Positions 1-64,000 of a stretch of 64,000 nucleotides of DNA are shown here, piece by piece. A program made the translations under genes and the position numbers. How positions within the stretch are numbered: position 1 is the first letter of the stretch; each line of letters opens with the position of its first letter. The notes beneath the pieces were generated by a model that ran no database searches, was not told the DNA's origin, and saw only the letters and a program-made list of their open reading frames with translations. Source of the DNA: Gordonia polyisoprenivorans NBRC 16320 = JCM 10675 (GTDB lineage: Bacteria; Actinomycetota; Actinomycetes; Mycobacteriales; Mycobacteriaceae); NCBI RefSeq assembly GCF_000241325.1, contig NZ_BAEI01000087.1, positions 1-64,000 of the forward strand, in the 5' to 3' direction.

Positions 1-41
1 ACGGCGCACACACGGACATCGCGACCACACCGCCGGCCCGG

Positions 42-89
42 GTGATCCCGGCAGTAGGTGATCCCGGCAGTAGGTGAGCCCGGCAGCAG
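42..89. repeat. Three tandem copies of a 16-bp repeat
   Basis: A 16-bp unit GTGATCCCGGCAGTAG occurs at 42-57 and 58-73 without change and at 74-89 with two substitutions; a partial fourth copy begins at 90. It lies just beyond the stop codon of the hydrolase gene, in an otherwise unremarkable non-coding stretch at the window edge. No function can be assigned; it may be a variable-number tandem repeat. Confidence 0.8.
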
Positions 90-118
90 GTGATCGGCGG
101 CCGTCGGTGAGGCCGGGC

Positions 119-1048
119 TCAGGAACCCAGCAACTCGAGCAGCGCCGCGTTGACCGCGTCCGGCTGTTCCTGATGCGCGAAGTGCCCGCTGGCGGGGATC
201 TCCCTGACGTCGAGATGGTCCACCCACTCGCGGCTCTCACGCATCGCATGGTCGGTGATGTAGGGATCGTCGGCACCGCGCAGCGCCATCGTCGGGATGT
301 GCAGTCTGCGGTGCATGAGACGCATGAACCGGATGCCGTCGGGGCGGAACTGCGACCGGAAGGCCCAGCGCTGGTATTCCAGACTCGAATGCGCCACGTA
401 GGGAATCTGGATGGCCGAGCGGTTGAGACCGATGGTCTGCGCGTAGTCGTCGGTGCCGCGCCATGCGCTGCCCGCGCGCTGATCGAAATACCGAGCGATG
501 AAGGCGCCGTCGCGGCGGGTCAGGCGCGCCTCGGCCGACCGGGGGAGCTGATTGCGCAGGAAGTTCGGGAGGAACGCGGTGCGTTGCGGTCCGCGCAGCA
601 ACACGTCGTGGCGCAGGGACCGGGGATGCGGTGAGGCGATCACCGCGATGCGGGACACCGCGCGGGGGTGCAAGGTGGCCGTCGCCCAGCAGACCAGACC
701 GCCGTCGGCGTGCCCGACCAGGGTGGCGTCGGTGTGCCCGAGTGCGCGGACGAGGCCGTTGGTGTCACCGGCCAGCGTCCACCCGTCATAGCCGCGCGGC
801 GGTTTGTCGGTGTCGCCGTATCCGCGCAGGTCGACCGCCACCGCCCGATGACCGGCCTCGGTCAACGCGGTCAGCTGATGACGCCAACTCCACCAGAACT
901 CGCCAAAACCGTGCAGCAGCAACACCAGTGGCCGATCCGCGATCGGCTCGTCGACCTCGACGGCATGAAACCGCAGGCCGTTCGCGCGGACGTCGAGATG
1001 CCGCCAGACGCCGGGGAGCCGAACGCTCGACGGGTCGGGCGCGGCCAT
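119..1048 (-). CDS. Alpha/beta-hydrolase, epoxide hydrolase-like (Rv3670/EphE-type)
   Basis: Predicted 309-residue alpha/beta-fold hydrolase. The oxyanion-hole motif HGFGE is at residues 46-50. The nucleophile elbow reads GHADGG (112-117), putting aspartate D115 where lipases have serine, which is the epoxide hydrolase or dehalogenase pattern. The acid (GADDP, near 260) and the histidine (SGHFAHQE, near 290) complete the triad. No signal peptide is visible, so it is probably cytoplasmic. It begins 3 bp after the stop of the holin-like gene and is probably co-transcribed with it. M. tuberculosis has ephE (Rv3670) beside Rv3669 in the same arrangement. The substrate cannot be told from sequence, and epoxide hydrolysis is inferred only from the Asp nucleophile. 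Confidence 0.88.
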   Translation of the reverse strand: MAAPDPSSVRLPGVWRHLDVRANGLRFHAVEVDEPIADRPLVLLLHGFGEFWWSWRHQLTALTEAGHRAVAVDLRGYGDTDKPPRGYDGWTLAGDTNGLVRALGHTDATLVGHADGGLVCWATATLHPRAVSRIAVIASPHPRSLRHDVLLRGPQRTAFLPNFLRNQLPRSAEARLTRRDGAFIARYFDQRAGSAWRGTDDYAQTIGLNRSAIQIPYVAHSSLEYQRWAFRSQFRPDGIRFMRLMHRRLHIPTMALRGADDPYITDHAMRESREWVDHLDVREIPASGHFAHQEQPDAVNAALLELLGS

Positions 1049-1051
1049 CGC

Positions 1052-1615
1052 TCAGCCCTCGCGGGCGGGCGGGATCCGTGGATGCTCGGCCGTGGCCGAC
1101 ACGGTCGCGGCGGCAGCGTCGTCGGGCACCGCGATCTTGGAACGATCCGCGGCCGGCGGGCCCGACTTGGGCAGCACCGACGGGATCTCCTTGACGGTCT
1201 CGATGGTCTTCTTCGGTCCGCGGATCTTCTTGAAGAAGAGGTAGCCGGCGATCGCGACCACGATGGTGATGACGACCAGCAGTCCGAACACGATGAGGAA
1301 CGCCGCCCAGCGCGGCAGCCACTCGCTGAGGAGTTCGGCGAGGAAGAAGAAAAAGAAGAAACTCGCATACAGTGCGGTCACCCCGGCCACGGCGAGCGCG
1401 CCGGTGCCGGCCCCGGCCTTCTTGGCCTCCGCGACCAGCTCGGACTTGGCCAGCGCCACCTCGGAACGGACGAGCGTCGACACGCTCGCGGTCGCGTCCT
1501 TGACCAGGTTGCCGATGCTCGGCTCGCCCTTGGGCCCGAGGTCGGCGTCGGACAGGGGGATCGAGGGGACCGGACGTCCTCCTGGTGCAGACCGGCCGTT
1601 CTCGTTTCGGCTCAC
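1052..1615 (-). CDS. Holin-X-like two-TM membrane protein (Rv3669-type)
   Basis: Small membrane protein of the actinobacterial holin-X/phage_holin_3_6 type: an amphipathic alanine-rich helix at about residues 40-68, two transmembrane segments at about 71-92 and 102-128, then a basic KKIRGPKK stretch and a disordered tail. The first TM segment holds six consecutive phenylalanines (F86-F91). I start it at the GTG at 1615 (187 aa) because GGAGG lies 5 nt upstream; an in-frame ATG at 1645 has no such site. Despite the family name there is no phage context: it sits in a conserved chromosomal block ahead of the epoxide hydrolase-like gene. The function of such proteins in Mycobacteriales is unknown. 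Confidence 0.82.
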   Translation of the reverse strand: MSRNENGRSAPGGRPVPSIPLSDADLGPKGEPSIGNLVKDATASVSTLVRSEVALAKSELVAEAKKAGAGTGALAVAGVTALYASFFFFFFLAELLSEWLPRWAAFLIVFGLLVVITIVVAIAGYLFFKKIRGPKKTIETVKEIPSVLPKSGPPAADRSKIAVPDDAAAATVSATAEHPRIPPAREG

Positions 1616-1727
1616 AGCATCCTCCGTATCTGGGGTATGGGGCATATGTTGCCATGTCGGCCGATCGAGGTGGTCAGTGCCGCCCGCGGGCGCGGCCTCG
1701 TCACCGACCGACGGGCAGGTGCCGACA

Positions 1728-1773
1728 CGCGAGATGCGCCACCGGGTTGGGGCACCCGGTGGCGCATCTCGCG
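1728..1773 (-). terminator. Strong hairpin terminator downstream of acsA
   Basis: A perfect 20-bp inverted repeat (1728-1747 pairing with 1754-1773) encloses a 6-nt loop. It lies between the acsA stop codon and the next gene on the same strand and should isolate acsA from the holin-like gene. There is no U-tract, as is common for actinobacterial intrinsic terminators. Confidence 0.85.
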
Positions 1774-1814
1774 GGCCGTGCAGCGCTTCTCGCCGCAGGC
1801 GGTCTCCGGCCCGA

Positions 1815-3767
<1,953 letters not shown>

Positions 3768-4223
3768 CTGAGCTGGCCTTTCACTGGTCGGCAACAACAT
3801 CGCGCGTGGCAGCCGCACGTGAGCCGGCTGCCACGAGATCCTCATTGTGAGGGTAGTCACGTTGGATGCCCGTTGCAGGTGGCGGGGCGACGAAAGGTGC
3901 GCGCTCGTCGTCGAGCGGTCGGTTCGTGGGGGTCGGTGTGGCCTGTCGTCGGCTCTGCGCGTTTTGCCGGAGTGCCTGTTTGCAGTGCGAAGAAAAATGG
4001 CCGTTCGCCGAGACGGCCCGATGACTCGTGGGTATGGTTACCTCCCGGTCAGGTTGTTGACAGCTTCCGGCCACGATCCCGTCAGGATCGGGTACGTCCA
4101 CGTCCACGCGCGGTCCACGATGCTGCGCGTGCAATGCAGAAGTCCGGCCGGAGGTGTAGTACAGCGCCTTCCGGCGTCGAATATTGCCGGTTACCACCGG
4201 CGTGCCTCGGAGGGCGATAGCGA
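3768..4223. other. Divergent regulatory region, acsA/dppA
   Basis: 456 bp without a credible gene between the divergent acsA and dppA starts. Besides the CRP-like site there is a TTGACA hexamer at about 4055 on the plus strand without a convincing -10 partner. A short GATCC/GGATC hairpin lies near 4075-4090. ORFs crossing the region have no ribosome binding site and look incidental. Confidence 0.6.
3846..3861. promoter_or_regulatory. Candidate cAMP-CRP binding site upstream of acsA
   Basis: The sequence TGTGA-N6-TCACG matches the CRP consensus TGTGA-N6-TCACA at nine of ten defined positions and is centred about 86 bp upstream of the acsA start. CRP control of acs is known in enteric bacteria and reported in mycobacteria. 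A CRP role here is inference from the motif. Confidence 0.6.
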
Positions 4224-5822
4224 GTGAAACTGAGGAAGATCTGGGTGGCGTTGGGTGCGGCCGTGGTGGCCGCCGGCGTCTTATCCGCATGCGGGAGTTC
4301 GTCGGACGACTCCAACGGTTACATCCGGGTGTACGGCGGTGAGCCGGAAACCGGTCTGATCACCACCACGACCAACGAGAACATCGGCGGCCGCGTCGTC
4401 GACGCACTCTTCACCGGCCTGTATGCCTATGACGCACAAGGCAATCCGCGCCCGGCGATGGTCGACAAGCTGGAGACCGCCGACAACAAGAACTACACCA
4501 TCACCATCAAGAAGGGGTGGAAGTTCGACGACGGTACCGAGGTGAAGGCGCACAACTTCGTCGACGCCTGGAACTTCGGTGCCTACACGCCCAACGCCCA
4601 GAAGCAGCAGAGCTTCTTCGAGCCCATCGAGGGCTATGACCAGGTCGCCGCGGAGAAGCCGACGGCCAAGACCATGTCCGGACTGAAGGTCGTCGACGAC
4701 TACACCTTCACCGTGGCCCTCAAGCAGCCCAACATCGACTTCAAGCTCGGCCTCGGATTCACCCCGTTCAAGCCGCTGCCCGATGTCGCCTTCAAGGACA
4801 TCAACGCCTTCGGTCAGAAGCCGATTGGCAACGGCCCCTACAAGTTCGTCGACTGGCAGCACAACCAGAAGATCGACGTCGAGGCCAAGGCGGACTATCC
4901 CGGTCCCGACAAGGCGAAAAACAAGGGCATCACCTTCGTCGCCTACCAGGATCCCGACGCCGCATACAGCGACCTGCAGTCGGGCAACCTCGACGCCCTC
5001 GAGATCATCCCCACCTCGGCGTTGCGTACCTACAAGAAGGATCTCGGCGAGTCGCAGGTCGTCAACAAGCCCGTCGCCTACAGCCTGACGATGACCATCC
5101 CGGAGACCCTGCCGCACTTCTCCGGTGAGGAGGGCCGCCTACGGCGACAGGCGATCTCGATGTCCATCAACCGTCCGCAGATCTCCGAGAACATCTTCGC
5201 CGGTACCCGGGCCCCGGCCCATGACTTCACCTCGTCGTCGCTGCCGGGATACGACGCCAACATCCCCGGCTCCGACGTGCTCGACTACAACGCCGCCAAG
5301 GCCAAGCAGTTGTGGGCGCAGGCCAACGCCATCGCCCCGTGGTCGGGGAGCTTCGTGATCGCCTCCAATTACGATGGCGGCCACAAGGAGTGGATCGACG
5401 CGGCCTCCAACGACATCAAGAACACGCTGGGTATCGACGCCCACGGTGAGTCGGTGCCGACCTTCAAGCAGCTGCGCTCGGAGATCAACGCACGGACCAT
5501 CAAGACCGCCTTCCGTACCGGCTGGCAGGGTGACTATCCGTCGATGCTGGAGTTCCTGTACCCGATCTATGTGACCGGGGCCGGTGCCAACGACGGCGAC
5601 TACTCCAACCCGCAGTTCGACGCGGCGATCAACAACGCGCTCGCGCAGCCGACCAACGAGGCGGCCTACAAGGCGGCCAACGGCGCTCAGCAGATCCTGC
5701 TGCAGGACCTGCCGGCGATCCCGCTGTTCGACTACGTCTCCACAATGGGTCTGGCCCAGGGGGTCAAGGGAACCATCACCTGGAACAACCTCCCCGACTA
5801 CCCGAACCTGACCAAGGGCTGA
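4224..5822 (+). CDS. dppA: Dipeptide/heme-type ABC transporter substrate-binding lipoprotein
   Basis: Extracytoplasmic solute-binding protein of the SBP_bac_5 (DppA/OppA) family, 532 aa. A lipoprotein signal peptide ends in VLSAC, with lipidated Cys at residue 23, followed by a Gly/Ser linker and the large two-lobed binding domain. The GTG start has GGAGGG about 9 nt upstream. It is the first gene of dppABCD; a 63-bp hairpin separates it from dppB, which probably makes the binding protein more abundant than the membrane parts. In M. tuberculosis the syntenic DppA (Rv3666c) binds peptides and takes part in heme acquisition. The substrate here is not known; peptide is the default guess. Confidence 0.95.
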   Translation: MKLRKIWVALGAAVVAAGVLSACGSSSDDSNGYIRVYGGEPETGLITTTTNENIGGRVVDALFTGLYAYDAQGNPRPAMVDKLETADNKNYTITIKKGWKFDDGTEVKAHNFVDAWNFGAYTPNAQKQQSFFEPIEGYDQVAAEKPTAKTMSGLKVVDDYTFTVALKQPNIDFKLGLGFTPFKPLPDVAFKDINAFGQKPIGNGPYKFVDWQHNQKIDVEAKADYPGPDKAKNKGITFVAYQDPDAAYSDLQSGNLDALEIIPTSALRTYKKDLGESQVVNKPVAYSLTMTIPETLPHFSGEEGRLRRQAISMSINRPQISENIFAGTRAPAHDFTSSSLPGYDANIPGSDVLDYNAAKAKQLWAQANAIAPWSGSFVIASNYDGGHKEWIDAASNDIKNTLGIDAHGESVPTFKQLRSEINARTIKTAFRTGWQGDYPSMLEFLYPIYVTGAGANDGDYSNPQFDAAINNALAQPTNEAAYKAANGAQQILLQDLPAIPLFDYVSTMGLAQGVKGTITWNNLPDYPNLTKG

Positions 5823-5827
5823 GGCAT

Positions 5828-5890
5828 CCCACCCGTTCGGCGGGTACCGGTCGTCACCGCACGGTGATGACCGGTACCCCGTCGGGTGGG
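5828..5890 (+). terminator. Intercistronic hairpin between dppA and dppB
   Basis: A 16-17 bp stem (5843-5858 with 5863-5878, one G-U pair) with a GCAC loop is extended by an outer CCCACCC/GGGTGGG pairing (5828-5834 with 5884-5890). With no U-tract, it is more likely a partial terminator or mRNA stabiliser than a full stop, consistent with excess binding protein over permease. Confidence 0.7.
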
Positions 5891-5919
5891 TCGATGCTGC
5901 GCACGAGAGACGAATTGAC

Positions 5920-6846
5920 ATGCTCTGGTACACAATCCGACGAGTTCTCCAGCTGATCCCGGTCTTCTTCGGGGCCACGCTGCTGCTCTACTTCATGGTG
6001 TTCAGCCTGCCGGGCGATCCGACCGCGGCGATGGGTGGCGGCAAACCGCTGACCCCCGCGGTCCGCGAACAGATCCGGGAGCAATATCACCTCAACGACG
6101 GCTTCTTCCAACAATATTGGCACTATCTGAGCGGTATCTTCACCGGCAACCTCGGCCTGTCCTTCTCCGGACGACCCGTTGCCGACGTGATGGCCCAGGC
6201 CTTTCCGGTCACCATCCGGCTCGCGATCTTCGCGCTGATCATCGAGGCCGTGTTCGGCATCCTGTTCGGCGTGATCGCCGGCCTGCGCCGCGGCGGATGG
6301 TTCGATGCCACGGTGCTGTTCGCGAGCCTGGTGGTCATCGCGGTCCCGATCTTCGTGATCGGCTTCATCGCCCAGTTCCTCTTCGGGGTGAAGTGGGGGA
6401 TCGCACCGGTGACCGTCGGGGCCAACGACGACCTCGCACACCTGTGGCTACCGGCCTTCGTGCTGGCGTCGGCGTCGTTCGCCTACGTCTTACGATTGAC
6501 CCGTAATTCGGTGGCGGAGAACTCTTCTGCCGACTTCGTGCGGACCGCGACGGCCAAGGGTGCCTCCCGTCCGCGGGTGGTGATCGTGCACATCCTGCGT
6601 AACTCGCTGATCCCGGTGATCACCTTCCTCGGCGTCGATCTCGGCGCCCTGATGGCCGGTGCGGTGGTCACCGAGGGCATCTTCAACATCAACGGGATCG
6701 GTCAGACCATCTTCCGCAGTGTGAGTCTCGGTGAGGCACCCACGGTGGTGTCGATCGTCACCGTGCTCGTACTCATCTACCTCGTGGCGAACCTGGTCGT
6801 CGACCTACTCTACGCCGTGATCGATCCGAGGATCCGCTATGCCTGA
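5920..6846 (+). CDS. dppB: Dipeptide ABC transporter permease DppB
   Basis: Inner-membrane permease of the binding-protein-dependent transport family, 308 aa, with an N-terminal TM anchor (IRRVLQLIPVFFGATLLL) and about five further TM segments. The cytoplasmic EAA loop around residues 200-225 (RTATAKGASRPRV) contacts the ATPase. It pairs with DppC. The stop codon lies 8 bp inside dppC (ATGCCTGA), so the two are translationally coupled. Confidence 0.95.
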   Translation: MLWYTIRRVLQLIPVFFGATLLLYFMVFSLPGDPTAAMGGGKPLTPAVREQIREQYHLNDGFFQQYWHYLSGIFTGNLGLSFSGRPVADVMAQAFPVTIRLAIFALIIEAVFGILFGVIAGLRRGGWFDATVLFASLVVIAVPIFVIGFIAQFLFGVKWGIAPVTVGANDDLAHLWLPAFVLASASFAYVLRLTRNSVAENSSADFVRTATAKGASRPRVVIVHILRNSLIPVITFLGVDLGALMAGAVVTEGIFNINGIGQTIFRSVSLGEAPTVVSIVTVLVLIYLVANLVVDLLYAVIDPRIRYA

Positions 6847-7861
6847 CAGTTTCTTCCCACCCGAATCCGAGGCCGAGGTCCTGCGCTCGGACGCCGAAAC
6901 CCTCGGCGAGAGCGACCCTTCGGGGCGTCCGTTGCCGGGCCAACACCGCTTCGTCGCCCCTGACGACGAGGTCGAGGTCCTCGATGCCGACCCGGTCCGC
7001 GACACCGGCGCCTCCGCCGGTTTCTGGAAGGGCGCCTGGCTGCAGCTGCGGACCAGTCCGACCTTCATCGTCGCCTCCATCATGATCATCCTGGTGATCC
7101 TGATCTGCCTGTTCCCGTCGCTGTTCGCCCATCAGGACCCGCGCTACTGCCAGGGCGGCAACAGCCTGTTGCCGCCGAGTTCGTCGCATTGGTTCGGCAC
7201 CGACCTGCAGGGCTGTGACATATACGCACGCACCATCTTCGGGGCCCGCGACTCGGTGATCGTCGGCGTGTGCACCACGTTGCTGGTCTTCGTCGTCGGT
7301 GGTCTGATCGGGGTCCTCGCCGGCTATCTCGGCGGGTGGCTCGACGTACTGCTGTCGCGGGTCACCGACGTCTTCTTCGCGCTGCCGCTGATCCTGGCGG
7401 CGATCGTGATCATGCAGATGTTCACCCACCGGACGGTGTGGACGGTGGTGGCGATCCTCGCCGTCTTCGGCTGGCCGCAGATCGCGCGCATCGCCCGCGG
7501 CGCGACCATATCGATCAAGAACAACGAATTCATCACCGCGGCAACATCACTGGGAGCCTCTCGGCGGCGCATCGTGTTCTCGCACGTGGTGCCGAATGCA
7601 CTCGGCCCGGTGATCGTCACCTGTACGGTGTCCCTCGGTGTGTTCATCGTGACCGAGGCGACGTTGTCCTACCTCGGCATCGGGCTGCCCTCCACGGCGG
7701 TCTCCTGGGGTATCGACATCGCCGCCGGTCAGAGTCTGCTGCGGTCGGGCAATCCGATCCTGCTGTATCCCGCAGGCGCACTTGCCCTCACGGTTCTGAG
7801 CTTCATGCTCATGGGTGATGCCCTGCGCGATTCGCTCGACCCGAAATCGAGGACACGATGA
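6839..7861 (+). CDS. dppC: Dipeptide ABC transporter permease DppC
   Basis: Second permease of the Dpp importer, 340 aa. A hydrophilic, acidic N-terminal extension of about 65 residues precedes the first TM segment (FIVASIMIILVILICLF). Four or five further TM helices follow, with an EAA loop (AATSLGASRRRIVFSH). The extension is longer than in most DppC proteins and has no recognised domain. The gene overlaps dppB by 8 bp and dppD by 4 bp (ATGA), so all three are translated together. Confidence 0.95.
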   Translation: MPDSFFPPESEAEVLRSDAETLGESDPSGRPLPGQHRFVAPDDEVEVLDADPVRDTGASAGFWKGAWLQLRTSPTFIVASIMIILVILICLFPSLFAHQDPRYCQGGNSLLPPSSSHWFGTDLQGCDIYARTIFGARDSVIVGVCTTLLVFVVGGLIGVLAGYLGGWLDVLLSRVTDVFFALPLILAAIVIMQMFTHRTVWTVVAILAVFGWPQIARIARGATISIKNNEFITAATSLGASRRRIVFSHVVPNALGPVIVTCTVSLGVFIVTEATLSYLGIGLPSTAVSWGIDIAAGQSLLRSGNPILLYPAGALALTVLSFMLMGDALRDSLDPKSRTR

Positions 7862-9594
7862 CCGAACAACCCACCACCGCCGAGACCGGCGCCACCGCAG
7901 GCGCCGTCGCCCCGCTGTTGGAGATCCGGGACCTCGAGGTGTCCTTCGGGAGCGCGAAGAACCCGACGCGCGCGGTGTCGGGGGTGAATCTGCGTGTCTA
8001 TCCCGGCCAAACCGTCGCCGTGGTCGGCGAATCCGGCTCGGGCAAGACCACCACCGCCAACGCGGTGCTCGACCTGTTGCCCGGAACGGGCCGGATCACC
8101 GGCGGCACCATCATGTTCGACGGCATGGATCTCACGACCGCGTCGAAGAAGCAGATCGACCACTTGCGCGGCACCGGAATCGGTCTGGTCCCACAGGACC
8201 CGATGTCGAACCTGAACCCGTTGTGGAAGGTGGGATTCCAGGTTCGCGAGGCGATCGAGGTCAACAAGGTCGCCAAGGGTGCCGCCGCCAAGAAGCGTGC
8301 CGCTGAGGTCCTCGAAGAGGCGGGCATGTCCGACGCCGCATCCCGGATGAATCAGTATCCCCACGAGTTCTCCGGGGGTATGCGCCAGCGCGCGCTCATC
8401 GCGATCGGTCTGGCATGCCGCCCGAAACTCCTGGTCGCCGACGAGCCCACCTCGGCCCTCGATGTGACGGTGCAACGACAGATCCTCGATCACCTCGACG
8501 GGCTCACCGACGAACTCGGCACCGCGGTCCTGCTCATCACGCACGACCTCGGATTGGCCGCCGAGCGCGCCGATCACATCGTCGTCATGTACCGCGGCAA
8601 GGTCGTCGAATCGGGTCCGGCCACCGAGATCCTGCAGCATCCGCAGCACGCCTACACCCGGCGGCTCGTGCAGGCCGCACCCTCGTTGGCCGCCCGGCGC
8701 AGGATGCGGGCGACGACGACACCGCGCCCCGGCGGGCCGGATGCGGAGGCCGAAGTCGTCGAGAGCAGCGCGCCGACAACCGATTCCGATGCCCTCATCG
8801 TCGCCGACAAACTGGTCAAGGACTTCCCGGTGCGCGGCAAGGTGCCGTGGCAATCGACCCCGTTCCGCGCGGTCGACGACGTCGGATTCTCGGTGCCGCG
8901 CGGCACCACCACCGCGATCGTCGGAGAGTCCGGATCGGGTAAGTCGACAGTGGCGCAGATGGTGCTCGGCCTGCTGGCGCCGACGTCGGGTCGTGTCGAG
9001 TTCGACGGCACCGACGTCTCGACGGTCCGCGGCCGGTCGGCACTGGCGTTACGGCGTCGTATCCAACCGGTGTTCCAGAATCCGTACGGCTCCATCGACC
9101 CGATGTTCTCGATCTACCGGGTGATCGAGGAGCCGTTGCGGGTGCACAAGATCGGCGACAAGGCCTCGCGGGAGAAGAGGGTGCGTGAATTGCTCGACCG
9201 GGTCGCACTCCCGGCGTCGGCGATGCATCGCTACCCCAACGAACTCTCCGGTGGGCAGCGCCAGCGCGTGGCGATCGCGCGGGCGTTGGCTCTCGAGCCG
9301 GAGGTCGTGGTGTGTGACGAGGCGGTCTCGGCGCTCGACGTGCTGGTCCAGGATCAGATCCTGACCCTGCTCGATCATCTGCAGAACGAGATGGGGCTGA
9401 CCTACCTGTTCATCACCCACGACCTCGCGGTGGTCCGCCAGATCGCCGACGACGTGCTGGTGATGGAGAAGGGACGCGTCGTCGAACACAGTTCGGCCGA
9501 CGCGATCTTCGCCGCGCCGCGCGAGGAATACACGCGCAAGTTGCTCGAGGCGATCCCCGGCCGGTCGATCCCCCTCGGGGGCAGCGTGGCCTGA
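7858..9594 (+). CDS. dppD: Fused dipeptide ABC transporter ATP-binding protein (DppD-DppF)
   Basis: Single 578-residue polypeptide with two complete nucleotide-binding domains. Domain 1 (about 20-270) has Walker A GESGSGKTT, signature FSGGMRQR and Walker B VADEPTSALD. Domain 2 (about 300-570) has GESGSGKST, LSGGQRQR and CDEAVSALD. A linker of about 30 residues joins them. One protein therefore supplies both sites, as in M. tuberculosis Rv3663c. The start overlaps dppC by 4 bp. A short gap follows before the next gene, which has its own -10 element. Confidence 0.96.
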   Translation: MTEQPTTAETGATAGAVAPLLEIRDLEVSFGSAKNPTRAVSGVNLRVYPGQTVAVVGESGSGKTTTANAVLDLLPGTGRITGGTIMFDGMDLTTASKKQIDHLRGTGIGLVPQDPMSNLNPLWKVGFQVREAIEVNKVAKGAAAKKRAAEVLEEAGMSDAASRMNQYPHEFSGGMRQRALIAIGLACRPKLLVADEPTSALDVTVQRQILDHLDGLTDELGTAVLLITHDLGLAAERADHIVVMYRGKVVESGPATEILQHPQHAYTRRLVQAAPSLAARRRMRATTTPRPGGPDAEAEVVESSAPTTDSDALIVADKLVKDFPVRGKVPWQSTPFRAVDDVGFSVPRGTTTAIVGESGSGKSTVAQMVLGLLAPTSGRVEFDGTDVSTVRGRSALALRRRIQPVFQNPYGSIDPMFSIYRVIEEPLRVHKIGDKASREKRVRELLDRVALPASAMHRYPNELSGGQRQRVAIARALALEPEVVVCDEAVSALDVLVQDQILTLLDHLQNEMGLTYLFITHDLAVVRQIADDVLVMEKGRVVEHSSADAIFAAPREEYTRKLLEAIPGRSIPLGGSVA

Positions 9595-9669
9595 CGGTCG
9601 CCATCACCGACGGTCAGCTGCGCGACAGCCCGGGCGGGTCGGTCCGGCGGTGCGGATTATGGTGTTCGG

Positions 9670-10425
9670 ATGACCTCCGACCCGCTCGCACCGCTCGCCG
9701 ACCTGCCCGGGGTGGCCGCCGCGGCCGACGCCGCGCGCGACGCCCTGGGCGCGGTACACCGGCATCCGGCGAACCTGCGTGGCTGGGACAAGACGGCCAC
9801 CGAGGCGTCCTGGCGAGCCGGACGGTCGTCGGCGGCCATCGACGGCGGCAGCGTCGAGCTGCGTCGCGACGGCGACTTCGACGATCCGCTCCTCGCCGGT
9901 GCCATGCGCGTGGCCCAGGCCCTCGACGGCGACTCGCTGGAAAGCCTCACCTCGGTATTCCGGCGTGCTCCCGCACAGGCCTTCGCTCGCCTGCACATGC
10001 TCGCCGCCGCCGATCTCATCGACGATCCCGACGAGCTCGGCCGCCCGCGCGCCGATGCCGACGTCGCGACCCGCCTGGATCTGCTGAGCCAGCTGATCAC
10101 CGGCGGCACCAGGGTGGGTGCGCCGGTCCTCGCCGCCGTCGTCCACGGGGAACTGCTGAGCCTGAACGCCTTTCGATCCGCCAACGGGATCGTCGCCCGT
10201 GCTGCGTCTCGGCTGGTGTGCACGTCGTCGGGTCTCGATCCGCACAATCTCGGCGTCCCCGAGGTGACATGGCTGCGGCGGGTCGCCGACTATCGCGTCC
10301 TGGCGCAGGCCTTCGGCACCGGCCGCGCCGAAGCGCTGGGGGAGTGGATCGTCTTCTGTTGCCAGGCGCTCACCGCCGGTGCGGCAGAAGCGAAGTCGAT
10401 CGCCGACGCCGCACGGGCCGGCTGA
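9670..10425 (+). CDS. Rv3662c-like protein with degenerate Fic-type motif
   Basis: Conserved 251-residue, largely alpha-helical, soluble protein in the position of M. tuberculosis Rv3662c. Residues F168-R177 read FRSANGIVAR, which follows the spacing of the Fic active-site loop HPFx(D/E)GNGRxxR: the Phe, the Asn-Gly pair and the last Arg are kept, but the catalytic His is replaced (NAF) and the first Gly is Ala. H159 lies nine residues before. I infer a Fic-like fold without normal AMP-transferase chemistry; this has not been checked. Translation is probably leaderless: TATGGT lies 6 nt before the ATG. It is annotated variously as an oxidoreductase or conserved hypothetical in relatives. Confidence 0.85.
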   Translation: MTSDPLAPLADLPGVAAAADAARDALGAVHRHPANLRGWDKTATEASWRAGRSSAAIDGGSVELRRDGDFDDPLLAGAMRVAQALDGDSLESLTSVFRRAPAQAFARLHMLAAADLIDDPDELGRPRADADVATRLDLLSQLITGGTRVGAPVLAAVVHGELLSLNAFRSANGIVARAASRLVCTSSGLDPHNLGVPEVTWLRRVADYRVLAQAFGTGRAEALGEWIVFCCQALTAGAAEAKSIADAARAG

Positions 10426-10474
10426 CCGGGCAGACAAACACCGGGCCCACACGACACTGGGCCCACACAACACT

Positions 10475-10514
10475 GCGGGCGGCGATCCGGTTCGAAAACC
10501 GGGTCGCCGCCCGC
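10475..10514 (-). terminator. Terminator hairpin ending the Ms1-like RNA locus
   Basis: An 18-bp inverted repeat (10475-10492 with 10497-10514, one G-U pair) closes a 4-nt loop. Read on the minus strand it is followed by a U-rich stretch AGTGTTGTGTGG. It can also serve the convergent upstream gene on the plus strand. Confidence 0.8.
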
Positions 10515-10839
10515 ATAGCACGAACGAAAGCTACCAAGCGTGCTTGGTGGGTTGTGGTTACCGCCTCGGCGATTGACCACGGACATCTGTCCGATACCGT
10601 TCCGGCGCTGCCAATCTCGTCCCATCACGACGCCATCAATGATGTCGTCGGCGCTGTCCGAGGGTCGGGGCGCTGCCGTCGAGGGTAGCCGTTCACATGG
10701 CCGCGATGTCGCAGGCGCACAACACTTGTGCCTTATGCGGCGCGCTCCGCGTGGGTACTTGCCGCTCGTGCTGGGAAGTGCTCGGAATGGGGGCCCGCTC
10801 CTTCTCTTCCGGGGCGAACTTTGCCTTCCGAGATTCCGT
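10475..10839 (-). ncRNA. Candidate Ms1/MTS2823-like 6S-type small RNA
   Basis: This 524-bp gap between the convergent Rv3662c-like and Rv3661-like (HAD) genes has the gene context of the abundant mycobacterial RNA Ms1 (MTS2823), which binds core RNA polymerase. On the minus strand, the same strand as the HAD gene, a promoter-like TTGATG-N17-TACAAA lies at 10846-10874 and a strong terminator at 10475-10514, giving an RNA of about 365 nt. Local hairpins include GGCACAA/TTGTGC near 10720, GACG.CATC/GATG.CGTC near 10640, CGGAC/GTCCG near 10585 and ACCAAGC/GCTTGGT near 10540. The region is not coding in any convincing frame. Assignment rests on synteny and structure, since I cannot align it to Ms1; the ends are approximate. 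Confidence 0.55.
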
Positions 10840-10845
10840 ATGACC

Positions 10846-10874
10846 TTTGTACACCGTGATCGCAATCACATCAA
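10846..10874 (-). promoter_or_regulatory. Promoter of the Ms1-like RNA with overlapping CRP-like site
   Basis: On the minus strand -35 TTGATG (10869-10874) and -10 TACAAA (10846-10851) are 17 bp apart. Inside the spacer, 10855-10870 reads CGTGA-N6-TCACA, nine of ten positions of the CRP consensus. If CRP binds here it would cover the promoter core, which suggests repression or fine tuning; this is inference. Confidence 0.45.
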
Positions 10875-10949
10875 GACTCAAGCGTGTCAACGTTCGGTGG
10901 CGTTCACATCACCGACGACTGGTGCACTGGTGCAACGGTTTACGGCGCT

Positions 10950-11786
10950 TCAGAGGTGCAGGCCGACGCTCGCCGTGGCGGTGCGTCGAGGCCTGGTGAG
11001 ACGGATTCCGACGCCACATCCCACCGCGGCGCCGATCCCCAGGGCCACCGCCGCGGCCAGCGCCGGCGCGGTGGCGAACGAGGGGTCCGGCTCGCGGTCG
11101 AAGTCGAGGATCGGCCAGCCGTTGTCCTCGGCGTGCCGGCGTAAGTGCTTGTCGGGGTTCACCACCGTGGGCCGCCCGACGACCTCGAGCATCGGCAGAT
11201 CGGTCACCGAATCCGAGTACGCATAACAGAGGTCGAGATCGTAACCGTGCTCCTGCGCGATCTGCAGGATGGCCGCGGCCTTCTGCTCGCCGTAGCAGTA
11301 GAAATCGAGGTCGCCGGTGTAGTGGCCGTCGGTGATGTGCATCCGGCTCGCACGCACGTGATCGACGCCCAACATCACGCCGATCGGCTCGACCATCTCC
11401 TGCCCCGACGCCGAGACCAACGCGACGGCGTGTCCCTTCTGCCGGTGTGCGTCGATGAGGTCGACCGCACCGCTGTAGACGAGCGGCCGGACGACATCGT
11501 CGAGGGTTTCCGCGACGATCCGGTTAACCTCCGAGACATCCCATCCCTGACACATCGTGGTGATGTGCCGGCGCAGTCGCTCGACGTGGTCGGCGTCGGC
11601 GGCCGAGCGGGCGAAGCTCAACTGTGTCACGGCCGAACGAAGCAACGTTCGGGTGTCGAGCAGGCCCTCGGTGAAGAACTGCCGGCTGAAGGCGAGAACC
11701 GAGGATTTCGCGATGACGGTCTTGTCGAGGTCGAAGAATGCGGCGACCGGCGGCGTCTCCTGGACACCCGGGCGATCATCGCTCAT
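10950..11786 (-). CDS. HAD-IB family phosphatase (Rv3661/SerB-like)
   Basis: HAD-superfamily hydrolase of subfamily IB, 278 aa from the ATG at 11786 (an in-frame ATG at 11795 is possible; neither has a clear ribosome binding site). The catalytic DxDxT motif is FFDLDKTVIA near the N-terminus. Motif II is the SASG stretch, and motif III lies in the YAYSDSVTDLPML region. The extreme C-terminus has one hydrophobic segment (APALAAAVALGIGAAVGCGV), so it may be membrane-anchored. Substrate is unknown; relatives are annotated as phosphoserine phosphatase-like. It lies between two RNA loci, as does Rv3661, and is divergent from the 6C RNA and ssd. Confidence 0.9.
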   Translation of the reverse strand: MSDDRPGVQETPPVAAFFDLDKTVIAKSSVLAFSRQFFTEGLLDTRTLLRSAVTQLSFARSAADADHVERLRRHITTMCQGWDVSEVNRIVAETLDDVVRPLVYSGAVDLIDAHRQKGHAVALVSASGQEMVEPIGVMLGVDHVRASRMHITDGHYTGDLDFYCYGEQKAAAILQIAQEHGYDLDLCYAYSDSVTDLPMLEVVGRPTVVNPDKHLRRHAEDNGWPILDFDREPDPSFATAPALAAAVALGIGAAVGCGVGIRLTRPRRTATASVGLHL

Positions 11787-11952
11787 TTCGGGCATCGTAC
11801 TGTAGTTCTGCGATGTTGTAAGTCGACTTGGGCTATCTCGCACGATGCAAGCCGCAGCCGGTGGCCATCGCCGCTGTGAGTCATTCGTACAGGACAACAA
11901 ACCTGCAGGCAGTGAGACGAATGGGCGATGTTGTGTCGGGTTTCGCGAGTTG

Positions 11953-11981
11953 TTTGCGAGTGTCGTGCGAACGTGTATAGT
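11953..11981 (+). promoter_or_regulatory. Promoter of the 6C RNA
   Basis: TTTGCG (11953-11958) and TATAGT (11976-11981) are 17 bp apart, and the -10 is preceded by TG, an extended -10. The predicted transcription start is about 11985-11988, just before the first hairpin of the 6C RNA. It is one of the best promoter matches in the window. Confidence 0.75.
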
Positions 11982-11984
11982 CGT

Positions 11985-12085
11985 GGGTACCCGGTCTTCG
12001 GACCGGTGCCCTTCAGCCCGACCCCCCGGGGCTGAAGCGCGACGACCCCGGCCTCCTCCCCCCCTGGCCGGGGTTGTCCTCTATC
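11985..12085 (+). ncRNA. 6C small RNA (B11-type)
   Basis: Three adjacent hairpins follow a strong promoter. The first has a CCGGTC/GACCGG stem with a TTCG loop (about 11991-12006). The second pairs CTTCAGCCC (12011-12019) with GGGCTGAAG (12029-12037) around a loop containing six C. The third pairs CCCCGGCC (12046-12053) with GGCCGGGG (12066-12073) around a loop with seven consecutive C (12058-12064). Two hairpins with six or more C in the loops define the actinobacterial 6C RNA. In M. tuberculosis the 6C RNA B11 lies between Rv3660c and Rv3661, exactly the context here (HAD gene and ssd). In M. tuberculosis B11 acts on target mRNAs through its C-rich loops. The ends are approximate. Confidence 0.9.
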
Positions 12086-12226
12086 TGGAGCAAGTCAGCT
12101 CGCCGATTCCCGTCTTGCCATTGCCGTTCTCGCAGGCGCGTTGCTGTTATCGCTGACGCGGTGGGTTCTCCACAGAACCGGCTGCGTCCACAGGCTGAGA
12201 CCCTCCGCGCACGTGTACACAGAACG

Positions 12227-13339
12227 ATGACGCCGGAATCGGCCACGATGGCGCTCATGTCCGAAGCCCTCCTCGCCCTCGTCGACGACGATCTGCGCGA
12301 CGACGTCGCCCGGTGTGCCGCGGCCGCAGGCTATCGGCTGGTTCTCGGCGATCCCGCGACCTGCCGCGCCGAGTGGCTGCGGTCTCGTGCGGTCGTCGTC
12401 GACCCACCCGCGGTCGCCGCCTTGGTCTCCACCTCGGTGCCGCGGCGAGCCGGGGTGCTGCTGGTCGCCGACACCGCGCCCCCGGCCGACGTCTGGCGTT
12501 CGGCGATGGACCTCGGCGCCGGTGACGCCGCCCTGTTGCCGGCCGACGAGGGCCATCTGGTGCGCACGCTGACCGAGCTGCGTACGCCACGACGGGCCAC
12601 CGGCGGCGGCGTCGCGCTGATGAGTGCACACGGCGGGGCCGGGGCGTCGGTGCTGGCCGCTGCGGTGGCAACGGCCGCCGGCGACGCCGGTGAGCAGGTG
12701 CTGCTGCTCGACGCCGACGACCTCGGTGGCGGTCTCGACCTCATCCTCGGCATCGAGGACCGGCCGGGGTTGCGATGGCCGGATCTGACGCTGGAGGGCG
12801 GAGCGGTCAACGGACATGCGCTGCACCGCGCCCTGCCACGGGTCGACGACCGGATCGCGGTGCTCACCGGCCGTCGCGACGATTCCCGCCCGGTTCACGC
12901 CGACGCGGTGCTCGCCACCATCGACGCCGGCCGCTCGCACGGTGATCTGGTGGTCGTCGACCTGCCCCGCGCCGACACCGCCGTCGTCCGCGGCGTCGTC
13001 GAGTCGGTGGATCTCGTCGTCCTGGTGACCTCACCGACCGTCGTCGGCTGTGCCGCCGCCCGCCAGATCGCCGACCGGTTGCTCACCGACGCCGCCGATC
13101 TCGCGCTCGTCGTGCGCGGTCCCTCGCCGGGCGGGCTGCGTGCCCCGCAGATCGCCGAGGCCGCCGACCTGCGATTGCTGGCCGCCTACCGGCCGGACCC
13201 GCGACTGCCGGCGCGGCTGGAGAGTGGACGACCCGGGATCGGTGCGCGCAGTCCCCTGGGGCGGGCGGCACGAGCGGTGTACGGGGCCCTCGGTGTCGGT
13301 GTCGGTGTCGGGGCCGTCGGGACGGGGCGGGCCGGATGA
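12227..13339 (+). CDS. ssd: Septum-site-determining protein Ssd / TadZ-like (Rv3660c-type)
   Basis: MinD/ParA-superfamily protein of about 370 aa. An N-terminal response-regulator-like region (residues about 12-120) precedes a P-loop-like NTPase domain starting LMSAHGGAGASVLAAAVATA. The deviant Walker A (GGAGAS, lacking the usual GKT) is typical of Ssd and TadZ proteins. It is the first gene of the pilus operon and its 3' end overlaps tadA by ATGA. M. tuberculosis Ssd has been linked to septum inhibition and dormancy responses; in tad loci of other bacteria the equivalent TadZ localises the pilus machine at a pole. The start is uncertain: ATGs at 12227, 12248 and 12257 all lack a Shine-Dalgarno site. 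Confidence 0.87.
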   Translation: MTPESATMALMSEALLALVDDDLRDDVARCAAAAGYRLVLGDPATCRAEWLRSRAVVVDPPAVAALVSTSVPRRAGVLLVADTAPPADVWRSAMDLGAGDAALLPADEGHLVRTLTELRTPRRATGGGVALMSAHGGAGASVLAAAVATAAGDAGEQVLLLDADDLGGGLDLILGIEDRPGLRWPDLTLEGGAVNGHALHRALPRVDDRIAVLTGRRDDSRPVHADAVLATIDAGRSHGDLVVVDLPRADTAVVRGVVESVDLVVLVTSPTVVGCAAARQIADRLLTDAADLALVVRGPSPGGLRAPQIAEAADLRLLAAYRPDPRLPARLESGRPGIGARSPLGRAARAVYGALGVGVGVGAVGTGRAG

Positions 13340-14505
13340 GCGCGCACACCGACGAGGCGCTGCTGGATCGGGTGCGTTCGCGGTTGGCGTCGGAGGCGGT
13401 GGAGCCGACGGCGGCGGTGATCGCCGACGCGATACGCGCCGAGGCGGGTGGGGTGCTCGGCGACACCGATCTCCTCGCCGCGCTGCGGTACCTGCAGACC
13501 GAGTTGACCGGCGCCGGCCGGCTCGAAGAACTCCTGGCCGAGCCGGGGATCGCCGACATCCTCGTCGTCGGCCCGCACCGGGTATGGGTGGATCGGGGTG
13601 CCGGACTGGAACTCTCGGGGATCACCTTCGACGACGACGCGGCGGTCCGCAGGCTGGCCGGACGGCTGGCGTTGGGCGCAGGGCGCAGGCTCGACGACGC
13701 CCAGCCCTGGGTCGACGGGCAGTTGTCGAATGTCGGACGCCGGGGATACACGGTCCGCCTGCACGCGGTGATCCCCCCGTTGGCCGCCGACGGCACATGT
13801 TTGTCGCTGCGCGTACTACGCAGTGCCGGAATGGGTTTCGACGCGATGGTGGCCTCCGGTGCGATTCCGGCCGAGGCGGCCGAAGTCGTGGGTGAGGTGC
13901 TGCGTGCCCGGTTGTCGTTTCTGATCATCGGCGGCACCGGGTCGGGCAAGACAACGCTTCTCGGTGCGTTGATCGGACAGATGGGCGCCACCGAACGGGT
14001 CCTGTGCGTCGAGGACGCGCTCGAACTGACGCCGACCCACCCGCACGTGGTGCGACTGGTGGCGCGAACGGCGAATGTCGAAGGGGCGGGCGAGGTTGCG
14101 GTACGGGTCCTGGTGCGCCAGGCGCTGCGGATGCGGCCCGACCGGATCATTCTCGGCGAGGTCCGGGGTGCGGAGGTGATCGATCTGCTGACCGCCCTGA
14201 ACACCGGTCACGACGGCAGCGGCGGCACCCTGCACGCCAACTCGACCGCCGAGGTGCCCGCGCGGATGGAGGCGCTCGCCGCCTTGGGTGGGATGGGCCG
14301 CGACGCCCTGCACAGCCAGCTCGCCGCAGCCGTCCACATCGTCCTCGGCGTCGCCCGCAACGTCGACGGGACGCGTGGTCTGTCCGAGATCGGTGTGCTG
14401 CGTCGCGGTGCCGATGGCCTGGTCACCGTTGTGCCGATCTGGTTGCGCAGCGTCGGATTCACTTCGCACCGAGCGCTTTTCGACGAGATGGTCGCGATCC
14501 GATGA
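13336..14505 (+). CDS. tadA: TadA/CpaF family secretion ATPase
   Basis: Hexameric type II/IV secretion ATPase, 389 aa, that powers Flp pilus assembly on the cytoplasmic face of the membrane. An N-terminal helical domain (about 1-110) precedes the RecA-like domain. Walker A IIGGTGSGKTT is near residue 200. The Asp-box region follows, Walker B is RPDRIILGEVRG (about 270-281), and the His-box TGHDGSGGTLHAN is at about 292-304. It overlaps ssd upstream and tadB downstream, each by ATGA. Counterpart of Rv3659c. Confidence 0.96.
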   Translation: MSAHTDEALLDRVRSRLASEAVEPTAAVIADAIRAEAGGVLGDTDLLAALRYLQTELTGAGRLEELLAEPGIADILVVGPHRVWVDRGAGLELSGITFDDDAAVRRLAGRLALGAGRRLDDAQPWVDGQLSNVGRRGYTVRLHAVIPPLAADGTCLSLRVLRSAGMGFDAMVASGAIPAEAAEVVGEVLRARLSFLIIGGTGSGKTTLLGALIGQMGATERVLCVEDALELTPTHPHVVRLVARTANVEGAGEVAVRVLVRQALRMRPDRIILGEVRGAEVIDLLTALNTGHDGSGGTLHANSTAEVPARMEALAALGGMGRDALHSQLAAAVHIVLGVARNVDGTRGLSEIGVLRRGADGLVTVVPIWLRSVGFTSHRALFDEMVAIR

Positions 14506-15335
14506 CGGTGATCCTGCTTGCCTCGGCGTGTGCGGTGCTGTGGTCGGGCGCACCGCGCGCCGCCCACCGGCTCCGGCCACTGGGCGGGCGGCACACCCGC
14601 TCCACCACGGGAGTCCCGACATTGCGACGGATCGTCGTGCCGATCGGGATCTGCGGTGCGCTGCTGGTCGGCGGTATCGCTGCGGCGGTCGCTGCGGGAC
14701 TCGTGGCCGGCGTGTACGGATGGCGGGCTCATCGCCGCCGGGCCGCCGAGCAGGCCGACGCGCGACGAGATGATCTGTTGACCGCGCTGTCGCTGATGAT
14801 CGCCGAGCTCTCGGTCGGTGCGCCACCCGCCCATGCCTGTGCGGCCGCTGCGGCGGAGATGTCGGCCATGGCCGACGCTACCAGGGATGGCGTTACCGGA
14901 CAGGCGGATTCGGTGGCCTCGGCGTTGTCGATGCTGGCCGGCCGCGCTGAGCTCGGAGGTGGCATCCTGATCGACCCGACCGCAGCGCACGGCGCCGACG
15001 AATCCTGGCAGCGTATCGCCGTGGCCTGGCAGACGTCGGAGGCTCACGGGCTGCCGCTGGCCGATCTGCTGGGCTCGGTGCGCTCGGATCTGTTGGCCCG
15101 CAAGGCCTTCGTCGAACGGACGCGGGCCGGAATGGCCGGTCCCCGTGCCACCGCCACTGTCCTCGCCGGACTCCCGGTCCTCGGCATCGCGCTCGGGCAG
15201 GCCACCGGTGCGCAACCGTTGTCGACCCTGCTGGGCGGTGGGCTCGGTGGAATCCTCCTCGTCGTCGGTACCGCTCTGGTCGCGAGTGGGCTGCTCTGGG
15301 CAGATCGCATCGCCGCGAAGGTGGTGGCACCGTGA
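14502..15335 (+). CDS. tadB: TadB-like pilus assembly membrane protein
   Basis: Integral membrane platform protein of the T2SSF/TadB family, 277 aa. TM segments lie near the N-terminus (VILLASACAVLW) and at about 45-70. The soluble T2SSF domain follows (LSLMIAELSVGAPPAHA to VERTRAGMAGPRA), and two C-terminal TM segments end the protein. The ATG at 14502 overlaps the tadA stop (ATGA). With TadC it should form the inner-membrane platform on which TadA acts. Counterpart of Rv3658c. Confidence 0.92.
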   Translation: MTVILLASACAVLWSGAPRAAHRLRPLGGRHTRSTTGVPTLRRIVVPIGICGALLVGGIAAAVAAGLVAGVYGWRAHRRRAAEQADARRDDLLTALSLMIAELSVGAPPAHACAAAAAEMSAMADATRDGVTGQADSVASALSMLAGRAELGGGILIDPTAAHGADESWQRIAVAWQTSEAHGLPLADLLGSVRSDLLARKAFVERTRAGMAGPRATATVLAGLPVLGIALGQATGAQPLSTLLGGGLGGILLVVGTALVASGLLWADRIAAKVVAP

Positions 15336-15378
15336 GCGGCGGTCTGCGCAAGGGCGCGCTGGTCGAGAGGGAGGCCCG

Positions 15379-16011
15379 GTGAAGGCCGTGGCCGTGCTCC
15401 TGGTGGCCGTCGCCTGTTGGATCTGGCCGGCCGCGCGATGGCGTCTCCACCGGGTGATCGATCTGCCCGCACCGCCTACCCGGGAACCACGATTCCTCGG
15501 GGTGGGTGACCCCGGGGCGGATCCGTTCGCCACCGCGGCCGCACTGGACCTGCTCGCGGTGTGCCTGCGCGCCGGACTGCCGGTGGCGCAGGCGATCCGG
15601 GTCGCGGCGTCGAGTGCGCCGCCGTCCCTGGCGCGGCCGTTGACCTCGACCGCCGAGCTCCTCGAACTCGGCGCCGACCCGGACCGGGCCTGGGCTGCTC
15701 CCGAGGTGTCGCCGGATGCCCGGCGACGTCGGCCGCGGGCACCGTCGACCGACCTCGGCGCAGACTGTTTCGCGGATCTGACGATGCTCGCCCGACGGTC
15801 GGCGCGAGCCGGGTCGGCGCTGGCCGACGGGGTCGGCGAACTCGCCGAACAGGTCCGCCGGCGTGCCCACGACGAAGCGCTGGCCCGCGCCGAGCGGGCC
15901 GGGGTGATGGTTAGCGGGCCATTGGGCTTGTGCTTCCTGCCGGCCTTCATCTGCCTGGGCATCGTTCCCGTGGTCATCGGCCTCGCGTCGCAGACCCTGG
16001 GAGGTCTCTAG
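15379..16011 (+). CDS. tadC: TadC-like pilus assembly membrane protein
   Basis: Second T2SSF-type platform protein, 210 aa, in line with the short actinobacterial TadC (Rv3657c). It has an N-terminal hydrophobic helix (AVAVLLVAVACWIW), a helical T2SSF core (LLAVCLRAGLPVAQAIRVA) and C-terminal hydrophobic helices (SGPLGLCFLPAFICLGIVPVVIG). I start at the GTG at 15379, with GGAGG 5 nt upstream, leaving a 43-bp gap after tadB. The same frame extends upstream inside tadB without a better start. Confidence 0.9.
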   Translation: MKAVAVLLVAVACWIWPAARWRLHRVIDLPAPPTREPRFLGVGDPGADPFATAAALDLLAVCLRAGLPVAQAIRVAASSAPPSLARPLTSTAELLELGADPDRAWAAPEVSPDARRRRPRAPSTDLGADCFADLTMLARRSARAGSALADGVGELAEQVRRRAHDEALARAERAGVMVSGPLGLCFLPAFICLGIVPVVIGLASQTLGGL

Positions 16012-16092
16012 AAAAACATGCGCCGGGAGGGAGCCAAATCGCCACCCGCTGCGTCCAATTACCGCAACGTTCGAACCCCGAAAGGAAAAACC

Positions 16093-16359
16093 ATGTCACA
16101 CACCGTGAATCAAAGCTCTCCCGACCACGCCGACCCCATCGAGAATCCGCGCGGCTTGCGCGCTGCCGGCGATTGGCTGAACGCTCAAACGCTGCGCCTG
16201 ATCAGCGACGAGGAGGGGATGAGCACTGCCGAATACGCCATCGGCACCATCGCGGCAGCGGCGTTCGGTGCGATCCTCTACACCGTCGTCACCGGCAACG
16301 ACATCGTTTCCGCACTCACCGGGATCATCAACAAGGCCCTCAACACCTCGGTGAGCTGA
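16093..16359 (+). CDS. flp: Flp-type pilin (DUF4244, Rv3656c-type)
   Basis: Prepilin of 88 aa. A hydrophilic leader of about 50 residues ends at G/M in DEEG-MSTAEYA; the +5 Glu and +6 Tyr after the cleavage Gly are the class III (Flp) prepilin peptidase signature. The hydrophobic assembly helix (AIGTIAAAAFGAILYTVV) follows. The leader is much longer than in Gram-negative Flp pilins, as in actinobacterial DUF4244 proteins. The start at 16093 has GAAAGGAA upstream. The 81-bp gap before it may hold a separate promoter or a processing site for high pilin expression. The stop overlaps tadE by one base. No prepilin peptidase gene is in this window. Confidence 0.93.
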   Translation: MSHTVNQSSPDHADPIENPRGLRAAGDWLNAQTLRLISDEEGMSTAEYAIGTIAAAAFGAILYTVVTGNDIVSALTGIINKALNTSVS

Positions 16360-16772
16360 TGGGCGCGCGGCGTCGGGGCGTGGCGCGACGTGGCGTGCTG
16401 CGACATGTCGTGGACGATGACGCGGGCATGGTCACCGTCGAGGCGGCGTATGCGATTGCGGCGATCGTGGCGGTCCTGATCCTGGGCATCGGGGCGATCG
16501 GTGCGGTGATCGCCGAGATCCGGTGCACCGACGCCGCACGTGAGGTCGCGCGGTTGACCGCAGCCGGTGACGCGGGGGCGCGGGCCGCCGGAGCCCGGCT
16601 GGTCGGCGCCGACGCGACCATCACGGTGAGCGAGCAGGGCGGCAAGGTCGTCGTCTCGGTCACCGACCGGGTGCTCTCGCTGCCCGGGCTGACGATGTCG
16701 GCCCGGGCGGTGGCGGCCAAGGAGCCGGACGGCTCCGATCAAGTCGACATCGCGCCGGGGGTGACGCCGTGA
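16359..16772 (+). CDS. tadE: TadE family pseudopilin (Rv3655c-type)
   Basis: Minor pilin-like protein of 137 aa. A short basic leader (HVVDDDAGMVTVEAAYA) is followed by a long hydrophobic helix (AIAAIVAVLILGIGAIGAVI) and a small extracytoplasmic domain. The GMVTVEAA motif resembles a class III cleavage site with Glu at +5. It overlaps flp by one base (TGATG) and the following gene by four (GTGA). TadE proteins are pseudopilins thought to initiate or tip Flp pili. Confidence 0.9.
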   Translation: MGARRRGVARRGVLRHVVDDDAGMVTVEAAYAIAAIVAVLILGIGAIGAVIAEIRCTDAAREVARLTAAGDAGARAAGARLVGADATITVSEQGGKVVVSVTDRVLSLPGLTMSARAVAAKEPDGSDQVDIAPGVTP

Positions 16773-17140
16773 AAATGCTAGTGCGCCTTGCCCGTGACGA
16801 TCGTGGCTATGCCACCGTCGCCGCGGCCGGCGTCATCGTCGGGGTGGTGTCGGTCCTGGTGATGGTGGTCTACGTCGGTGCGGCGGTGATCGCCCGACAC
16901 CGGGCGCAGTCGGCCGCCGACCTCGCGGCCCTCGCCGCCGCCATCGATCACGTCTCCGGTGACGCAGATGCGTGCGCAACCGCCCGGGAGGTGATCGACG
17001 ATCAGCGTTCGGCGGTGGTGCTGCGTCGGTGTCGTACCGACGGCACCGACGTCGTCGTCGAGGTTGGCGTGCCGATCACGCTGGGGCTCTTCGGTTCTCG
17101 CGACGCGTCCGCGGCGGCGCGGGCGGGTCCGGCGGAGTGA
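16769..17140 (+). CDS. TadE-like secretion-neighbourhood protein (Rv3654c-type)
   Basis: 123-residue protein with the same layout as TadE: a short charged leader (RLARDDRGYATVAAAG), a TM helix (VIVGVVSVLVMVVYVGAAVI) and the motif RHRAQSAADLAALAAA, which is characteristic of TadE/TadG-like Flp-associated proteins. The GTG start overlaps the tadE stop; an in-frame ATG lies 6 nt further on. Last gene of the pilus operon, convergent with the next gene 17 bp away. M. tuberculosis Rv3654c has been reported as a secreted factor affecting host cell death; whether that applies here is unknown. Confidence 0.88.
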   Translation: MKMLVRLARDDRGYATVAAAGVIVGVVSVLVMVVYVGAAVIARHRAQSAADLAALAAAIDHVSGDADACATAREVIDDQRSAVVLRRCRTDGTDVVVEVGVPITLGLFGSRDASAAARAGPAE

Positions 17141-17157
17141 ACCAACCCCGAAGTGCC

Positions 17158-17721
17158 CTAACCGATGGCGTCGTCGCCGACGATGATCCGCTTCGGGTAC
17201 ACGCGCACCGAATGCATCGGCGCGAACCACACCTGACCGAAATACACCGACGTATCGCCGCGGTAGGCCAGTTCCAGGACGCCGTCGCCGTACGCGGTGC
17301 GGATTCGCGGGCGCACCGCGGTGACGAACGGTGCCCAGTGCACCACCTCACCCTCGGTGAGGAAGCCGCCCGCAGCTGCCCAGGTATCACCCGAGGAGCC
17401 CTCGGAGATCGCGAGGTACACCTCGCCGAGTGACGGGCTGATCCGGGGCCCTACCATGGCGCTCTGCAGATACCATTGCGCGGTATCGGCCACGGCCGGG
17501 TCCTCCAGGCTCACCGACGCCCACGCGTAGTGGATGTCGAGCGCGTCGAGTGCCTCGGCCTCCGAGAAGAACACGTCGCTCTCACCGATCGTCGACGGCA
17601 TCCGGTCGGGTTCCCGGGTCGGACGGGCGAGCAGAAAGTACACCGGGCACGGCCGCAGGATCGTGCGCGCCGACGCGAGGCCGCGGGCGTCGCGGTCGGG
17701 CTCGCCATCCCTCTCGTGCAT
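17158..17721 (-). CDS. Hypothetical protein
   Basis: 187-residue protein that I do not recognise. The first 35 residues are rich in Arg/Asp and may be untranslated; an in-frame ATG (MPSTIGESD) offers a shorter form. The remainder is a mixed alpha/beta sequence with many aromatic residues (HYAWASVSL, TAQWYLQSAM, HWAPFV, VYFGQVWFAPMHSV) and no TM segment or signal peptide. It converges on the pilus operon and is not obviously part of it. Codon use fits a real gene. Confidence 0.65.
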   Translation of the reverse strand: MHERDGEPDRDARGLASARTILRPCPVYFLLARPTREPDRMPSTIGESDVFFSEAEALDALDIHYAWASVSLEDPAVADTAQWYLQSAMVGPRISPSLGEVYLAISEGSSGDTWAAAGGFLTEGEVVHWAPFVTAVRPRIRTAYGDGVLELAYRGDTSVYFGQVWFAPMHSVRVYPKRIIVGDDAIG

Positions 17722-18125
17722 GCCACCGATTATCGCCGAAAAACCATGATGTGGACCGATCCGACGCGGTATTGCGATAGCCGCCTTGATGATTCACACG
17801 GGCGAAGTCCGGTTCCGAGGGCCGGCAGAGCCCGTGAGCGCATGAGTCATTTGTCCGGAATGTGTCTCGTCCGCACACCGCACGCCACGCTCTGTGTCGA
17901 CCGCTCGATGGGTGCTGACCTGCGGTGATATCGCATGTATCGGCGCCAGGTGGCCACCGTTATGAGATATGAGTCATATGGCCACAAAAACGTGATCGGG
18001 GTTTCCTTCGGAGCGCGAGGCGGCGCAAGCTACCGGCGGGTAAGAACGGCGGTCGCCATGTCGGCCACGACGTTCCGGTCGTTCTCCACCCCGTTTCGAT
18101 TCATCAGTTCCGAGAGGAGAAGACA
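17722..18125. other. Intergenic region upstream of the porin-like gene
   Basis: 404 bp without a convincing gene. The proximal part (17941-18000) is AT-richer than its surroundings and contains several short palindromes. It probably holds the promoter of the porin-like gene; I found no clear -35/-10 pair. Confidence 0.5.
17842..17985. promoter_or_regulatory. Paired ATGAGTCAT palindromes and TGGCCAC repeats
   Basis: The 9-bp palindrome ATGAGTCAT occurs at 17842-17850 and again at 17969-17977, where it extends to the 13-bp ATATGAGTCATAT. It is framed by GGTGGCCACC (17949-17958) and a second TGGCCAC (17979-17985). The arrangement looks like an operator cluster for the downstream porin-like gene. 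The regulator is unknown. Confidence 0.4.
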
Positions 18126-19604
18126 GTGCACGCACTCAGCAGTCCCGAGGTCACGACGACGCGACCGCGCCCACGACTGACCACCGGCATCGCGCTCGTC
18201 GGCGCTGCGGCGATCGCGATCACCCCACTCGCCATCACCGGCGCCCCGGCCATCACCCATGACGTGCACCATGCGATCGACAGCGCGGCGACGTCGATCA
18301 AGCTGACCGGATTGGAGATGTATCAGCAGGTCATTGCCGATGCGGTGGCGAACTTCGAGGCGTCCCGAGAGTGGGCCGTGCCCGGAGCGTTCCCGATCCT
18401 CGAGCAGATCCTCAGCAATCAGCAGGCCAATCTGTCCGCTCTCGGATCGGCGCTGGGGACTTTCGGTCCCGCGGCGCTGGAAGTGATCAAGACCGAGGTG
18501 CCGCAGCTCTTGGCGCAGGCGGCCGAGGGGTTCGCCAAGGGTGATCTGGTCTCGGCGGTCAATGCCGTGCTGACCGCGGCGATCCTGCCGATCACCGCGG
18601 GAATCGACCTGGTGTCCGGCCCGATCATCCCGGCGATCCAACAGGCGCTGGCAGGTCCGGTGCAGAACCTCGCGAATGTCATCAACCAGCTACCGAACAT
18701 GATTCTCTCGGGTGCACTCGTCCCGCTCAGTCCGGTGCTCAGCGGTGGTGGAGCACTGGTGCAGGCAGTGCAGAACGTGATCGACGCGGTGCAGGCAGCC
18801 GACCCGGCCAAGGCGCTCGACGCCGTGGTCAGCGCACCGGCGGTCGTGCTCGACGGAATCCTCAACGGCGGATACGGGATGAGCCTCGCACCCCTGGTGG
18901 GACTGAACGGGTTGACCGTTCAGTCCGGCGGCCTGCTGAATCCGGGGTCGTTCACCGACGACGGACGGCTCATCCTGCCGGGTTCGTTGCAGAGCTGGCA
19001 AACGTTGCAGCAGACCATCGTTGCGGCACTGACCCCGCCGGCGGCACCCTCATCGGCGGTATCCCGCACGCTCGCGTCGTCCTCGCCCACCGACATCAGT
19101 GCCGTGCGGGCTCCGGTTGGGGCGTCGACCACCGCGGTCACCCTCGACACGCGCGCGAATTCCGCGGACGCCACACCCGCCCCGTCATCCAACCCCTCAT
19201 CCACCCCGGTGGCATCCACCCCGGCGGCATCCACCCCGTCCGAGTCGGCCTCGGCACCTTCGACAACGGCCCCGGAGTCGGCCACGGCAACGGAGACCGC
19301 GAGCACCGGGTCGAGCGGCGGCGCCACGGGTAGCGGACCGGCCGACTCGCAGACGGGCAGTGACGAGCCCGCGGGCGCCCAGTCTGAGGGTGCCCAGTCT
19401 GAGGGTGCCCAGTCTGAGGGTGCCCAGTTTGCGGGTGCCCGGTCCGGGGATACGCCGTCCGCGTCCGCCGACGCACAATCGGGCGGGACGGCCACCACCG
19501 GGCCGCAGCAGAGTGGGCCGCAACAGACTGGGCCGCACACCACTTCGGGTGCGACGGCGTCGCCGGCCGGAGCCGGAAGTGCGCAGGGCGCGTCGGGCTC
19601 CTGA
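18126..19604 (+). CDS. GjpA-like outer-membrane (mycomembrane) porin
   Basis: 492-residue exported protein resembling the GjpA channel family of Gordonia and mycobacteria. The N-terminal hydrophobic stretch LTTGIALVGAAAIAITPLAI is the family's typical start. A helical Ala/Leu-rich core (about 50-330) follows, with repeated phrases such as IIPAIQQALAGPVQNLANVIN. The last 160 residues are low-complexity Ala/Ser/Thr/Pro/Gly with tandem GAQSE repeats. GjpA of Gordonia jacobaea was described as a cell-wall channel. The GTG start has AGGAGAA upstream. It stands alone with a strong terminator after it. Family assignment is from remembered sequence style, so channel activity is an inference. Confidence 0.7.
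   Translation: MHALSSPEVTTTRPRPRLTTGIALVGAAAIAITPLAITGAPAITHDVHHAIDSAATSIKLTGLEMYQQVIADAVANFEASREWAVPGAFPILEQILSNQQANLSALGSALGTFGPAALEVIKTEVPQLLAQAAEGFAKGDLVSAVNAVLTAAILPITAGIDLVSGPIIPAIQQALAGPVQNLANVINQLPNMILSGALVPLSPVLSGGGALVQAVQNVIDAVQAADPAKALDAVVSAPAVVLDGILNGGYGMSLAPLVGLNGLTVQSGGLLNPGSFTDDGRLILPGSLQSWQTLQQTIVAALTPPAAPSSAVSRTLASSSPTDISAVRAPVGASTTAVTLDTRANSADATPAPSSNPSSTPVASTPAASTPSESASAPSTTAPESATATETASTGSSGGATGSGPADSQTGSDEPAGAQSEGAQSEGAQSEGAQFAGARSGDTPSASADAQSGGTATTGPQQSGPQQTGPHTTSGATASPAGAGSAQGASGS
19374..19448 (+). repeat. Five 15-bp tandem repeats coding GAQSE-type units
   Basis: Five in-frame 15-bp units at 19374, 19389, 19404, 19419 and 19434 encode GAQSE three times, then GAQFA and GARSG. 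The middle copies are identical in DNA, so the array is probably recent and length-variable. A second short array nearby encodes GPQQ(S/T) units. Confidence 0.9.
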
Positions 19605-19610
19605 CACGCC

Positions 19611-19662
19611 CCGACCGGCTGGTGCTCCCGCCCCGTGTCCCGGGGCGGGAGCATCCGGTCGG
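19611..19662 (+). terminator. Terminator after the porin-like gene
   Basis: A long GC-rich hairpin pairs 19611-19634 with 19642-19662 (CCGACCGG outer, TGCTCCCGCCCC inner) around a 7-nt loop, 7 bp after the stop codon. There is no strong U-tract. Confidence 0.8.
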
Positions 19663-19723
19663 TGGATTTGCGGCACCGCGCAATCCGCGCAGTACGCGGG
19701 ATACTTCGTGTTACGAATGACCG

Positions 19724-22513
19724 GTGAGTGAGGACGAGTCGGCGCTGTCGGGGGACGCCGGAGTCGTCGGCCGCCGGCGAGTGATCGACCGCATCGACGA
19801 TGTGTTGCTCGCCGCGACATCGGGCATCTCCGGCGACGGCCGCGCCCTCACGATCGTGGGCGGCCCCGGCACCGGCCGAACGACGATGCTGGACGTGGCC
19901 GTACGTCGTGCCACTGCGCTGGACATGGATGTGTTGGCCGCTTCGGGCGCCGACGACGAATCGGCCGAGCCCTACGCCGGACTCCACCAGTTGTTGTTAC
20001 CTCTACTGCTATCCCGGGCGGGTGAGCAGACGGGGTCTCTCGCGGTGCGGGTCGCTCTCGGATTCGCGCCGGGTCCGTCGCCGGACGGTCGGCAGGTCGC
20101 CGATGCCGTGAGCGCCCTTCTGGCCGACCACCTCGCCCACCGCCCGACACTACTGGTGATCGACGATCTCACCCGCCTGGACGCCGAGTCGACCGGCGTC
20201 GTCGAAGACCTTGGCGCACGGCGATTGTCACGACTGGCCATCATCACTTCCGTGCAAGCGGGGCGCGCGGCGCCGCTCCTGGGCACCCGACTGGCACTGG
20301 GACCGTTGACCGAGGCCGAGTCCGGTCGCCTGCTCGACGCCGGTCATCCCGCTCTCGAGCCACGGTTGCGGAGCGCGATTCTCGCGGCGTCCCTGGGAAA
20401 TCCGTTGGCGGTCCGCGAGATCCCACGCAGCCTCACCGAAGATCAACGCCGCGGTCTGCAGCCGGTACCGGCACAGATTGCCCTCACCTCGCGTCTTGCG
20501 CGGCATATGGCCGAGACCATCGCGGACCTACCCGCAGATACCCGGCTGCTGCTCGGGATGCACGCGATCGATCCCGACCGCCCGATCGGCGACTTCGACG
20601 ACGTCCTCGGTGGACGTGACGCACTGGTGGCCGCACTGCCCGCACTCGGCAACGGGCTGGTCGAACTCGTCGGTGCGACCCGGATGCGATGCCTGCATCC
20701 GGTGGTCCTCGGCATGATCGCCGACGGCGCCACCCGTGCCGAACGGGATCTCGCACACCGGTCGCTCGGCGCGGTGCTGGCCGTGCAGGGCATACCCGAA
20801 CCGGCAACGGTGGACGCGATCGCGTCGGTGCCCCGTCGGGCTGCCATGCGGGAGGCGTCCGCGGAGGCAACGCGGCACCTGGGGGATTGGCGCGGCGCGA
20901 TCGACGGTCTCGAAGCCGCGGCCACCATCGACGCCAGACCCGCCGAGCGTGCGCGTCGGCTGGCCCGGGCGGCCTATCTGGCGGCATCGGTCGATCTCGC
21001 CGTCGCGTCGCGGCTCGTCACCGAGATGCGCCTACATGATCCGACGGTGGCCGGCACTCTCGACGGTGCTCTCGCCATCGCCGCCGTCGCCTCCCGAGGG
21101 ATGCTCACCGACCTCGACATGGCCCATCGGCTCCTCGAGGAGGCCATCGTCGACCACGGCCACGGCACCCCCGACGACCCGCTGCTCGCCGAGGCGATCG
21201 GTGAACTGCGCTGGGTCTGTTGGCTTTCCGGGCGTGACGATTGGTTGCGCGCATACCGGCGCACATTGCACGCGGTGGGCGGCGCCCCGCGGGCTGGGCG
21301 CCTCACACGCCGCGCCGCCTTCGGGCTACTCGACGGCGAGGTGCGTGCCGACGAGGTTGAGGCGGCCATCGGCATGGTCGACGACCACACCGATCCCACG
21401 GCGATCATCCTCGTCGCCGAGGCTGCGGCCACGGTGGATCGGGTGGCCTCGATGACACATCACCTCGAGCGCCTGATCGAACTCGCCGACGATCGGGGGC
21501 CGGTCGTGCCGGCCATCTGGGCAACGCTGATGCTCGCCGACGACGACGTCGGCCGCGGTGACTTCGCCCGTGCCGAGCAGCGTCTCGATCACGCGATAAC
21601 ACGCTGGGGGTCTGCGGGTTTCAATCTCCTGTCATGGGGTGTGGATGCGCAGCGGGCCCGGTGTGCCGCGGGTGTCGGTGAGGCAGTGGTGATCTCTGAA
21701 TGCGTCCGCCGCATGACGGCATGGGCCATCCCGCGCCGTGCGCACCGCGTCGTGGAGCAGGCGGCACGTGCCGAGCTGGCCTCTGCTGCCTCACGTTCCG
21801 ATGCCACCGTGGTCCTCGAGCGCGCGAATGCGATCGGCCCGATCGGTGAGTTCGGTGCCGGTTGGCGTACGTCGCGGTCGGCGCACCTCGACGTCGTCCT
21901 TGCCGCGCGGCAGGTCGGACGACCTGATCTGGCGCGAGTGCACGTTGAGGCCATGACGCGCAACGGATTCGGCGTGATCTCCCCCCGCTGCCGGATGATC
22001 CACCTCGCCGCGCAAGCGCTGGTGCTCACCGGTGCGGCCGCGCGGTACCTGTTCGAGGCGGCGTTGGCGGTGCCCGAAGCGTCACAGTGGCCGATGGATG
22101 TCGCCCGAATCCAGTACTCCTTCGGGGCCCATCTGCGCCGCAACCATGCCGTCGCCCACGCGCGGGAGCCCCTGACGCACGCGGTGCGTCTCTTCGACGA
22201 GCTGGGGTGTCAGGAGTGGGTCGAGCTGGTGCGGGCCGAACTCGATACGACGATCGTCGCGCGTGAGGTTCTGGGTGGACCCATCGCGGGTGGGTTGACC
22301 CATCGGGAGCTGCGCATCGCCGAGGCCGCGGCATCGGGCATGAGCAACAAGGCGATCGCTGTGCAGATGGGGATCTCCGCGCGTACGGTCGGTAATCATC
22401 TGCACCATGCGTACGTCAAGCTGGGTATTGGTTCACGTGGCGGGCTGCGTGATGCCTTGCAAGCGCTCGGAATCGGTGCCTCAGCCGCCCGGGCCCGCAT
22501 CCCGACCGAGTGA
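19724..22513 (+). CDS. Large LuxR-family (LAL-type) transcriptional regulator
   Basis: 929-residue ATP-dependent LuxR-type regulator. The N-terminal AAA/STAND ATPase domain has Walker A GGPGTGRTT (about residues 46-54) and Walker B LLVIDDLTRLD. A long helical, TPR-like middle region follows. A C-terminal LuxR HTH (LTHRELRIAEAAASGMSNKAIA..ISARTVGNHLHHAYVKL) occupies about 855-915. The ligand is unknown. The GTG start lies 6 nt after TACGAA, a weak -10 for a leaderless transcript. Its 3' end overlaps that of the next, convergent LuxR gene by 33 bp. The two are related in architecture but not identical in motif content. Confidence 0.9.
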   Translation: MSEDESALSGDAGVVGRRRVIDRIDDVLLAATSGISGDGRALTIVGGPGTGRTTMLDVAVRRATALDMDVLAASGADDESAEPYAGLHQLLLPLLLSRAGEQTGSLAVRVALGFAPGPSPDGRQVADAVSALLADHLAHRPTLLVIDDLTRLDAESTGVVEDLGARRLSRLAIITSVQAGRAAPLLGTRLALGPLTEAESGRLLDAGHPALEPRLRSAILAASLGNPLAVREIPRSLTEDQRRGLQPVPAQIALTSRLARHMAETIADLPADTRLLLGMHAIDPDRPIGDFDDVLGGRDALVAALPALGNGLVELVGATRMRCLHPVVLGMIADGATRAERDLAHRSLGAVLAVQGIPEPATVDAIASVPRRAAMREASAEATRHLGDWRGAIDGLEAAATIDARPAERARRLARAAYLAASVDLAVASRLVTEMRLHDPTVAGTLDGALAIAAVASRGMLTDLDMAHRLLEEAIVDHGHGTPDDPLLAEAIGELRWVCWLSGRDDWLRAYRRTLHAVGGAPRAGRLTRRAAFGLLDGEVRADEVEAAIGMVDDHTDPTAIILVAEAAATVDRVASMTHHLERLIELADDRGPVVPAIWATLMLADDDVGRGDFARAEQRLDHAITRWGSAGFNLLSWGVDAQRARCAAGVGEAVVISECVRRMTAWAIPRRAHRVVEQAARAELASAASRSDATVVLERANAIGPIGEFGAGWRTSRSAHLDVVLAARQVGRPDLARVHVEAMTRNGFGVISPRCRMIHLAAQALVLTGAAARYLFEAALAVPEASQWPMDVARIQYSFGAHLRRNHAVAHAREPLTHAVRLFDELGCQEWVELVRAELDTTIVAREVLGGPIAGGLTHRELRIAEAAASGMSNKAIAVQMGISARTVGNHLHHAYVKLGIGSRGGLRDALQALGIGASAARARIPTE

Positions 22514-24595
22514 ATCGCGCAGCGCCGCACGAGATGTCACCCCCAGGGTGGCGTAGACCGAGGACAGGTGGGTGCCGACTGTACTCGGCGAGAGGTGCAG
22601 CAGTTCGCCGATCTGCCGGTTGCTCAGTCCGGACGCGGCGAGTTCGGCAACGCGCAGGCCGATGGGGGTGAGGTCGGTCAGGGTCGCCCGTGCGCCGGGC
22701 GCATCGCCGAGCCGGCGGAGTTCCTCCTCCGCCTGTGCCAGCCACGGGCGCGCTCGTAACCCGCGGAAGATCGATGCCGCACTGCGCAGTTCGTGGCGGG
22801 CCGCCGCGCGATCACCGCGGCTGCGCAGCATGACGCCGTAGGACAGGCGGATACGCGCGAGATCGAACGGACGTCGGTCGGCGTCGGGTACGGCGAGCGC
22901 TTGCTCGAAATCGCTACGCCGACAAGTCAGTACGGCCAGCGCCCCGGCGCGCAGCAACGGCTCCAGCCGCCGCAGCGGCATACCCTTGTCGTCGCCGGTG
23001 AGTCGCTCGATGAGGGCGGCGACGTCGGCGGTGGCCGATGCCGCGACCGCGGCTTGGGCAACGTCGAGGACCATCCGCGCATCGGAGTCGATCAGTGCCG
23101 TGTGGTTCCCGTCTGCAGCGACCTGACCGAAGAGTCGATGGGCGCGTTGTCCGGCGCCGGCACCCAGGGCAAGCACCGCTCGGGCCTGGGCGGCTCGACC
23201 CCGGATGAAGATCCCGGAGGGATTGTCCCACAGCGACATCCGGTAGACGGCGACATCGACGGCGTCGGCGTCTCCACGGTAGGCGGCCAGCAGCGCGTCG
23301 GTGTGGTCGGCCCATTCGGTGCCAGGGATGCGATATCCGAGTCCGTCCGCGATCTGCCGGGTCCGCGCGACGAGATCCTTTGCGACGGTCCAGTCGCCGG
23401 CCGTGAGACGCTCGGTGCTCAGTAGGGCGGCGGCCGCCGCGATGGTGGGGGGTGTGGCGGTGGGATCGGAGAGCACCCGCACGAGCGAATCCCGCCACCA
23501 GAAGCGATGATGGCGTGTCCGGGTGACGAACGCGGTCCGCAGGACGGTGGTCGGGTCGGAGGCCACCGCGAGATCATCGACGAGACGATCGGCCTGATCG
23601 ACCGCAGCGTCGGGCGACTCGGCGAGCTGCATGCGCCCGTCGATCCGTGTCCAGACCGGCGCATTGGGCAGTGATCTCAGCACCGCGCGAAGGCCGTCGC
23701 GGGCTCCGTCGCCGGTGCATTGTTCGAGGAAGGTCAGCAACCACACCGCGTCATCGACGAGACGTCGATCCGTGTGATCGTGATGCGCGGTCACCGCAGA
23801 CAATAGGGCTGCATACACCGGTCCTGTCGGGTGGCCTTGCGCGAATGACGAGAATGCTTCGGCCACCGCATGTTCCAGCCCCGACGGGCTGTGCGCGGGA
23901 GTTGGCGCGAGTAACGCGGTGGTGCTCGCCGAATCGTCGGACGCTGCGGCACGGGCGGCCACGACGGACTCGTCGAAGTCCACACCTGTTCGCGCGGTGC
24001 GGTTCTCGGCATCGGCAGGAGGCGGCAGGGGCTCATCGGGCCAGATCCGTTCGGCGAGGCGATCGTCGAAGACCGTGTCGCCGGGGGCGGAGGAGAAGAC
24101 GGCCTGCACACCGGTATGGCGGAGTCGTCGGATCACCGGCGCGAGGATGTCCGCGCTGGACGGGTCGAGGCGGTCGGCGCGATCGATCAACAGCAGTGCG
24201 CCGGGATGCTCACCTGCCCAGGCATGTAACAACGACACGATGACGGTGCACAGCATCAGTCGGGTCGGCGGCGGGCCCATTTCGATGCCGAAGGCGACGC
24301 GTAGTGCGCTGCGCTGCTCGGTGGTGATCGATTCGGCCGAGGCCAGTACCTGGTCCACCAGCCCACGCAGCGCCGACATGTCACCCGGGCGGGGCGCCGA
24401 CGCAGCGGTACCGGTCGTGGGCTCTGCGCTCAGGCGTACGACCGGCAGGCCGTCGGCGGCGGCGTGTGCGTGTACGGCGTCGAGCACCTCATCGCCGTGG
24501 CTGTCGTCGGTGAGTATGAGTGCCGAGACGAATTCCCGGGCGCGCAACCCCGAGAGGATATCCCGGGCCGATCCGTGGGCCGAGGTCGTGGGCAT
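22481..24595 (-). CDS. Large LuxR-family regulator lacking a canonical P-loop
   Basis: 704-residue regulator with the same plan as its convergent neighbour: N-terminal STAND-like domain, helical middle and C-terminal LuxR HTH (LTPIGLRVAELAASGLSNRQIG..LSPSTVGTHLSSVYATL). The P-loop position reads ILTDDSHGDEVL, so no GxxGxGK(S/T) is present, although a Walker B-like ALLLIDRADRLD survives. It may therefore not hydrolyse ATP. I start at the ATG at 24595 (GGGGG 6 nt upstream); a GTG at 24625 is possible. It begins 41 bp after the helicase stop on the same strand and may be transcribed with it. Its tail overlaps the convergent gene by 33 bp. Confidence 0.87.
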   Translation of the reverse strand: MPTTSAHGSARDILSGLRAREFVSALILTDDSHGDEVLDAVHAHAAADGLPVVRLSAEPTTGTAASAPRPGDMSALRGLVDQVLASAESITTEQRSALRVAFGIEMGPPPTRLMLCTVIVSLLHAWAGEHPGALLLIDRADRLDPSSADILAPVIRRLRHTGVQAVFSSAPGDTVFDDRLAERIWPDEPLPPPADAENRTARTGVDFDESVVAARAAASDDSASTTALLAPTPAHSPSGLEHAVAEAFSSFAQGHPTGPVYAALLSAVTAHHDHTDRRLVDDAVWLLTFLEQCTGDGARDGLRAVLRSLPNAPVWTRIDGRMQLAESPDAAVDQADRLVDDLAVASDPTTVLRTAFVTRTRHHRFWWRDSLVRVLSDPTATPPTIAAAAALLSTERLTAGDWTVAKDLVARTRQIADGLGYRIPGTEWADHTDALLAAYRGDADAVDVAVYRMSLWDNPSGIFIRGRAAQARAVLALGAGAGQRAHRLFGQVAADGNHTALIDSDARMVLDVAQAAVAASATADVAALIERLTGDDKGMPLRRLEPLLRAGALAVLTCRRSDFEQALAVPDADRRPFDLARIRLSYGVMLRSRGDRAAARHELRSAASIFRGLRARPWLAQAEEELRRLGDAPGARATLTDLTPIGLRVAELAASGLSNRQIGELLHLSPSTVGTHLSSVYATLGVTSRAALRDSLGRDAGPGG

Positions 24596-24636
24596 GGCGC
24601 ACCCCCGTTCTTGCTGCTCGCCCACCCGGGCTCACC

Positions 24637-26997
24637 TCAGCCTACGAGCAACGCGGACAGCAGCGACAAGGTGGTGATCGCTCCGGCCTTGTCGAGGGGG
24701 TCGTTTCCGTTCCCGCACTTGGGGGACTGCACACAGGACGGGCAGCCGCTCTCGCAGCCGCAGTCGGCGACGGCGTCGCGGGTGGCGGCGATCCAGGCGG
24801 CGAATTCGGTGTAGCCGCGTTCGGCGAACCCCGCGCCGCCCAGATAGCCGTCGTATACGAACACCGTGGGCAATCCGGTGTCGGGGTGCAGGTTGGTCGA
24901 GAGCCCGCCGATGTCCCAGCGGTCGCACGTCGCGATCAGCGGCAGGAGACCGATGGCGGCGTGTTCGGCGGCGTGCAGCGAGCCGGGCAGTCGGGTCGCG
25001 TCGATCCCCTCGGCAGCGAGTACCTCCGGCGGCAGCGTGTACATCACCGCGCGGGTGTGCAGTGTCTGACGTGGCATGTCGAGTTCGACGGCGTCGAGCA
25101 CCTCGCCGGAGAGCAGCGTGCGCAGATAGCCGACGACCTGGTGGGTGACGTCGACGTCGACCAACGCGGTGTGCAGCGCCCCGTGATCGGTGGCGGCGAT
25201 GACGTCGGTGATGGTGATCTCGGTGGTTTCCCGGGCCGAGGTCGTCCAGTCCGGCTCCTCCGGGTGGGCGAGCGCCAGTCCATCGTCGAGGTCGAGTTCG
25301 TCGACGACGTAGGTGCGGCCCTGATGGATGTGCACGGCACCGGGATGCACGGTGGCCGGGGCGCGTCCGGCGTCGACGGTGCCGAGCAACTCCGAGGTGG
25401 TCGCGTCGACGATCAGGACCTGTCCGCCGATGCCACCGCGAATGTCGATGTCGCCGTGCGGATCCACCCCGGGCGCGGCATACCAACCGGCCTTGCGCCT
25501 GCGCAGCAGCCCCTGCGCAGCGAGGTCGGCGACCAGCTCGCCGGCGCGCCATTGCTCGATCTCGGCGTCCTGCAACGGGAATTCGGTTGCCGCACAGAGT
25601 AGGTGGGGGCCAAGGATATAGCGGTTGGTCGGGTCGATGACCGGCGCCTCGACCGGTGTGCCCAGCAGTGCCTGCGGGTGATGGACCAGATAGGTGTCGA
25701 GCGGATCGTCACGGGCGACGAGCACCACGAGCGCGTCGCCCGAGGTGCGCTGACGACCGGCGCGCCCGGCCTGCTGCCAGAAGGATGCGACGGTGCCCGG
25801 GTACCCGGCGATGATGACCGCGTCGAGGCCGCTGATGTCCACGCCGAGCTCGAGTGCGTTGGTGGTCGCCACGCCGACGAGTTCGCCGGAGGAGATGGCC
25901 TGTTCGAGTTTGCGTCGGTCGTCGGCAAGATACCCGGCACGATACGCCGCGACCTTGTCGACGAGCTCGGGAGCGCTGTGCGCCAACAGATCACGGGCGC
26001 CGAGTGCAGTGATCTCCACGCCGCGCCGACTGCGCCCGAAGCACAGTGTGCGTGCGCCTTCGATGACGAAATCGGCCAGTAGTCTTGAGGATTCGGCACC
26101 TGCGGATCGGCGGACGGGCGCGTCGTTCTCGCCGCTGATTCCCGGCACGAAATCGGGCTCCCACAGGGCGATGGTGCGTTCGCCACGCGGTGATCCGTCC
26201 TCGGTCACCCCGACCGCCGGTTCGCCGATGAGCCGGGACAGCGCGGCGGCCGGGTCGGCGACGGTCGCGCTCGCGGCGATCACCGTCGGATTCGATCCGC
26301 ACGCTCGTGCCAGTCGCAACAACCGTCGCAGGACCAGCGCCGTGTGTGACCCGAACACCCCACGGTAGTGGTGACATTCGTCGATCACGATGTATCGCAG
26401 GTGCCGGAAGAATTGCCGCCACTGCCCGCGCACCGGGCCCGCCGACGAGCCGCCGCCACCGGAGAGCACGCCGGTGAGTATCCCGATGTGCAGCATGTCG
26501 GGATTGGTGAAGATCCACCGGGAATGCGTGCGTGCCCAATGTCGTATGTTCGGATCGGTGTCGCCGTCGTAGGCGCACGGCGCGAGGTGTGCAAAGGGTC
26601 CGCGTCCGGCGGTCAGTGTGGAGACCGCCCGGATCTGGTCGGCGCCGAGCGCTTTGGTGGGCGCCAAATACAGTGCGGTGGAATGTGGTTCGGTGAGCAG
26701 TGCATTCAGGATCGGTAATTGGTAGGCCAACGACTTTCCCGATGCGGTGCCCGTGGATATGGACACATGCCGACCCGAGTGTGCATGTTCGGCTGCGGCT
26801 GCCTGATGAATCCATGGTTTCGTGATGCCGTCCGCCTCGAATGCCTCTCGCACGTTCTCGTCGACCCATTCCGGCCAGTCAGTGAAAGTCGCTGTGCGCG
26901 ACGGGATGACGGACAGGTGCGTGATAGGACCAGAGTCCGCTTCGGTACCGGCGAGGGAGCGGCGGAGGAGTTCGGTTCCGAAGGTGTGCAGGCTCAT
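24637..26997 (-). CDS. DEAD/DEAH helicase with DUF1998 (MrfA/Hrq1-type, Rv3649)
   Basis: Superfamily 2 helicase, 786 aa. Domain 1 has the Q-like region, motif I STGTASGKS, motif II IDECHHYRG (a DECH box) and motif III SATV. Domain 2 has the TNALELGVDISGLDAVI motif and motif VI QQAGRAGRQ. The C-terminal DUF1998/MZB region ends with four cysteines (CGCESGCPSCVQSPKCG), a likely metal site. Bacterial MrfA proteins of this type repair mitomycin C lesions, and fungal Hrq1 is a related RecQ4-like helicase. The gene is divergent from cspA and perhaps co-transcribed with the LuxR gene behind it. Confidence 0.93.
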   Translation of the reverse strand: MSLHTFGTELLRRSLAGTEADSGPITHLSVIPSRTATFTDWPEWVDENVREAFEADGITKPWIHQAAAAEHAHSGRHVSISTGTASGKSLAYQLPILNALLTEPHSTALYLAPTKALGADQIRAVSTLTAGRGPFAHLAPCAYDGDTDPNIRHWARTHSRWIFTNPDMLHIGILTGVLSGGGGSSAGPVRGQWRQFFRHLRYIVIDECHHYRGVFGSHTALVLRRLLRLARACGSNPTVIAASATVADPAAALSRLIGEPAVGVTEDGSPRGERTIALWEPDFVPGISGENDAPVRRSAGAESSRLLADFVIEGARTLCFGRSRRGVEITALGARDLLAHSAPELVDKVAAYRAGYLADDRRKLEQAISSGELVGVATTNALELGVDISGLDAVIIAGYPGTVASFWQQAGRAGRQRTSGDALVVLVARDDPLDTYLVHHPQALLGTPVEAPVIDPTNRYILGPHLLCAATEFPLQDAEIEQWRAGELVADLAAQGLLRRRKAGWYAAPGVDPHGDIDIRGGIGGQVLIVDATTSELLGTVDAGRAPATVHPGAVHIHQGRTYVVDELDLDDGLALAHPEEPDWTTSARETTEITITDVIAATDHGALHTALVDVDVTHQVVGYLRTLLSGEVLDAVELDMPRQTLHTRAVMYTLPPEVLAAEGIDATRLPGSLHAAEHAAIGLLPLIATCDRWDIGGLSTNLHPDTGLPTVFVYDGYLGGAGFAERGYTEFAAWIAATRDAVADCGCESGCPSCVQSPKCGNGNDPLDKAGAITTLSLLSALLVG

Positions 26998-27404
26998 AAC
27001 TCTTTGTTGTCTTCTGTGTCGCGCGGTGTCGAATGTGGTTCTCGTGCTCTGCGACGGGAATTCGAGACCGGATCGATATGTGGCGCTCTGGCGCGACGTC
27101 CGTGCAGATGTTACTGCCTGATGTCAATCAGCTGAAATCGTCCACATTTTCGTTCCCACTGGTTCCTGTGACTATCGCATCGGTGCCAGACGTGATTGAC
27201 TATGTGCGGCCGCAGCTTCTTCCGATGCATCGTCACTGCGGTGATCGGGGGAATCGGGTTGCAGCCGTGGTACTGAGTTATTCCCTCACCGAACCGCGTC
27301 CACGGTTCACCGGGGTTTCTTCGAGGTATGGCGGTCAGAACCGGCCACGGTGCGAGTACATCTCGTATCGGAGTCAGATCGAATGAATGTGAAGGATTGC
27401 AGTA
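26998..27404. other. Intergenic region and probable cspA 5' UTR
   Basis: 407 bp between the divergent helicase and cold-shock genes. The sequence is AT-richer than its surroundings. Cold-shock genes commonly carry long 5' UTRs, and the distal part here may be one. I see no strong hairpin or clear promoter hexamers, and the ORFs across it have no ribosome binding sites. Confidence 0.5.
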
Positions 27405-27608
27405 ATGGCACAGGGAACTGTGAAGTGGTTCAACGCGGAAAAGGGCTTCGGCTTCATCGCTCCTGACGAGGGGTCCGACGACGTGTTCGTCCACTACTCC
27501 GAGATCCAGGGATCCGGTTTCCGCACCCTCGAAGAGAACCAGCGTGTCGAGTTCGAGGTCGGGCAGGGCACGAAGGGCCCACAGGCGACGGGCGTCCGCG
27601 CCGTCTGA
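27405..27608 (+). CDS. cspA: Cold-shock protein CspA
   Basis: 67-residue single-stranded nucleic-acid-binding OB-fold protein. Both RNP motifs are present: KGFGFIAPD (about 16-24) and VFVHYSEI (about 29-36). Counterpart of Rv3648c; acts as an RNA chaperone. AAGGA lies about 10 nt before the ATG. A textbook terminator follows within 40 bp, so it is monocistronic. Confidence 0.97.
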
Positions 27609-27644
27609 TAGGCGACCTCGCGGCAACGCGAAGAGGTTTGTCTT

Positions 27645-27685
27645 AACCGCTCCCGGTCTGGTCATCCAGACCGGGAGCGGTTTTC
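27645..27685 (+). terminator. Rho-independent terminator of cspA
   Basis: A perfect 17-bp stem (27645-27661 with 27666-27682) has a TCAT loop and is followed by a T-rich tract. It is one of the two classical intrinsic terminators in the window. Confidence 0.95.
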
Positions 27686-27763
27686 TCTGCCCGGCCGGGG
27701 TGTCCTGCGACCCGTGTGACGGGCGAGGCCACTGGTACTGCGCGGCGCAGTAGTCTCATAACC

Positions 27764-28357
27764 GTGGGTCAGTTGGCGTTTTTCTCGGCGGAGACCGACG
27801 AACCGGCGATCGACGACCTGGCGGGTCTGCTCGCCGGTCCCGGGCAGTCGGCGCCGGTGTATGCCGGGGCGGACGTGATCGGTACGCGCGTGTCGGTCGT
27901 CGTCGGCGATCGGTGGCGCGCCGATGCCATCGTCGCGCAGGTGCGGACGATCGGGCTCGACGCCGAGGTCATCACCTCCGAAGAGGGCAATCCCTTGGCG
28001 CGCACCGCGCCGAGCCCGCGTCTCGACGAACTGCACCGCCGCTGGTCGACGGGCGCGGTCAAGACGATGCCCACCGCGTGGGTCCCGACACCGCATGCGT
28101 TGCGGTTCTGGGTGCTGGCAGCCGGCCGCACCGATCCGACCGGACAGTACCTCCTCGGGCTCGATGCGCACTGCCCGGAATCGCATCCGGTGCTCGCCAC
28201 CGCGTTGATGCGCGTGGGTATCGCGCCGACCCTCGTCGGCAACCGGATCGGGGCGCCTGCGCTCCGTGTGGGGCGTCGCCGGCTGGCGCGGTTGGCCGAG
28301 TACGTCGGCCCGCCGCCACCCGGTGCGACGGCTCGCGAGTGGCCCGGTGCCGGCTGA
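27764..28357 (+). CDS. Rv3647c-like conserved protein
   Basis: Conserved actinobacterial protein of unknown function, 197 aa, starting VGQLAFFSAE as in Rv3647c. I chose the GTG at 27764 because TAGTCT lies 7 nt upstream, the leaderless pattern; a longer frame to 27716 has no ribosome site. It is soluble with no TM segment; notable elements are VIGTRVSVVVGDRWRADAIVAQ and a conserved TMPTAWVPTPHALRFWVLAAG region. It lies between cspA and topA as in mycobacteria. Confidence 0.87.
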   Translation: MGQLAFFSAETDEPAIDDLAGLLAGPGQSAPVYAGADVIGTRVSVVVGDRWRADAIVAQVRTIGLDAEVITSEEGNPLARTAPSPRLDELHRRWSTGAVKTMPTAWVPTPHALRFWVLAAGRTDPTGQYLLGLDAHCPESHPVLATALMRVGIAPTLVGNRIGAPALRVGRRRLARLAEYVGPPPPGATAREWPGAG

Positions 28358-28416
28358 TCGCCGAGGTGCCCGCGACCGTCGCGTCCTCGTATCGGGTGAC
28401 ACCGATGACGCCGAAA

Positions 28417-28434
28417 TGTGATGCATGCTTCACA
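28417..28434. promoter_or_regulatory. 18-bp near-palindrome TGTGA-N8-TCACA
   Basis: The half-sites TGTGA and TCACA surround TGCATGCT, giving a palindrome with one mismatched pair about 180 bp upstream of topA. The half-sites are those of CRP but the 8-bp spacing is not canonical. It could bind another factor or be incidental. Confidence 0.35.
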
Positions 28435-28503
28435 GCCGTCTGACCAGCTGATTCATCGAAAGAATTCGAGATGTCCGGTCCTTCGGGTATACCTTGCCGG
28501 GAA

Positions 28504-28533
28504 TTCGGATGTGCAATAGGCGCTATCTATAAG
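28504..28533 (+). promoter_or_regulatory. Candidate topA promoter
   Basis: TTCGGA (28504-28509) and TATAAG (28528-28533) are 18 bp apart in an AT-richer stretch about 80 bp before the topA start. It is the best -10-like sequence in the gap upstream of topA. Confidence 0.4.
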
Positions 28534-28614
28534 GTACAAACCCACTGAACGAACAAGAGCGGCTCCGGGCACAATCATCCGCCCGAAGACCGACTCGATA
28601 GCGAAGGACCCCCG

Positions 28615-31600
28615 TTGGCCGAGACCAGCACCACAAGCCCCACGAGCGGCAAAGCGATCCGACGACTCGTGATCGTCGAGTCGCCCACCAAGGCGCGCAA
28701 GATCGCCGGGTACCTGGGGTCGAACTATGTGGTCGAGTCCTCCCGTGGACACATCCGGGACCTGCCGCGCGGCGCCGCTGACGTCCCGGCCAAGTACAAG
28801 GGCCAGTCCTGGGCGCGGCTCGGTGTGAACGTCGACGAGAACTTCGAGCCGCTCTATGTGGTCTCGCCCGACAAGAAGTCGACGGTCACCGAACTCAAGT
28901 CGCTGATGCGCGATGTCGACGAGCTCTATCTCGCCACCGACGGTGACCGCGAGGGGGAGGCGATCGCCTGGCACCTGCTCGAGACGCTCAAGCCGAAGAT
29001 CCCGGTCAAGCGGATGGTGTTCCACGAGATCACCGAGCCGGCCATCCGGGCGGCCGCGGAGAACCCCCGCGACCTCGACATCGATCTCGTCGATGCCCAG
29101 GAGACCCGCCGCATCCTCGACCGTCTCTACGGCTACGAGGTCTCCCCGGTGCTGTGGAAGAAGGTCATGCCGAAGCTGTCGGCGGGCCGTGTGCAGTCGG
29201 TGGCCACCCGCATCATCGTCGAGCGTGAACGAGAGCGCATGGCGTTCGTCTCCGCGGAGTACTGGGACATCGACGCCACCATGAACGCCGGCGGGTCGCA
29301 GGAGGACAAATCCAATCCGCGCAGCTTCTCCGCGCGCCTGGTCAACGTCGACGACGCGCGCGTCGCGACCGGCCGTGATTTCACCCCGAAGGGCGTGCTG
29401 AAGAAGGCCGACGGCGTCATCGTCCTCGACGAGTCCCGGGCCACCGCGCTGGCCGGCGCCCTCGACGGCGCCGACATGACCGTCACCTCGGTCGAGGAGA
29501 AGCCCTACACCCGACGTCCGTACGCGCCGTTCATGACCTCGACGCTGCAGCAGGAAGCCGGCCGCAAGCTGCGGTTCTCCTCCGACCGCACCATGCGCAT
29601 CGCGCAGCGCCTGTACGAGAACGGCTTCATCACCTACATGCGTACCGACTCGACGACGCTGAGCGAGTCGGCCATCAACGCCGCTCGCACGCAGGCGCGA
29701 GAGCTGTACGGCGACAACTTCGTTCACCCGACCCCGCGGCAGTACACGCGAAAGGTCAAAAACGCCCAGGAAGCTCACGAGGCGATCCGCCCGGCCGGCG
29801 AGACATTTCGCACGCCCGGCCAGGTCGCCGGGCAGCTCGAGACCGACGAATTCCGTCTCTACGAACTGATCTGGCAGCGCACGGTGGCCAGCCAGATGGC
29901 CGACGCCAAGGGCACCACCCTGAGCCTGCGCATCACCGGAACCGCCACCAGCGGCGAGGAATGCACCTTCGCCGCGTCCGGGCGCACGATCACCTTCCCG
30001 GGCTTCTTGTCGGCCTACGTCGAGACCGTTGACGATCAGGCGGGTGGCCAGGCCGACGACGCCGAGAACCGCCTGCCGCAGCTGACCGAGGGCCAGTCGT
30101 TGACCGCCTCGGAGCTGCGTGCCGACGGCCACTCCACCAACCCGCCCGCCCGCTTCACCGAGGCGTCGCTGGTGAAGGTGCTCGAGGAGCTCGGCATCGG
30201 TCGCCCGTCGACCTATGCCTCGATCATCGGCACCATCCAGGACCGCGGTTATGTGGTCAAGAAGGGCAACGCGCTGGTGCCCTCATGGATCGCGTTCGCC
30301 GTCGTCGGCTTGCTGGAGGCCTACTTCGAGAGCCTCGTCGACTACGACTTCACCGCGTCGCTCGAGGATGATCTCGATCAGATCGCCAATGGTCAGGAGA
30401 ACCGCACCCGGTGGCTCACCGAGTTCTACTTCGGTGATTCGGCCGCGAATGCCGAGCATGACGCGGAAATAGCCGGCTCGGAAATCGCCAAGCACGGGGG
30501 GTTGAAGAAGCTCGTCGGGGTCAATCTCGAGGAGATCGACGCCCGCGAGGTCAACTCGATCCGCCTGTTCGACGATGAGCAGGGCCGACCGGTCTACGTG
30601 CGCGTCGGACGATTCGGTCCGTACCTCGAACGTAACGTCGCCGCGAGCGCCGACGCCGAACCGGACCTGCAGCGGGCCAACCTGCCCGCCGACATGACCC
30701 CTGACGAGCTCACCCTCGCCGTGGCGGAGAAGCTGTTCTCCACCCCGCAGGAGGGACGCACACTCGGCACCGATCCGGTGACCGGGCACGAAATCGTGGT
30801 CAAGGAGGGCAGATTCGGTCCGTACGTGACCGAGATCCTGCCCGCCGAGGAAGACGGTGACGATTCCGGCTCGGCCGGCGCGCCGGCGACGATCCCGGCC
30901 GGGCCCACCCCGCGTGACGGTGGTGGCGCCGGTGACGGTGAGGTCGTCCCGCTCGACGACACCCCGGCGGACACGGGCGGGTCGACCTCCGGCGGTTCGA
31001 CGGCCACCAAGACCGCTGCCAAGAAGGCGGTCGCCAAGAAGGCCGCTGCGAAGAAGACCGCCAAGAAGGCCGCGGGCCCCAAGCCGCGGACCGGATCGCT
31101 GTTCAAGACCATGGACATCTCCACCGTCACGCTCGACGACGCGCTGAAGCTGCTGTCGTTGCCGCGCGTGGTCGGCGTCGATCCGGCGACGAACGAGGAG
31201 ATCACCGCCCAGAACGGCCGCTACGGCCCGTATTTGAAGAAGGGCACCGACTCGCGGTCGCTGACCAGCGAGGATCAGTTGTTCAGCATCACCCTCGACG
31301 AGGCCCTCAAGATCTACTCCGAGCCCAAGCGTCGAGGCCGGGCCGCTGCCGCTCCGCCGCTGCGTGAACTCGGCAAGAACGACGAGGTCAGCGGACAGCC
31401 GATGGTGATCAAGGACGGCCGTTTCGGCCCGTACGTCACCGACGGCGAAACCAACGCCAGCCTGCGCAAGGGTGACGAGGTCGCCAGCATCACGCCGGAA
31501 CGGGCGATGGAGTTGCTGGCCGAACGTCGTGCCCGCGGCCCGGTGAAGAAGGCCACCAAGAAGAAAACCCCGGCGAAGAAGGCGGCCGCCAAGAAGACCG

Positions 31601-31689
31601 TCGCGAAGAAGACCGCGGCGAAAAAGGCGCCCGCCAAGAAGGCTGCGGCGAAGAAGACGACTGCCAACAAGACCACACAGGACGACTGA
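28615..31689 (+). CDS. topA: DNA topoisomerase I
   Basis: Type IA topoisomerase, 1024 aa, that relaxes negative supercoils. The TOPRIM domain has VIVESPTKA (E22) and the DxDxE triad D109, D111, E113. The catalytic tyrosine is Y341 in FITYMRTDS with R343 beside it. Several C-terminal GRFGPY-type repeat domains follow from about 650 onward. There are two lysine-rich segments: one internal (about 797-824) and one at the C-terminus (about 976-1021). Mycobacterial TopA is about 934 aa and has the basic tail only, so the internal basic segment is unusual. The TTG start has GAAGGA about 6 nt upstream. Counterpart of Rv3646c. Confidence 0.97.
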   Translation: MAETSTTSPTSGKAIRRLVIVESPTKARKIAGYLGSNYVVESSRGHIRDLPRGAADVPAKYKGQSWARLGVNVDENFEPLYVVSPDKKSTVTELKSLMRDVDELYLATDGDREGEAIAWHLLETLKPKIPVKRMVFHEITEPAIRAAAENPRDLDIDLVDAQETRRILDRLYGYEVSPVLWKKVMPKLSAGRVQSVATRIIVERERERMAFVSAEYWDIDATMNAGGSQEDKSNPRSFSARLVNVDDARVATGRDFTPKGVLKKADGVIVLDESRATALAGALDGADMTVTSVEEKPYTRRPYAPFMTSTLQQEAGRKLRFSSDRTMRIAQRLYENGFITYMRTDSTTLSESAINAARTQARELYGDNFVHPTPRQYTRKVKNAQEAHEAIRPAGETFRTPGQVAGQLETDEFRLYELIWQRTVASQMADAKGTTLSLRITGTATSGEECTFAASGRTITFPGFLSAYVETVDDQAGGQADDAENRLPQLTEGQSLTASELRADGHSTNPPARFTEASLVKVLEELGIGRPSTYASIIGTIQDRGYVVKKGNALVPSWIAFAVVGLLEAYFESLVDYDFTASLEDDLDQIANGQENRTRWLTEFYFGDSAANAEHDAEIAGSEIAKHGGLKKLVGVNLEEIDAREVNSIRLFDDEQGRPVYVRVGRFGPYLERNVAASADAEPDLQRANLPADMTPDELTLAVAEKLFSTPQEGRTLGTDPVTGHEIVVKEGRFGPYVTEILPAEEDGDDSGSAGAPATIPAGPTPRDGGGAGDGEVVPLDDTPADTGGSTSGGSTATKTAAKKAVAKKAAAKKTAKKAAGPKPRTGSLFKTMDISTVTLDDALKLLSLPRVVGVDPATNEEITAQNGRYGPYLKKGTDSRSLTSEDQLFSITLDEALKIYSEPKRRGRAAAAPPLRELGKNDEVSGQPMVIKDGRFGPYVTDGETNASLRKGDEVASITPERAMELLAERRARGPVKKATKKKTPAKKAAAKKTVAKKTAAKKAPAKKAAAKKTTANKTTQDD

Positions 31690-31701
31690 TCCGGTCTCAC
31701 C

Positions 31702-31737
31702 GGGTCGCGATCCGGTGGATCAGCCGGGCCGCGACCC
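31702..31737 (+). terminator. Hairpin downstream of topA
   Basis: GGGTCGC (31702-31708) pairs with GCGACCC (31731-31737), and an inner GATCC/GGATC helix sits within the loop. It is 13 bp after the stop codon, a probable terminator lacking a U-tract. Confidence 0.55.
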
Positions 31738-31780
31738 GCGCGGTGCGGTGAATTGGTCTCGTGCGCAACCTGATCCGTCG

Positions 31781-33277
31781 TCAGATCGCGGAGAGCCCTT
31801 CCTCTTCGGCTTCGATCGCCGCCCGGACAGCCTCCTCGTGGGCCAGGACCTGCTCCCGGTTGGGCAGTGCGAGTGAGGCGAATGCCGCGATCAGGTAGCC
31901 GGCCGCGCCGAGCGCCGCGGTCACCGCGAAGGCGTGCGCCGCGTGCGGCACCGCGAGATCCGTTCCGAGCACGGCGAAGTAGGTGGTGCCGGCCACCGCG
32001 ATCCCGACGGCGGCGCCGAGCTGTTGGAAGGTCGCGAAGACACCCGACGCGGCCCCGGCCCACCGGACAGGTACCAGGGCCAGTGCGACCTCGACCAGCG
32101 GCATCACCAGCATGCTCAGACCGGCGCCCATCACCGCGAGTGGTGCGACGATGTCCCACGGAGTCAGCGCAGCGCCCTCGTGCAGCACGATCAGGAGCGT
32201 GACGAAGGTGCCGGTCGACTGCAGGAGCGCACCGACGAACATCAGGTGCCGGCCGAAGCGGGCGAACGGGCCGGCGATCGCGAACCCGGCGAAGGCGCCG
32301 AGGGCGAATGCCAAGATCGTCATCCCGGCCTTCAGCGCCGAATAGCCCAGCGTCGACTGCACGTAGAGCATCAAGGTGAGGGTCACGATGTTCATCGAGC
32401 CCTGGAACACCGTCTGCACCACCAGGCCGACCGAGAAGCCCCGGTTGGCGAACAGACGTCCCGGGAGCAGTGGTGCCCGGCCGGCCCGCGCGACGGCTCG
32501 CTGGCGGACGACGAATAGCGCGAGCAACACCACGCCACCGGCCATCACCGCCCACGACCACGCCGGCCAGCCCAGCGTGTGTCCCTCGACGATCGGGTAG
32601 AGCACCGCGACGACGCCGCCCGCGGAGAGCGCGACGGCGATCAGGTCACGATCGGCCGGCTCGGTGTCGCGGGTGTCCGGGATGTACGCGCGACCGAGGA
32701 CCAGCAGCACGATGCCGACCGGCACGTTGATCAGCAGCACCGACCGCCAGCCGAGTCCCGCGACGTCGCCGCTGACCAGGACCCCGCCCAGGATCGGACC
32801 CGCGACCGCGGCCATCCCCGAGATCGCCCCGAACATGCCGTAGACGCGGGCACGCTCGCGCGGCCGATAGAGCGCCTGCAGCGTCGAGAGGCCCTGCGGG
32901 ACCATCACCGCGGCGAAGAGTCCCTGGGCGACGCGGGCGACGATGAGCAGATCGGCATCAGGGCTGCATGCCCCGGCCAGCGACGCGAGGGTGAACCCGG
33001 CGACCCCGATGAGGAAGGCTCGTCGTCGCCCGATGGCGTCGCCGAGTCGGCCGCCGGTGATCAGCATCGAGGCGAACGCGAGCATGTAGCCGGCGATGAT
33101 CCATTCGAGTTGTGCGGCGTCGGCGTGCAGGTCGTTGCGGATGGAGGGCAGTGCGACCTGCATGATGGTGACGTCGAACAGGTCCATGAAGGAGGCACCG
33201 ATGAGCACGGCCATCGCGAGGGTGCGTCGTCGCGGGGAGATGGTCGTCGACGGCTCCGGGGAAACGTGAGAGAGCAT
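31781..33277 (-). CDS. MFS drug transporter, DHA2 (EmrB/QacA) type
   Basis: 498-residue major facilitator with about 14 predicted TM helices, as in the DHA2 proton-drug antiporters. Motif A is GGRLGDAIGRRRAF between TM2 and TM3. The motif C region GAISGMAAVAGPILGGVL lies in TM5, and motif D1-like FMDLFDVTIMQVALP is in TM1. It is probably a plasma-membrane exporter of small hydrophobic compounds; the substrate is unknown. It is divergent from a MarR regulator, with two tandem operator-like repeats in the shared 79-bp gap, suggesting local repression relieved by the substrate. Confidence 0.92.
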   Translation of the reverse strand: MLSHVSPEPSTTISPRRRTLAMAVLIGASFMDLFDVTIMQVALPSIRNDLHADAAQLEWIIAGYMLAFASMLITGGRLGDAIGRRRAFLIGVAGFTLASLAGACSPDADLLIVARVAQGLFAAVMVPQGLSTLQALYRPRERARVYGMFGAISGMAAVAGPILGGVLVSGDVAGLGWRSVLLINVPVGIVLLVLGRAYIPDTRDTEPADRDLIAVALSAGGVVAVLYPIVEGHTLGWPAWSWAVMAGGVVLLALFVVRQRAVARAGRAPLLPGRLFANRGFSVGLVVQTVFQGSMNIVTLTLMLYVQSTLGYSALKAGMTILAFALGAFAGFAIAGPFARFGRHLMFVGALLQSTGTFVTLLIVLHEGAALTPWDIVAPLAVMGAGLSMLVMPLVEVALALVPVRWAGAASGVFATFQQLGAAVGIAVAGTTYFAVLGTDLAVPHAAHAFAVTAALGAAGYLIAAFASLALPNREQVLAHEEAVRAAIEAEEEGLSAI

Positions 33278-33316
33278 GGTGACCGTCCTCGAGTAGTAGC
33301 TACCACACGGAGATTA

Positions 33317-33345
33317 TTCCGAAGCGGAAATATTCTGATACGGAA
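33317..33345. promoter_or_regulatory. Two tandem MarR-type operators
   Basis: TTCCG-AAG-CGGAA (33317-33329) is a perfect inverted repeat, and TTCTG-ATA-CGGAA (33333-33345) is a one-mismatch copy. Their centres are 16 bp apart. They lie between the divergent MFS and MarR starts, 12 bp before the MarR ATG, and are likely bound by that MarR protein. Confidence 0.65.
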
Positions 33346-33356
33346 AGAGTAGGTCG

Positions 33357-33794
33357 ATGCCGAAGGAAGCACAAGAGGTCATCGAGCGACGCATCAACAC
33401 GGCGCTCCAGGTGCTGATCGGCGGAGCCGTGCTGCGCAACGAGCGGGTCGCCCGCGAACTCGGCCTCAACGTGGTGGACCTGCAGACCTTCGGACTCATC
33501 GCCCGCCACGACGGCCCGATGTCGCCGGGCGAGGTGGTCCGGGCGGCCGGCTTGCCGGGCAGCACGGTCACCCGGGTGATCGACCGTCTGGTCGACGCTG
33601 GTTTCGTCCGGCGCACACCCAGCGAAACGGATCGTCGTCGGGTGGAGATCGCGGCGATTGCCGAGCGGGTCCCGGAGGTGGTGAGTCACTACGAAGGGAT
33701 CACCGCACAGATGCGTGAGTTCAACCAGCGCTTCGACGGCGACGAACTCGCCATCGTGGCCCGCTATCTGGAAGCCATCGCCGAGGCCACCTGA
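33357..33794 (+). CDS. MarR family transcriptional regulator
   Basis: 145-residue winged-helix regulator. The recognition region MSPGEVVRAAGLPGSTVTRVIDRLVDAGFVRR (about 54-85) and the wing DRRRVEIA (about 90-97) are typical of MarR. It probably controls the divergent MFS exporter and itself through the tandem operators just upstream. The ATG follows a weak AGG at short distance. Confidence 0.9.
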   Translation: MPKEAQEVIERRINTALQVLIGGAVLRNERVARELGLNVVDLQTFGLIARHDGPMSPGEVVRAAGLPGSTVTRVIDRLVDAGFVRRTPSETDRRRVEIAAIAERVPEVVSHYEGITAQMREFNQRFDGDELAIVARYLEAIAEAT

Positions 33795-33836
33795 CCGGCC
33801 GCCCCGGACGACGGGCCGGGCGTGGCCGGGAGCCGG

Positions 33837-35408
33837 CTAGCGAACCTCGGTGACCGGGATCGGACTCGTGTTCATCGGGTCCACCCGCGGCCGGGCGAGG
33901 AGCGTCTCGATGCCGCGGCCGCGCAGCTCGACGCCTTCGCCGATCTCCCAGTACTCGGCCTCCTCGTGCGAGGCCAGGAACACCGCACGCGCCGAGCCGA
34001 GGACACGGGTGGGCTCGTCCTTGGCGAGTTCGGTCAGCCGGGCCGCCTCGTTGACCGGGTCGCCGATGACGGTGTACTCCAGGCGCTGTTCGGACCCGAT
34101 GTGCCCGGCGATCGCTTTGCCCGCCGACACCCCGATGCCGATGTCGGTGTCGCCGAGGGTCCGGTAGAGCTCGATGCGCAGCTCGCGTGCCGATGCCAGT
34201 GCGCGACCGGCGAAGTCCTCGAGGTCCAGGGGCGCACCGAAGATCGCGAGCGCGGCATCACCCTGGAATTTGTTGACGAAGCCGCCGTGCCTACCGACCA
34301 CCGCCACCACGACGCGGAAGAACTCGTTGAGCATGTCGACGACCTCCCGCGGGGGCCGGTTCACCGCCAGGCGCGTCGAGCCGACGATGTCGACGAACAG
34401 CACTCCCACATAGCGTTCCTCGCCGCCGAGTTCGGTGCCGATCTCGATGGCCCGGCGCGCGACGTCCTCACCGACGTAGCGGCCGAACAGGTTGCGCAAC
34501 TGCTGGCGTTCGCGCAGGTCGGCCACCATGTCGTTGAAACCGGCCTGCAGCAGGCCGAGGTCGGATCCGTCGTAGATCTTCACCGCGGCGTTGAGATCGC
34601 CCGCGGACACCTTCGACTGTGCACGGCGCAATTGTTTGATCGGGTCGTTGATCGCCGCGACCACCCGCACGATCGCGAGCAGGCTGAAAGCCAACGACGC
34701 CAACGCCATCCACAGGATCGGCCGTTGCAGCCCGGCGGCGTCGGTCTCGATGAAGTTCAGCCGCTGCATCGTGATCAGGCCGACGATGACCAGCATCGGG
34801 GCGACCACACTGATCACCCAGAACACGGTGATGCGGGTGGTGACCCCCGGTGCGATCGCGTTGTCGGGGTTGTTGGCCATCGCCGCGACGGTGATCGGCC
34901 GCAGCACCTTCTCGAACTGCAGGAAGCTCAGCACGCAGGTCACCAGTGCGCCGATGAAGCTGGCCATCGCGACGATGAACGCATCCCGGTGCGAGACAGT
35001 CAGATTCACGCAGGTGAACAGAATGCCGCCGACCAGCCACATGCCGACGTTGACCGCCGAGAGCAGCATCGGCAGTTGTAACGCCCGCCGCCGGGCGCCC
35101 TCGTTGTCCAGGCGGGTGCGGCGCCGATGCCAGATCAGCACCGGCAACGACAGTTGGATACTGAAGACCGCGCCGACGATCATGGCGACCACGAGGTAGG
35201 CGGCGAAGATCGCCTGATTGAGGGTGGTGATCTCGTCGAAGCGGAACGAGTCGCTCGCGGGCATCCCGAACCGCAGGAACGCGAAGGTGAACAACGCGCC
35301 GACCAGGTTGGCACGCAGCATGTCGAGCGCAAGAATCGGCCACGGGGTGCGGATCAGCCACTTCCCCGTGTGCAGGGCTTTTGACACCCACGACCGACGC
35401 TCAATCAC
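33837..35408 (-). CDS. Membrane-bound class III adenylate cyclase (Rv3645-type)
   Basis: 523-residue membrane adenylate cyclase: about six TM helices (residues 30-250), a HAMP domain (about 250-305) and a C-terminal class III catalytic domain (about 333-500). Metal-binding aspartates are D340 (FVDIVGST) and D384 (FQGDA). The purine-binding lysine is K380. The transition-state pair is N453 and R457. The adenine-specifying position is T446 rather than Asp, which marks the class IIIb subtype. The GTG at 35408 is chosen because TACCGT lies 7 nt upstream (leaderless). Rv3645 is a major cAMP source in M. tuberculosis. It is divergent from holB over 84 bp. Confidence 0.93.
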   Translation of the reverse strand: MIERRSWVSKALHTGKWLIRTPWPILALDMLRANLVGALFTFAFLRFGMPASDSFRFDEITTLNQAIFAAYLVVAMIVGAVFSIQLSLPVLIWHRRRTRLDNEGARRRALQLPMLLSAVNVGMWLVGGILFTCVNLTVSHRDAFIVAMASFIGALVTCVLSFLQFEKVLRPITVAAMANNPDNAIAPGVTTRITVFWVISVVAPMLVIVGLITMQRLNFIETDAAGLQRPILWMALASLAFSLLAIVRVVAAINDPIKQLRRAQSKVSAGDLNAAVKIYDGSDLGLLQAGFNDMVADLRERQQLRNLFGRYVGEDVARRAIEIGTELGGEERYVGVLFVDIVGSTRLAVNRPPREVVDMLNEFFRVVVAVVGRHGGFVNKFQGDAALAIFGAPLDLEDFAGRALASARELRIELYRTLGDTDIGIGVSAGKAIAGHIGSEQRLEYTVIGDPVNEAARLTELAKDEPTRVLGSARAVFLASHEEAEYWEIGEGVELRGRGIETLLARPRVDPMNTSPIPVTEVR

Positions 35409-35492
35409 GTCAACCACGGTAGCTGGCTGCTTGCAATTGTTAAACGCGGTCGACGAATCGGACGTGTCCGACGTGCGGTTTAGGGTGAGGGT

Positions 35493-36776
35493 GTGACAAA
35501 TGTCTTCGACCGGATGATCGGGCAAAAGGCGGTGATCGCCGACCTGGGTGACGCCGCCCGCGCGGCACGTGGCCTGGCGAATCGACTCGACGAGCACGCC
35601 GCCGGCGCCGTGTCGATGTTCGGCGAGGCCGACGGCAACGAGGATCTCGGCGATCCGGCGCGGTCGTCGATGACCCACGCCTGGTTGTTCACCGGACCGC
35701 CCGGCAGCGGCCGGTCGGTGGCCGCGACCTGTTTCGCCGCGGCACTGCAATGTCAGGACCCCGAGGTCATCGGCTGCGGCGAGTGCCGCGCCTGTTCGAC
35801 GGTGATGGCGCAGACCCACGCCGACGTGCGCAACATCGTGCCGCAGGGGTTGAGCCTGTCGGTGGACTCGATGCGTGAGATCGTGCAGGTCGCCTCGCGT
35901 CGTCCGGGCACGGGCCGCTGGCAGATCGTGATCGTCGAGGACGCCGATCGGCTCACCGAGCAGGCCGCGAATGCGCTGCTGAAGGTTGTCGAGGAACCGC
36001 CGTCGCGGACGGTATTCCTGCTGTGCGCCCCGTCGGTCGATCCCGAGGACATCTCGGTCACGTTGCGCTCGCGGTGCCGTCACGTCGCCTTGACCACGCC
36101 GTCGACCGCCGACATCGAGCGCGTGCTCGTCGATCGCGACGGCATCGACGCCGAGGCGGCCCGCTGGGCGGCGTCGGTCTGTGGCGGCCACATCGGGCGC
36201 GCGAAGCGCCTGGCCACCGACCCCGACGCCCGCGCACAACGGGAATCGGCGCTCGGGATCGCGCGGGCGGCCACCCGAGACTCGACGGCGTACAAGGCGG
36301 CCGAGGATCTCGTGCGCTCGGCCGAGACCGCGGCCAAGGCGATCAGTGCCGAACTCGACGAGGCCGAGACCGAGGAACTCAAGACCGCCCTCGGTGCCGG
36401 CGGAACCGGCAAGGGCACCGCCCGTGCGCCACGCGGGAGCGCCGGGGCACTGAAAGAACTGGAGAGGCGCCAGAAGTCACGCGCCACACGGGTCGGTCGT
36501 GACGTCCTCGATCGGGCTCTGGTCGACCTTGCCGCCCTCTATCGCGACGCTCTGGTGCTGTCGATGGGCGCCCAGGTGACCGCGATGCACCCCGACAAGA
36601 CCGACGACACCACGCGGCCGATGGCCTCGTATGCCAGTCCCGAACAGTTGTTGCGATGCGTGGAGGCGGTGCTCGAATGCCGCGAGGCGCTCGACGTCAA
36701 CGTCAAACCCAAGTTCGCCGTCGATGCGATGGTCGCACGGATCGGGCTGGCGATGCGTGCGACCGAACGGGTGTGA
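35493..36776 (+). CDS. holB: DNA polymerase III subunit delta' (HolB)
   Basis: 427-residue clamp-loader subunit, counterpart of Rv3644c. The AAA+ P-loop reads GPPGSGRS, with Arg in place of the catalytic Lys, as expected for the ATP-silent delta' subunit. The four-cysteine zinc module (C..CGECRAC) follows at about 80-100, and the SRC motif (RSRCRH) is kept. A long helical C-terminal part binds partners. The GTG start lies 6 nt after TAGGGT (leaderless pattern). The name is assigned on these motifs; DnaX-like annotation is less likely because the P-loop is degenerate. Confidence 0.92.
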   Translation: MTNVFDRMIGQKAVIADLGDAARAARGLANRLDEHAAGAVSMFGEADGNEDLGDPARSSMTHAWLFTGPPGSGRSVAATCFAAALQCQDPEVIGCGECRACSTVMAQTHADVRNIVPQGLSLSVDSMREIVQVASRRPGTGRWQIVIVEDADRLTEQAANALLKVVEEPPSRTVFLLCAPSVDPEDISVTLRSRCRHVALTTPSTADIERVLVDRDGIDAEAARWAASVCGGHIGRAKRLATDPDARAQRESALGIARAATRDSTAYKAAEDLVRSAETAAKAISAELDEAETEELKTALGAGGTGKGTARAPRGSAGALKELERRQKSRATRVGRDVLDRALVDLAALYRDALVLSMGAQVTAMHPDKTDDTTRPMASYASPEQLLRCVEAVLECREALDVNVKPKFAVDAMVARIGLAMRATERV

Positions 36777-36798
36777 GTCCGCGCGATCGGGCCCTCGC

Positions 36799-37278
36799 TC
36801 AGACGTCGCCGTTGCGCTTGGCGAGTTCGCGGACCCGGTTGAGTTCGGAGATGTTGCCGAAGATCGCGATCCAGTTGTAGGCGAGACACGAGATGATGCC
36901 CCACCAGCCCAGCGTGAGGCAGTGCGTCTGTGCCGCCCAGAAGGCCTTGCGGATCTCGGGCCAGGTGCCGACCGTCTGTGTGGGGCTGGTCAGCGCCAAG
37001 ACCACCATCCCGGTGTGCCGCTTGAAGACCGCGCGGTACGCGCCCGTTGGTGCAGCGCGGTACGCGTCCGTTGGTGTAGCGCGGTACGCGTCCGTTGGTG
37101 TAGCGCGGTGCGCGCCCGGCGGTGTAGCGAGGTACGCGCCCGGCGGGTGGGGCTGACCCGCGTACGGCCCGGCATACGGTTGCTGCGGGTATGGCTGTGG
37201 TTGCGGGTACGGCTGTGGCGGACCCGCGTACGGCTGTTGCGGATACGGCTGGCCCGGATGGTGCTGCGGTGCGTTCAT
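36799..37278 (-). CDS. Pro/Tyr-rich repeat membrane protein
   Basis: 159-residue protein I cannot assign to a family. The N-terminal half is disordered: PYPQQPYAGP-type repeats, then five 8-residue AYRATPTD-type repeats coded by a 24-bp DNA array. The C-terminal half has two hydrophobic segments (MVVLALTS and LGWWGIISCLAYNWIAIFG) and a charged end ELNRVRELAKRNG. It is probably a small membrane protein with an extended domain. The ATG at 37278 has AGGAGGGG 5 nt upstream. It converges with holB and is divergent from the ABC operon. Confidence 0.72.
   Translation of the reverse strand: MNAPQHHPGQPYPQQPYAGPPQPYPQPQPYPQQPYAGPYAGQPHPPGAYLATPPGAHRATPTDAYRATPTDAYRAAPTGAYRAVFKRHTGMVVLALTSPTQTVGTWPEIRKAFWAAQTHCLTLGWWGIISCLAYNWIAIFGNISELNRVRELAKRNGDV
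37031..37150 (-). repeat. Five 24-bp tandem repeats in a coding region
   Basis: Copies start at 37031, 37055, 37079, 37103 and 37127; the second and third are identical and the others differ by one to six bases. Each codes an 8-residue AYRA(T/A)PT(D/G) unit. Such arrays expand and contract by slippage, so length should vary among strains. Confidence 0.9.
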
Positions 37279-37376
37279 CGTTCCCCTCCTGCTGATTCCC
37301 CTCCTACTGCGACGGCTCACACGCTAGGGCACGGGGACCTGAATACGGGGCGTGCGTCGTTCAGGTGGACGAACTC

Positions 37377-37394
37377 GGTTACGCGTCGGTAACC
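37377..37394. promoter_or_regulatory. GGTTAC-N6-GTAACC inverted repeat upstream of ABC operon
   Basis: A perfect 6-bp inverted repeat with 6-bp spacer lies about 20 bp before the TAATGT -10 hexamer (37415-37420) of the ABC importer operon, so it overlaps the -35 region. It is a probable repressor or activator site. The regulator is not in this window. Confidence 0.5.
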
Positions 37395-37428
37395 CGACAG
37401 AAACGACGCCCTCCTAATGTGGCGTCGC

Positions 37429-38268
37429 ATGGTTCCCGCCACGCCGCGCCCACCCGGCACCGGACTCGACATCACCGGACTCACCAAGGAATTCACCACT
37501 CGGACGATCCGCGGATCGTCGACGGTGACCGCGCTCGCCGAGGTCGACCTCAAGACCTCGGAAGGGGAGTTCCTGTCTCTCCTGGGGCCCTCGGGCTGCG
37601 GAAAATCCACGGTTCTGCGCATCCTCGCGGGGCTGGAGTCCCCGACGTCGGGGACGGTACTGATGAACGGGCAGAGCCCGAAGGAGTTGCAACGCAATCA
37701 CGAGCTCGGCATCGCCTTCCAGGACTCGGCGCTGCTGCCGTGGCGGTCGGTGGAGTCGAACATCAAGCTGCCATTGCAGGTGGGTCGCATGCCCGCCGCC
37801 GACGGTCTCGTCGCCGACCTCATCGAACTCGTCGGGCTCACGGGATTCGAGAAGGCCAAACCCGCGGTGCTCTCCGGCGGTATGCGCCAACGGGTTTCGA
37901 TCGCCCGCGCGCTGGTCGTGCGCCCCACCGCGTTGTTGCTCGACGAGCCGTTCGGTGCGCTCGACGACATGACCCGCCAACGACTCAACATCGAATTGCT
38001 GCGGATCTGGACCGAGAAGCCCGCCACCACACTGATGGTCACCCATGGGATCGCCGAGGCGGTGTTCCTTTCCGACGTGGTCGCGGTGATGAGTCCACGG
38101 CCCGGACGCGTCATCGAGACGGTGCGCATCGATCTGCCGCGCCCCCGGACCCCGGAGATGATGCGCACACCCGAGTTCCACGCGATTCACGATCACCTCT
38201 CGGGCTTGCTGTTCGGCGCGAAGGACGCCGATTCGGCCGTCGATGCCACGGAGGCTGTGGGTGGCTAG
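37429..38268 (+). CDS. ABC transporter ATPase, nitrate/sulfonate/taurine type
   Basis: 279-residue ATPase of the TauB/SsuB/ThiZ family. It has Walker [10 protein letters not shown], a Q-loop in [15 protein letters not shown] (the LLPW phrase is typical of this family), signature LSGGMRQR, Walker [12 protein letters not shown] and H-loop [11 protein letters not shown] prefer the ATG at 37429, 8 nt after TAATGT, over the ATG at 37417, which lies inside that hexamer. It is the first gene of an operon with two permeases and a lipoprotein. The downstream TauD-like gene favours an organosulfur substrate, whereas the binding protein resembles THI5/pyrimidine binders. Confidence 0.9.
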
Positions 38269-39049
38269 CATCTCGGCGTCGCGCGCGGGTGCCGACCGGT
38301 GGGCCGCGGGCGCGATCGGCATCGTCGGTCTGATTCTCCTGTGGTGGATGGCGGGTGCCCTGCAGTGGTTCCACGGCACCATCCCCACCCCGTGGGCGGT
38401 GTGTACGGCCATCGGCGACAAGGGTTCTGCGTTCTACGTCGACAATTTCTCGGCGACCATCTCGCTCGCGTTACGCGGATTCCTCTGGGGCAACGCGCTG
38501 GCGATCGCGCTCGCGGTGCTGGTGATCGTCGTGCCGCCGGTCGAGGGTCTCGCCACCCAACTCGCGATCATCTCCTACTGCACGCCGATCATCGCCGTCG
38601 CGCCGATCGTTCAGGTGGCCTTCGCGCAGGTGCAGACGATGATCGTGTTCCTCGCGGCGATCTCGGTGTTCTTCACGACGATGATCGGCACCCTGTCGGG
38701 GTTGCGTTCGCCGCACAAGGGCAGTCTTGATCTGGTTCGGGTCTATGGCGGCGGACGTCTCGTGCAGCTGTGGCGGGTCCGCTCGGTCGCCGCGCTCCCG
38801 AATACGTTGGCCGCCATCAAGATCGCCGCCCCTGCCGCCGTGCTGGGCGCGGTGCTCGGTGAGTTCCTCGCTATGCCCGAGCAAGGTGCCGGACCGGCAA
38901 TGATCATCGCCCAGCAGGCCGGTGACATCCCACAGGTGTGGGCGATCGCGTTGCTCGCCGGGCTGGTGGCAGGCATCGGTTACGCGATCGTCGCGGTGGT
39001 GGCGCGGTTCGTCACGCGGTGGTCGACGGGTCTGGCGGTGCTCGGATGA
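38261..39049 (+). CDS. ABC transporter permease 1 (SsuC/TauC family)
   Basis: 262-residue membrane permease with about six TM helices and an EAA-type loop ([21 protein letters not shown]). The GTG start at 38261 has GGAGG 6 nt upstream and overlaps the ATPase gene by 8 bp; an ATG at 38243 in frame lacks this. It overlaps the second permease by ATGA. Two different permeases probably form a heterodimer, unlike the usual SsuC or TauC homodimer. Confidence 0.9.
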
Positions 39050-39849
39050 GCGCCGGAGCGGGAAGTCTGTGGGCGGTCGCGAGATTCCTCGGGTCGCTGC
39101 TCGCCTCGCTGATCCTGATCCTGGTGATCTGGTGGTTGTTCCTCTTGGCATTCCCCGACATCGGGCCCATCATCGGACGCACGCCGGCCGACGTCTACGC
39201 ATATCTCTTCACCGCACCCGACGCGGCGGATTCGCGTCACCAGATCCTCGCCGACCTGTGGATCACCCTCAAGGATGCGGCGGTGGGTTTTGTCACCGGC
39301 ATGATCGCCGCCGTGCTCGCCGCCGCACTGTTCGTCGTATATCGTCCGGCCGCACAGACATTCATGCCGATAGCGATGCTCCTGCGGTCGGTGCCGCTGG
39401 TCGCGATGACCCCGCTGATCACGCTCGTCGTCGGACGCGGTGTCGCGGTCGTCGCGGTGATGGGTGGAATCGTCGTATTCTTCCCGGCACTGGTCATGAT
39501 CATGACCGGGCTCGCCAACGCGCCCAGGCACCTCGACGACGTCATCGCCGTCTACGGCGGTGGTCGATGGACCGCGCTGCGGCGCTCAGCCGTGCCGTCG
39601 GCGGTGCCCGCACTGTTCAGCGCGGCCAAGGTGTCGGTGCCCGGCGCGTTCATCGGCGCGACCGTCGCCGAGTGGCTCGGAACCAACAAGGGTCTGGGAG
39701 CCACTCTGCAGCAAGCCCTTCCGGCCGCAGCCTACGACCAGTTGTGGGCATCGGTCGTGGTGATCACGGTGTCGTCGATCGTCGTCTACGCCGTCGTCGG
39801 CGTGATCGAGACGGTGGTGCTGCGGCAGATGGGCATGAGCGAGAACTGA
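39046..39849 (+). CDS. ABC transporter permease 2 (SsuC/TauC family)
   Basis: 267-residue permease of the same family as its upstream neighbour. It has an N-terminal TM (LASLILILVIWWLFLLAF) and an EAA-type loop (VYGGGRWTALRRSAVPSAVPA) which is closely parallel to that of permease 1, so the two are likely ancient duplicates. Four-base ATGA overlap with permease 1. It is followed by an 88-bp gap before the binding protein. Confidence 0.9.
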   Translation: MSAGAGSLWAVARFLGSLLASLILILVIWWLFLLAFPDIGPIIGRTPADVYAYLFTAPDAADSRHQILADLWITLKDAAVGFVTGMIAAVLAAALFVVYRPAAQTFMPIAMLLRSVPLVAMTPLITLVVGRGVAVVAVMGGIVVFFPALVMIMTGLANAPRHLDDVIAVYGGGRWTALRRSAVPSAVPALFSAAKVSVPGAFIGATVAEWLGTNKGLGATLQQALPAAAYDQLWASVVVITVSSIVVYAVVGVIETVVLRQMGMSEN

Positions 39850-39937
39850 TCGAACCACCGTCCCGGGCCATTGCCGCCCCGGGAGTAACCAACAGGTAAA
39901 AGACCCGGGACAGCCCGGAAAGAGGGGACACCACACC

Positions 39938-41041
39938 ATGAATCAGCACCACACACCTCAGCGCGGAACCGCCGGTCGTAGCGCCGGATTCGACCGCCGA
40001 TCCTTTCTTCGTTACACGCTGATGGCGGGTGGGGCAGCGGGTGCGCTCGGCGCCGCCGGTGTGCTGTCGGCCTGTAGCAGCGGCAGCTCGGGCGGCAGCG
40101 GCGCGTCGTCGACCAACCCGAAGGTGCAGCTGTCGTGGCAGAAGAACATCGAATTCGCCGGCGAATACTGGGCATTGGAGAAGGGTTACTACCAGAAGGC
40201 GGGCGTCGGCACGCCGGAACTGCTCACCGGCGGTGGTGCGGGTACCGGGGTGGAGACGGGTCTGACGTCGAACAAGGTGTGGATCGGCATGACCGCCCCA
40301 CAGCTCACCGCTCCGGTCATCCTGCAGGGGGCGAAGCTGAAAACCGTTGCGGCGACCTTCCAGAAGAATCCATTCTGCATCGTCTCCTCGGCGGCCAAGC
40401 CCATCAACACCCCGCAGGAGATGAAGGGTAAGAAGATCGGTGTGCAGGCCTCCAACGAGAACGTCTTCAAGGCGCTGCTCACCGCGAACGGGCTGACCGA
40501 ATCCGACGTCCAGAAGATCACCGTGCAATACGATCCCACCCCGCTGACCAAGGGTGAGGTCGACGGCTGGGTCGCCTACATCACCAACGAGCCGATCACG
40601 TTGGCCGAGCAGGGTTTCGAGAACAAGGCGTTCCTCTTCGCGGACTTCAACCTACCGCTCGTCGCCGAAACCCTCGTCGTGCGCCAGGAGACCATCGACA
40701 ACGAGCGCGACAAGCTGAAAGCCTTCCTCAAGGCTGATATCCAGGGGTGGTACGACGCCATCGCCGATCCCGCGGGCTCGGCGAAACTCGCCGTCACCAA
40801 GTACGGCAAGGATCTTGGTCTCGATGAGGCCGAACAGGTCAAGGAAGCGACCGCCCAGAACACCCTCGTCGTCTCCGACGACACCAAGGCCAACGGGTTG
40901 CTCACCATGACCGACGCGCTGATCGCCGAGAACATCGAAGCCCTTGCCAAGGCCGGCTACCAGATCAAGCCCGAGCAGATCTTCGACATGTCGCTCATCA
41001 AGGAGGTCTACGAGGAGGACCCGACCCTGAAGCGGGCCTGA
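39938..41041 (+). CDS. NMT1/THI5-like substrate-binding lipoprotein, Tat-type signal
   Basis: 367-residue binding protein. The signal has twin arginines (R20-R21 in RRSFLRY) and a lipobox LSAC with Cys46, so it is probably a Tat-exported lipoprotein. The mature N-terminus LSWQKNIEFAGEYWALEKGYY-like segment is the NMT1/THI5 signature seen in pyrimidine-precursor, riboflavin and sulfonate binders. GAGGGG lies upstream of the ATG. It is the last gene of the importer operon. The downstream TauD dioxygenase suggests an organosulfur ligand, but the binding-site residues cannot settle it. Confidence 0.88.
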   Translation: MNQHHTPQRGTAGRSAGFDRRSFLRYTLMAGGAAGALGAAGVLSACSSGSSGGSGASSTNPKVQLSWQKNIEFAGEYWALEKGYYQKAGVGTPELLTGGGAGTGVETGLTSNKVWIGMTAPQLTAPVILQGAKLKTVAATFQKNPFCIVSSAAKPINTPQEMKGKKIGVQASNENVFKALLTANGLTESDVQKITVQYDPTPLTKGEVDGWVAYITNEPITLAEQGFENKAFLFADFNLPLVAETLVVRQETIDNERDKLKAFLKADIQGWYDAIADPAGSAKLAVTKYGKDLGLDEAEQVKEATAQNTLVVSDDTKANGLLTMTDALIAENIEALAKAGYQIKPEQIFDMSLIKEVYEEDPTLKRA

Positions 41042-41068
41042 TCCCCCCGCTCGATCCCGCCCGACACC

Positions 41069-41133
41069 CGACCATCCCGCCCTGATGGTCGATCACTCCT
41101 GCCCGACACCCGACCATCCCACTCCGATGGTCG
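41069..41133. repeat. Duplicated CGACCATC/GATGGTCG hairpins
   Basis: CGACCATC (41069-41076) pairs with GATGGTCG (41084-41091) across a 7-nt loop, and the same arms recur at 41111-41118 and 41126-41133. The preceding bases CCCGACACC are also repeated, so about 30 bp is directly duplicated. The first copy can act as terminator of the importer operon. Confidence 0.75.
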
Positions 41134-41238
41134 AGGTGCGGAGGAGCGATAGCGACGGAGCCTCGAGACCCGTTGCACCGGTGAGTATCCGGTCCCACGG
41201 GCACCGGAATCATCACCACCGCAACAGGTCTCGAGACC
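41129..41238. repeat. REP-like intergenic repeat element
   Basis: 41129-41170 begins GGTCGAGGTGCGGAGG and ends GCCTCGAGACC, an imperfect palindrome of the kind scattered between genes in Gordonia and relatives. A related perfect palindrome GGTCTCGAGACC lies at 41227-41238, followed by CCGCCTCCGCA. The dispersed nature is remembered, not tested. Confidence 0.5.
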
Positions 41239-41399
41239 AGCCGCCTCCGCATCCGCCACGCCGCACCATCAACGACCATCGACCGGGCGCCATATCCCGT
41301 CGACCGGGCGTCACAATCCGCCCACCGGGCGTGCTCCGATACGCTGAAGGTCTGCCCGGTGCACCGCGGCCCGGGCGAACTGTGACGAGGAGTGACGAC

Positions 41400-41594
41400 A
41401 TGTCCGAGTTCATCAAGAAGATCAAGGACGAGGCCAAGGCGGTCGAGGCCGCGATCGACAACGAACTCACCGTGCTCGAGGGCGTCCCCGGCTATGACCC
41501 GCTGGCCAAGGACGAGGACGAGTCCGACGACGCCAGCGCGACCGCCAGCGACGACACCGAGGGTGGCGGCTCGCCGGTCGACGAGCCGAAGTAG
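41400..41594 (+). CDS. Small acidic hypothetical protein
   Basis: 64-residue protein beginning MSEFIKKIKDEAKAVEA, a short amphipathic helix, followed by an acidic Asp/Glu/Ser-rich disordered tail. It is strongly negatively charged and has no TM or signal peptide. GAGGAG precedes the ATG. It ends 11 bp before the F420-type gene and probably shares its mRNA. I do not recognise it. Confidence 0.65.
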   Translation: MSEFIKKIKDEAKAVEAAIDNELTVLEGVPGYDPLAKDEDESDDASATASDDTEGGGSPVDEPK

Positions 41595-41605
41595 GTAGCG
41601 CCCTC

Positions 41606-42046
41606 GTGTCGGTGTCGACCGACCTGTTCGTCACCGTGCTCAAGGCGCATCAGTGGATCTACCAGCACAGTCATGGTCTGATCGGGCGCCGTCTGCTGAT
41701 GGGTAACCCGACCCTGCTGCTGCACATGACCGGACGCAAGAGCGGGCAGCCACGGACGACGGCGTTGACCTATGCCCGTGACGACGAGACCTATCTCGTC
41801 GTCGCCTCCAACGGCGGATCACCGCGCCCGCCCGCATGGCTCGCCAACCTGAAGGCCATCCCGGACGTCGAGATCCAGGTCGGCCGTCGTCATGTTCCGG
41901 TCACCGCCCGCGCCACCTATCCGGACGACCCCGACTACGCCCGACGCTGGGACCTCGTCGACGACGTCAACAACGGGCGCTACGCGCAGTATCAGAGCAA
42001 GACCACGCGTCCCATCGCGATTGTCGAGCTGACTCCGCGGGTGTGA
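41606..42046 (+). CDS. Deazaflavin (F420)-dependent nitroreductase family protein
   Basis: 146-residue split-barrel protein of the DDN/DUF385 family, which uses reduced F420 to reduce quinones or other acceptors. The typical core is visible: LLLHMTGRKSGQPRTTALTY and VVASNGGSPRPPAWLANLKA, then VEIQVG and RRWDLV. GTG start. F420-dependent enzymes are plentiful in Mycobacteriales. It lies 102 bp before the TauD-like gene; whether it acts in the same pathway is unknown. Confidence 0.9.
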   Translation: MSVSTDLFVTVLKAHQWIYQHSHGLIGRRLLMGNPTLLLHMTGRKSGQPRTTALTYARDDETYLVVASNGGSPRPPAWLANLKAIPDVEIQVGRRHVPVTARATYPDDPDYARRWDLVDDVNNGRYAQYQSKTTRPIAIVELTPRV

Positions 42047-42147
42047 TCCGTCGGCGGCCATGAAGGTTGGAATCACCCTGAGCCAGATCATGCGTGTTCG
42101 CCGCGCGTCCACGGAGAGTGGGTGGCGACGAACGAAAGGTGATCGCA

Positions 42148-43131
42148 ATGACATTGGCTCAAATCGATGCCCGCACCGACCGCGCGGCCGCCGCCGAACA
42201 GCTCTACCAGGACGCAGGCATCACTGTCACCAAGCTGGGGGAGCATATCGGCGCCAAGATCGACGGTGTGCGCCTCGGTGGGGACGTCTCGACCGAGCAG
42301 GTCGAGGCCATCCGCACCGCTCTCGCCGTGAACAAGGTGGTGGCGTTCTCGGGGCAGGAACATCTCGACGATGCAAGTCAGTATGCGTTCGCCTCGCTGC
42401 TCGGTGAGCCGACCGCGCCGCATCCGACGGTCACCTCTCGCGGCGACCAGTTGCTGACGATCGAGGGAGCCGCCAACAGCTGGCACTCCGACGTCACCTT
42501 CGTCGACCGCATCCCCAAGGCGTCGCTGCTGCGCCCGATCGTGCTGCCGACCTACGGCGGTGCGACCACATGGGCTTCCACGGTCGCCGCCTACGAGCAG
42601 TTGCCCACGCCGCTGCGGGCGCTCGTCGAGAATCTCTGGGCCACTCACTCCAACCTCTACGATTACGTCAGCCAGAAGGAGCCGTCGGGCGGTATCGACG
42701 TCGTCCAGAAGCAGGAGCACTACGCCGAGTTCACCAGTACCGAGTACGAGACCCTGCATCCCGTGGTGCGCGTGCATCCCGAAACCGGTGAGCGCAGTCT
42801 CCTCCTGGGGCATTTCGCCAAGGAGTTCCGTGGACTCAAGGCCTCGGAGTTCGCGAACCTCTACCACTTACTGCAGGATCGGATCACCAAGCTGGAGAAC
42901 ACCTTCCGATGGAACTGGAGCTACGGTGACCTGGTCATCTGGGACAACCGCGCCACCCAGCACTACGGGATCTCCGACTTCGGTGACCAGAAACGTCAAC
43001 TGCATCGGATCACACTCGCCGGTGACGTACCCGTCGACATCCACGGCCAGAGCAGCCGGATTCTCCAGGGCGACGCGTCGCACTACTCGTCGGTGGAGCA
43101 GTCCCGGCGCTTGGAGGTGTTCGCTGCCTGA
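42148..43131 (+). CDS. TauD/TfdA-family Fe(II)/2-oxoglutarate dioxygenase
   Basis: 327-residue non-heme iron dioxygenase. The facial triad is H113-x-D115 (WHSDVTF) and H272 (ATQHYGI). The 2-oxoglutarate Arg is probably R287 (HRITLAGD). Family members oxidise taurine, alkylsulfonates or alkyl sulfate esters to release sulfite or sulfate, using 2-oxoglutarate and O2. AAAGGTGAT precedes the ATG. It follows an NMT1/THI5-like importer in the same direction, so import and desulfonation of an organosulfur compound is a reasonable inference. TauD proper and AtsK-type alkylsulfatase cannot be separated by eye. Confidence 0.9.
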
Positions 43132-43375
43132 CGTCCACATACCTGTGAATAAACTGAGAGAAAACTGAATCATCTGTGGCCGGATTCCCGAGGTAATCCT
43201 GCCACAGTCGGCTGTCCCCAGCGGGTTTCGATCTGTCGCCCGGCCAGACGATCCTGAGAGAGATTTTGCCATTTGACGCTTGAGGGTGGTTTGTCTGGAT
43301 TAATGTCGCCGGTGCACGACGGGGAAGTCGGGGGGCTCCTTCTCCAACCGCACACCGGATTGAAGGAGCCGATCC
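43132..43375. other. Intergenic region between dioxygenase and secreted protein
   Basis: 244 bp, AT-richer than average. It contains the terminator at 43174-43207 and, at about 43272, a TTGACG hexamer with an AT-rich GGATTAATG downstream that may be the promoter of the secreted protein. No gene is seen. Confidence 0.5.
43174..43207 (+). terminator. Hairpin terminator after the dioxygenase gene
   Basis: CTGTGGC (43174-43180) pairs with GCCACAG (43201-43207), and GGATT with AATCC inside, with one mismatch between them and an 8-nt loop. It lies about 40 bp after the stop. Confidence 0.65.
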
Positions 43376-44923
43376 ATGGGAAGACACAGCCTCGTACGCG
43401 AACCCGCCACCCGCCGTGTGGCTTTGGGTGCCACCGCCCTTGCGGCGTCGGCCACCCTGACAGCCGGTCTGGCCTTCGGTGACGGCCAGGCACAGGCCTC
43501 GATTCCGCAGGTGACCAGCGGCCTGGCGAGCATCCACGACTGGTCGACCGCGACCCTGGATGAGGTGATCGCGGCGCTGGGGATCGAGTCGACGAGCGCT
43601 CTTGGTGGGGTCTCCCTGGACCCAGCCGGCGAGATCCGGGATGCGATTGAAGCATTGCTGAACAGCACTATCCTGACAGAGGGACTCACTGAGCAGTTCC
43701 TCGAGTGGTACGACTCCAGAGTGGGCAACTCGACCACGATTGCAATAGGCCCGGGTCTGGCAGCGGGAGCAGCGCTCGGTGGTAGTAACAGTACGTTCGC
43801 CCTGGCGGTGCTCGGGATAGCGGTGGCTACGGCAGGTGTGCACGATCTCGAGAACTACCTGCCTGACTTTATCTACGATCTCCTTGAGGAACTGAATCTG
43901 GCTGACTCTGTTGAGAGCCTTTTGCCTCAAGACGTGATTCTCTGCTTCGGCGGCCTCGCAGTGGCCAACTCCTCAACCGCAGGGTCATGTGCGAACATCG
44001 CAGCGACGGTGGACCTTCGGTACGACAAGCCTGACGGTCGCGTAGAGCTCGCTCTGACCAACCCGGCCTCGCTGCTCACCCTCCTGTCTGACAGCTCGCG
44101 GCTGGGTCAGGTCGTGGTCGACGCTCTGACCGGCAATCCGATTTACCTCGCCGACGATTTTCTGCGTCTGACGCTGAACGGTTCTGGCGCCAACCTCGCC
44201 TTGACCAGCGACTACGGATACACCGGCCCGATACAGATTTCCTGGCTGGGTTCGTCGCTCGTGTTGTTCCCTGGAACGTTCAAAGCACACGGCACCAACG
44301 GCCCCGACTACGTCAACTACCTGAGCCTGCCCACCCTGACGCTCGGCGCCCCGACGTCGCTTCAGCAGATCATCCCGACCTTCGACGTCTCGTCGTTCAA
44401 CTTCTTCGATCTGTTCACCATCCCGGCGTTCAACACCGGCAACCTGATCTCTGCGTCGCCGACGAGCGCGACGGTCCCGGTGTCGGCGTTGCGGTCGGTG
44501 CAGCCCGAGCTGATGAGCGTGTCGGCCGGCGACTCTCCGACCAATGACGCGTCCACCGCGAATACCGCGACAAGCGATGCCGGGGATGGTGGACAGACCG
44601 CAGGGACGCCCACCTCGACCATCCCGGCGGCCGCTCCCGCGGCCGGCGAAACCACTCGTGCCACCGGCTCGACGGATACGGATCAGACTGCACCGCACCA
44701 AGACACGCCGGCACCCGCGCCGGTCGTGACGACCCCGTCCGGGCAGGCCGACGCCGGTGATCAGGCCGGCGGTGCCACGGGTGACCAGGGTGCCGCGAAC
44801 ACGGCACCGATCACCGACGACTCGTCCTCGTCGACGCCGTCGAGCTCACCGGCGGTAGGGTCCGCGACGACTGGCGGCACCGGTGCCTCCACTGTGAGCG
44901 ATCAGCAGCAGCCCGCAGCCTGA
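43376..44923 (+). CDS. Secreted Ala/Ser/Thr-rich surface protein of unknown family
   Basis: 515-residue exported protein. A signal peptide (TRRVALGATALAASATLTAGLAFG, cleaved near AQAS at residue 42) leads to a domain of about 340 residues containing a hydrophobic alanine/glycine-rich helix region (about 125-165), one Cys pair (about residues 185-205), then beta-rich sequence (LRLTLNGSGANLALTSDYGY). The last 150 residues are low-complexity Ser/Thr/Ala/Pro/Gly. The plan resembles the GjpA-like protein at 18 kb, but the cores differ. AAGGAG precedes the ATG. I do not recognise the domain. A cell-wall location is inferred. Confidence 0.75.
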   Translation: MGRHSLVREPATRRVALGATALAASATLTAGLAFGDGQAQASIPQVTSGLASIHDWSTATLDEVIAALGIESTSALGGVSLDPAGEIRDAIEALLNSTILTEGLTEQFLEWYDSRVGNSTTIAIGPGLAAGAALGGSNSTFALAVLGIAVATAGVHDLENYLPDFIYDLLEELNLADSVESLLPQDVILCFGGLAVANSSTAGSCANIAATVDLRYDKPDGRVELALTNPASLLTLLSDSSRLGQVVVDALTGNPIYLADDFLRLTLNGSGANLALTSDYGYTGPIQISWLGSSLVLFPGTFKAHGTNGPDYVNYLSLPTLTLGAPTSLQQIIPTFDVSSFNFFDLFTIPAFNTGNLISASPTSATVPVSALRSVQPELMSVSAGDSPTNDASTANTATSDAGDGGQTAGTPTSTIPAAAPAAGETTRATGSTDTDQTAPHQDTPAPAPVVTTPSGQADAGDQAGGATGDQGAANTAPITDDSSSSTPSSSPAVGSATTGGTGASTVSDQQQPAA

Positions 44924-44952
44924 TCGCCCATGCGGTGCCTTACGATCGCCGC

Positions 44953-45183
44953 ATGACCAACGCGGGGGATCTTCGAAGAATCGTCGAGGCGGCGCTGCTG
45001 TTATTCGTCGCGGTGACGATCATCGATCTGACGTTCACCCATCAGGCCTTCTGGGAGTCGGTGAAGGACGGGTTGGTCTTCGCCATCATCGCGATGGTCG
45101 TGTACGTGGTGTGGGACTTGGCGAGTTCGGCGTTCCGTGCGCGTCGGCGGGGCGACACGCACGGCTGTACCGACAGTCGATAA
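44953..45183 (+). CDS. Small two-TM membrane protein
   Basis: 76-residue membrane protein with two hydrophobic helices (VEAALLLFVAVTIIDLTF and GLVFAIIAMVVYVVWDLA) and a basic C-terminus. The ATG at 44953 is chosen since TACGAT lies exactly 6 nt upstream, the leaderless pattern. It is convergent with the DMT permease. Function unknown. Confidence 0.72.
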   Translation: MTNAGDLRRIVEAALLLFVAVTIIDLTFTHQAFWESVKDGLVFAIIAMVVYVVWDLASSAFRARRRGDTHGCTDSR

Positions 45184-45192
45184 GGGTTGCGC

Positions 45193-46080
45193 TCACTGGG
45201 CCGGCCGGTACTCGACCTCTGACGGTGCGGCCTCGGGTGGAGCCGAGAGCCGACCCAGCATGATCGTCGACAGCAGCATCACGCCGAGGGCGACGAAGAT
45301 CGCGATGTCGCCCGCGTTTCCGACGCGGAGGGCCTCGTCATAGATGGTCAGTCCCAACGACATTGCGATGATCGGTTTGAGGACGGTGACCGCGGGCAGG
45401 CTGGTCTGGACGTCGCCGGCCTGATAGCTGGATTGCTGCCACAGGGTGCCGAGCGTCGCGGTGACCGCCATCGCCCAGAACTCCCAACTGGCGAGTCCGT
45501 CGAGTAGCCCGTCGCGGAATGCGGCGATCCCGGTCTTGGTGAGCGGTGCCGAGAGGCCGAGGAGGACGCCGGCGCCGATGGCCAGTGTGAGTGATCGCCA
45601 TGTGCCGTGTGGCAGTCGTGAGCCGCCTGCCACGCAGACGATCACGACGGGGATCATCACGGCGAGCGGGATGATCCAGTCGCCGAACGGCGGATCGTCG
45701 ATGCCCTCGGTGGGTTGCCCGAGCAGCATGAACACCACCAGTGATGCGGTCAACAGTGCAGCCCACGTCCATTCGCGCGCGGTGAGCATCCGACGTTCGG
45801 AGTAGGCGCCCATCGGCAGGGCGAACAGTAACGCGGTGACCAGCAACGGCTGCACCAGCATCAGGCTGCCGACCGCCAAGGCCCAGGCCTGGACGACGAA
45901 TCCGAGGATGTCGGCGGCGATACCCGCCAGCCACGTCTTGCGTCGGAAGAGGGCGACGAAGAAACCGGCACCGACGGCGCCGTCGTCGGGCAGCCCTCGG
46001 GTGCCGGCGGCCTGGAGCACCGATGCGATCGCGAACAGCAGTGCCGCGGCGAGCGACAGGATTATCGCGACGATGTCCAC
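45193..46080 (-). CDS. DMT-superfamily (EamA-like) permease
   Basis: 295-residue integral membrane protein with about nine or ten TM helices, no soluble domain, and internal two-fold similarity typical of DMT permeases. Opening segment VDIVAIILSLAAALLFAIASVLQ. I start at the GTG at 46080, with GGAG 5 nt upstream; the frame is open further but with poor, Arg/His-rich sequence. Substrate unknown. It stands alone. Confidence 0.82.
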   Translation of the reverse strand: MDIVAIILSLAAALLFAIASVLQAAGTRGLPDDGAVGAGFFVALFRRKTWLAGIAADILGFVVQAWALAVGSLMLVQPLLVTALLFALPMGAYSERRMLTAREWTWAALLTASLVVFMLLGQPTEGIDDPPFGDWIIPLAVMIPVVIVCVAGGSRLPHGTWRSLTLAIGAGVLLGLSAPLTKTGIAAFRDGLLDGLASWEFWAMAVTATLGTLWQQSSYQAGDVQTSLPAVTVLKPIIAMSLGLTIYDEALRVGNAGDIAIFVALGVMLLSTIMLGRLSAPPEAAPSEVEYRPAQ

Positions 46081-46348
46081 GCACACTCCGTGGTCGGCGT
46101 AACCGGCGATTCGACGTGTCGCATGAGCCGAAGCGTAGTGCACCGCGCCCGGATTCGGGCGAGGCCCGGCGTGCGATCGGACCACGACCCCGCCCGGTAC
46201 ACATGACCCCGCCGAACACAAAGGCGACGACCGGATCGGTCACGTCCGTGTCCTGCTCGCCCATCAGGGCGGTGCCCGCCAACTCCGTGGGGGAGTGGTC
46301 GGAGCCGTGTCGGAAACAGTGTGTCGTGAGCGACCCGGTCGTCGCGCG
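46081..46348. other. Non-coding stretch before the accessory patch
   Basis: 268 bp upstream of the DMT gene, with no convincing ORF, hairpin or promoter pair. From about 46300 the composition becomes less GC-rich and codon patterns are lost, marking the edge of the accessory patch. Confidence 0.45.
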
Positions 46349-46759
46349 TCATGTTTGGTTGATGTGTTCGTCTCGGACCTTGTTCGATAACCACCTCCTC
46401 TGTCGGACAACGGTTGTCGTGGTGTGCGGTCGGCGCGGAGGGTCACGTTGATGTGGTGACGGCCGGTCGGGCCTGCGCCCATCGCCAAGACCGGCGAGTT
46501 CGTGACTTGCTTCGCCTGAACGCGACCGGACGACGCGCTGTTCTGCGTGCACCGACCGGTCGAGCCGACGTGGACGAGGGAGTTCACAGACCTCGATTCC
46601 GTGCCGCACCAACCACGTCCGATCCGCTGCCGACCAGGCGATGCTCTCGTCGAGAATTGGACGGCAAAAGCCTGCGGCCGGACGGGCGTTGGTCGCAGTC
46701 CGGATGCTCTCGCCCGCGTCGAAGTCGGTCGAGAGTTGCTCTCCTACAACAGTTGTCAT
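46349..46759 (-). CDS. Orphan hypothetical protein, possibly frameshifted
   Basis: 136-residue ORF with an excellent ribosome binding site (GGAGG 6 nt before the ATG) and a plausible N-terminus MTTVVGEQLSTDFDAGESIR up to about residue 55. Beyond that, the sequence turns Arg/Pro/Ser-rich and looks like out-of-frame reading, so the 3' part may be broken. No family recognised. It is divergent from a small membrane protein; an operator-like repeat cluster lies between them. Confidence 0.42.
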   Translation of the reverse strand: MTTVVGEQLSTDFDAGESIRTATNARPAAGFCRPILDESIAWSAADRTWLVRHGIEVCELPRPRRLDRSVHAEQRVVRSRSGEASHELAGLGDGRRPDRPSPHQRDPPRRPHTTTTVVRQRRWLSNKVRDEHINQT

Positions 46760-46799
46760 CGTTCACCTCCGGCGGCAAAGGATGCTGTCGACACCAAAA

Positions 46800-46846
46800 T
46801 AGCACCACGGACCGAATAGTGCTAGCGATCTTCGCCAACGAATGCT
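46800..46846. promoter_or_regulatory. TAGCAC/GTGCTA operator cluster
   Basis: TAGCAC (46800-46805) and GTGCTA (46819-46824) form an inverted repeat. The octamer AGTGCTAG is then directly repeated as AATGCTAG about 23 bp further on, and a TTCGCC/GGCGAA pair overlaps. Located between two divergent small ORFs. The regulator is unknown. Confidence 0.4.
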
Positions 46847-46893
46847 AGAAGATATGGCGAACATCGTCACGACGAGAAGGTAAGGAGGACACC

Positions 46894-47109
46894 ATGACTG
46901 ACAGATGTCGGGTTCATCGCGGAACGGCTGGGGCGGCCATCGCCGTGGACATGTCCACCTTCCCGCCCCCGCCGCCCTGGCGGCCGGACGACCGACCCCT
47001 GGCATCCCAGAGTGGCGACGAAGGTCCGCTGTGGCCGATCCTCATCGTGCTCGCCGCGTTGATCGTCCTGCTGGCGGTCGACGTGGCGACTCGGCACTGG
47101 TGGAGTTGA
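46894..47109 (+). CDS. Small Pro-rich single-TM protein
   Basis: 71-residue protein: a short N-terminal part, then a proline-rich stretch (STFPPPPPWRPDD), an acidic linker and one C-terminal TM helix (LWPILIVLAALIVLLAVDVA). AAGGAGG lies 5 nt before the ATG, so translation is likely. The topology suggests a small membrane-tethered protein. An internal ATG at STFPP could be the true start in other strains. No family recognised. Confidence 0.62.
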   Translation: MTDRCRVHRGTAGAAIAVDMSTFPPPPPWRPDDRPLASQSGDEGPLWPILIVLAALIVLLAVDVATRHWWS

Positions 47110-47280
47110 CGCGACGTCGGTCCCGGCACAGCCCGACCAAGCCCTACACGCTTCGCACGAACGGGAAGGTGGAGCGGTTCAACGGCGCACTGGCCCGGGA
47201 ATCGGCCTACGTCCGCGAGCCCGCCTCGGACGCGCTCGACGGGATAACGGCGATGAATCGCTTGCGCGACGCGCCGACGA
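47109..47280 (+). pseudogene. IS481-like transposase C-terminal remnant
   Basis: One reading frame here (with no start) translates to THSPTKPYTLR-like sequence followed by TNGKVERFNGALARESAYVR, then a Leu/Asn-containing helix. The TNGKVERFNRTL..EWAYVRPY phrase is characteristic of the C-terminal rve domain of IS481/IS3-type transposases. Upstream catalytic parts and terminal repeats are absent, so only about 55 codons remain. The frame runs on to the Uma2 gene without a stop, but no homology is visible there. Confidence 0.72.
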
Positions 47281-47346
47281 AGCGGCCAATGAGAGCTTGT
47301 AGTGAGGGGCCTCGGAGAGCCGCTGCCGTGCCTAGAATCGTTGGGT

Positions 47347-47883
47347 ATGACCGCTTCCGCGTATCCCCAGCTGATGTCGCTGAAGCAGTGGCGTGCGTTG
47401 CCGGAGACACCCGAGCGGCGGGTCGAGCTTCAGGAAGGCCTGGCGGGCGCGTCTCCCCGTCCCACCCCCGCACATTCCCGCGCGGCGTCCCGGTTGTGGC
47501 AGCAGTTGGCCGCGCAGCTTCCGGACGGCTTCGAGGCGTTGCAAGAGGTCGAGGTGGTCATCGACGCGGCCACGCCGGCAACGGTGCGGATTCCTGATGT
47601 GATTGTCCGGCGCACCGATGCCGATGACTCGATGATTACCGCTGACCAGGTGATGTTGGCCGTTGAGGTTGTCTCGCCGGGCTCGCGACGCACCGATCAC
47701 GTGATGAAGCGCAGTGAATACGCCGACGCCGGCATTGCCCACTATTGGATCGTCGACCTTGATTCCCCGGCCACCATCACCGTTCTCACGCTGGGCCCCA
47801 ATGGGTATGTCGGTGACCAGCACAGCGGCGAGGTGACGGTGGAATCACCGTTCCCGGTGGCGGTCGCCCTCGACACCACGTAA
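47347..47883 (+). CDS. Uma2 family nuclease-fold protein (DUF820)
   Basis: 178-residue protein of the Uma2 family, a PD-(D/E)xK nuclease fold of unknown role that is widespread in cyanobacteria and actinobacteria. Active-site-like residues follow the usual order: E30, the SPRPTPAHS loop (36-44), D84 in RIPDVIV, E107 in LAVEVVSPGS and K121 (VMKRSEYADAGIAHYWIVD). Start is the ATG at 47347, 8 nt after TAGAAT, consistent with a leaderless transcript. It lies between a transposase remnant and an antitoxin relic. A strong terminator follows. Confidence 0.88.
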   Translation: MTASAYPQLMSLKQWRALPETPERRVELQEGLAGASPRPTPAHSRAASRLWQQLAAQLPDGFEALQEVEVVIDAATPATVRIPDVIVRRTDADDSMITADQVMLAVEVVSPGSRRTDHVMKRSEYADAGIAHYWIVDLDSPATITVLTLGPNGYVGDQHSGEVTVESPFPVAVALDTT

Positions 47884-47915
47884 TCCCGGCGCTCCGGCGT
47901 TTCTGCTCGTTTCCG

Positions 47916-47932
47916 TGGGTAAACGGTGGGTC
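47916..47932 (+). repeat. Direct repeat copy 1 (TGGGTAAACGGTGGGTC)
   Basis: 17-bp sequence recurring once, with 16 of 17 matches, at 48349-48365. The two copies flank the terminator, antitoxin relic and coupled ORF. A preceding TTCCG is also shared. Confidence 0.55.
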
Positions 47933-47943
47933 GACAAAGGTTC

Positions 47944-47981
47944 AGAGCGTCCCACCTCGATTGAGGTGGGACGCTCTTTTC
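47944..47981 (+). terminator. Rho-independent terminator after Uma2 gene
   Basis: A perfect 15-bp stem (47944-47958 with 47963-47977) with a GATT loop and a T-rich tail. On the minus strand it can also end the antitoxin-relic transcript, whose original stop is 7 bp away. Confidence 0.93.
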
Positions 47982-47987
47982 GTTCGG

Positions 47988-48193
47988 TCAGTCGTTCAGG
48001 CCGAGCTCGGCAATCACCGTGTCCAGGGGCATCGTGACTCCATGAGATCGTCGAATCGACGGACCGAGATGAGTAGAGTCGCCGGCCGACCGTAGTTCAT
48101 GATGAGCACGTTCTCGTCATCGGCATCACGCACAAGCTCGGAGAGCTTGCCCTTCGCCTCACTGACGGGGACGAGCCTGGGTGTGGTGGTCAT
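47988..48193 (-). pseudogene. Phd/YefM-type antitoxin, frameshifted near the 3' end
   Basis: From the ATG at 48193 the frame reads MTTTPRLVPVSEAKGKLSEL and continues through NVLIMNYGRPATLLISVRRFDDLMES, a typical Phd/YefM antitoxin that would bind DNA and neutralise a RelE- or Doc-type toxin. It then runs into RCPWTR and stops at 48014. One frame over, 47988-48032 encodes MPLDTVIAELGLND ending in TGA, a credible antitoxin tail. One base gain or loss near 48035 would join them. No toxin gene is adjacent. The truncated 59-residue form could still fold, because the DNA-binding part is complete. Confidence 0.7.
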
Positions 48194-48339
48194 CGGTCGT
48201 CGACCTCGACGGCGAGAGCCATCAGTTCGGGGTCCGGTGGCACCCACGCCGGATTGGTGGCCATCGCGTTCGCCTGGCGCCGGCGCATGAGCACGCGGAC
48301 GCTCTCGGTAGCGGCTCGCAAAAGATCCCGGTCGGGCAC
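48190..48339 (-). CDS. Small ORF coupled to the antitoxin relic
   Basis: 49-residue ORF starting at a GTG and ending in an ATGA overlap with the antitoxin start. The product is VPDRDLLRAATESVRVLMRR followed by a PAWVPPDPELMALAVEVDD-like end: basic helix, then acidic tail. It has no family I recognise and a weak ribosome site. The 4-bp overlap suggests translational coupling and hence that it was once part of the toxin-antitoxin operon. Confidence 0.4.
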   Translation of the reverse strand: MPDRDLLRAATESVRVLMRRRQANAMATNPAWVPPDPELMALAVEVDDR

Positions 48340-48348
48340 GGTTCCGGG

Positions 48349-48365
48349 TGGGTAAAGGGTGGGTC
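48349..48365 (+). repeat. Direct repeat copy 2 (TGGGTAAAGGGTGGGTC)
   Basis: Second copy of the 17-bp repeat at 47916-47932, one mismatch, 44 bp from the tRNA-Thr 3' end. Confidence 0.55.
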
Positions 48366-48408
48366 AGTGCCGATCCGGGGGAGCCGAATCGGTAAACACC
48401 GCTGGTTG

Positions 48409-48484
48409 TGGAGCCGCCCAGGGGAATCGAACCCCTGACCTATTCATTACGAGTGAATTGCTCTACCGACTGAGCTAGGGCGGC
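48409..48484 (-). tRNA. tRNA-Thr (anticodon CGT)
   Basis: The minus strand folds as a tRNA: acceptor GCCGCCC (48478-48484) with GGGCGGC (48413-48419), D-loop GCTCAGTCGGTAGAGC, anticodon stem-loop ATTCA-CTCGTAA-TGAAT with CGT anticodon, and T-arm AGGGGTTCGATTCCCCT. The discriminator is T and a 3' CCA is encoded (48409-48411). It reads ACG codons. Confidence 0.97.
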
Positions 48485-48549
48485 ATGCTGCGCAAGGCAG
48501 CGCTGACGAGTGTAGCGAGTCGCGGGCGCCGAACAAAAACCGCCTCGGA

Positions 48550-49416
48550 TCAGGCGGGAAAGTCCGCGCCGCACGGCACGGGCACCGGACGCCGCGGATC
48601 GAGGGCGCCCTGCACCAGGGCGCCGACGGTCGGGGAGTAGATCATCCCCAGATGCCCGACCACCGAGTGCGGACATACCGACTCGACGACGATGTTGGTG
48701 ACATTGGGCGCCGGGTCCATCAGTGCGTTGGCCAGCGGAAACACCACCTCGTCGTGGGTGCTGGCGAGGTTGACGTAGCGGATTCCCGGGTGCAGGGGCC
48801 CGTTGTCGCCCTGGCCGGTCGGCGGCGGGGCGGTCCGGGGCGCCCATGGAGAGTTCGAATACCCGCGGTTGGGCGCCGACACGTCGACGATCGTCGCGAT
48901 CTGATCGGTCTTGCCGGGCACCTGGGTGACCAGTTGCGCGATCGCCCCACCTTGCGAGTGCCCGACGAGGTCGACCTTCGTCGCGCCGGTCCGTGCGCGC
49001 ACCGCGTCGATGAACGACGCCACCTCGCGCGTCGACTCGGACTTGTCGGCCAGCGCCCCGATGTTCGCGCTCCACGGCGTCTGTCCGTAGGTCAGACTGA
49101 ACACGCAGAAACCGGCGTTGGCCAGCGTCGGAGCGAGATAGGCCCACGCCGAGAGCTGGTTCGACGCGGTGCCGTGCAGCAGGATCACCGGATCTCGGCC
49201 GTGGCGGTCGGTGCAGTGGTCGAGGCCGGCGCCCGGGGGTGAGGTGGTCGCCGGACGTAGATAGCCCGCGGCCTGTGCGGCGATGACGTCGGTGGTCACC
49301 GGAAACGGGGCGGCCGATGCCGCGGTGGCGCCGAGGACGCCCCCGCCCACTGCCGCCAGAAGTGCCGCCGCCGCGACGATCAGGGTCCGCATCCGCGCCC
49401 GATGACGTGTGGTCAT
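48550..49416 (-). CDS. Secreted lipase/esterase, alpha/beta-fold
   Basis: 288-residue exported hydrolase. A signal peptide (TLIVAAAALLAAVGGGVLG, cleavage near ASAAP about 36) is followed by an alpha/beta domain with VILLHGTASN (oxyanion region), nucleophile GHSQGG (Ser about 150) and late Asp (TSTHDEVV-like region) and His (CPHSVVGH). Two cysteine pairs probably form disulfides. Similar secreted triacylglycerol lipases occur in Rhodococcus and Streptomyces. The ATG lies 6 nt after CATACT (near-leaderless). It is 65 bp from the tRNA-Thr. Confidence 0.9.
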   Translation of the reverse strand: MTTRHRARMRTLIVAAAALLAAVGGGVLGATAASAAPFPVTTDVIAAQAAGYLRPATTSPPGAGLDHCTDRHGRDPVILLHGTASNQLSAWAYLAPTLANAGFCVFSLTYGQTPWSANIGALADKSESTREVASFIDAVRARTGATKVDLVGHSQGGAIAQLVTQVPGKTDQIATIVDVSAPNRGYSNSPWAPRTAPPPTGQGDNGPLHPGIRYVNLASTHDEVVFPLANALMDPAPNVTNIVVESVCPHSVVGHLGMIYSPTVGALVQGALDPRRPVPVPCGADFPA

Positions 49417-49432
49417 CGTGTGAGTATGACGC

Positions 49433-49864
49433 CTACGACGCCGCGAATTGCTCGGAAATCTGGGTCAACCGCACGCTGTTGCCCGACGGATCACGGAAGC
49501 CCGCATCGATGCCGTACGGCCGCGACTCCGGTGCCTCGGTGAATTCGACGCCGCGTGCCGACAGATCCTCGTAGGCGGCCTGGCAGTTGTCGGTGGTGAG
49601 GAAGATGGTGCCGGCGAAGCCCTTGGCGGTGAGATCGGCGATCTCGGTCTGCGTGGTGCCGTCGATCATCGGCGGACCAGGGATGGCCATCAGGACGATC
49701 GACACGTCGTCCTGTCCGGGCGGGCCGACGGTCAGCCACCGGAAGCCGCCCATCTCGGGCATCGTCACGTCCTGGCGGACCTCGAGGCCGACCTTGCCGG
49801 TCCAGAAGTCGAGTGCGGCGTCCTGGTCGTGCACCCAGAGCTGAGCGCTGGCGATGCGAATCAT
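49433..49864 (-). CDS. VOC family (glyoxalase-like) protein
   Basis: 143-residue vicinal-oxygen-chelate protein made of two beta-alpha-beta-beta-beta modules: QLWVHDQDAALDFWTGKVGLEV and DNCQAAYEDLSARGVEFTEAP..GIDAGFRDPSGNSVRLTQ. Such proteins act as glyoxalases, dioxygenases or antibiotic-binding factors; nothing here fixes the role. AGGAAGG precedes the ATG. It lies downstream of an AraC regulator on the same strand, 56 bp away, and may be its target. Confidence 0.9.
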   Translation of the reverse strand: MIRIASAQLWVHDQDAALDFWTGKVGLEVRQDVTMPEMGGFRWLTVGPPGQDDVSIVLMAIPGPPMIDGTTQTEIADLTAKGFAGTIFLTTDNCQAAYEDLSARGVEFTEAPESRPYGIDAGFRDPSGNSVRLTQISEQFAAS

Positions 49865-49920
49865 GATGTGAGCCTTCCTGGTTGGTGCTCGTCGAGAGGT
49901 GGTTCTCGAGTGATCTCAGC

Positions 49921-50382
49921 CTAGGAGTCCGCGGTGTGCGTGGTCTTCTTCCCCTGTGCTGTGTTCGGGTCGGCCGTGCGGGAGGTGGGCGCCGGCCGGG
50001 TGAACACGCGCAGGACACATGCCGGCACATGGGCTTGATCGCCCGCGGGCGGGAACGACGCGCGATAGGCGGTCGGGGTCTTGCCGTAGGCGCGGGCGAA
50101 GCTCGTCGTGAACGAACCGACACTGCGGACCCCGACGGCGATGCAGATGTCGGTGACACTGCGATCGGTGTTGCGCAGCATCGACGCCGCGCGTTCGAGT
50201 CGTCGGGTCTGCAGATAGGCGTGCGGGGTCTCGCCGTAGGCCGAGGTGAATGCGCGGGAGAAGTGTGCGCGTGAGAGTCGGGCGGCGGCTGCCATGTCGT
50301 CGACGGTCAGCGGCTCGGCGAACCGCGCGTCGACGAGTTCCTTGGCACGCAGGAGGTAGCGGGCCGGCGGCGGCGAGGGCAT
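49921..50382 (-). CDS. AraC-family transcriptional regulator (short form)
   Basis: 153-residue regulator with an AraC/XylS DNA-binding domain near the N-terminus (residues about 10-110), with both helix-turn-helix motifs (VDDMAAAARLSRAHFSRAF and VTDICIAVGVRSVGSFTTSF). It has a short C-terminal tail and no N-terminal sensor domain. CATAAT is 7 nt before the ATG. It probably controls the adjacent VOC gene. Confidence 0.88.
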   Translation of the reverse strand: MPSPPPARYLLRAKELVDARFAEPLTVDDMAAAARLSRAHFSRAFTSAYGETPHAYLQTRRLERAASMLRNTDRSVTDICIAVGVRSVGSFTTSFARAYGKTPTAYRASFPPAGDQAHVPACVLRVFTRPAPTSRTADPNTAQGKKTTHTADS

Positions 50383-50405
50383 GGATCCGATTATGGGCTC
50401 GACAC

Positions 50406-50990
50406 CTACTCGCTGGGGGACTCGCGACGAAGGAATTCCTCACCCCGCGGTGACAACTCGTAGCCGACCTCGAGGCTGTGGGTGAGTCCGAGCTTCTTGA
50501 GTTTGCGCACGTCGAGCTTGAAATCCGGCCGCGGACGGCCCACCTCGGCGGCCAGTTCGGTGGACACGACTCCCGGTCGACGGGCGATGAGCGTCAGTAC
50601 TTCTCGCGTCCACGGGCCGTGCGGTGCGCGGGAATCGAGCCGATCCAGGCGGGTGCGCAGATCGGCGAGATCGGCCGCGGAGAGCGCGGCATCGTTGCGC
50701 AAGGCGATCCGTGGGTCGGGACCGGCGTGCCGCAAGCCGATGCGGAAGACGGGATCATCGGTGCGGCGCAAGGCCTTACGTGCCTGTTCGGCGGTGTCGA
50801 AACCGGCGCGGTGTGCGTCGGCGTCGGAGATCTCGGAATCGGTGACCTGCTCGACCGACGTGACCTCGATGAGTTCACCCTGACTGACGAAACGCGAACC
50901 GGGATGCAGACGCGGCGCCGACCACCGACGGAAGGCCAGGTCGACCTCTCCCTCGACGATCCGTGGCATCAGCCGGGCCGGGATCAGCAT
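50406..50990 (-). CDS. ASCH-like domain and winged-helix protein
   Basis: 194-residue protein. The N-terminal half (residues 1-95: MLIPARLMPRIVEGEVDLAF through VTDSEISDADAHRAGF) resembles an ASCH/PUA-like beta-barrel that binds RNA or nucleotides. The C-terminal half (about 120-190: PGVVSTELAAEVGRPRPDFK..VRKLKKLGLTHSLEVGYELS) resembles a winged helix. I start at the ATG at 50990; the open frame runs further but through the opposite gene. It is divergent from the PCD-VOC gene. Function unknown. Confidence 0.78.
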   Translation of the reverse strand: MLIPARLMPRIVEGEVDLAFRRWSAPRLHPGSRFVSQGELIEVTSVEQVTDSEISDADAHRAGFDTAEQARKALRRTDDPVFRIGLRHAGPDPRIALRNDAALSAADLADLRTRLDRLDSRAPHGPWTREVLTLIARRPGVVSTELAAEVGRPRPDFKLDVRKLKKLGLTHSLEVGYELSPRGEEFLRRESPSE

Positions 50991-51062
50991 GAGAGCAGCG
51001 TAATCCCGGCGATGCCCGAAACGACGGTGTTCGTCAACGGTGATCGGCCGTATGGTCGGGTA

Positions 51063-51737
51063 ATGAGCGACAACTCCTACACCCCACTGACCGCCGCCGA
51101 GGTCACCGCCGCCGTCGCCGACCCGTGGCGGGTCATCGCCAACGCCCTGCAGGTGGCTTACCGGACCCGGAACATGGTGACCGGCGGGCGATTCGTCGCG
51201 CGCATCATCGACGCCGCCGAGGAGGCCAACCACCATCCCGACATCGATCTGCGCTACGGGTCGGTGCACCTGTCCCTCACCACGCACACTGAGCATCGGA
51301 TGACCGATGCCGACGTCGCATTGGCGAACCGGATCGCCGACATCGCCCGCGAGATGGATCTCGAACCGTTCGCCGCTCCGCCCGCGCGTTTCGAACTCGC
51401 GATCGACGCTCTGGACATCACCGCGATCCGTTCGTTCTGGAAGACGATCCTCGGCTACGACGACGACCCCGACGACACGCTCGACCTCGTCGACCCCACC
51501 GGCATTCTTCCCGCGGTCTGGTTCCAGCAGATGGATTCGCCACGGCCGCAACGCAGTCGGATGCACGTCGACCTATGGCTTCCGCACGATGCGGTGCAGG
51601 AACGGATGGCTGCGGCCATCGACGCCGGCGGACACCTGGTCACCGACGCCTACGCTCCGTCGTTCTGGGTGCTCGCCGACGCCGAGGGCAACGAGATCTG
51701 CCTGTGCACGTGGCAGGACCGCGAAAAATCCGACTGA
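51063..51737 (+). CDS. PCD-like (pterin-4a-carbinolamine dehydratase) and VOC fusion
   Basis: 224-residue two-domain protein. The N-terminal domain (1-95) has the PCD/DCoH core EEANHHPDIDLRYGSVHLSL (His-His and Asp-x-x-x-x-His residues) with TTHTEHRMTDAD, typical for a pterin dehydratase. The C-terminal domain (about 105-220) is a VOC/glyoxalase fold ending in WVLADAEGNEICLCTW. Actinobacteria commonly have this fusion; its substrate is unknown. The ATG lies 6 nt after TATGGT (leaderless pattern). Confidence 0.88.
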   Translation: MSDNSYTPLTAAEVTAAVADPWRVIANALQVAYRTRNMVTGGRFVARIIDAAEEANHHPDIDLRYGSVHLSLTTHTEHRMTDADVALANRIADIAREMDLEPFAAPPARFELAIDALDITAIRSFWKTILGYDDDPDDTLDLVDPTGILPAVWFQQMDSPRPQRSRMHVDLWLPHDAVQERMAAAIDAGGHLVTDAYAPSFWVLADAEGNEICLCTWQDREKSD

Positions 51738-51770
51738 TCGGCCGGCGTTCGCCGTTGAATCACGCGCGGT

Positions 51771-51860
51771 CGCCTGTTTTCAGTCATCTGCCGAGTAGCT
51801 CATGACCCGCGACCTGGGGTTTTGGGCCGAGGCTACTTTCGAAATGACTGAAAACAGGCG
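51771..51860. terminator. Long 17-bp inverted repeat between convergent genes
   Basis: CGCCTGTTTTCAGTCAT (51771-51787) and its exact reverse complement (51844-51860) surround 56 bp that contain an inner AGTAGC/GCTACT pair. It lies between the ends of the PCD-VOC and malic enzyme genes, so a bidirectional terminator is likely, but the long arms and spacer would also fit a small miniature inverted-repeat element. Confidence 0.65.
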
Positions 51861-51878
51861 AGTTGCCGGTGCGGTGGG

Positions 51879-53084
51879 TCAGTCCTCGGCGTTCGCCACT
51901 GCCGCGACGGCCGCGGCCACTGCCGGTGCGACCCGCGGGTCGAGCGGGCTCGGCACGATCTTGTCCACCGCGAGGTCCTCGGCAACAACCGACAGAATCG
52001 CCTCTGCGGCAGCCAGTTTCATACTCTCGGTGATGCGGGTGGCACCGGCGTCGAGCGCCCCGGCGAACACCCCGGGGAAGGCGAGCACGTTGTTGATCTG
52101 ATTCGGGAAGTCGCTGCGCCCGGTGGCGACGACCGCGGCGTGCTTGGCGGCGATCTCCGGGTGGATCTCCGGGTCCGGGTTGGACAGCGCGAAGATGATG
52201 GCGTCGTCGTTCATCGACGCGATCACACTCTCGTCGATCGTGCCCGCCGACACCCCGATGAACACGTCCGCGTCGGCGAGCGCCTCGGCCGCACCGCCGA
52301 CGAGTCCGCGTGGGTTGGTGCGCGCGGCGAGATCCTCCTTGAACTCGTTGAGACCGTCGCGGCCCTCCGACACGATGCCCTTCGAGTCGAGCACGACGAC
52401 GTCGGAGATCCCGGATGCGAGAAGGATGTTGGCGCACGCGACGCCGGCGGCGCCGGCACCGGAGATCACCACCCGCAGGTCGGTGAGCCCGCGGTCGAGC
52501 AAACGGACCGCGCCCTTGAGCGCGGCGAGCACGACGATCGCGGTGCCGTGCTGGTCGTCGTGCATGACCGGGCAGTCGAGGGCCTCGATGACGCGTCGTT
52601 CGATCTCGAAGCAGCGCGGCGCGGAGATGTCCTCGAGGTTCACCGCACCGAAGCTCGGGCGCAGACGCACCAGCGTCTCGACGATCTCGTCGGGGTCCTT
52701 GGTGTCGAGGACGATCGGGATCGAGTTGAGCCCGGCGAACGTCCGGAACAGCGCCGACTTGCCCTCCATCACCGGCAGCGATGCGCGCGGACCGATGTCG
52801 CCGAGCCCCAGGACCGCCGAGCCGTCGCTGACCACGGCGACGAGTCGATCGGTCCAGGTGTATTTGTTGACCAGCTCGGCTTCGGTGTCGATCGCGCGCG
52901 AGACCTGGGCCACGCCGGGGGTGTAGGCGATCGACAGATCTCGTTGGGTCTGGATCGGGGAGCGCAGTTCCACCGAGAGTTTGCCGCCCACGTGGGCCAG
53001 GAAGATCTCCTCGTCGGTGATCGGATGATCGGCGATGGTCGGTTCGCCGATGCGGTGTGCGGTGTTGTCTTCCGTGCTCGTCAC
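51879..53084 (-). CDS. NAD(P)-dependent malic enzyme
   Basis: 401-residue bacterial-type malic enzyme that converts malate to pyruvate and CO2. The N-terminal part carries SIAYTPGVAQV with the catalytic Tyr, and KSALFRTFAGLNSIPI with a Lys. The metal site includes MHDDQHGTA. The dinucleotide site is VVISGAGAAGVACANIL. The GFSNPDPEI-like SNPDPEIHP segment closes the active site. I prefer the GTG at 53084 because AGGAGG is 8 nt upstream; the ATG at 53090 is only 2 nt away from it. It is divergent from the GntR gene. NAD versus NADP use cannot be decided by eye. Confidence 0.93.
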   Translation of the reverse strand: MTSTEDNTAHRIGEPTIADHPITDEEIFLAHVGGKLSVELRSPIQTQRDLSIAYTPGVAQVSRAIDTEAELVNKYTWTDRLVAVVSDGSAVLGLGDIGPRASLPVMEGKSALFRTFAGLNSIPIVLDTKDPDEIVETLVRLRPSFGAVNLEDISAPRCFEIERRVIEALDCPVMHDDQHGTAIVVLAALKGAVRLLDRGLTDLRVVISGAGAAGVACANILLASGISDVVVLDSKGIVSEGRDGLNEFKEDLAARTNPRGLVGGAAEALADADVFIGVSAGTIDESVIASMNDDAIIFALSNPDPEIHPEIAAKHAAVVATGRSDFPNQINNVLAFPGVFAGALDAGATRITESMKLAAAEAILSVVAEDLAVDKIVPSPLDPRVAPAVAAAVAAVANAED

Positions 53085-53307
53085 GGTCATGTCCTCCTGC
53101 TCGGGTGGCGACGACGCCACCGGCTGTGAGCGCGAATCGGCGACGATGACGATCCGGCGCGTGGACCGCGCGGTCGTGTGGACCGGCCGCGGGATGACTG
53201 AAAGTCTCCCACTCGCGCATCACTCCCCGGTCACAGTGGTCCGGGTGCGGTGATCCAGGCAACAAATCGGTGGTGGCTGCTGTGGTCCGGCGGCTAGCAT
53301 GCAACTT

Positions 53308-53964
53308 GTGTCTATGTTGTATTCGTCTGCTGCCTCGGCCTCCGATCGGGTATATGACGAGGTCAAGGAACTGATCCTGACCAACGAGATCTCCGGCGGC
53401 GAGCTGATCAGCGAGGGAGAGGTCGCCCAGCGCTGCGAGGTCAGTCGCACCCCGGTCCGCGAGGCCTTCCTGCGTCTGCAGGCCGAGGGGTGGATGCGCC
53501 TCTATCCCAAACGTGGGGCCCTCGTTGTCCCGGTGACCGACCGCGATGCCCGCGACGTCGTCGACGCCCGCCAACTTCTCGAGGGCCATGCGGTGCGTGC
53601 GGTGGTCGCCGCCGATTCGGCGACGACACGACTCGTCGAGTCGCTGCGCCGCAATCTCGAGGAGCACCGGCTCGTCGAACACGACGACATCGCCCGGTTC
53701 TCGCGGGTCGACGCCGAATTCCATCAGCACATCGTGGCCGCCGGTGACAACGCGCTGCTCGCCGGCTTCTTCACCGGCCTCGGCGAACGCCATCGCCGGA
53801 TGACCACCACGAGCGTGCGCCGCGACCCGGCGATCGCGCAGAGCATCCTCGCCGACCACGCCGAACTCCTCGTTCTCATCGAACGCCGCGACGCCGACGG
53901 CTTCGACGCCGCGCTGCGCCGTCACCTCAGTGACGTCCACGACCTGCCGGGGGATCCGCGATGA
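53308..53964 (+). CDS. GntR family (FCD) transcriptional regulator
   Basis: About 218 residues. The N-terminal winged helix (DRVYDEVKELILTNEISGGE.. VSRTPVREAFLRLQAEG) and the C-terminal FCD ligand domain (metal-type Asp and His residues in DAEFHQHIVAAG and DHAELLVLI) are both clear. TAGCAT lies 7 nt before the GTG at 53308, so a leaderless start is likely; ATG at 53299 is the alternative. It overlaps the MFS gene by ATGA and probably controls it. FCD regulators usually bind an organic acid. Confidence 0.9.
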   Translation: MSMLYSSAASASDRVYDEVKELILTNEISGGELISEGEVAQRCEVSRTPVREAFLRLQAEGWMRLYPKRGALVVPVTDRDARDVVDARQLLEGHAVRAVVAADSATTRLVESLRRNLEEHRLVEHDDIARFSRVDAEFHQHIVAAGDNALLAGFFTGLGERHRRMTTTSVRRDPAIAQSILADHAELLVLIERRDADGFDAALRRHLSDVHDLPGDPR

Positions 53965-55244
53965 CCCTGACGACCACATCGACCACCGCTCCCGAGGGCA
54001 TCGCACGCCGCGCCACCTGGCCGGCCGTCGCACTCGCGGTGTTCGCCTCCGCCTGGGGCGGAAACGAATTCACGCCACTGCTGGTGATGTACCGCCAGAG
54101 CGGCGAGTTCTCGGCCGTGGCCGTGGATGCGCTGCTGTTCCTCTATGTCCTCGGCATCGTGCCCGCGTTACTCATCGGCGGACCGCTCTCGGATCGACTC
54201 GGTCGCCGACCACTGATGTTGCCCGCACCGATCTTCGCCGCACTCGGCTCGCTGCTCCTGGCGTTCGGCGCCCATTCGATCGCGCTGCTGTCGGTGGGGC
54301 GGGTGTTCAGCGGTGTGGCCCTGGGACTTTCGATGGCGGTCGGCGGAAGCTGGATCACCGAGCTCAGCGTCCGCGCCGGTGACCGTGCGGCCGCAGGCGC
54401 TCGACGCGGCGCCATGAGCCTGACCGCGGGCTTCGGCGTTGGCGCGGGCGTCGCCGGTGCACTCGCCCAATGGGCACCGTGGCCGCACGTGCTGGCCTAT
54501 GCGGTGAACATCTCGATCGCCGCCATCGCCGTGCTGCTGATCCTGCGGGTTCCCGAAACCCGCGAGCGACAACAGAATCCGGGGCGGCTCGTCGACGATC
54601 TGAAGATCCCGTCGGCCGGGCACCGACGGTTTCTGCTCGTCGTGTTACCGGTGGCGCCGTGGGTGTTCGGTGCGTGTGCCACGGCATATGCGGTGATCCC
54701 GGCGTTGATGTCGGTGCGCACGTCCGGTGCGCCAATCGCCTTCGCCGCGCTGTGCTGTGTCCTCGGACTGGCCGCCGGTTTCGGTATCCAGTCGGTGGGG
54801 CGCCGCATCGACGACCCCGACGGTGTCCGCGGGGTCGTCAGCGCCCTGGTGGTGCTCGCGATCGGAATGGGCTTGGCGGCGTTGGCCGCTCACGTGTTGA
54901 CGATCTGGCTGTCCCTCGTCGCCGCGACCGTGCTGGGCTGTGGATACGGCATGGCGATGATCGCGGGGCTGTTGGAGGTCCAGAGGATATCCGGTCCCGA
55001 GGACCTGGCGGGTCTGAGCGCGGTGTTCTACGGCGTCACCTATCTGGGTTTCGCGGTCCCGGCCGTGTTGGCCTGGCTCTCACAGACATTCGGCGCCCTG
55101 ACCTATCCGGAGATGTTCCTGTTCGGGGTGGGGGCGGCACTGGTGTGCCTGGCGATCGTGGGGGTCGGTCACCGGATGCACCGGCCCGACCTCGACGATC
55201 GTGCGGCAGGCGATCAGGCGGGCGACGCGGGTTCGACTCCCTGA
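53961..55244 (+). CDS. MFS transporter
   Basis: 427-residue, 12-TM major facilitator. Motif A-like GGPLSDRLGRRPLM lies between TM2 and TM3, and a second copy-like VGRRIDDPDG follows TM8. Translated in coupling with the GntR regulator (ATGA). It may import or export the organic compound sensed by that regulator. Its 3' end overlaps the convergent MarR gene by 31 bp. Confidence 0.9.
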   Translation: MTLTTTSTTAPEGIARRATWPAVALAVFASAWGGNEFTPLLVMYRQSGEFSAVAVDALLFLYVLGIVPALLIGGPLSDRLGRRPLMLPAPIFAALGSLLLAFGAHSIALLSVGRVFSGVALGLSMAVGGSWITELSVRAGDRAAAGARRGAMSLTAGFGVGAGVAGALAQWAPWPHVLAYAVNISIAAIAVLLILRVPETRERQQNPGRLVDDLKIPSAGHRRFLLVVLPVAPWVFGACATAYAVIPALMSVRTSGAPIAFAALCCVLGLAAGFGIQSVGRRIDDPDGVRGVVSALVVLAIGMGLAALAAHVLTIWLSLVAATVLGCGYGMAMIAGLLEVQRISGPEDLAGLSAVFYGVTYLGFAVPAVLAWLSQTFGALTYPEMFLFGVGAALVCLAIVGVGHRMHRPDLDDRAAGDQAGDAGSTP

Positions 55245-55669
55245 CCCAACGCCGCACGCAGGCGGCGGAGCTGATCGGCGTCGAGTGAACGCAGTTGTGG
55301 CGGAGCCGGATCGGGGACGGCCGCCACGACGTCGAGCACCGCGCGCCCGGCATCGGTCAGGTGCACGTACTTGCACCGTCGATCCTGCTCGGTGACCTTG
55401 CGGACGACGTAGCCCGCCGACTCGAGGTCGGAGACCGCCACCGAGACCGCGGGCGGATCCATGGTGGCGGCGCGGGCGAGTTCCTTGAGCGGCGTCGGTC
55501 CCTGTGCCACCCGTCGGAGCACCCGGATTCGGCTGAACGGCAAGCCGGTTGCCGCGACCACGTCGCGCCGCCACGGGTCGCGGGAGTCGAAGACGAGGGT
55601 GATCATCGCCTGCCAGACGTCGTCGACGAGACTGTCGGTCGTCGTCGCATCGGTGTCGTGGTCAGACAT
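55214..55669 (-). CDS. MarR family transcriptional regulator
   Basis: 151-residue winged-helix regulator. The recognition region TPLKELARAATMDPPAVSVAVSDLESAGYVVRK and the wing EQDRRCKYVHLTDAG are typical. It overlaps the upstream MFS gene by 8 bp on the same strand, so the exporter and regulator form one operon. A TTGTAG palindrome over the exporter's -10 is the likely operator. Its 3' end overlaps the convergent MFS gene. Confidence 0.9.
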   Translation of the reverse strand: MSDHDTDATTTDSLVDDVWQAMITLVFDSRDPWRRDVVAATGLPFSRIRVLRRVAQGPTPLKELARAATMDPPAVSVAVSDLESAGYVVRKVTEQDRRCKYVHLTDAGRAVLDVVAAVPDPAPPQLRSLDADQLRRLRAALGQGVEPASPA

Positions 55670-57110
55670 CGGCGGTCTCCGGTTCGATGAGGCGTGCCGA
55701 GACGTCGGCGGCGGTGTTCTGTCCCCAGCGTGTCGTCGACACCAGACCCAGGACGAGGATGATCGCGCTGAAGATGACCACCAGGATCCACATGGGGTGC
55801 ATGTCGGCGGTGAACTCCGGCCCGATCCCGGACGCGGCGACGCCGGTGATGCTGCCGGCCAGCGCGACTCCGATGCTCACTCCGACTTGCCGGCTGGTGG
55901 AGGCGACCGCCGACGCGGCGCCGGCGCGATGGCGCGGCATCCCGCTGACCGCGGAGTTGGTGATCGGCGCGTTGATCGCACCGAAGCCGATGCCGAAGAC
56001 GGCGAAGATGATTCCGATCGTCACCAGCGAGGTGTCCCGCTCGATGGTCGTCATCAGCGCCGAACTGATCAACATGGCGATCCCGGCCAGCACCAGAGAC
56101 GGTCGGGTGCCGAAGCGGCCGACGGCACGTCCGGACAGCGGCGAGAGGATCAACACCGCCACTGCGGGCGGCAGCAGCATGGCGCCGGTCTGGATCGCCG
56201 ACAGACCGCGCACGTCCTGCAGGTACAGCGACATCAGGAACAGGAACGCACCCCAACTCGCGAATGCGCAGACCGCGATCAGCGTGGCCGAGGAGAACGG
56301 CACACTACGGAAGAACCGCAGATCGATGAAGGGGTCGATGTGGTGCCGTTCGGCGATCAGGAACCCGACGAAAGCCAGTGCGGCAACGATGAACACGGCG
56401 ATGGTCGCGGGAGAGCCCCACCCCTGGACCGGCCCCTCGATCAATCCGTAGACCACCGCGGCCAGGGTGATCACCGCGAGCACCTGCCCGATCGGGTCGA
56501 GGGTCCGCATCACCGGCGAGCGTGATTCGGGCACGTAGATCGCGGTCAGCGCGATCGCTGCGGCGCAGATCGGCAGGTTCACCCAGAAGACCGCACGCCA
56601 GTCGATGAGATCGATGAGCACGCCGCCGATCATCGGGCCGAGCGCCATCGAGATGCCGACCACCGCGCCCCACATGCCGATGGCGCGAGCACGTTCCTTG
56701 GGCTCGACGAAGACCTGCGTGATGATCGACATCGCGACCGGGTTGAGCATGGACCCGCCGATGGCCTGCAGTGCGCGGGCGACGACGAGCACCGCCACCG
56801 AGGGTGCCAGACTGCAGGCCAGTGAGCCCAGTGCGAAGATCGTCAGCCCGATCTGGAACATGCGTTTGCGTCCGTAGCGGTCGGCCGTCGCGCCCGAGAG
56901 CATCAGCAGGGCGGCCAGGACCAGCGTGTAGATGTCGATGACCCATTGCAGTGACGACACCGACGCATGCAATTCGGTGCGGATCGACGGGAGCGCGACG
57001 TTCACGATCGTCGCGTCCATCGAGACGATCAGCAGGCTCATGCAACAGGTCGCCAGGATGATCATCTTGTGGCGCGGGGTCAGCTCCGCCGCGGAGATGC
57101 TTGTGGACAT
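55662..57110 (-). CDS. MFS drug exporter, DHA2 (EmrB) type
   Basis: 482-residue exporter with 14 predicted TM helices. The motif A phrase SGATADRYGRKRMFQIGL lies after TM2, and the motif C region GMWGAVVGISMALGPMIGGVL in TM5. TACAAT lies exactly 6 nt before the ATG, a near-consensus leaderless promoter, and its -10 is embedded in an inverted repeat. It is followed by marR in the same operon, so it is probably autoregulated through that repressor. Substrate unknown. Confidence 0.92.
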   Translation of the reverse strand: MSTSISAAELTPRHKMIILATCCMSLLIVSMDATIVNVALPSIRTELHASVSSLQWVIDIYTLVLAALLMLSGATADRYGRKRMFQIGLTIFALGSLACSLAPSVAVLVVARALQAIGGSMLNPVAMSIITQVFVEPKERARAIGMWGAVVGISMALGPMIGGVLIDLIDWRAVFWVNLPICAAAIALTAIYVPESRSPVMRTLDPIGQVLAVITLAAVVYGLIEGPVQGWGSPATIAVFIVAALAFVGFLIAERHHIDPFIDLRFFRSVPFSSATLIAVCAFASWGAFLFLMSLYLQDVRGLSAIQTGAMLLPPAVAVLILSPLSGRAVGRFGTRPSLVLAGIAMLISSALMTTIERDTSLVTIGIIFAVFGIGFGAINAPITNSAVSGMPRHRAGAASAVASTSRQVGVSIGVALAGSITGVAASGIGPEFTADMHPMWILVVIFSAIILVLGLVSTTRWGQNTAADVSARLIEPETADV

Positions 57111-57116
57111 ACAAAG

Positions 57117-57131
57117 ATTGTAGAACTACAA
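57117..57131. promoter_or_regulatory. TTGTAG-N2-CTACAA operator over the exporter -10
   Basis: TTGTAG (57118-57123) and CTACAA (57126-57131) form a perfect inverted repeat with a 2-bp centre. On the minus strand the -10 TACAAT (57117-57122) overlaps the repeat. A bound repressor would therefore occlude RNA polymerase. Confidence 0.65.
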
Positions 57132-57196
57132 GTATCTCGAGGCGAGCGTCTCATTTCGGACATCGGCCCTTTGGGCCGGCGCCGGGGAGCTCGTGT

Positions 57197-58216
57197 TCAG
57201 GCGTCGGGGTAGCCGTTCGGATTGTTCGACTGCCACCGCCAGGTGTCGGCGCACATGTCGTCGATCGTCTTCGTCGCATACCAGCGCAGATCGGCGTTGG
57301 CGCGCGACGGGTCGGCGTAGGAGGCGGCGATGTCACCGGGGCGTCGCGGGGCGATCTCGTACGGGATCTCCCGGCCGCTGGCCCGCTCGAAGGCCTTGAT
57401 CACCTCGAGAACCGAAACCCCTTGGCCCGTACCGAGATTCCACACCGACATCGGCTCGTCATGCCTGCCGACGCGTTCGAGTGCCGCCACGTGACCGGCC
57501 GCGAGATCGTCGACGTGGATGTAGTCGCGCACACCCGTGCCGTCGGGGGTGGGGTAGTCGTCACCGAACACCGACAGTTTCTCGCGACGCCCGACGGCGA
57601 CCTGCGCGACGAAGGGCATGAGGTTGTTGGGGATGCCGGAGGGGTCCTCGCCGATCTGCCCGCTCGGATGCGCGCCGACGGGGTTGAAGTAGCGCAATGC
57701 CGCGATCCGCCACGACTCGTCGGACGCGGCGACATCGCGCAGGACCTGCTCGATCATCACCTTGGTCCACCCGTACGGGTTGGTCGCCGAGGTCGGGGAG
57801 TCCTCGGTCATCGGCAACACGGGCTCGGCGCCGTACACCGTCGCCGACGACGAGAACACCAGTGTGTGTACATCGTGGCGGCGCATGGCGCGTAGCAGCG
57901 AGAACGTCGAGTCGAGGTTGTTCTGGTAGTAGTCGAGCGGTTTGGCGACCGACTCGCCGACCGCCTTGAACCCCGCGAAATGAATGACCGCGTCGATCTG
58001 CTCACCGGCGAAGAGATGTTCGGTCTTGTCGTAGTCGGTCAGGTTGAACGCATGAACCGGCAGGTGGACCCCGGTGAGCGCCTCGAGCCGACCGATCACC
58101 GTCGGTTTGGCATTGGAGAAGTCGTCGACGATCACCACATCGTGGCCGGCCTCGACGAGTTTGATCACCGTGTGGGAGCCGATGTAGCCGGCACCGCCGC
58201 TGACGAGTACGCGCAT
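57197..58216 (-). CDS. galE: UDP-glucose 4-epimerase
   Basis: 339-residue short-chain dehydrogenase-type epimerase that interconverts UDP-glucose and UDP-galactose, feeding arabinogalactan synthesis in this group. The NAD-binding motif GGAGYIG is near the N-terminus; the catalytic Tyr-x-x-x-Lys is in NPYGWTKVMIEQ; SSSATVYG supplies the Ser/Thr. Start is the ATG at 58216, 7 nt after TACCGT (leaderless). Counterpart of Rv3634c. Confidence 0.95.
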   Translation of the reverse strand: MRVLVSGGAGYIGSHTVIKLVEAGHDVVIVDDFSNAKPTVIGRLEALTGVHLPVHAFNLTDYDKTEHLFAGEQIDAVIHFAGFKAVGESVAKPLDYYQNNLDSTFSLLRAMRRHDVHTLVFSSSATVYGAEPVLPMTEDSPTSATNPYGWTKVMIEQVLRDVAASDESWRIAALRYFNPVGAHPSGQIGEDPSGIPNNLMPFVAQVAVGRREKLSVFGDDYPTPDGTGVRDYIHVDDLAAGHVAALERVGRHDEPMSVWNLGTGQGVSVLEVIKAFERASGREIPYEIAPRRPGDIAASYADPSRANADLRWYATKTIDDMCADTWRWQSNNPNGYPDA

Positions 58217-58291
58217 GAGCACCACGGTAGAAGGTCGGGCTGGGAAGTGCTCGTACGGCCGGTGTGTGCTGGATGTGTTGCACCGGCTCGG

Positions 58292-59188
58292 TCAGTGGTC
58301 GCTCGTGACCGCGATCGACGCCGGGGAGTATTCGACCGGACCGTATCGCCACGGCAGCACCCCGGTGCGGTGCACGACGTGGCCGACGGTGATCTCGACG
58401 GTCCGTTCGTCCGGCGTCGCATACCGCACCGTGGCGCGGCCGGTGATCTGCAGCAACGCACCCGTATCGAAGTCGGGGACGGTCAGTCCGGCGCGGTCGT
58501 CGAGTTCCAGGTTGCCCAGGCTGTTGAACATGGCGTTGCCGGGATGATCGGCGAAACGGATGACGGTCCCGTCGGGGCTGCACTGCAGGAAGCCGGGCAT
58601 CCCGCCGCGATGCGAGCAGTCCGCCCCGAAGCCGGGTGCGATGGTCGCGAGGACGGCGGTGTCGGCGCGATCCAGTAGCTCGATGTCGGCCTCCGTCAGG
58701 TGCGCGGTGTCGGTGCGTGTGGTCGGCACGACGGGGTCGGTGCCGACCGCCGGTCGGTGTGGTCGACTCTGAATGTACTTGGGGCAGTTGGCATAGCACT
58801 GGTCGACGTGAACGCGTATGCCGTCGGTGTCGGGGTGGACGGTGCCGTTGATGCGCGCCCGTCGGCGCCGGGTGAGGTCGATGGCCAGCAGCCCGACCTC
58901 GGACCCCGCGTCGAGGTCGCGCAGGGGATCGTCGGCCGCCGGATACGGCAGGTGCAGTGTGGTGTCGTCGACGACCTCGATCAGACCGGCGTCGCCGAGG
59001 AGTGTCGACGCCCAGATGTGTTGTGCCGCATCCGCACCGCTCAGGTGAATCCATGACTGATCGGCAAGGAAGCCGATCAGCGGTGTCGGCATGCTCGATC
59101 GGATGGTGCGTGCCATGCGGGCGCCGGCCGCGGCCAGGCCGGCGCTGCGTTGGGCGGCCAGTTCACCGGCGTGGAAGCCGGTGGCCAT
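58292..59188 (-). CDS. Pyridoxamine-5'-phosphate-oxidase-like flavin protein
   Basis: 298-residue protein with two split-barrel domains of the PNPOx/FMN-binding type (residues about 35-130 and 165-290). A short Cys motif DQCYANCPKYIQ lies between them. The second domain has FLQCSPDGTVIRFADHPGNAMFNSLGNLELDDRAGL, typical of the family. It begins with ATGA overlap (1 bp shared stop) with the VOC gene, forming a two-gene operon. FMN or another cofactor binding is assumed. Substrate unknown. Confidence 0.87.
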   Translation of the reverse strand: MATGFHAGELAAQRSAGLAAAGARMARTIRSSMPTPLIGFLADQSWIHLSGADAAQHIWASTLLGDAGLIEVVDDTTLHLPYPAADDPLRDLDAGSEVGLLAIDLTRRRRARINGTVHPDTDGIRVHVDQCYANCPKYIQSRPHRPAVGTDPVVPTTRTDTAHLTEADIELLDRADTAVLATIAPGFGADCSHRGGMPGFLQCSPDGTVIRFADHPGNAMFNSLGNLELDDRAGLTVPDFDTGALLQITGRATVRYATPDERTVEITVGHVVHRTGVLPWRYGPVEYSPASIAVTSDH

Positions 59189-59664
59189 CAGAAGAAACCG
59201 CAGCTGGGGGTGCCGTCGTCGCGGGTGGGATGGATCTGCGCGCCTTCGGCGGTGCAGATCTCGATCCGGATGCCGTCGGGGTCGGTGAAGAAGATCCCGC
59301 CGGAGGTCATCCCGGGCATGTGCGCGAGGATCTCGTCATAGACCAACGGCACGTCCCGCGAACGCAGGAATGCCTGTGCGGCTTCGACATCGGAGATCGA
59401 GGGCACGTTGAAGGCGAGATGGTGCAGACCGGCCATGGCCGTCGGGAATTCGTCGGCGCTCTGCTGCCACAGCGTCAGGATCAACTCGGCGCCGCGCCCG
59501 AGGAACGCGAATTCCCGTCCGGGCTCGTCGCTGCGTCCCAGCACGTCGAAACCGAAGACGCCCGAGTAGAAATCGACCGATCTCGCCAGGTCGGTGACGT
59601 TGAGCGCGACGTGTCCGGTCGCGGCCACCTGCAGTGGTGAGGTCTCGGATGTGGGTGCGGACAT
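59188..59664 (-). CDS. VOC family dioxygenase-like protein
   Basis: 158-residue VOC protein with metal-site order H-x-E typical of extradiol-type members: GHVALNVTDLARSVDFYSGVFGF, then LHHLAFNVPSI, then FFTDPDGIRIEIC. The ATG at 59664 has AGGAGG 4 nt upstream; the longer frame to 59763 runs into the divergent promoter. First gene of an operon with the flavin-barrel gene, and divergent from a CGNR-type regulator that may control it. Confidence 0.9.
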   Translation of the reverse strand: MSAPTSETSPLQVAATGHVALNVTDLARSVDFYSGVFGFDVLGRSDEPGREFAFLGRGAELILTLWQQSADEFPTAMAGLHHLAFNVPSISDVEAAQAFLRSRDVPLVYDEILAHMPGMTSGGIFFTDPDGIRIEICTAEGAQIHPTRDDGTPSCGFF

Positions 59665-59792
59665 GATGCCTCCTGGCTGGTCACCGTCGGCGGGATGCTG
59701 CCGGTGTAACTGTCTAAATGACGTTAGGGGGTTAGTGGTCGCGGCGCAAGGGGGTGTGCGCACCAGTGTCGTCCCGCCTTTACCCTGGGATC

Positions 59793-60356
59793 ATGACCTC
59801 GCAGGCCGATCCGCGCCCGCTCCTCGGCGAGCCGCTCCCGCTGGATCTTCTCGACACCCATTGGATCGAGGGTGGCCGCCTGCAGGATCTGCTGGAAACC
59901 GTTGGCGGCGTCGAGATCTGGCTGCGTTCGGCGATCCTCGACGAGCGGTACCGGCCGGAGCGGGCCGACGCGGCACTGCGTGCGGCGCTGTGCACGACGC
60001 GGGAGGCGATCGACGCGGTGGCCCGGAGGCCCGCCGAGGAAGAATCCCGATTTGCGCTCAATGCCGTTCTGGCCCACGGGCATCGCGAGCTGTCACTCGG
60101 AGCCGACGGGGTGCATGACGAACTCGTCGTCGACGATCCGGTATGGACGGTGCCGTGGCTCGCCGCCGAAGGCTATCTCGACCTCCTGGCACGGGTACCC
60201 GACCGGATTCGGCAGTGTCAGCATCCACAATGTGTGCTCTGGTACCTCGACACCAGCCGTTCGGGGACGCGGCGGTGGTGTTCGATGGCGATCTGCGGCA
60301 ACCGCACCAAGGCGCGGCGGCATCAGCAGGGTCGTGCCGGTGATCGCCCCGCATGA
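59793..60356 (+). CDS. CGNR zinc-finger (ABATE) regulator
   Basis: 187-residue protein. N-terminal helical ABATE-type ligand domain (about 1-130) and a C-terminal CGNR zinc finger with CQHPQCVLWYLDTSRSGTRRWCSMAICGNRTKARRH-type spacing: the four cysteines and the CGNR box are intact. Such proteins are stress- or ligand-responsive transcription factors. TACCCT lies 6 nt before the ATG. It is divergent from the VOC/flavin-barrel operon across 128 bp and probably controls it. Confidence 0.88.
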   Translation: MTSQADPRPLLGEPLPLDLLDTHWIEGGRLQDLLETVGGVEIWLRSAILDERYRPERADAALRAALCTTREAIDAVARRPAEEESRFALNAVLAHGHRELSLGADGVHDELVVDDPVWTVPWLAAEGYLDLLARVPDRIRQCQHPQCVLWYLDTSRSGTRRWCSMAICGNRTKARRHQQGRAGDRPA

Positions 60357-60428
60357 GTCGGTTCCGGTGCCGCGGCTCTGGTCGTGGTGATCCAGGTGGC
60401 GCACTCCTCGGGTGCCGGCACGGTCAAC

Positions 60429-60953
60429 TCAGGCGAAGCACGCCGCGGTGACCAGCGCGCCTCCGCCGGTGAGTGGTCCGATCGAACCGACGGGGTAGTT
60501 GAGGCATTGCGAGAGATGGGAATTCGGGGTGAGCGTCAGGGTCCGCGGATTCACGCCGAAGATCCCGCCCGGTTGGGCGAGGACAGCCGGCCCGCCCGCA
60601 CTCGGGTACATCGCGAACGTCTCGGGCAGTGCGGCGCCGAGGAAGCCGTACCGTCGGCTCCCGGGCGTTCCCTGCGTCGGGGTGTGGAGCCTGCGCAACA
60701 CGGTGTAGAAGAGCGGCGGGTTGTACGGGTTGTTCTCCCGGATGACCCCCGCGTATTCGTAGACCTGCACGCCGACGGCGAACAGGGCCTGATACGACAG
60801 GTCGCCGAGCTCGTCGACGCGATGGATGCCCGAGGCGGTGGGCGGCGCCGCCGAGGCGGCGGGGGCGAGCGCGACGGTCGTCCCGCCCGCAACGGTCATC
60901 GCGACCAGGGCGGCGGCAACTCGACGGCGGGCAGTGGTGGTGATGCTACGCAC
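60429..60953 (-). CDS. Small secreted protein of unknown function
   Basis: 174-residue exported protein. Signal peptide with basic start RSITTTARRR, hydrophobic VAAALVAMTVAGGTTVALA and cleavage near ASAAPP (residue about 35). The mature part of about 140 residues contains SYQALFAVGVQVYEYAGVIR and NNPYNPPLFYTVLRR and two cysteines (near residues 155 and 172) that may form a disulfide. GTG at 60953 has GGAGG 4 nt upstream; the longer frame has no ribosome site. I do not recognise the family. Confidence 0.75.
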   Translation of the reverse strand: MRSITTTARRRVAAALVAMTVAGGTTVALAPAASAAPPTASGIHRVDELGDLSYQALFAVGVQVYEYAGVIRENNPYNPPLFYTVLRRLHTPTQGTPGSRRYGFLGAALPETFAMYPSAGGPAVLAQPGGIFGVNPRTLTLTPNSHLSQCLNYPVGSIGPLTGGGALVTAACFA

Positions 60954-61045
60954 GGGACCTCCAGGGTAGGTGTGTGTTCCCTTGCGGTGAGTGTCGACCG
61001 AATCGGGCAAAGCGTTAGCGACCCGAACGAGTTGTGACCTGTCTG

Positions 61046-62140
<1,095 letters not shown>

Positions 62141-62154
62141 CTACCCTGGCACCC

Positions 62155-63033
62155 ATGCGCGGGATCATCCTGGCCGGGGGCACCGGCAGCCGGCTCCACC
62201 CCATCACGCAGGGGGTGAGCAAACAGCTGGTCCCCGTGTACGACAAGCCGATGATCTACTACCCGCTGTCGACGCTGATGCTCGCCGGCATCCGGGAGAT
62301 CCTCGTCATCACCACCCCCACCGACGCCGACGCCTTCCGTGGGCTGCTCGGCGACGGCAGTCAATTCGGCGTCGAGCTGAGCTACGTGACGCAGCAGTCG
62401 CCCGACGGACTCGCGCAGGCGTTCACCCTCGGCGCCGAGCACATCGGCGGCGATTCGGTCGCCCTCGTCCTCGGCGACAACATCTTCTACGGTCCCGGAC
62501 TCGGTTCGCAGTTGCAGGGATTCGGCGACGTCGACGGTGGGGCGATCTTCGCCTACTGGGTCGCCGAGCCGGGTGCCTACGGAGTCGTCGAGTTCGACGA
62601 GTCGGGGACGGCGATCTCGTTGGAGGAGAAGCCCGCCGCACCGAAATCCAATTACGCGGTTCCGGGGCTGTACTTCTACGACAACGACGTCGTCGAGATC
62701 GCACGGGGGTTACGGCCCAGCGCCCGTGGAGAATACGAGATCACCGACATCAACGACCACTATCTGCAGCGCGGCAAACTCAAGGTCACGGTGTTGCCGC
62801 GGGGTACCGCCTGGCTCGACACCGGCACCTTCGATTCGCTGCTCGATGCGGGTAATTTCGTGCGGACCGTCGAACAACGGCAGGGACTCAAGATCGCGGT
62901 GCCCGAGGAGATCGCCTGGCGTCGTGGATATCTCGACGACGATCAGCTCGCGGCCCGGGCCGAGCAACTGCGCAAGTCCGGCTACGGCGACTATCTGTTG
63001 GACATCCTCGCCCGCGGAAAGGGATTCGCATGA
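62155..63033 (+). CDS. rmlA: Glucose-1-phosphate thymidylyltransferase
   Basis: 292-residue nucleotidyltransferase, first enzyme of dTDP-rhamnose synthesis. The signature [11 protein letters not shown] is at residues 8-18, and [16 protein letters not shown] follows. The ATG at 62155 is 7 nt after TACCCT, the leaderless pattern; an upstream frame extension to 62068 reads as Asp-rich non-homologous sequence. It overlaps rmlC by ATGA. Confidence 0.96.
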
Positions 63034-63650
63034 AGATCCGAGAGCTCTCGATCGCCGGTGCCTGGGAGCTGACCCCGGTACTGCACGGCGATGCGCGCGG
63101 GGTGTTCACCGAGGCGTTCAAGGCCGACGTCCTCGCCGAGGTCATCGGGCACCGCTTCGACCTCGCGCAGGTGAACCTGTCGGTGTCGGCCGCCGGGGTG
63201 TTGCGCGGCGTGCACTTCGCCGACGTCCCGCCCGGACAGGCCAAATACGTCACCTGTGCCACCGGAGCGATCCTCGACGTGATCGTCGACATCCGGGTCG
63301 GCTCACCGACATTCGGTACCCACGACACCGTCCTGCTCGACGACGTCGACCGCCGCGCGGTGTATCTGTCGGAGGGGCTGGGCCATGCCTTCTGCGCGCT
63401 CGCCGACGACTCCACGGTCACCTACCTGTGCTCGACGGGCTACAACCCCGGTGCCGAACACGGGATCAACCCGATGGACCCCGAACTCGGGATCGACTGG
63501 CCGAGGTTCGCCCGCGACGGCAGTCCACTGGTCTACGAACTGTCCGCGAAGGACACCGCGGCCCCGGGTTTGGGTGCCGCACGTGCATCCGGTCTGCTGC
63601 CGCAGTTCGACGACGTCGAGGACTACTTGCGCGTGCTGCGCGAGAAGTGA
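63030..63650 (+). CDS. rmlC: dTDP-4-dehydrorhamnose 3,5-epimerase
   Basis: 206-residue cupin-type epimerase. Conserved segments [41 protein letters not shown] (catalytic His in RGVHF) and [11 protein letters not shown] are present; Tyr in [10 protein letters not shown] is the second acid/base residue. Start overlaps rmlA (ATGA). With RmlB and RmlA it makes dTDP-4-dehydrorhamnose; rmlD is not in the window. Confidence 0.95.
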
Positions 63651-63666
63651 TCTCACGCAACGGCGT

Positions 63667-64000
63667 TCAGGGTGTGGGGTAGGCCGGTAGCTCCGGGGTG
63701 AACAACCACCGTTGCCACAGATCCTGCAACGGCGCCGGGGAGAAGTTGGCGGCGAGGGCGATGAAGTCCTCGGTGGTCACCGATCCGTACCGGTACTTGT
63801 CGGTCCAGCGGTGCAGCAGGGCAAAGAAGTTCCCGTCGCCGATGGTCAGTCGCAATGCGTGCAGGGTGATCGCTCCACGCTTGTAGACCCAGTCGTCGAA
63901 CATCTTTCGCGGTCCGGGATCGGCGAGTGTGACGCGCACCGGACTCGCGGCCAGCTTGGCGTAGTAGTGCCGGGCCCACTCGTCGGCGCTGCGGCCTCCG
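63667..64000 (-). CDS. M1 family metallopeptidase, C-terminal part (5' end beyond window)
   Basis: The frame continues without a stop to the window edge, so only about 110 C-terminal residues are visible. The readable end (KMFDDWVYKRGAITLHALR, YGSVTTEDFIALAANFSPAPLQDLWQRWLF) fits the C-terminal region of an M1 aminopeptidase-like protein. The HExxH zinc site is not in this window. Converges on rmlC. Confidence 0.72.
   Translation of the reverse strand, partial: GGRSADEWARHYYAKLAASPVRVTLADPGPRKMFDDWVYKRGAITLHALRLTIGDGNFFALLHRWTDKYRYGSVTTEDFIALAANFSPAPLQDLWQRWLFTPELPAYPTP

What the first reader, a model, noticed from the sequence alone, without database searches (positions are those of the whole stretch)
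10475..10839. Ms1/MTS2823-type 6S-like RNA, assigned by synteny
The gap between the Rv3662c-like and Rv3661-like genes is the position occupied by Ms1 in mycobacteria. It has a promoter-like element, a terminator about 365 nt away, several hairpins and no coding sequence. If real, it extends Ms1 beyond mycobacteria and would mark a conserved RNA pair (Ms1 and 6C) around the HAD gene.
Basis: partly seen in the sequence, partly recalled or inferred. Interest (0 to 1): 0.75.

Follow-up and report, generated by a model that had tools for sequence, protein, structure and literature searches.

The report
Ms1 RNA with CRP-like promoter box
The gap holds the gene for Ms1, an already known small RNA that in related bacteria binds RNA polymerase in stationary phase, and its promoter carries a conserved box resembling the binding site of a cAMP-responsive regulator that may be its missing switch.

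Summary
Rfam's Ms1 model (RF02566) matches the minus strand end to end at 10839-10467 with 119.1 bits, E 5.9e-31. That is below Rfam's 162-bit cut-off, so a default scan misses it. A fold derived from 25 sequences of the genus is 99.7% paired, and 9 of its 55 pairs show compensatory changes. Ms1 in this genus, most likely Gordonia, is in print: G. bronchialis in 2011 (PMC3207917), Gordonia in a 2022 survey (PMC9130861). The 6C-HAD-Ms1 arrangement is real: 19 of 33 named loci scanned carry both RNAs. Not named in any paper my searches found is a CRP/GlxR-type box, TGTGA-N6-TCACG, between -35 and -10, centred at -23.5. It is present in 32 of 32 loci examined in the genus, with 21 different N6 cores. 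It is degenerate in all 9 Mycobacterium loci named to species that I recall to be slow growers. The genome encodes a close CRP/GlxR relative. I propose that CRP holds Ms1 down during growth; this is testable and unproven.

The parts
10467..10839 (-). Ms1 (MTS2823/scr3559-type) small RNA gene, about 365-373 nt, 5' end A at 10839
   Evidence: RF02566 full-length match, 119.1 bits, E 5.9e-31; the only match in the whole genome; compensatory pairs
10869..10874 (-). -35 element TTGATG
   Evidence: TTG invariant in 32 of 32 loci of the genus; alignment
10855..10870 (-). CRP/GlxR-type operator TGTGATTGCGATCACG, centred at -23.5 between -35 and -10
   Evidence: exact pattern match; GTGA-N6-TCAC in 32 of 32 loci of the genus; N6 columns 0.74-1.14 bits
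10846..10851 (-). -10 element TACAAA
   Evidence: alignment; TACAAA, TAGAAA or close variants in most loci shown
10475..10514 (-). 3' terminator-like hairpin GCGGGCGGC...GCCGCCCGC, with almost no U-tract
   Evidence: corresponds to model positions 257-296; helix 10 has 100% of cells paired
10573..10708 (-). variable central insert, approximate limits, between the conserved GCCUGCGA and UCGCCGAGG blocks
   Evidence: alignment A1; 110 residues where the Rfam consensus has 42
10953..11786 (-). HAD-IB family hydrolase (Rv3661-like), upstream of Ms1 in the same direction; start codon not certain
   Evidence: TIGR01490 above cut-off, PF12710
12007..12082 (+). 6C RNA (B11), on the other side of the HAD gene
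   Evidence: RF01066, 73.5 bits, E 9.4e-08
9670..10425 (+). Rv3662c-like gene, convergent with Ms1; named by position only
   Evidence: ORF; no NCBIfam or Pfam match
3846..3861 (+). second CRP-type box TGTGAGGGTAGTCACG, at the 5' end of the acs (acetate--CoA ligase) reading frame
   Evidence: acs by TIGR02188 above cut-off; a like box (GTGACTAC..TCACA) recurs 1.1-2.0 kb past the Ms1 start in many relatives (the gene beside it there was not checked)

Best explanation
This is the Ms1 RNA gene of a Gordonia-type actinobacterium. Its RNA folds into a long hairpin and should accumulate in stationary phase, bind core RNA polymerase that lacks the primary sigma factor, and store or protect that polymerase (inferred from the mycobacterial and Streptomyces homologues). 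Its sigma-A-type promoter has a CRP/GlxR-type operator wedged between -35 and -10. I propose that cAMP-loaded CRP sits there during growth, keeps sigma-A polymerase off, and releases the promoter when conditions change. Shown here: the RNA's identity, its conserved structure, the box, its conservation and the presence of a CRP gene. Inferred: transcription, polymerase binding, CRP binding and the direction of control. The confidence given is for the identity as Ms1; for the box being bound by CRP I would say 0.65, for repression 0.5.
For: RNA: full-length RF02566 hit, E 5.9e-31, and the same place as the genome's only match. In 298 genomes of the order 93 match; 51 of these belong to the window's family (own genome included). 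The listed misses of that family are 4, all of one genus with 2.3-2.9 Mb genomes (185 further non-matching rows are not shown). It rings in 0 of 14 control genomes. Structure: 99.7% of 1375 cells paired and 9 pairs with changes on both sides (shuffle mean 2.3, 0 of 500 reach it), against 34-38% paired when the partners are slid; the structure was derived from the same alignment. Box: 32 of 32 loci in the genus; the same pattern occurs 0 times in 24,160 positions further upstream in these loci. N6 takes 21 forms in 32 sequences between constant half-sites, and 20 columns upstream average 0.53 bits. Genome-wide the motif gives 36 oriented matches (23 distinct sites by my count) against 8 for the reversed control. 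A 230-aa CRP-family protein matches the chains 3i54 and 3d0s (recalled to be M. tuberculosis CRP) at E about 1e-136 and 4byy, 4cyd (recalled to be GlxR) at about 1e-111. M. smegmatis Crp1/Crp2 recognise TGTGA-N6-TCACA (PMC7739888, passages). In M. tuberculosis, CRP binding close to the start site goes with repression in a subset of genes (PMC4117774, abstract and passages).
Against: No expression or binding data exist here for this genome. The score is below Rfam's gathering cut-off (119 against 162). In one search the number of further pair types is only slightly above shuffles (17 against 14.9, 30 of 500 reach it). The box departs from the strict consensus at its last base (G for A). It is missing or degenerate in several Ms1-bearing lineages: Rhodococcus 2 of 9 have it, Prescottella 0 of 1, Mycobacteroides 0 of 1, Pseudonocardiaceae 5 of 15 by my sum of the genus rows; so it is not required for Ms1. 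Inner bases show no palindromic correlation (25 of 63 pairs against a shuffle mean of 27.3); this fits CRP, which reads the half-sites (recalled), but adds no support. The genome's CRP meets no curated NCBIfam cut-off (best CRP model 107.6 bits against 266). Growth-phase behaviour of cAMP in this organism is unknown, so the sign of control could be wrong.
Confidence: 0.95

Rival explanations
1. The locus is Ms1, but the conserved TGTGA-N6-TCAC element is bound by another dimeric regulator of the CRP/FNR superfamily, or by an unrelated factor, and not by the CRP/GlxR orthologue.
For: Sequence alone cannot name the protein. Structures of another family member, Cmr, appear among the weaker matches of the genome's CRP. 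The box ends in G where the published consensus has A.
Against: The PF00325 search of the genome returned one protein, very close to 3i54/3d0s, recalled to be M. tuberculosis CRP; PF00325 is a short model and may miss divergent relatives. The motif is enriched genome-wide and one site lies at acs.
Confidence: 0.2
2. The invariant element is not an operator but core promoter sequence: an unusual spacer that helps a very strong promoter bind or open with factors such as CarD.
For: Most of the -35 to -10 stretch is conserved and homologues are very strongly expressed. Ms1 was the most affected gene in stationary phase in a CarD/CrsL depletion study in M. smegmatis (PMC12709188, passage; the passage leaves open to me which of the two depletions). 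Many mycobacteria do without the full palindrome (19 of 60 g23 loci).
Against: Conservation has the form expected of a dimer site: two constant 4-base half-sites around six variable bases. In most lineages that lost it, -35 and -10 stay recognisable (the two 3.3-Mb genomes L170 and L171 are exceptions).
Confidence: 0.15
3. A 6S RNA proper that binds the sigma-A holoenzyme.
For: Long hairpin RNA, and 6S is otherwise largely missing from these bacteria (PMC9130861, abstract).
Against: No 6S family appears among the 12 matches of a permissive Rfam scan of the region, where Ms1 is the top hit. Length of about 365 nt against 150-210 nt for 97% of known 6S (PMC4191392, passage). Homologues bind core polymerase.
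Confidence: 0.02
4. No transcript: just a G+C-rich intergenic gap with a convergent-gene terminator.
For: The 3' hairpin lies where two genes converge; no RNA data.
Against: Full-length covariance-model hit, compensatory changes and a promoter conserved over many genera.
Confidence: 0.01

Closest known systems
Ms1 RNA of Mycobacterium smegmatis (RF02566; PMC4191392)
   Same: Locus next to the HAD hydrolase, direction, full-length model match, 3' GC hairpin, promoter hexamers just upstream
   Different: About 365 nt against 304; longer central insert (110 residues where the model has 42); little U-tract; score below the Rfam cut-off
MTS2823 of Mycobacterium tuberculosis (PMC3207917)
   Same: Same gene pair on either side; reported there as present in Gordonia bronchialis
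   Different: Described as already very abundant in exponential phase, with a further ten-fold rise. In all 9 Mycobacterium loci named to species that I recall to be slow growers the CRP-like box is degenerate. The M. tuberculosis promoter itself was not fetched.
scr3559 (Ms1) of Streptomyces coelicolor (PMC9130861)
   Same: Core-polymerase-binding Ms1 beside a HAD gene
   Different: Too distant for ordinary homology search, according to that paper; not compared here
6S RNA
   Same: Polymerase-binding hairpin RNA
   Different: 6S binds the primary-sigma holoenzyme and is shorter; no 6S hit here
CRP-dependent mycobacterial sRNA MTS0997 (Mcr11, name recalled)
   Same: An sRNA whose promoter region has a putative CRP site (PMC3207917, passages)
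   Different: There the site lies 107 bp upstream of the start and expression falls without CRP; here the box lies inside the promoter, the position expected for repression

Membership tests
Ms1 RNA (RF02566) | Full-length match to the family covariance model with a significant E-value | tested here: met
   model 1-304, 119.1 bits, E 5.9e-31; 1.1e-30 for the whole genome
Ms1 RNA (RF02566) | Score over Rfam's curated gathering threshold (an annotation cut-off, not a biological definition) | tested here: not met
   119.1 against 162 bits. Of 93 matching genomes in the order only 34 pass, all in genus g23; of the named loci scanned one Antrihabitans (L091, 189.9 bits) passes too. PMC9130861 states that Rfam returns only species closely related to mycobacteria (passage).
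Ms1 RNA (RF02566) | Position beside the HAD-IB hydrolase gene | tested here: met
   TIGR01490 at 10953-11786 minus, directly upstream
Ms1 RNA (RF02566) | Conserved long hairpin and closing 3' hairpin | tested here: met
   (structure derived from the same 25 sequences)
Ms1 RNA (RF02566) | Association with core RNA polymerase without sigma-A | not testable with these tools
   needs RIP-seq or pull-down
Ms1 RNA (RF02566) | High abundance in stationary phase | not testable with these tools
   needs RNA-seq or Northern
6S RNA | Match to a 6S covariance model | tested here: not met
   no 6S family among the 12 matches up to E 10
CRP/GlxR regulon | TGTGA-N6-TCACA-type site at the promoter | tested here: met
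   TGTGATTGCGATCACG, 9 of 10 defined bases; GTGA-N6-TCAC in 32 of 32 loci of the genus
CRP/GlxR regulon | CRP orthologue encoded in the genome | tested here: met
   G000:C19, 230 aa, E about 1e-136 to 3i54 and 3d0s; below the curated NCBIfam CRP cut-off
CRP/GlxR regulon | CRP binding and an effect on expression | not testable with these tools
   needs footprinting, ChIP or a crp mutant

The most novel reading that the evidence does not exclude
Ms1, the actinobacterial RNA that captures core RNA polymerase, is directly repressed by cAMP-CRP through an operator inside its sigma-A promoter. This is the ancestral wiring of Mycobacteriaceae, lost on the way to slow-growing mycobacteria, where Ms1/MTS2823 is abundant even during growth. 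A second messenger would thus set how much polymerase is stored.
Probability: 0.4. Interest if true: 0.7.

Novelty: new member of a known kind. Interest (0 to 1): 0.42.

Why it matters
Ms1 rises about 130-fold in stationary M. smegmatis, and the 2014 paper leaves open which factor controls it (PMC4191392, passage). A conserved CRP-type box inside the promoter names a concrete candidate and links the polymerase-storage RNA to cAMP. Its decay in slow-growing mycobacteria would offer a simple reason for the high growth-phase level of MTS2823. Separately, the 162-bit Rfam cut-off hides Ms1 in much of the order: 59 of the 93 matching genomes fall below it, so default annotation misses it.

Tried and rejected
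6S RNA: no hit. Inner palindromic correlation of the box: not above shuffles, so I rest on the half-sites only. CRP site in front of 6C: PMC4117774 reports CRP binding upstream of ncRv13660c in M. tuberculosis (passage; that this is the 6C/B11 RNA is my reading), but the strict pattern has no match near 12007 in this genome, so I do not claim shared control of the RNA pair. The first promoter listing read many loci on the wrong strand and is superseded. The 2019 paper on Ms1 (doi 10.1111/mmi.14159) is not held, so I cannot say whether it notes the box. Searches for print on the box; I found no paper that names it.

Rows dropped or not examined: of 37 same-genus genomes with matches only 30 gave loci; 7 were not examined for the box. 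The '32 of 32' are these 30 plus the two named Gordonia loci L062 and L063. Of 80 named loci, 16 had no hit of my promoter profile and are outside the box counts. One search places the box by the best -35/-10 pair, anywhere in the last 45 bases; the named loci with it are 27 by the first (my sum of its rows, Nocardia 7 of 10) and 28 of 64 by the second. Of 34 loci tried for full-length extraction, 3 gave no terminator match by my pattern; of the 31 extracted, 25 went into the alignment. Of 80 named loci, 33 were scanned for 6C. The 30 genomes and the 13 were picked by me, mainly for few contigs, so the 5S comparison is not a random sample and is not corrected for descent.

Full report
The finding. 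A default Rfam scan of the window lists only 6C and a tRNA. A permissive scan of 10300-11100 gives Ms1 (RF02566) over its full length at 10839-10467, minus strand, 119.1 bits, E 5.9e-31. The curated cut-off is 162 bits, which is why the default scan is silent. In 298 genomes of the order, 93 match and 34 pass the cut-off, all 34 in one genus (g23); 14 control genomes give none. Outside g23 a named Antrihabitans locus also passes (L091). Of the window's own family 51 genomes match; the listed misses are 4, of one genus with 2.3-2.9 Mb genomes, and 185 further non-matching rows are not shown. By size these 4 look like Corynebacterium, for which absence of Ms1 is published (PMC9130861, section 22 and section 23 part 1); the genus name is my inference. 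Within g23, 291 of 297 genomes match, 274 of 275 of the good ones.

The organism. All 37 same-genus genomes searched, its own included, carry the locus; of 24 others, 2 show short weak matches. Named Gordonia records (L062, L063) give Ms1 sequences that align closely with several of these. I take the genus to be Gordonia; this is an inference.

Structure. Twenty-five Ms1 sequences of the genus (23 unnamed and two named Gordonia, of 31 extracted) were aligned. The consensus fold has 55 pairs. 99.7% of cells pair, 9 pairs have changes on both sides (mean 2.3 in shuffles, 0 of 500 reach it), and sliding the partners drops pairing to 34-38%. The number of pair types is only a little above shuffles (17 against 14.9, 30 of 500). 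The fold was derived from these sequences, so the pairing percentage leans in its favour; the compensatory pairs are the better evidence, and sequences related by descent can also exceed such shuffles. Extracted lengths in the genus run from 251 to 459 nt, six bases past the hairpin included, most of the difference in one central insert. The 3' hairpin is paired in every sequence (helix 10), but its tail is mostly not U-rich; three loci that my pattern missed (L022-L024) do show T-rich tails.

What is known. Ms1/MTS2823 was reported from Gordonia bronchialis in 2011 (PMC3207917, passage), and Gordonia is listed among Ms1 carriers in 2022 (PMC9130861, passages and section 22). Ms1 binds core polymerase in M. 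smegmatis, M. tuberculosis and S. coelicolor (PMC11077062, passages). So the RNA is a new member of a known kind at most.

The RNA pair. 6C lies at 12007-12082, on the far side of the HAD gene and divergent from it. Of 33 named loci scanned, 22 have 6C, in each case upstream of HAD on the opposite strand. 19 have both 6C and an Ms1 promoter-profile hit, 3 have 6C only, 2 (both Tsukamurella) have Ms1 only, and 9 have neither. The profile loses sensitivity with distance, so 'no Ms1' is soft. PMC9130861 does not contain the phrase '6C RNA'; the places of the two RNAs in M. tuberculosis are known separately (MTS2823; B11 recalled).

The promoter box. Lining up the start sites shows a -35 of the form CTTGmTG, a -10 like TACAAAGG and, between them, TGTGA-N6-TCAC. 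In the window it reads TGTGATTGCGATCACG at 10855-10870, overlapping the end of the -35 and centred at -23.5. Counting GTGA-N6-TCAC within 45 bases of the start: the window's genus 32 of 32 (30 unnamed plus two named Gordonia); the genus g23 (Mycobacterium in the GTDB sense, inferred) 41 of 60; named loci with a profile hit 28 of 64. By genus the named loci are mixed: Williamsia 2 of 2, Tsukamurella 2 of 2, Nocardia 7 of 10, Rhodococcus 2 of 9, Pseudonocardiaceae 5 of 15 (my sum over genera). Since all 32 match the pattern, its eight half-site columns carry the full 2.0 bits; the six inner columns carry 0.74-1.14 bits with 21 forms in 32 sequences, and 20 columns upstream 0.53 bits on average. 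The same pattern is absent from 24,160 positions further upstream in these loci. The strict 16-base pattern has 36 oriented matches in the genome, 23 distinct sites by my count, against 8 for the reversed control. One of the others lies at the 5' end of the acs reading frame in this window (3846-3861), and a like box recurs past Ms1 in many relatives.

The likely binder. The genome has one PF00325 match, a 230-aa CRP-family protein that matches 3i54 and 3d0s (recalled to be M. tuberculosis CRP) at E about 1e-136 and 4byy and 4cyd (recalled to be GlxR) at about 1e-111. It meets no curated NCBIfam cut-off. M. smegmatis Crp1 and Crp2 read TGTGA-N6-TCACA (PMC7739888, passages). In M. tuberculosis CRP sites near the start go with repression in a subset of genes (PMC4117774, abstract and passages). 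Hence the proposal: CRP blocks sigma-A polymerase at Ms1 during growth.

A correlation. All 9 loci of Mycobacterium named to species that I recall to be slow growers lack the box; of 4 named rapid growers (also recalled) 3 have it, and Mycobacteroides franklinii does not. Using 5S copy number as a rough stand-in in 43 near-complete genomes, the box is present in 1 of 7 with one copy and 30 of 36 with two (Fisher p 0.0009, not corrected for descent, genomes picked by me). M. tuberculosis MTS2823 is described as very abundant already in exponential phase, rising ten-fold further (PMC3207917), whereas Ms1 in M. smegmatis rises about 130-fold (PMC4191392). Loss of a repressor site would fit, but I did not read the M. 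tuberculosis or M. smegmatis promoter here.

Limits. No transcript, polymerase-binding or CRP-binding data were available. The paper most likely to discuss Ms1 promoter control (doi 10.1111/mmi.14159) is not held; 'not found in print' rests in an open-access library only.

Noticed in passing
window 3846-3861: A second CRP-type box at the 5' end of the acs (acetate--CoA ligase) reading frame, 1815-3860 minus; a like box recurs past Ms1 in many relatives.
   Followed up: partly
window 12007-12082: 6C RNA; present upstream of HAD in 22 of 33 named loci scanned, not found in the two Tsukamurella loci although Ms1 is there.
   Followed up: partly
L170, L171 (genomes G394, G429): Two 3.3-Mb single-contig genomes of genus g23 with weak Ms1 scores (84.7 and 69.6 bits) and altered -35 and box; they look like reduced mycobacterial genomes.
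   Followed up: no
L012, L013, L017, L018, L021 against L027, L028, L063: Ms1 length in the genus runs from 251 to 459 nt, most of it in one central insert of unknown role.
   Followed up: partly
L065, L087, L089, L094, L101, L112, L129, L131, L133: Geodermatophilaceae (family of some genera recalled) keep a close HAD homologue but give no Ms1 profile hit in the fetched flanks; of the 6 scanned (L065, L087, L089, L094, L112, L131) none shows 6C.
   Followed up: partly
window 10442-10465, minus strand: A second terminator-like hairpin just past the Ms1 3' hairpin, possibly a back-up.
   Followed up: no
window 12257-14502: A weak ParA-like match (below the Pfam cut-off) followed by a type II/IV secretion ATPase; could be the start of a Tad pilus-type locus beyond 6C.
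   Followed up: no
genome G403 (genus g23): The one good-quality genome of 275 in g23 without a match to the Ms1 model; 300 contigs, so an assembly gap is possible.
   Followed up: no
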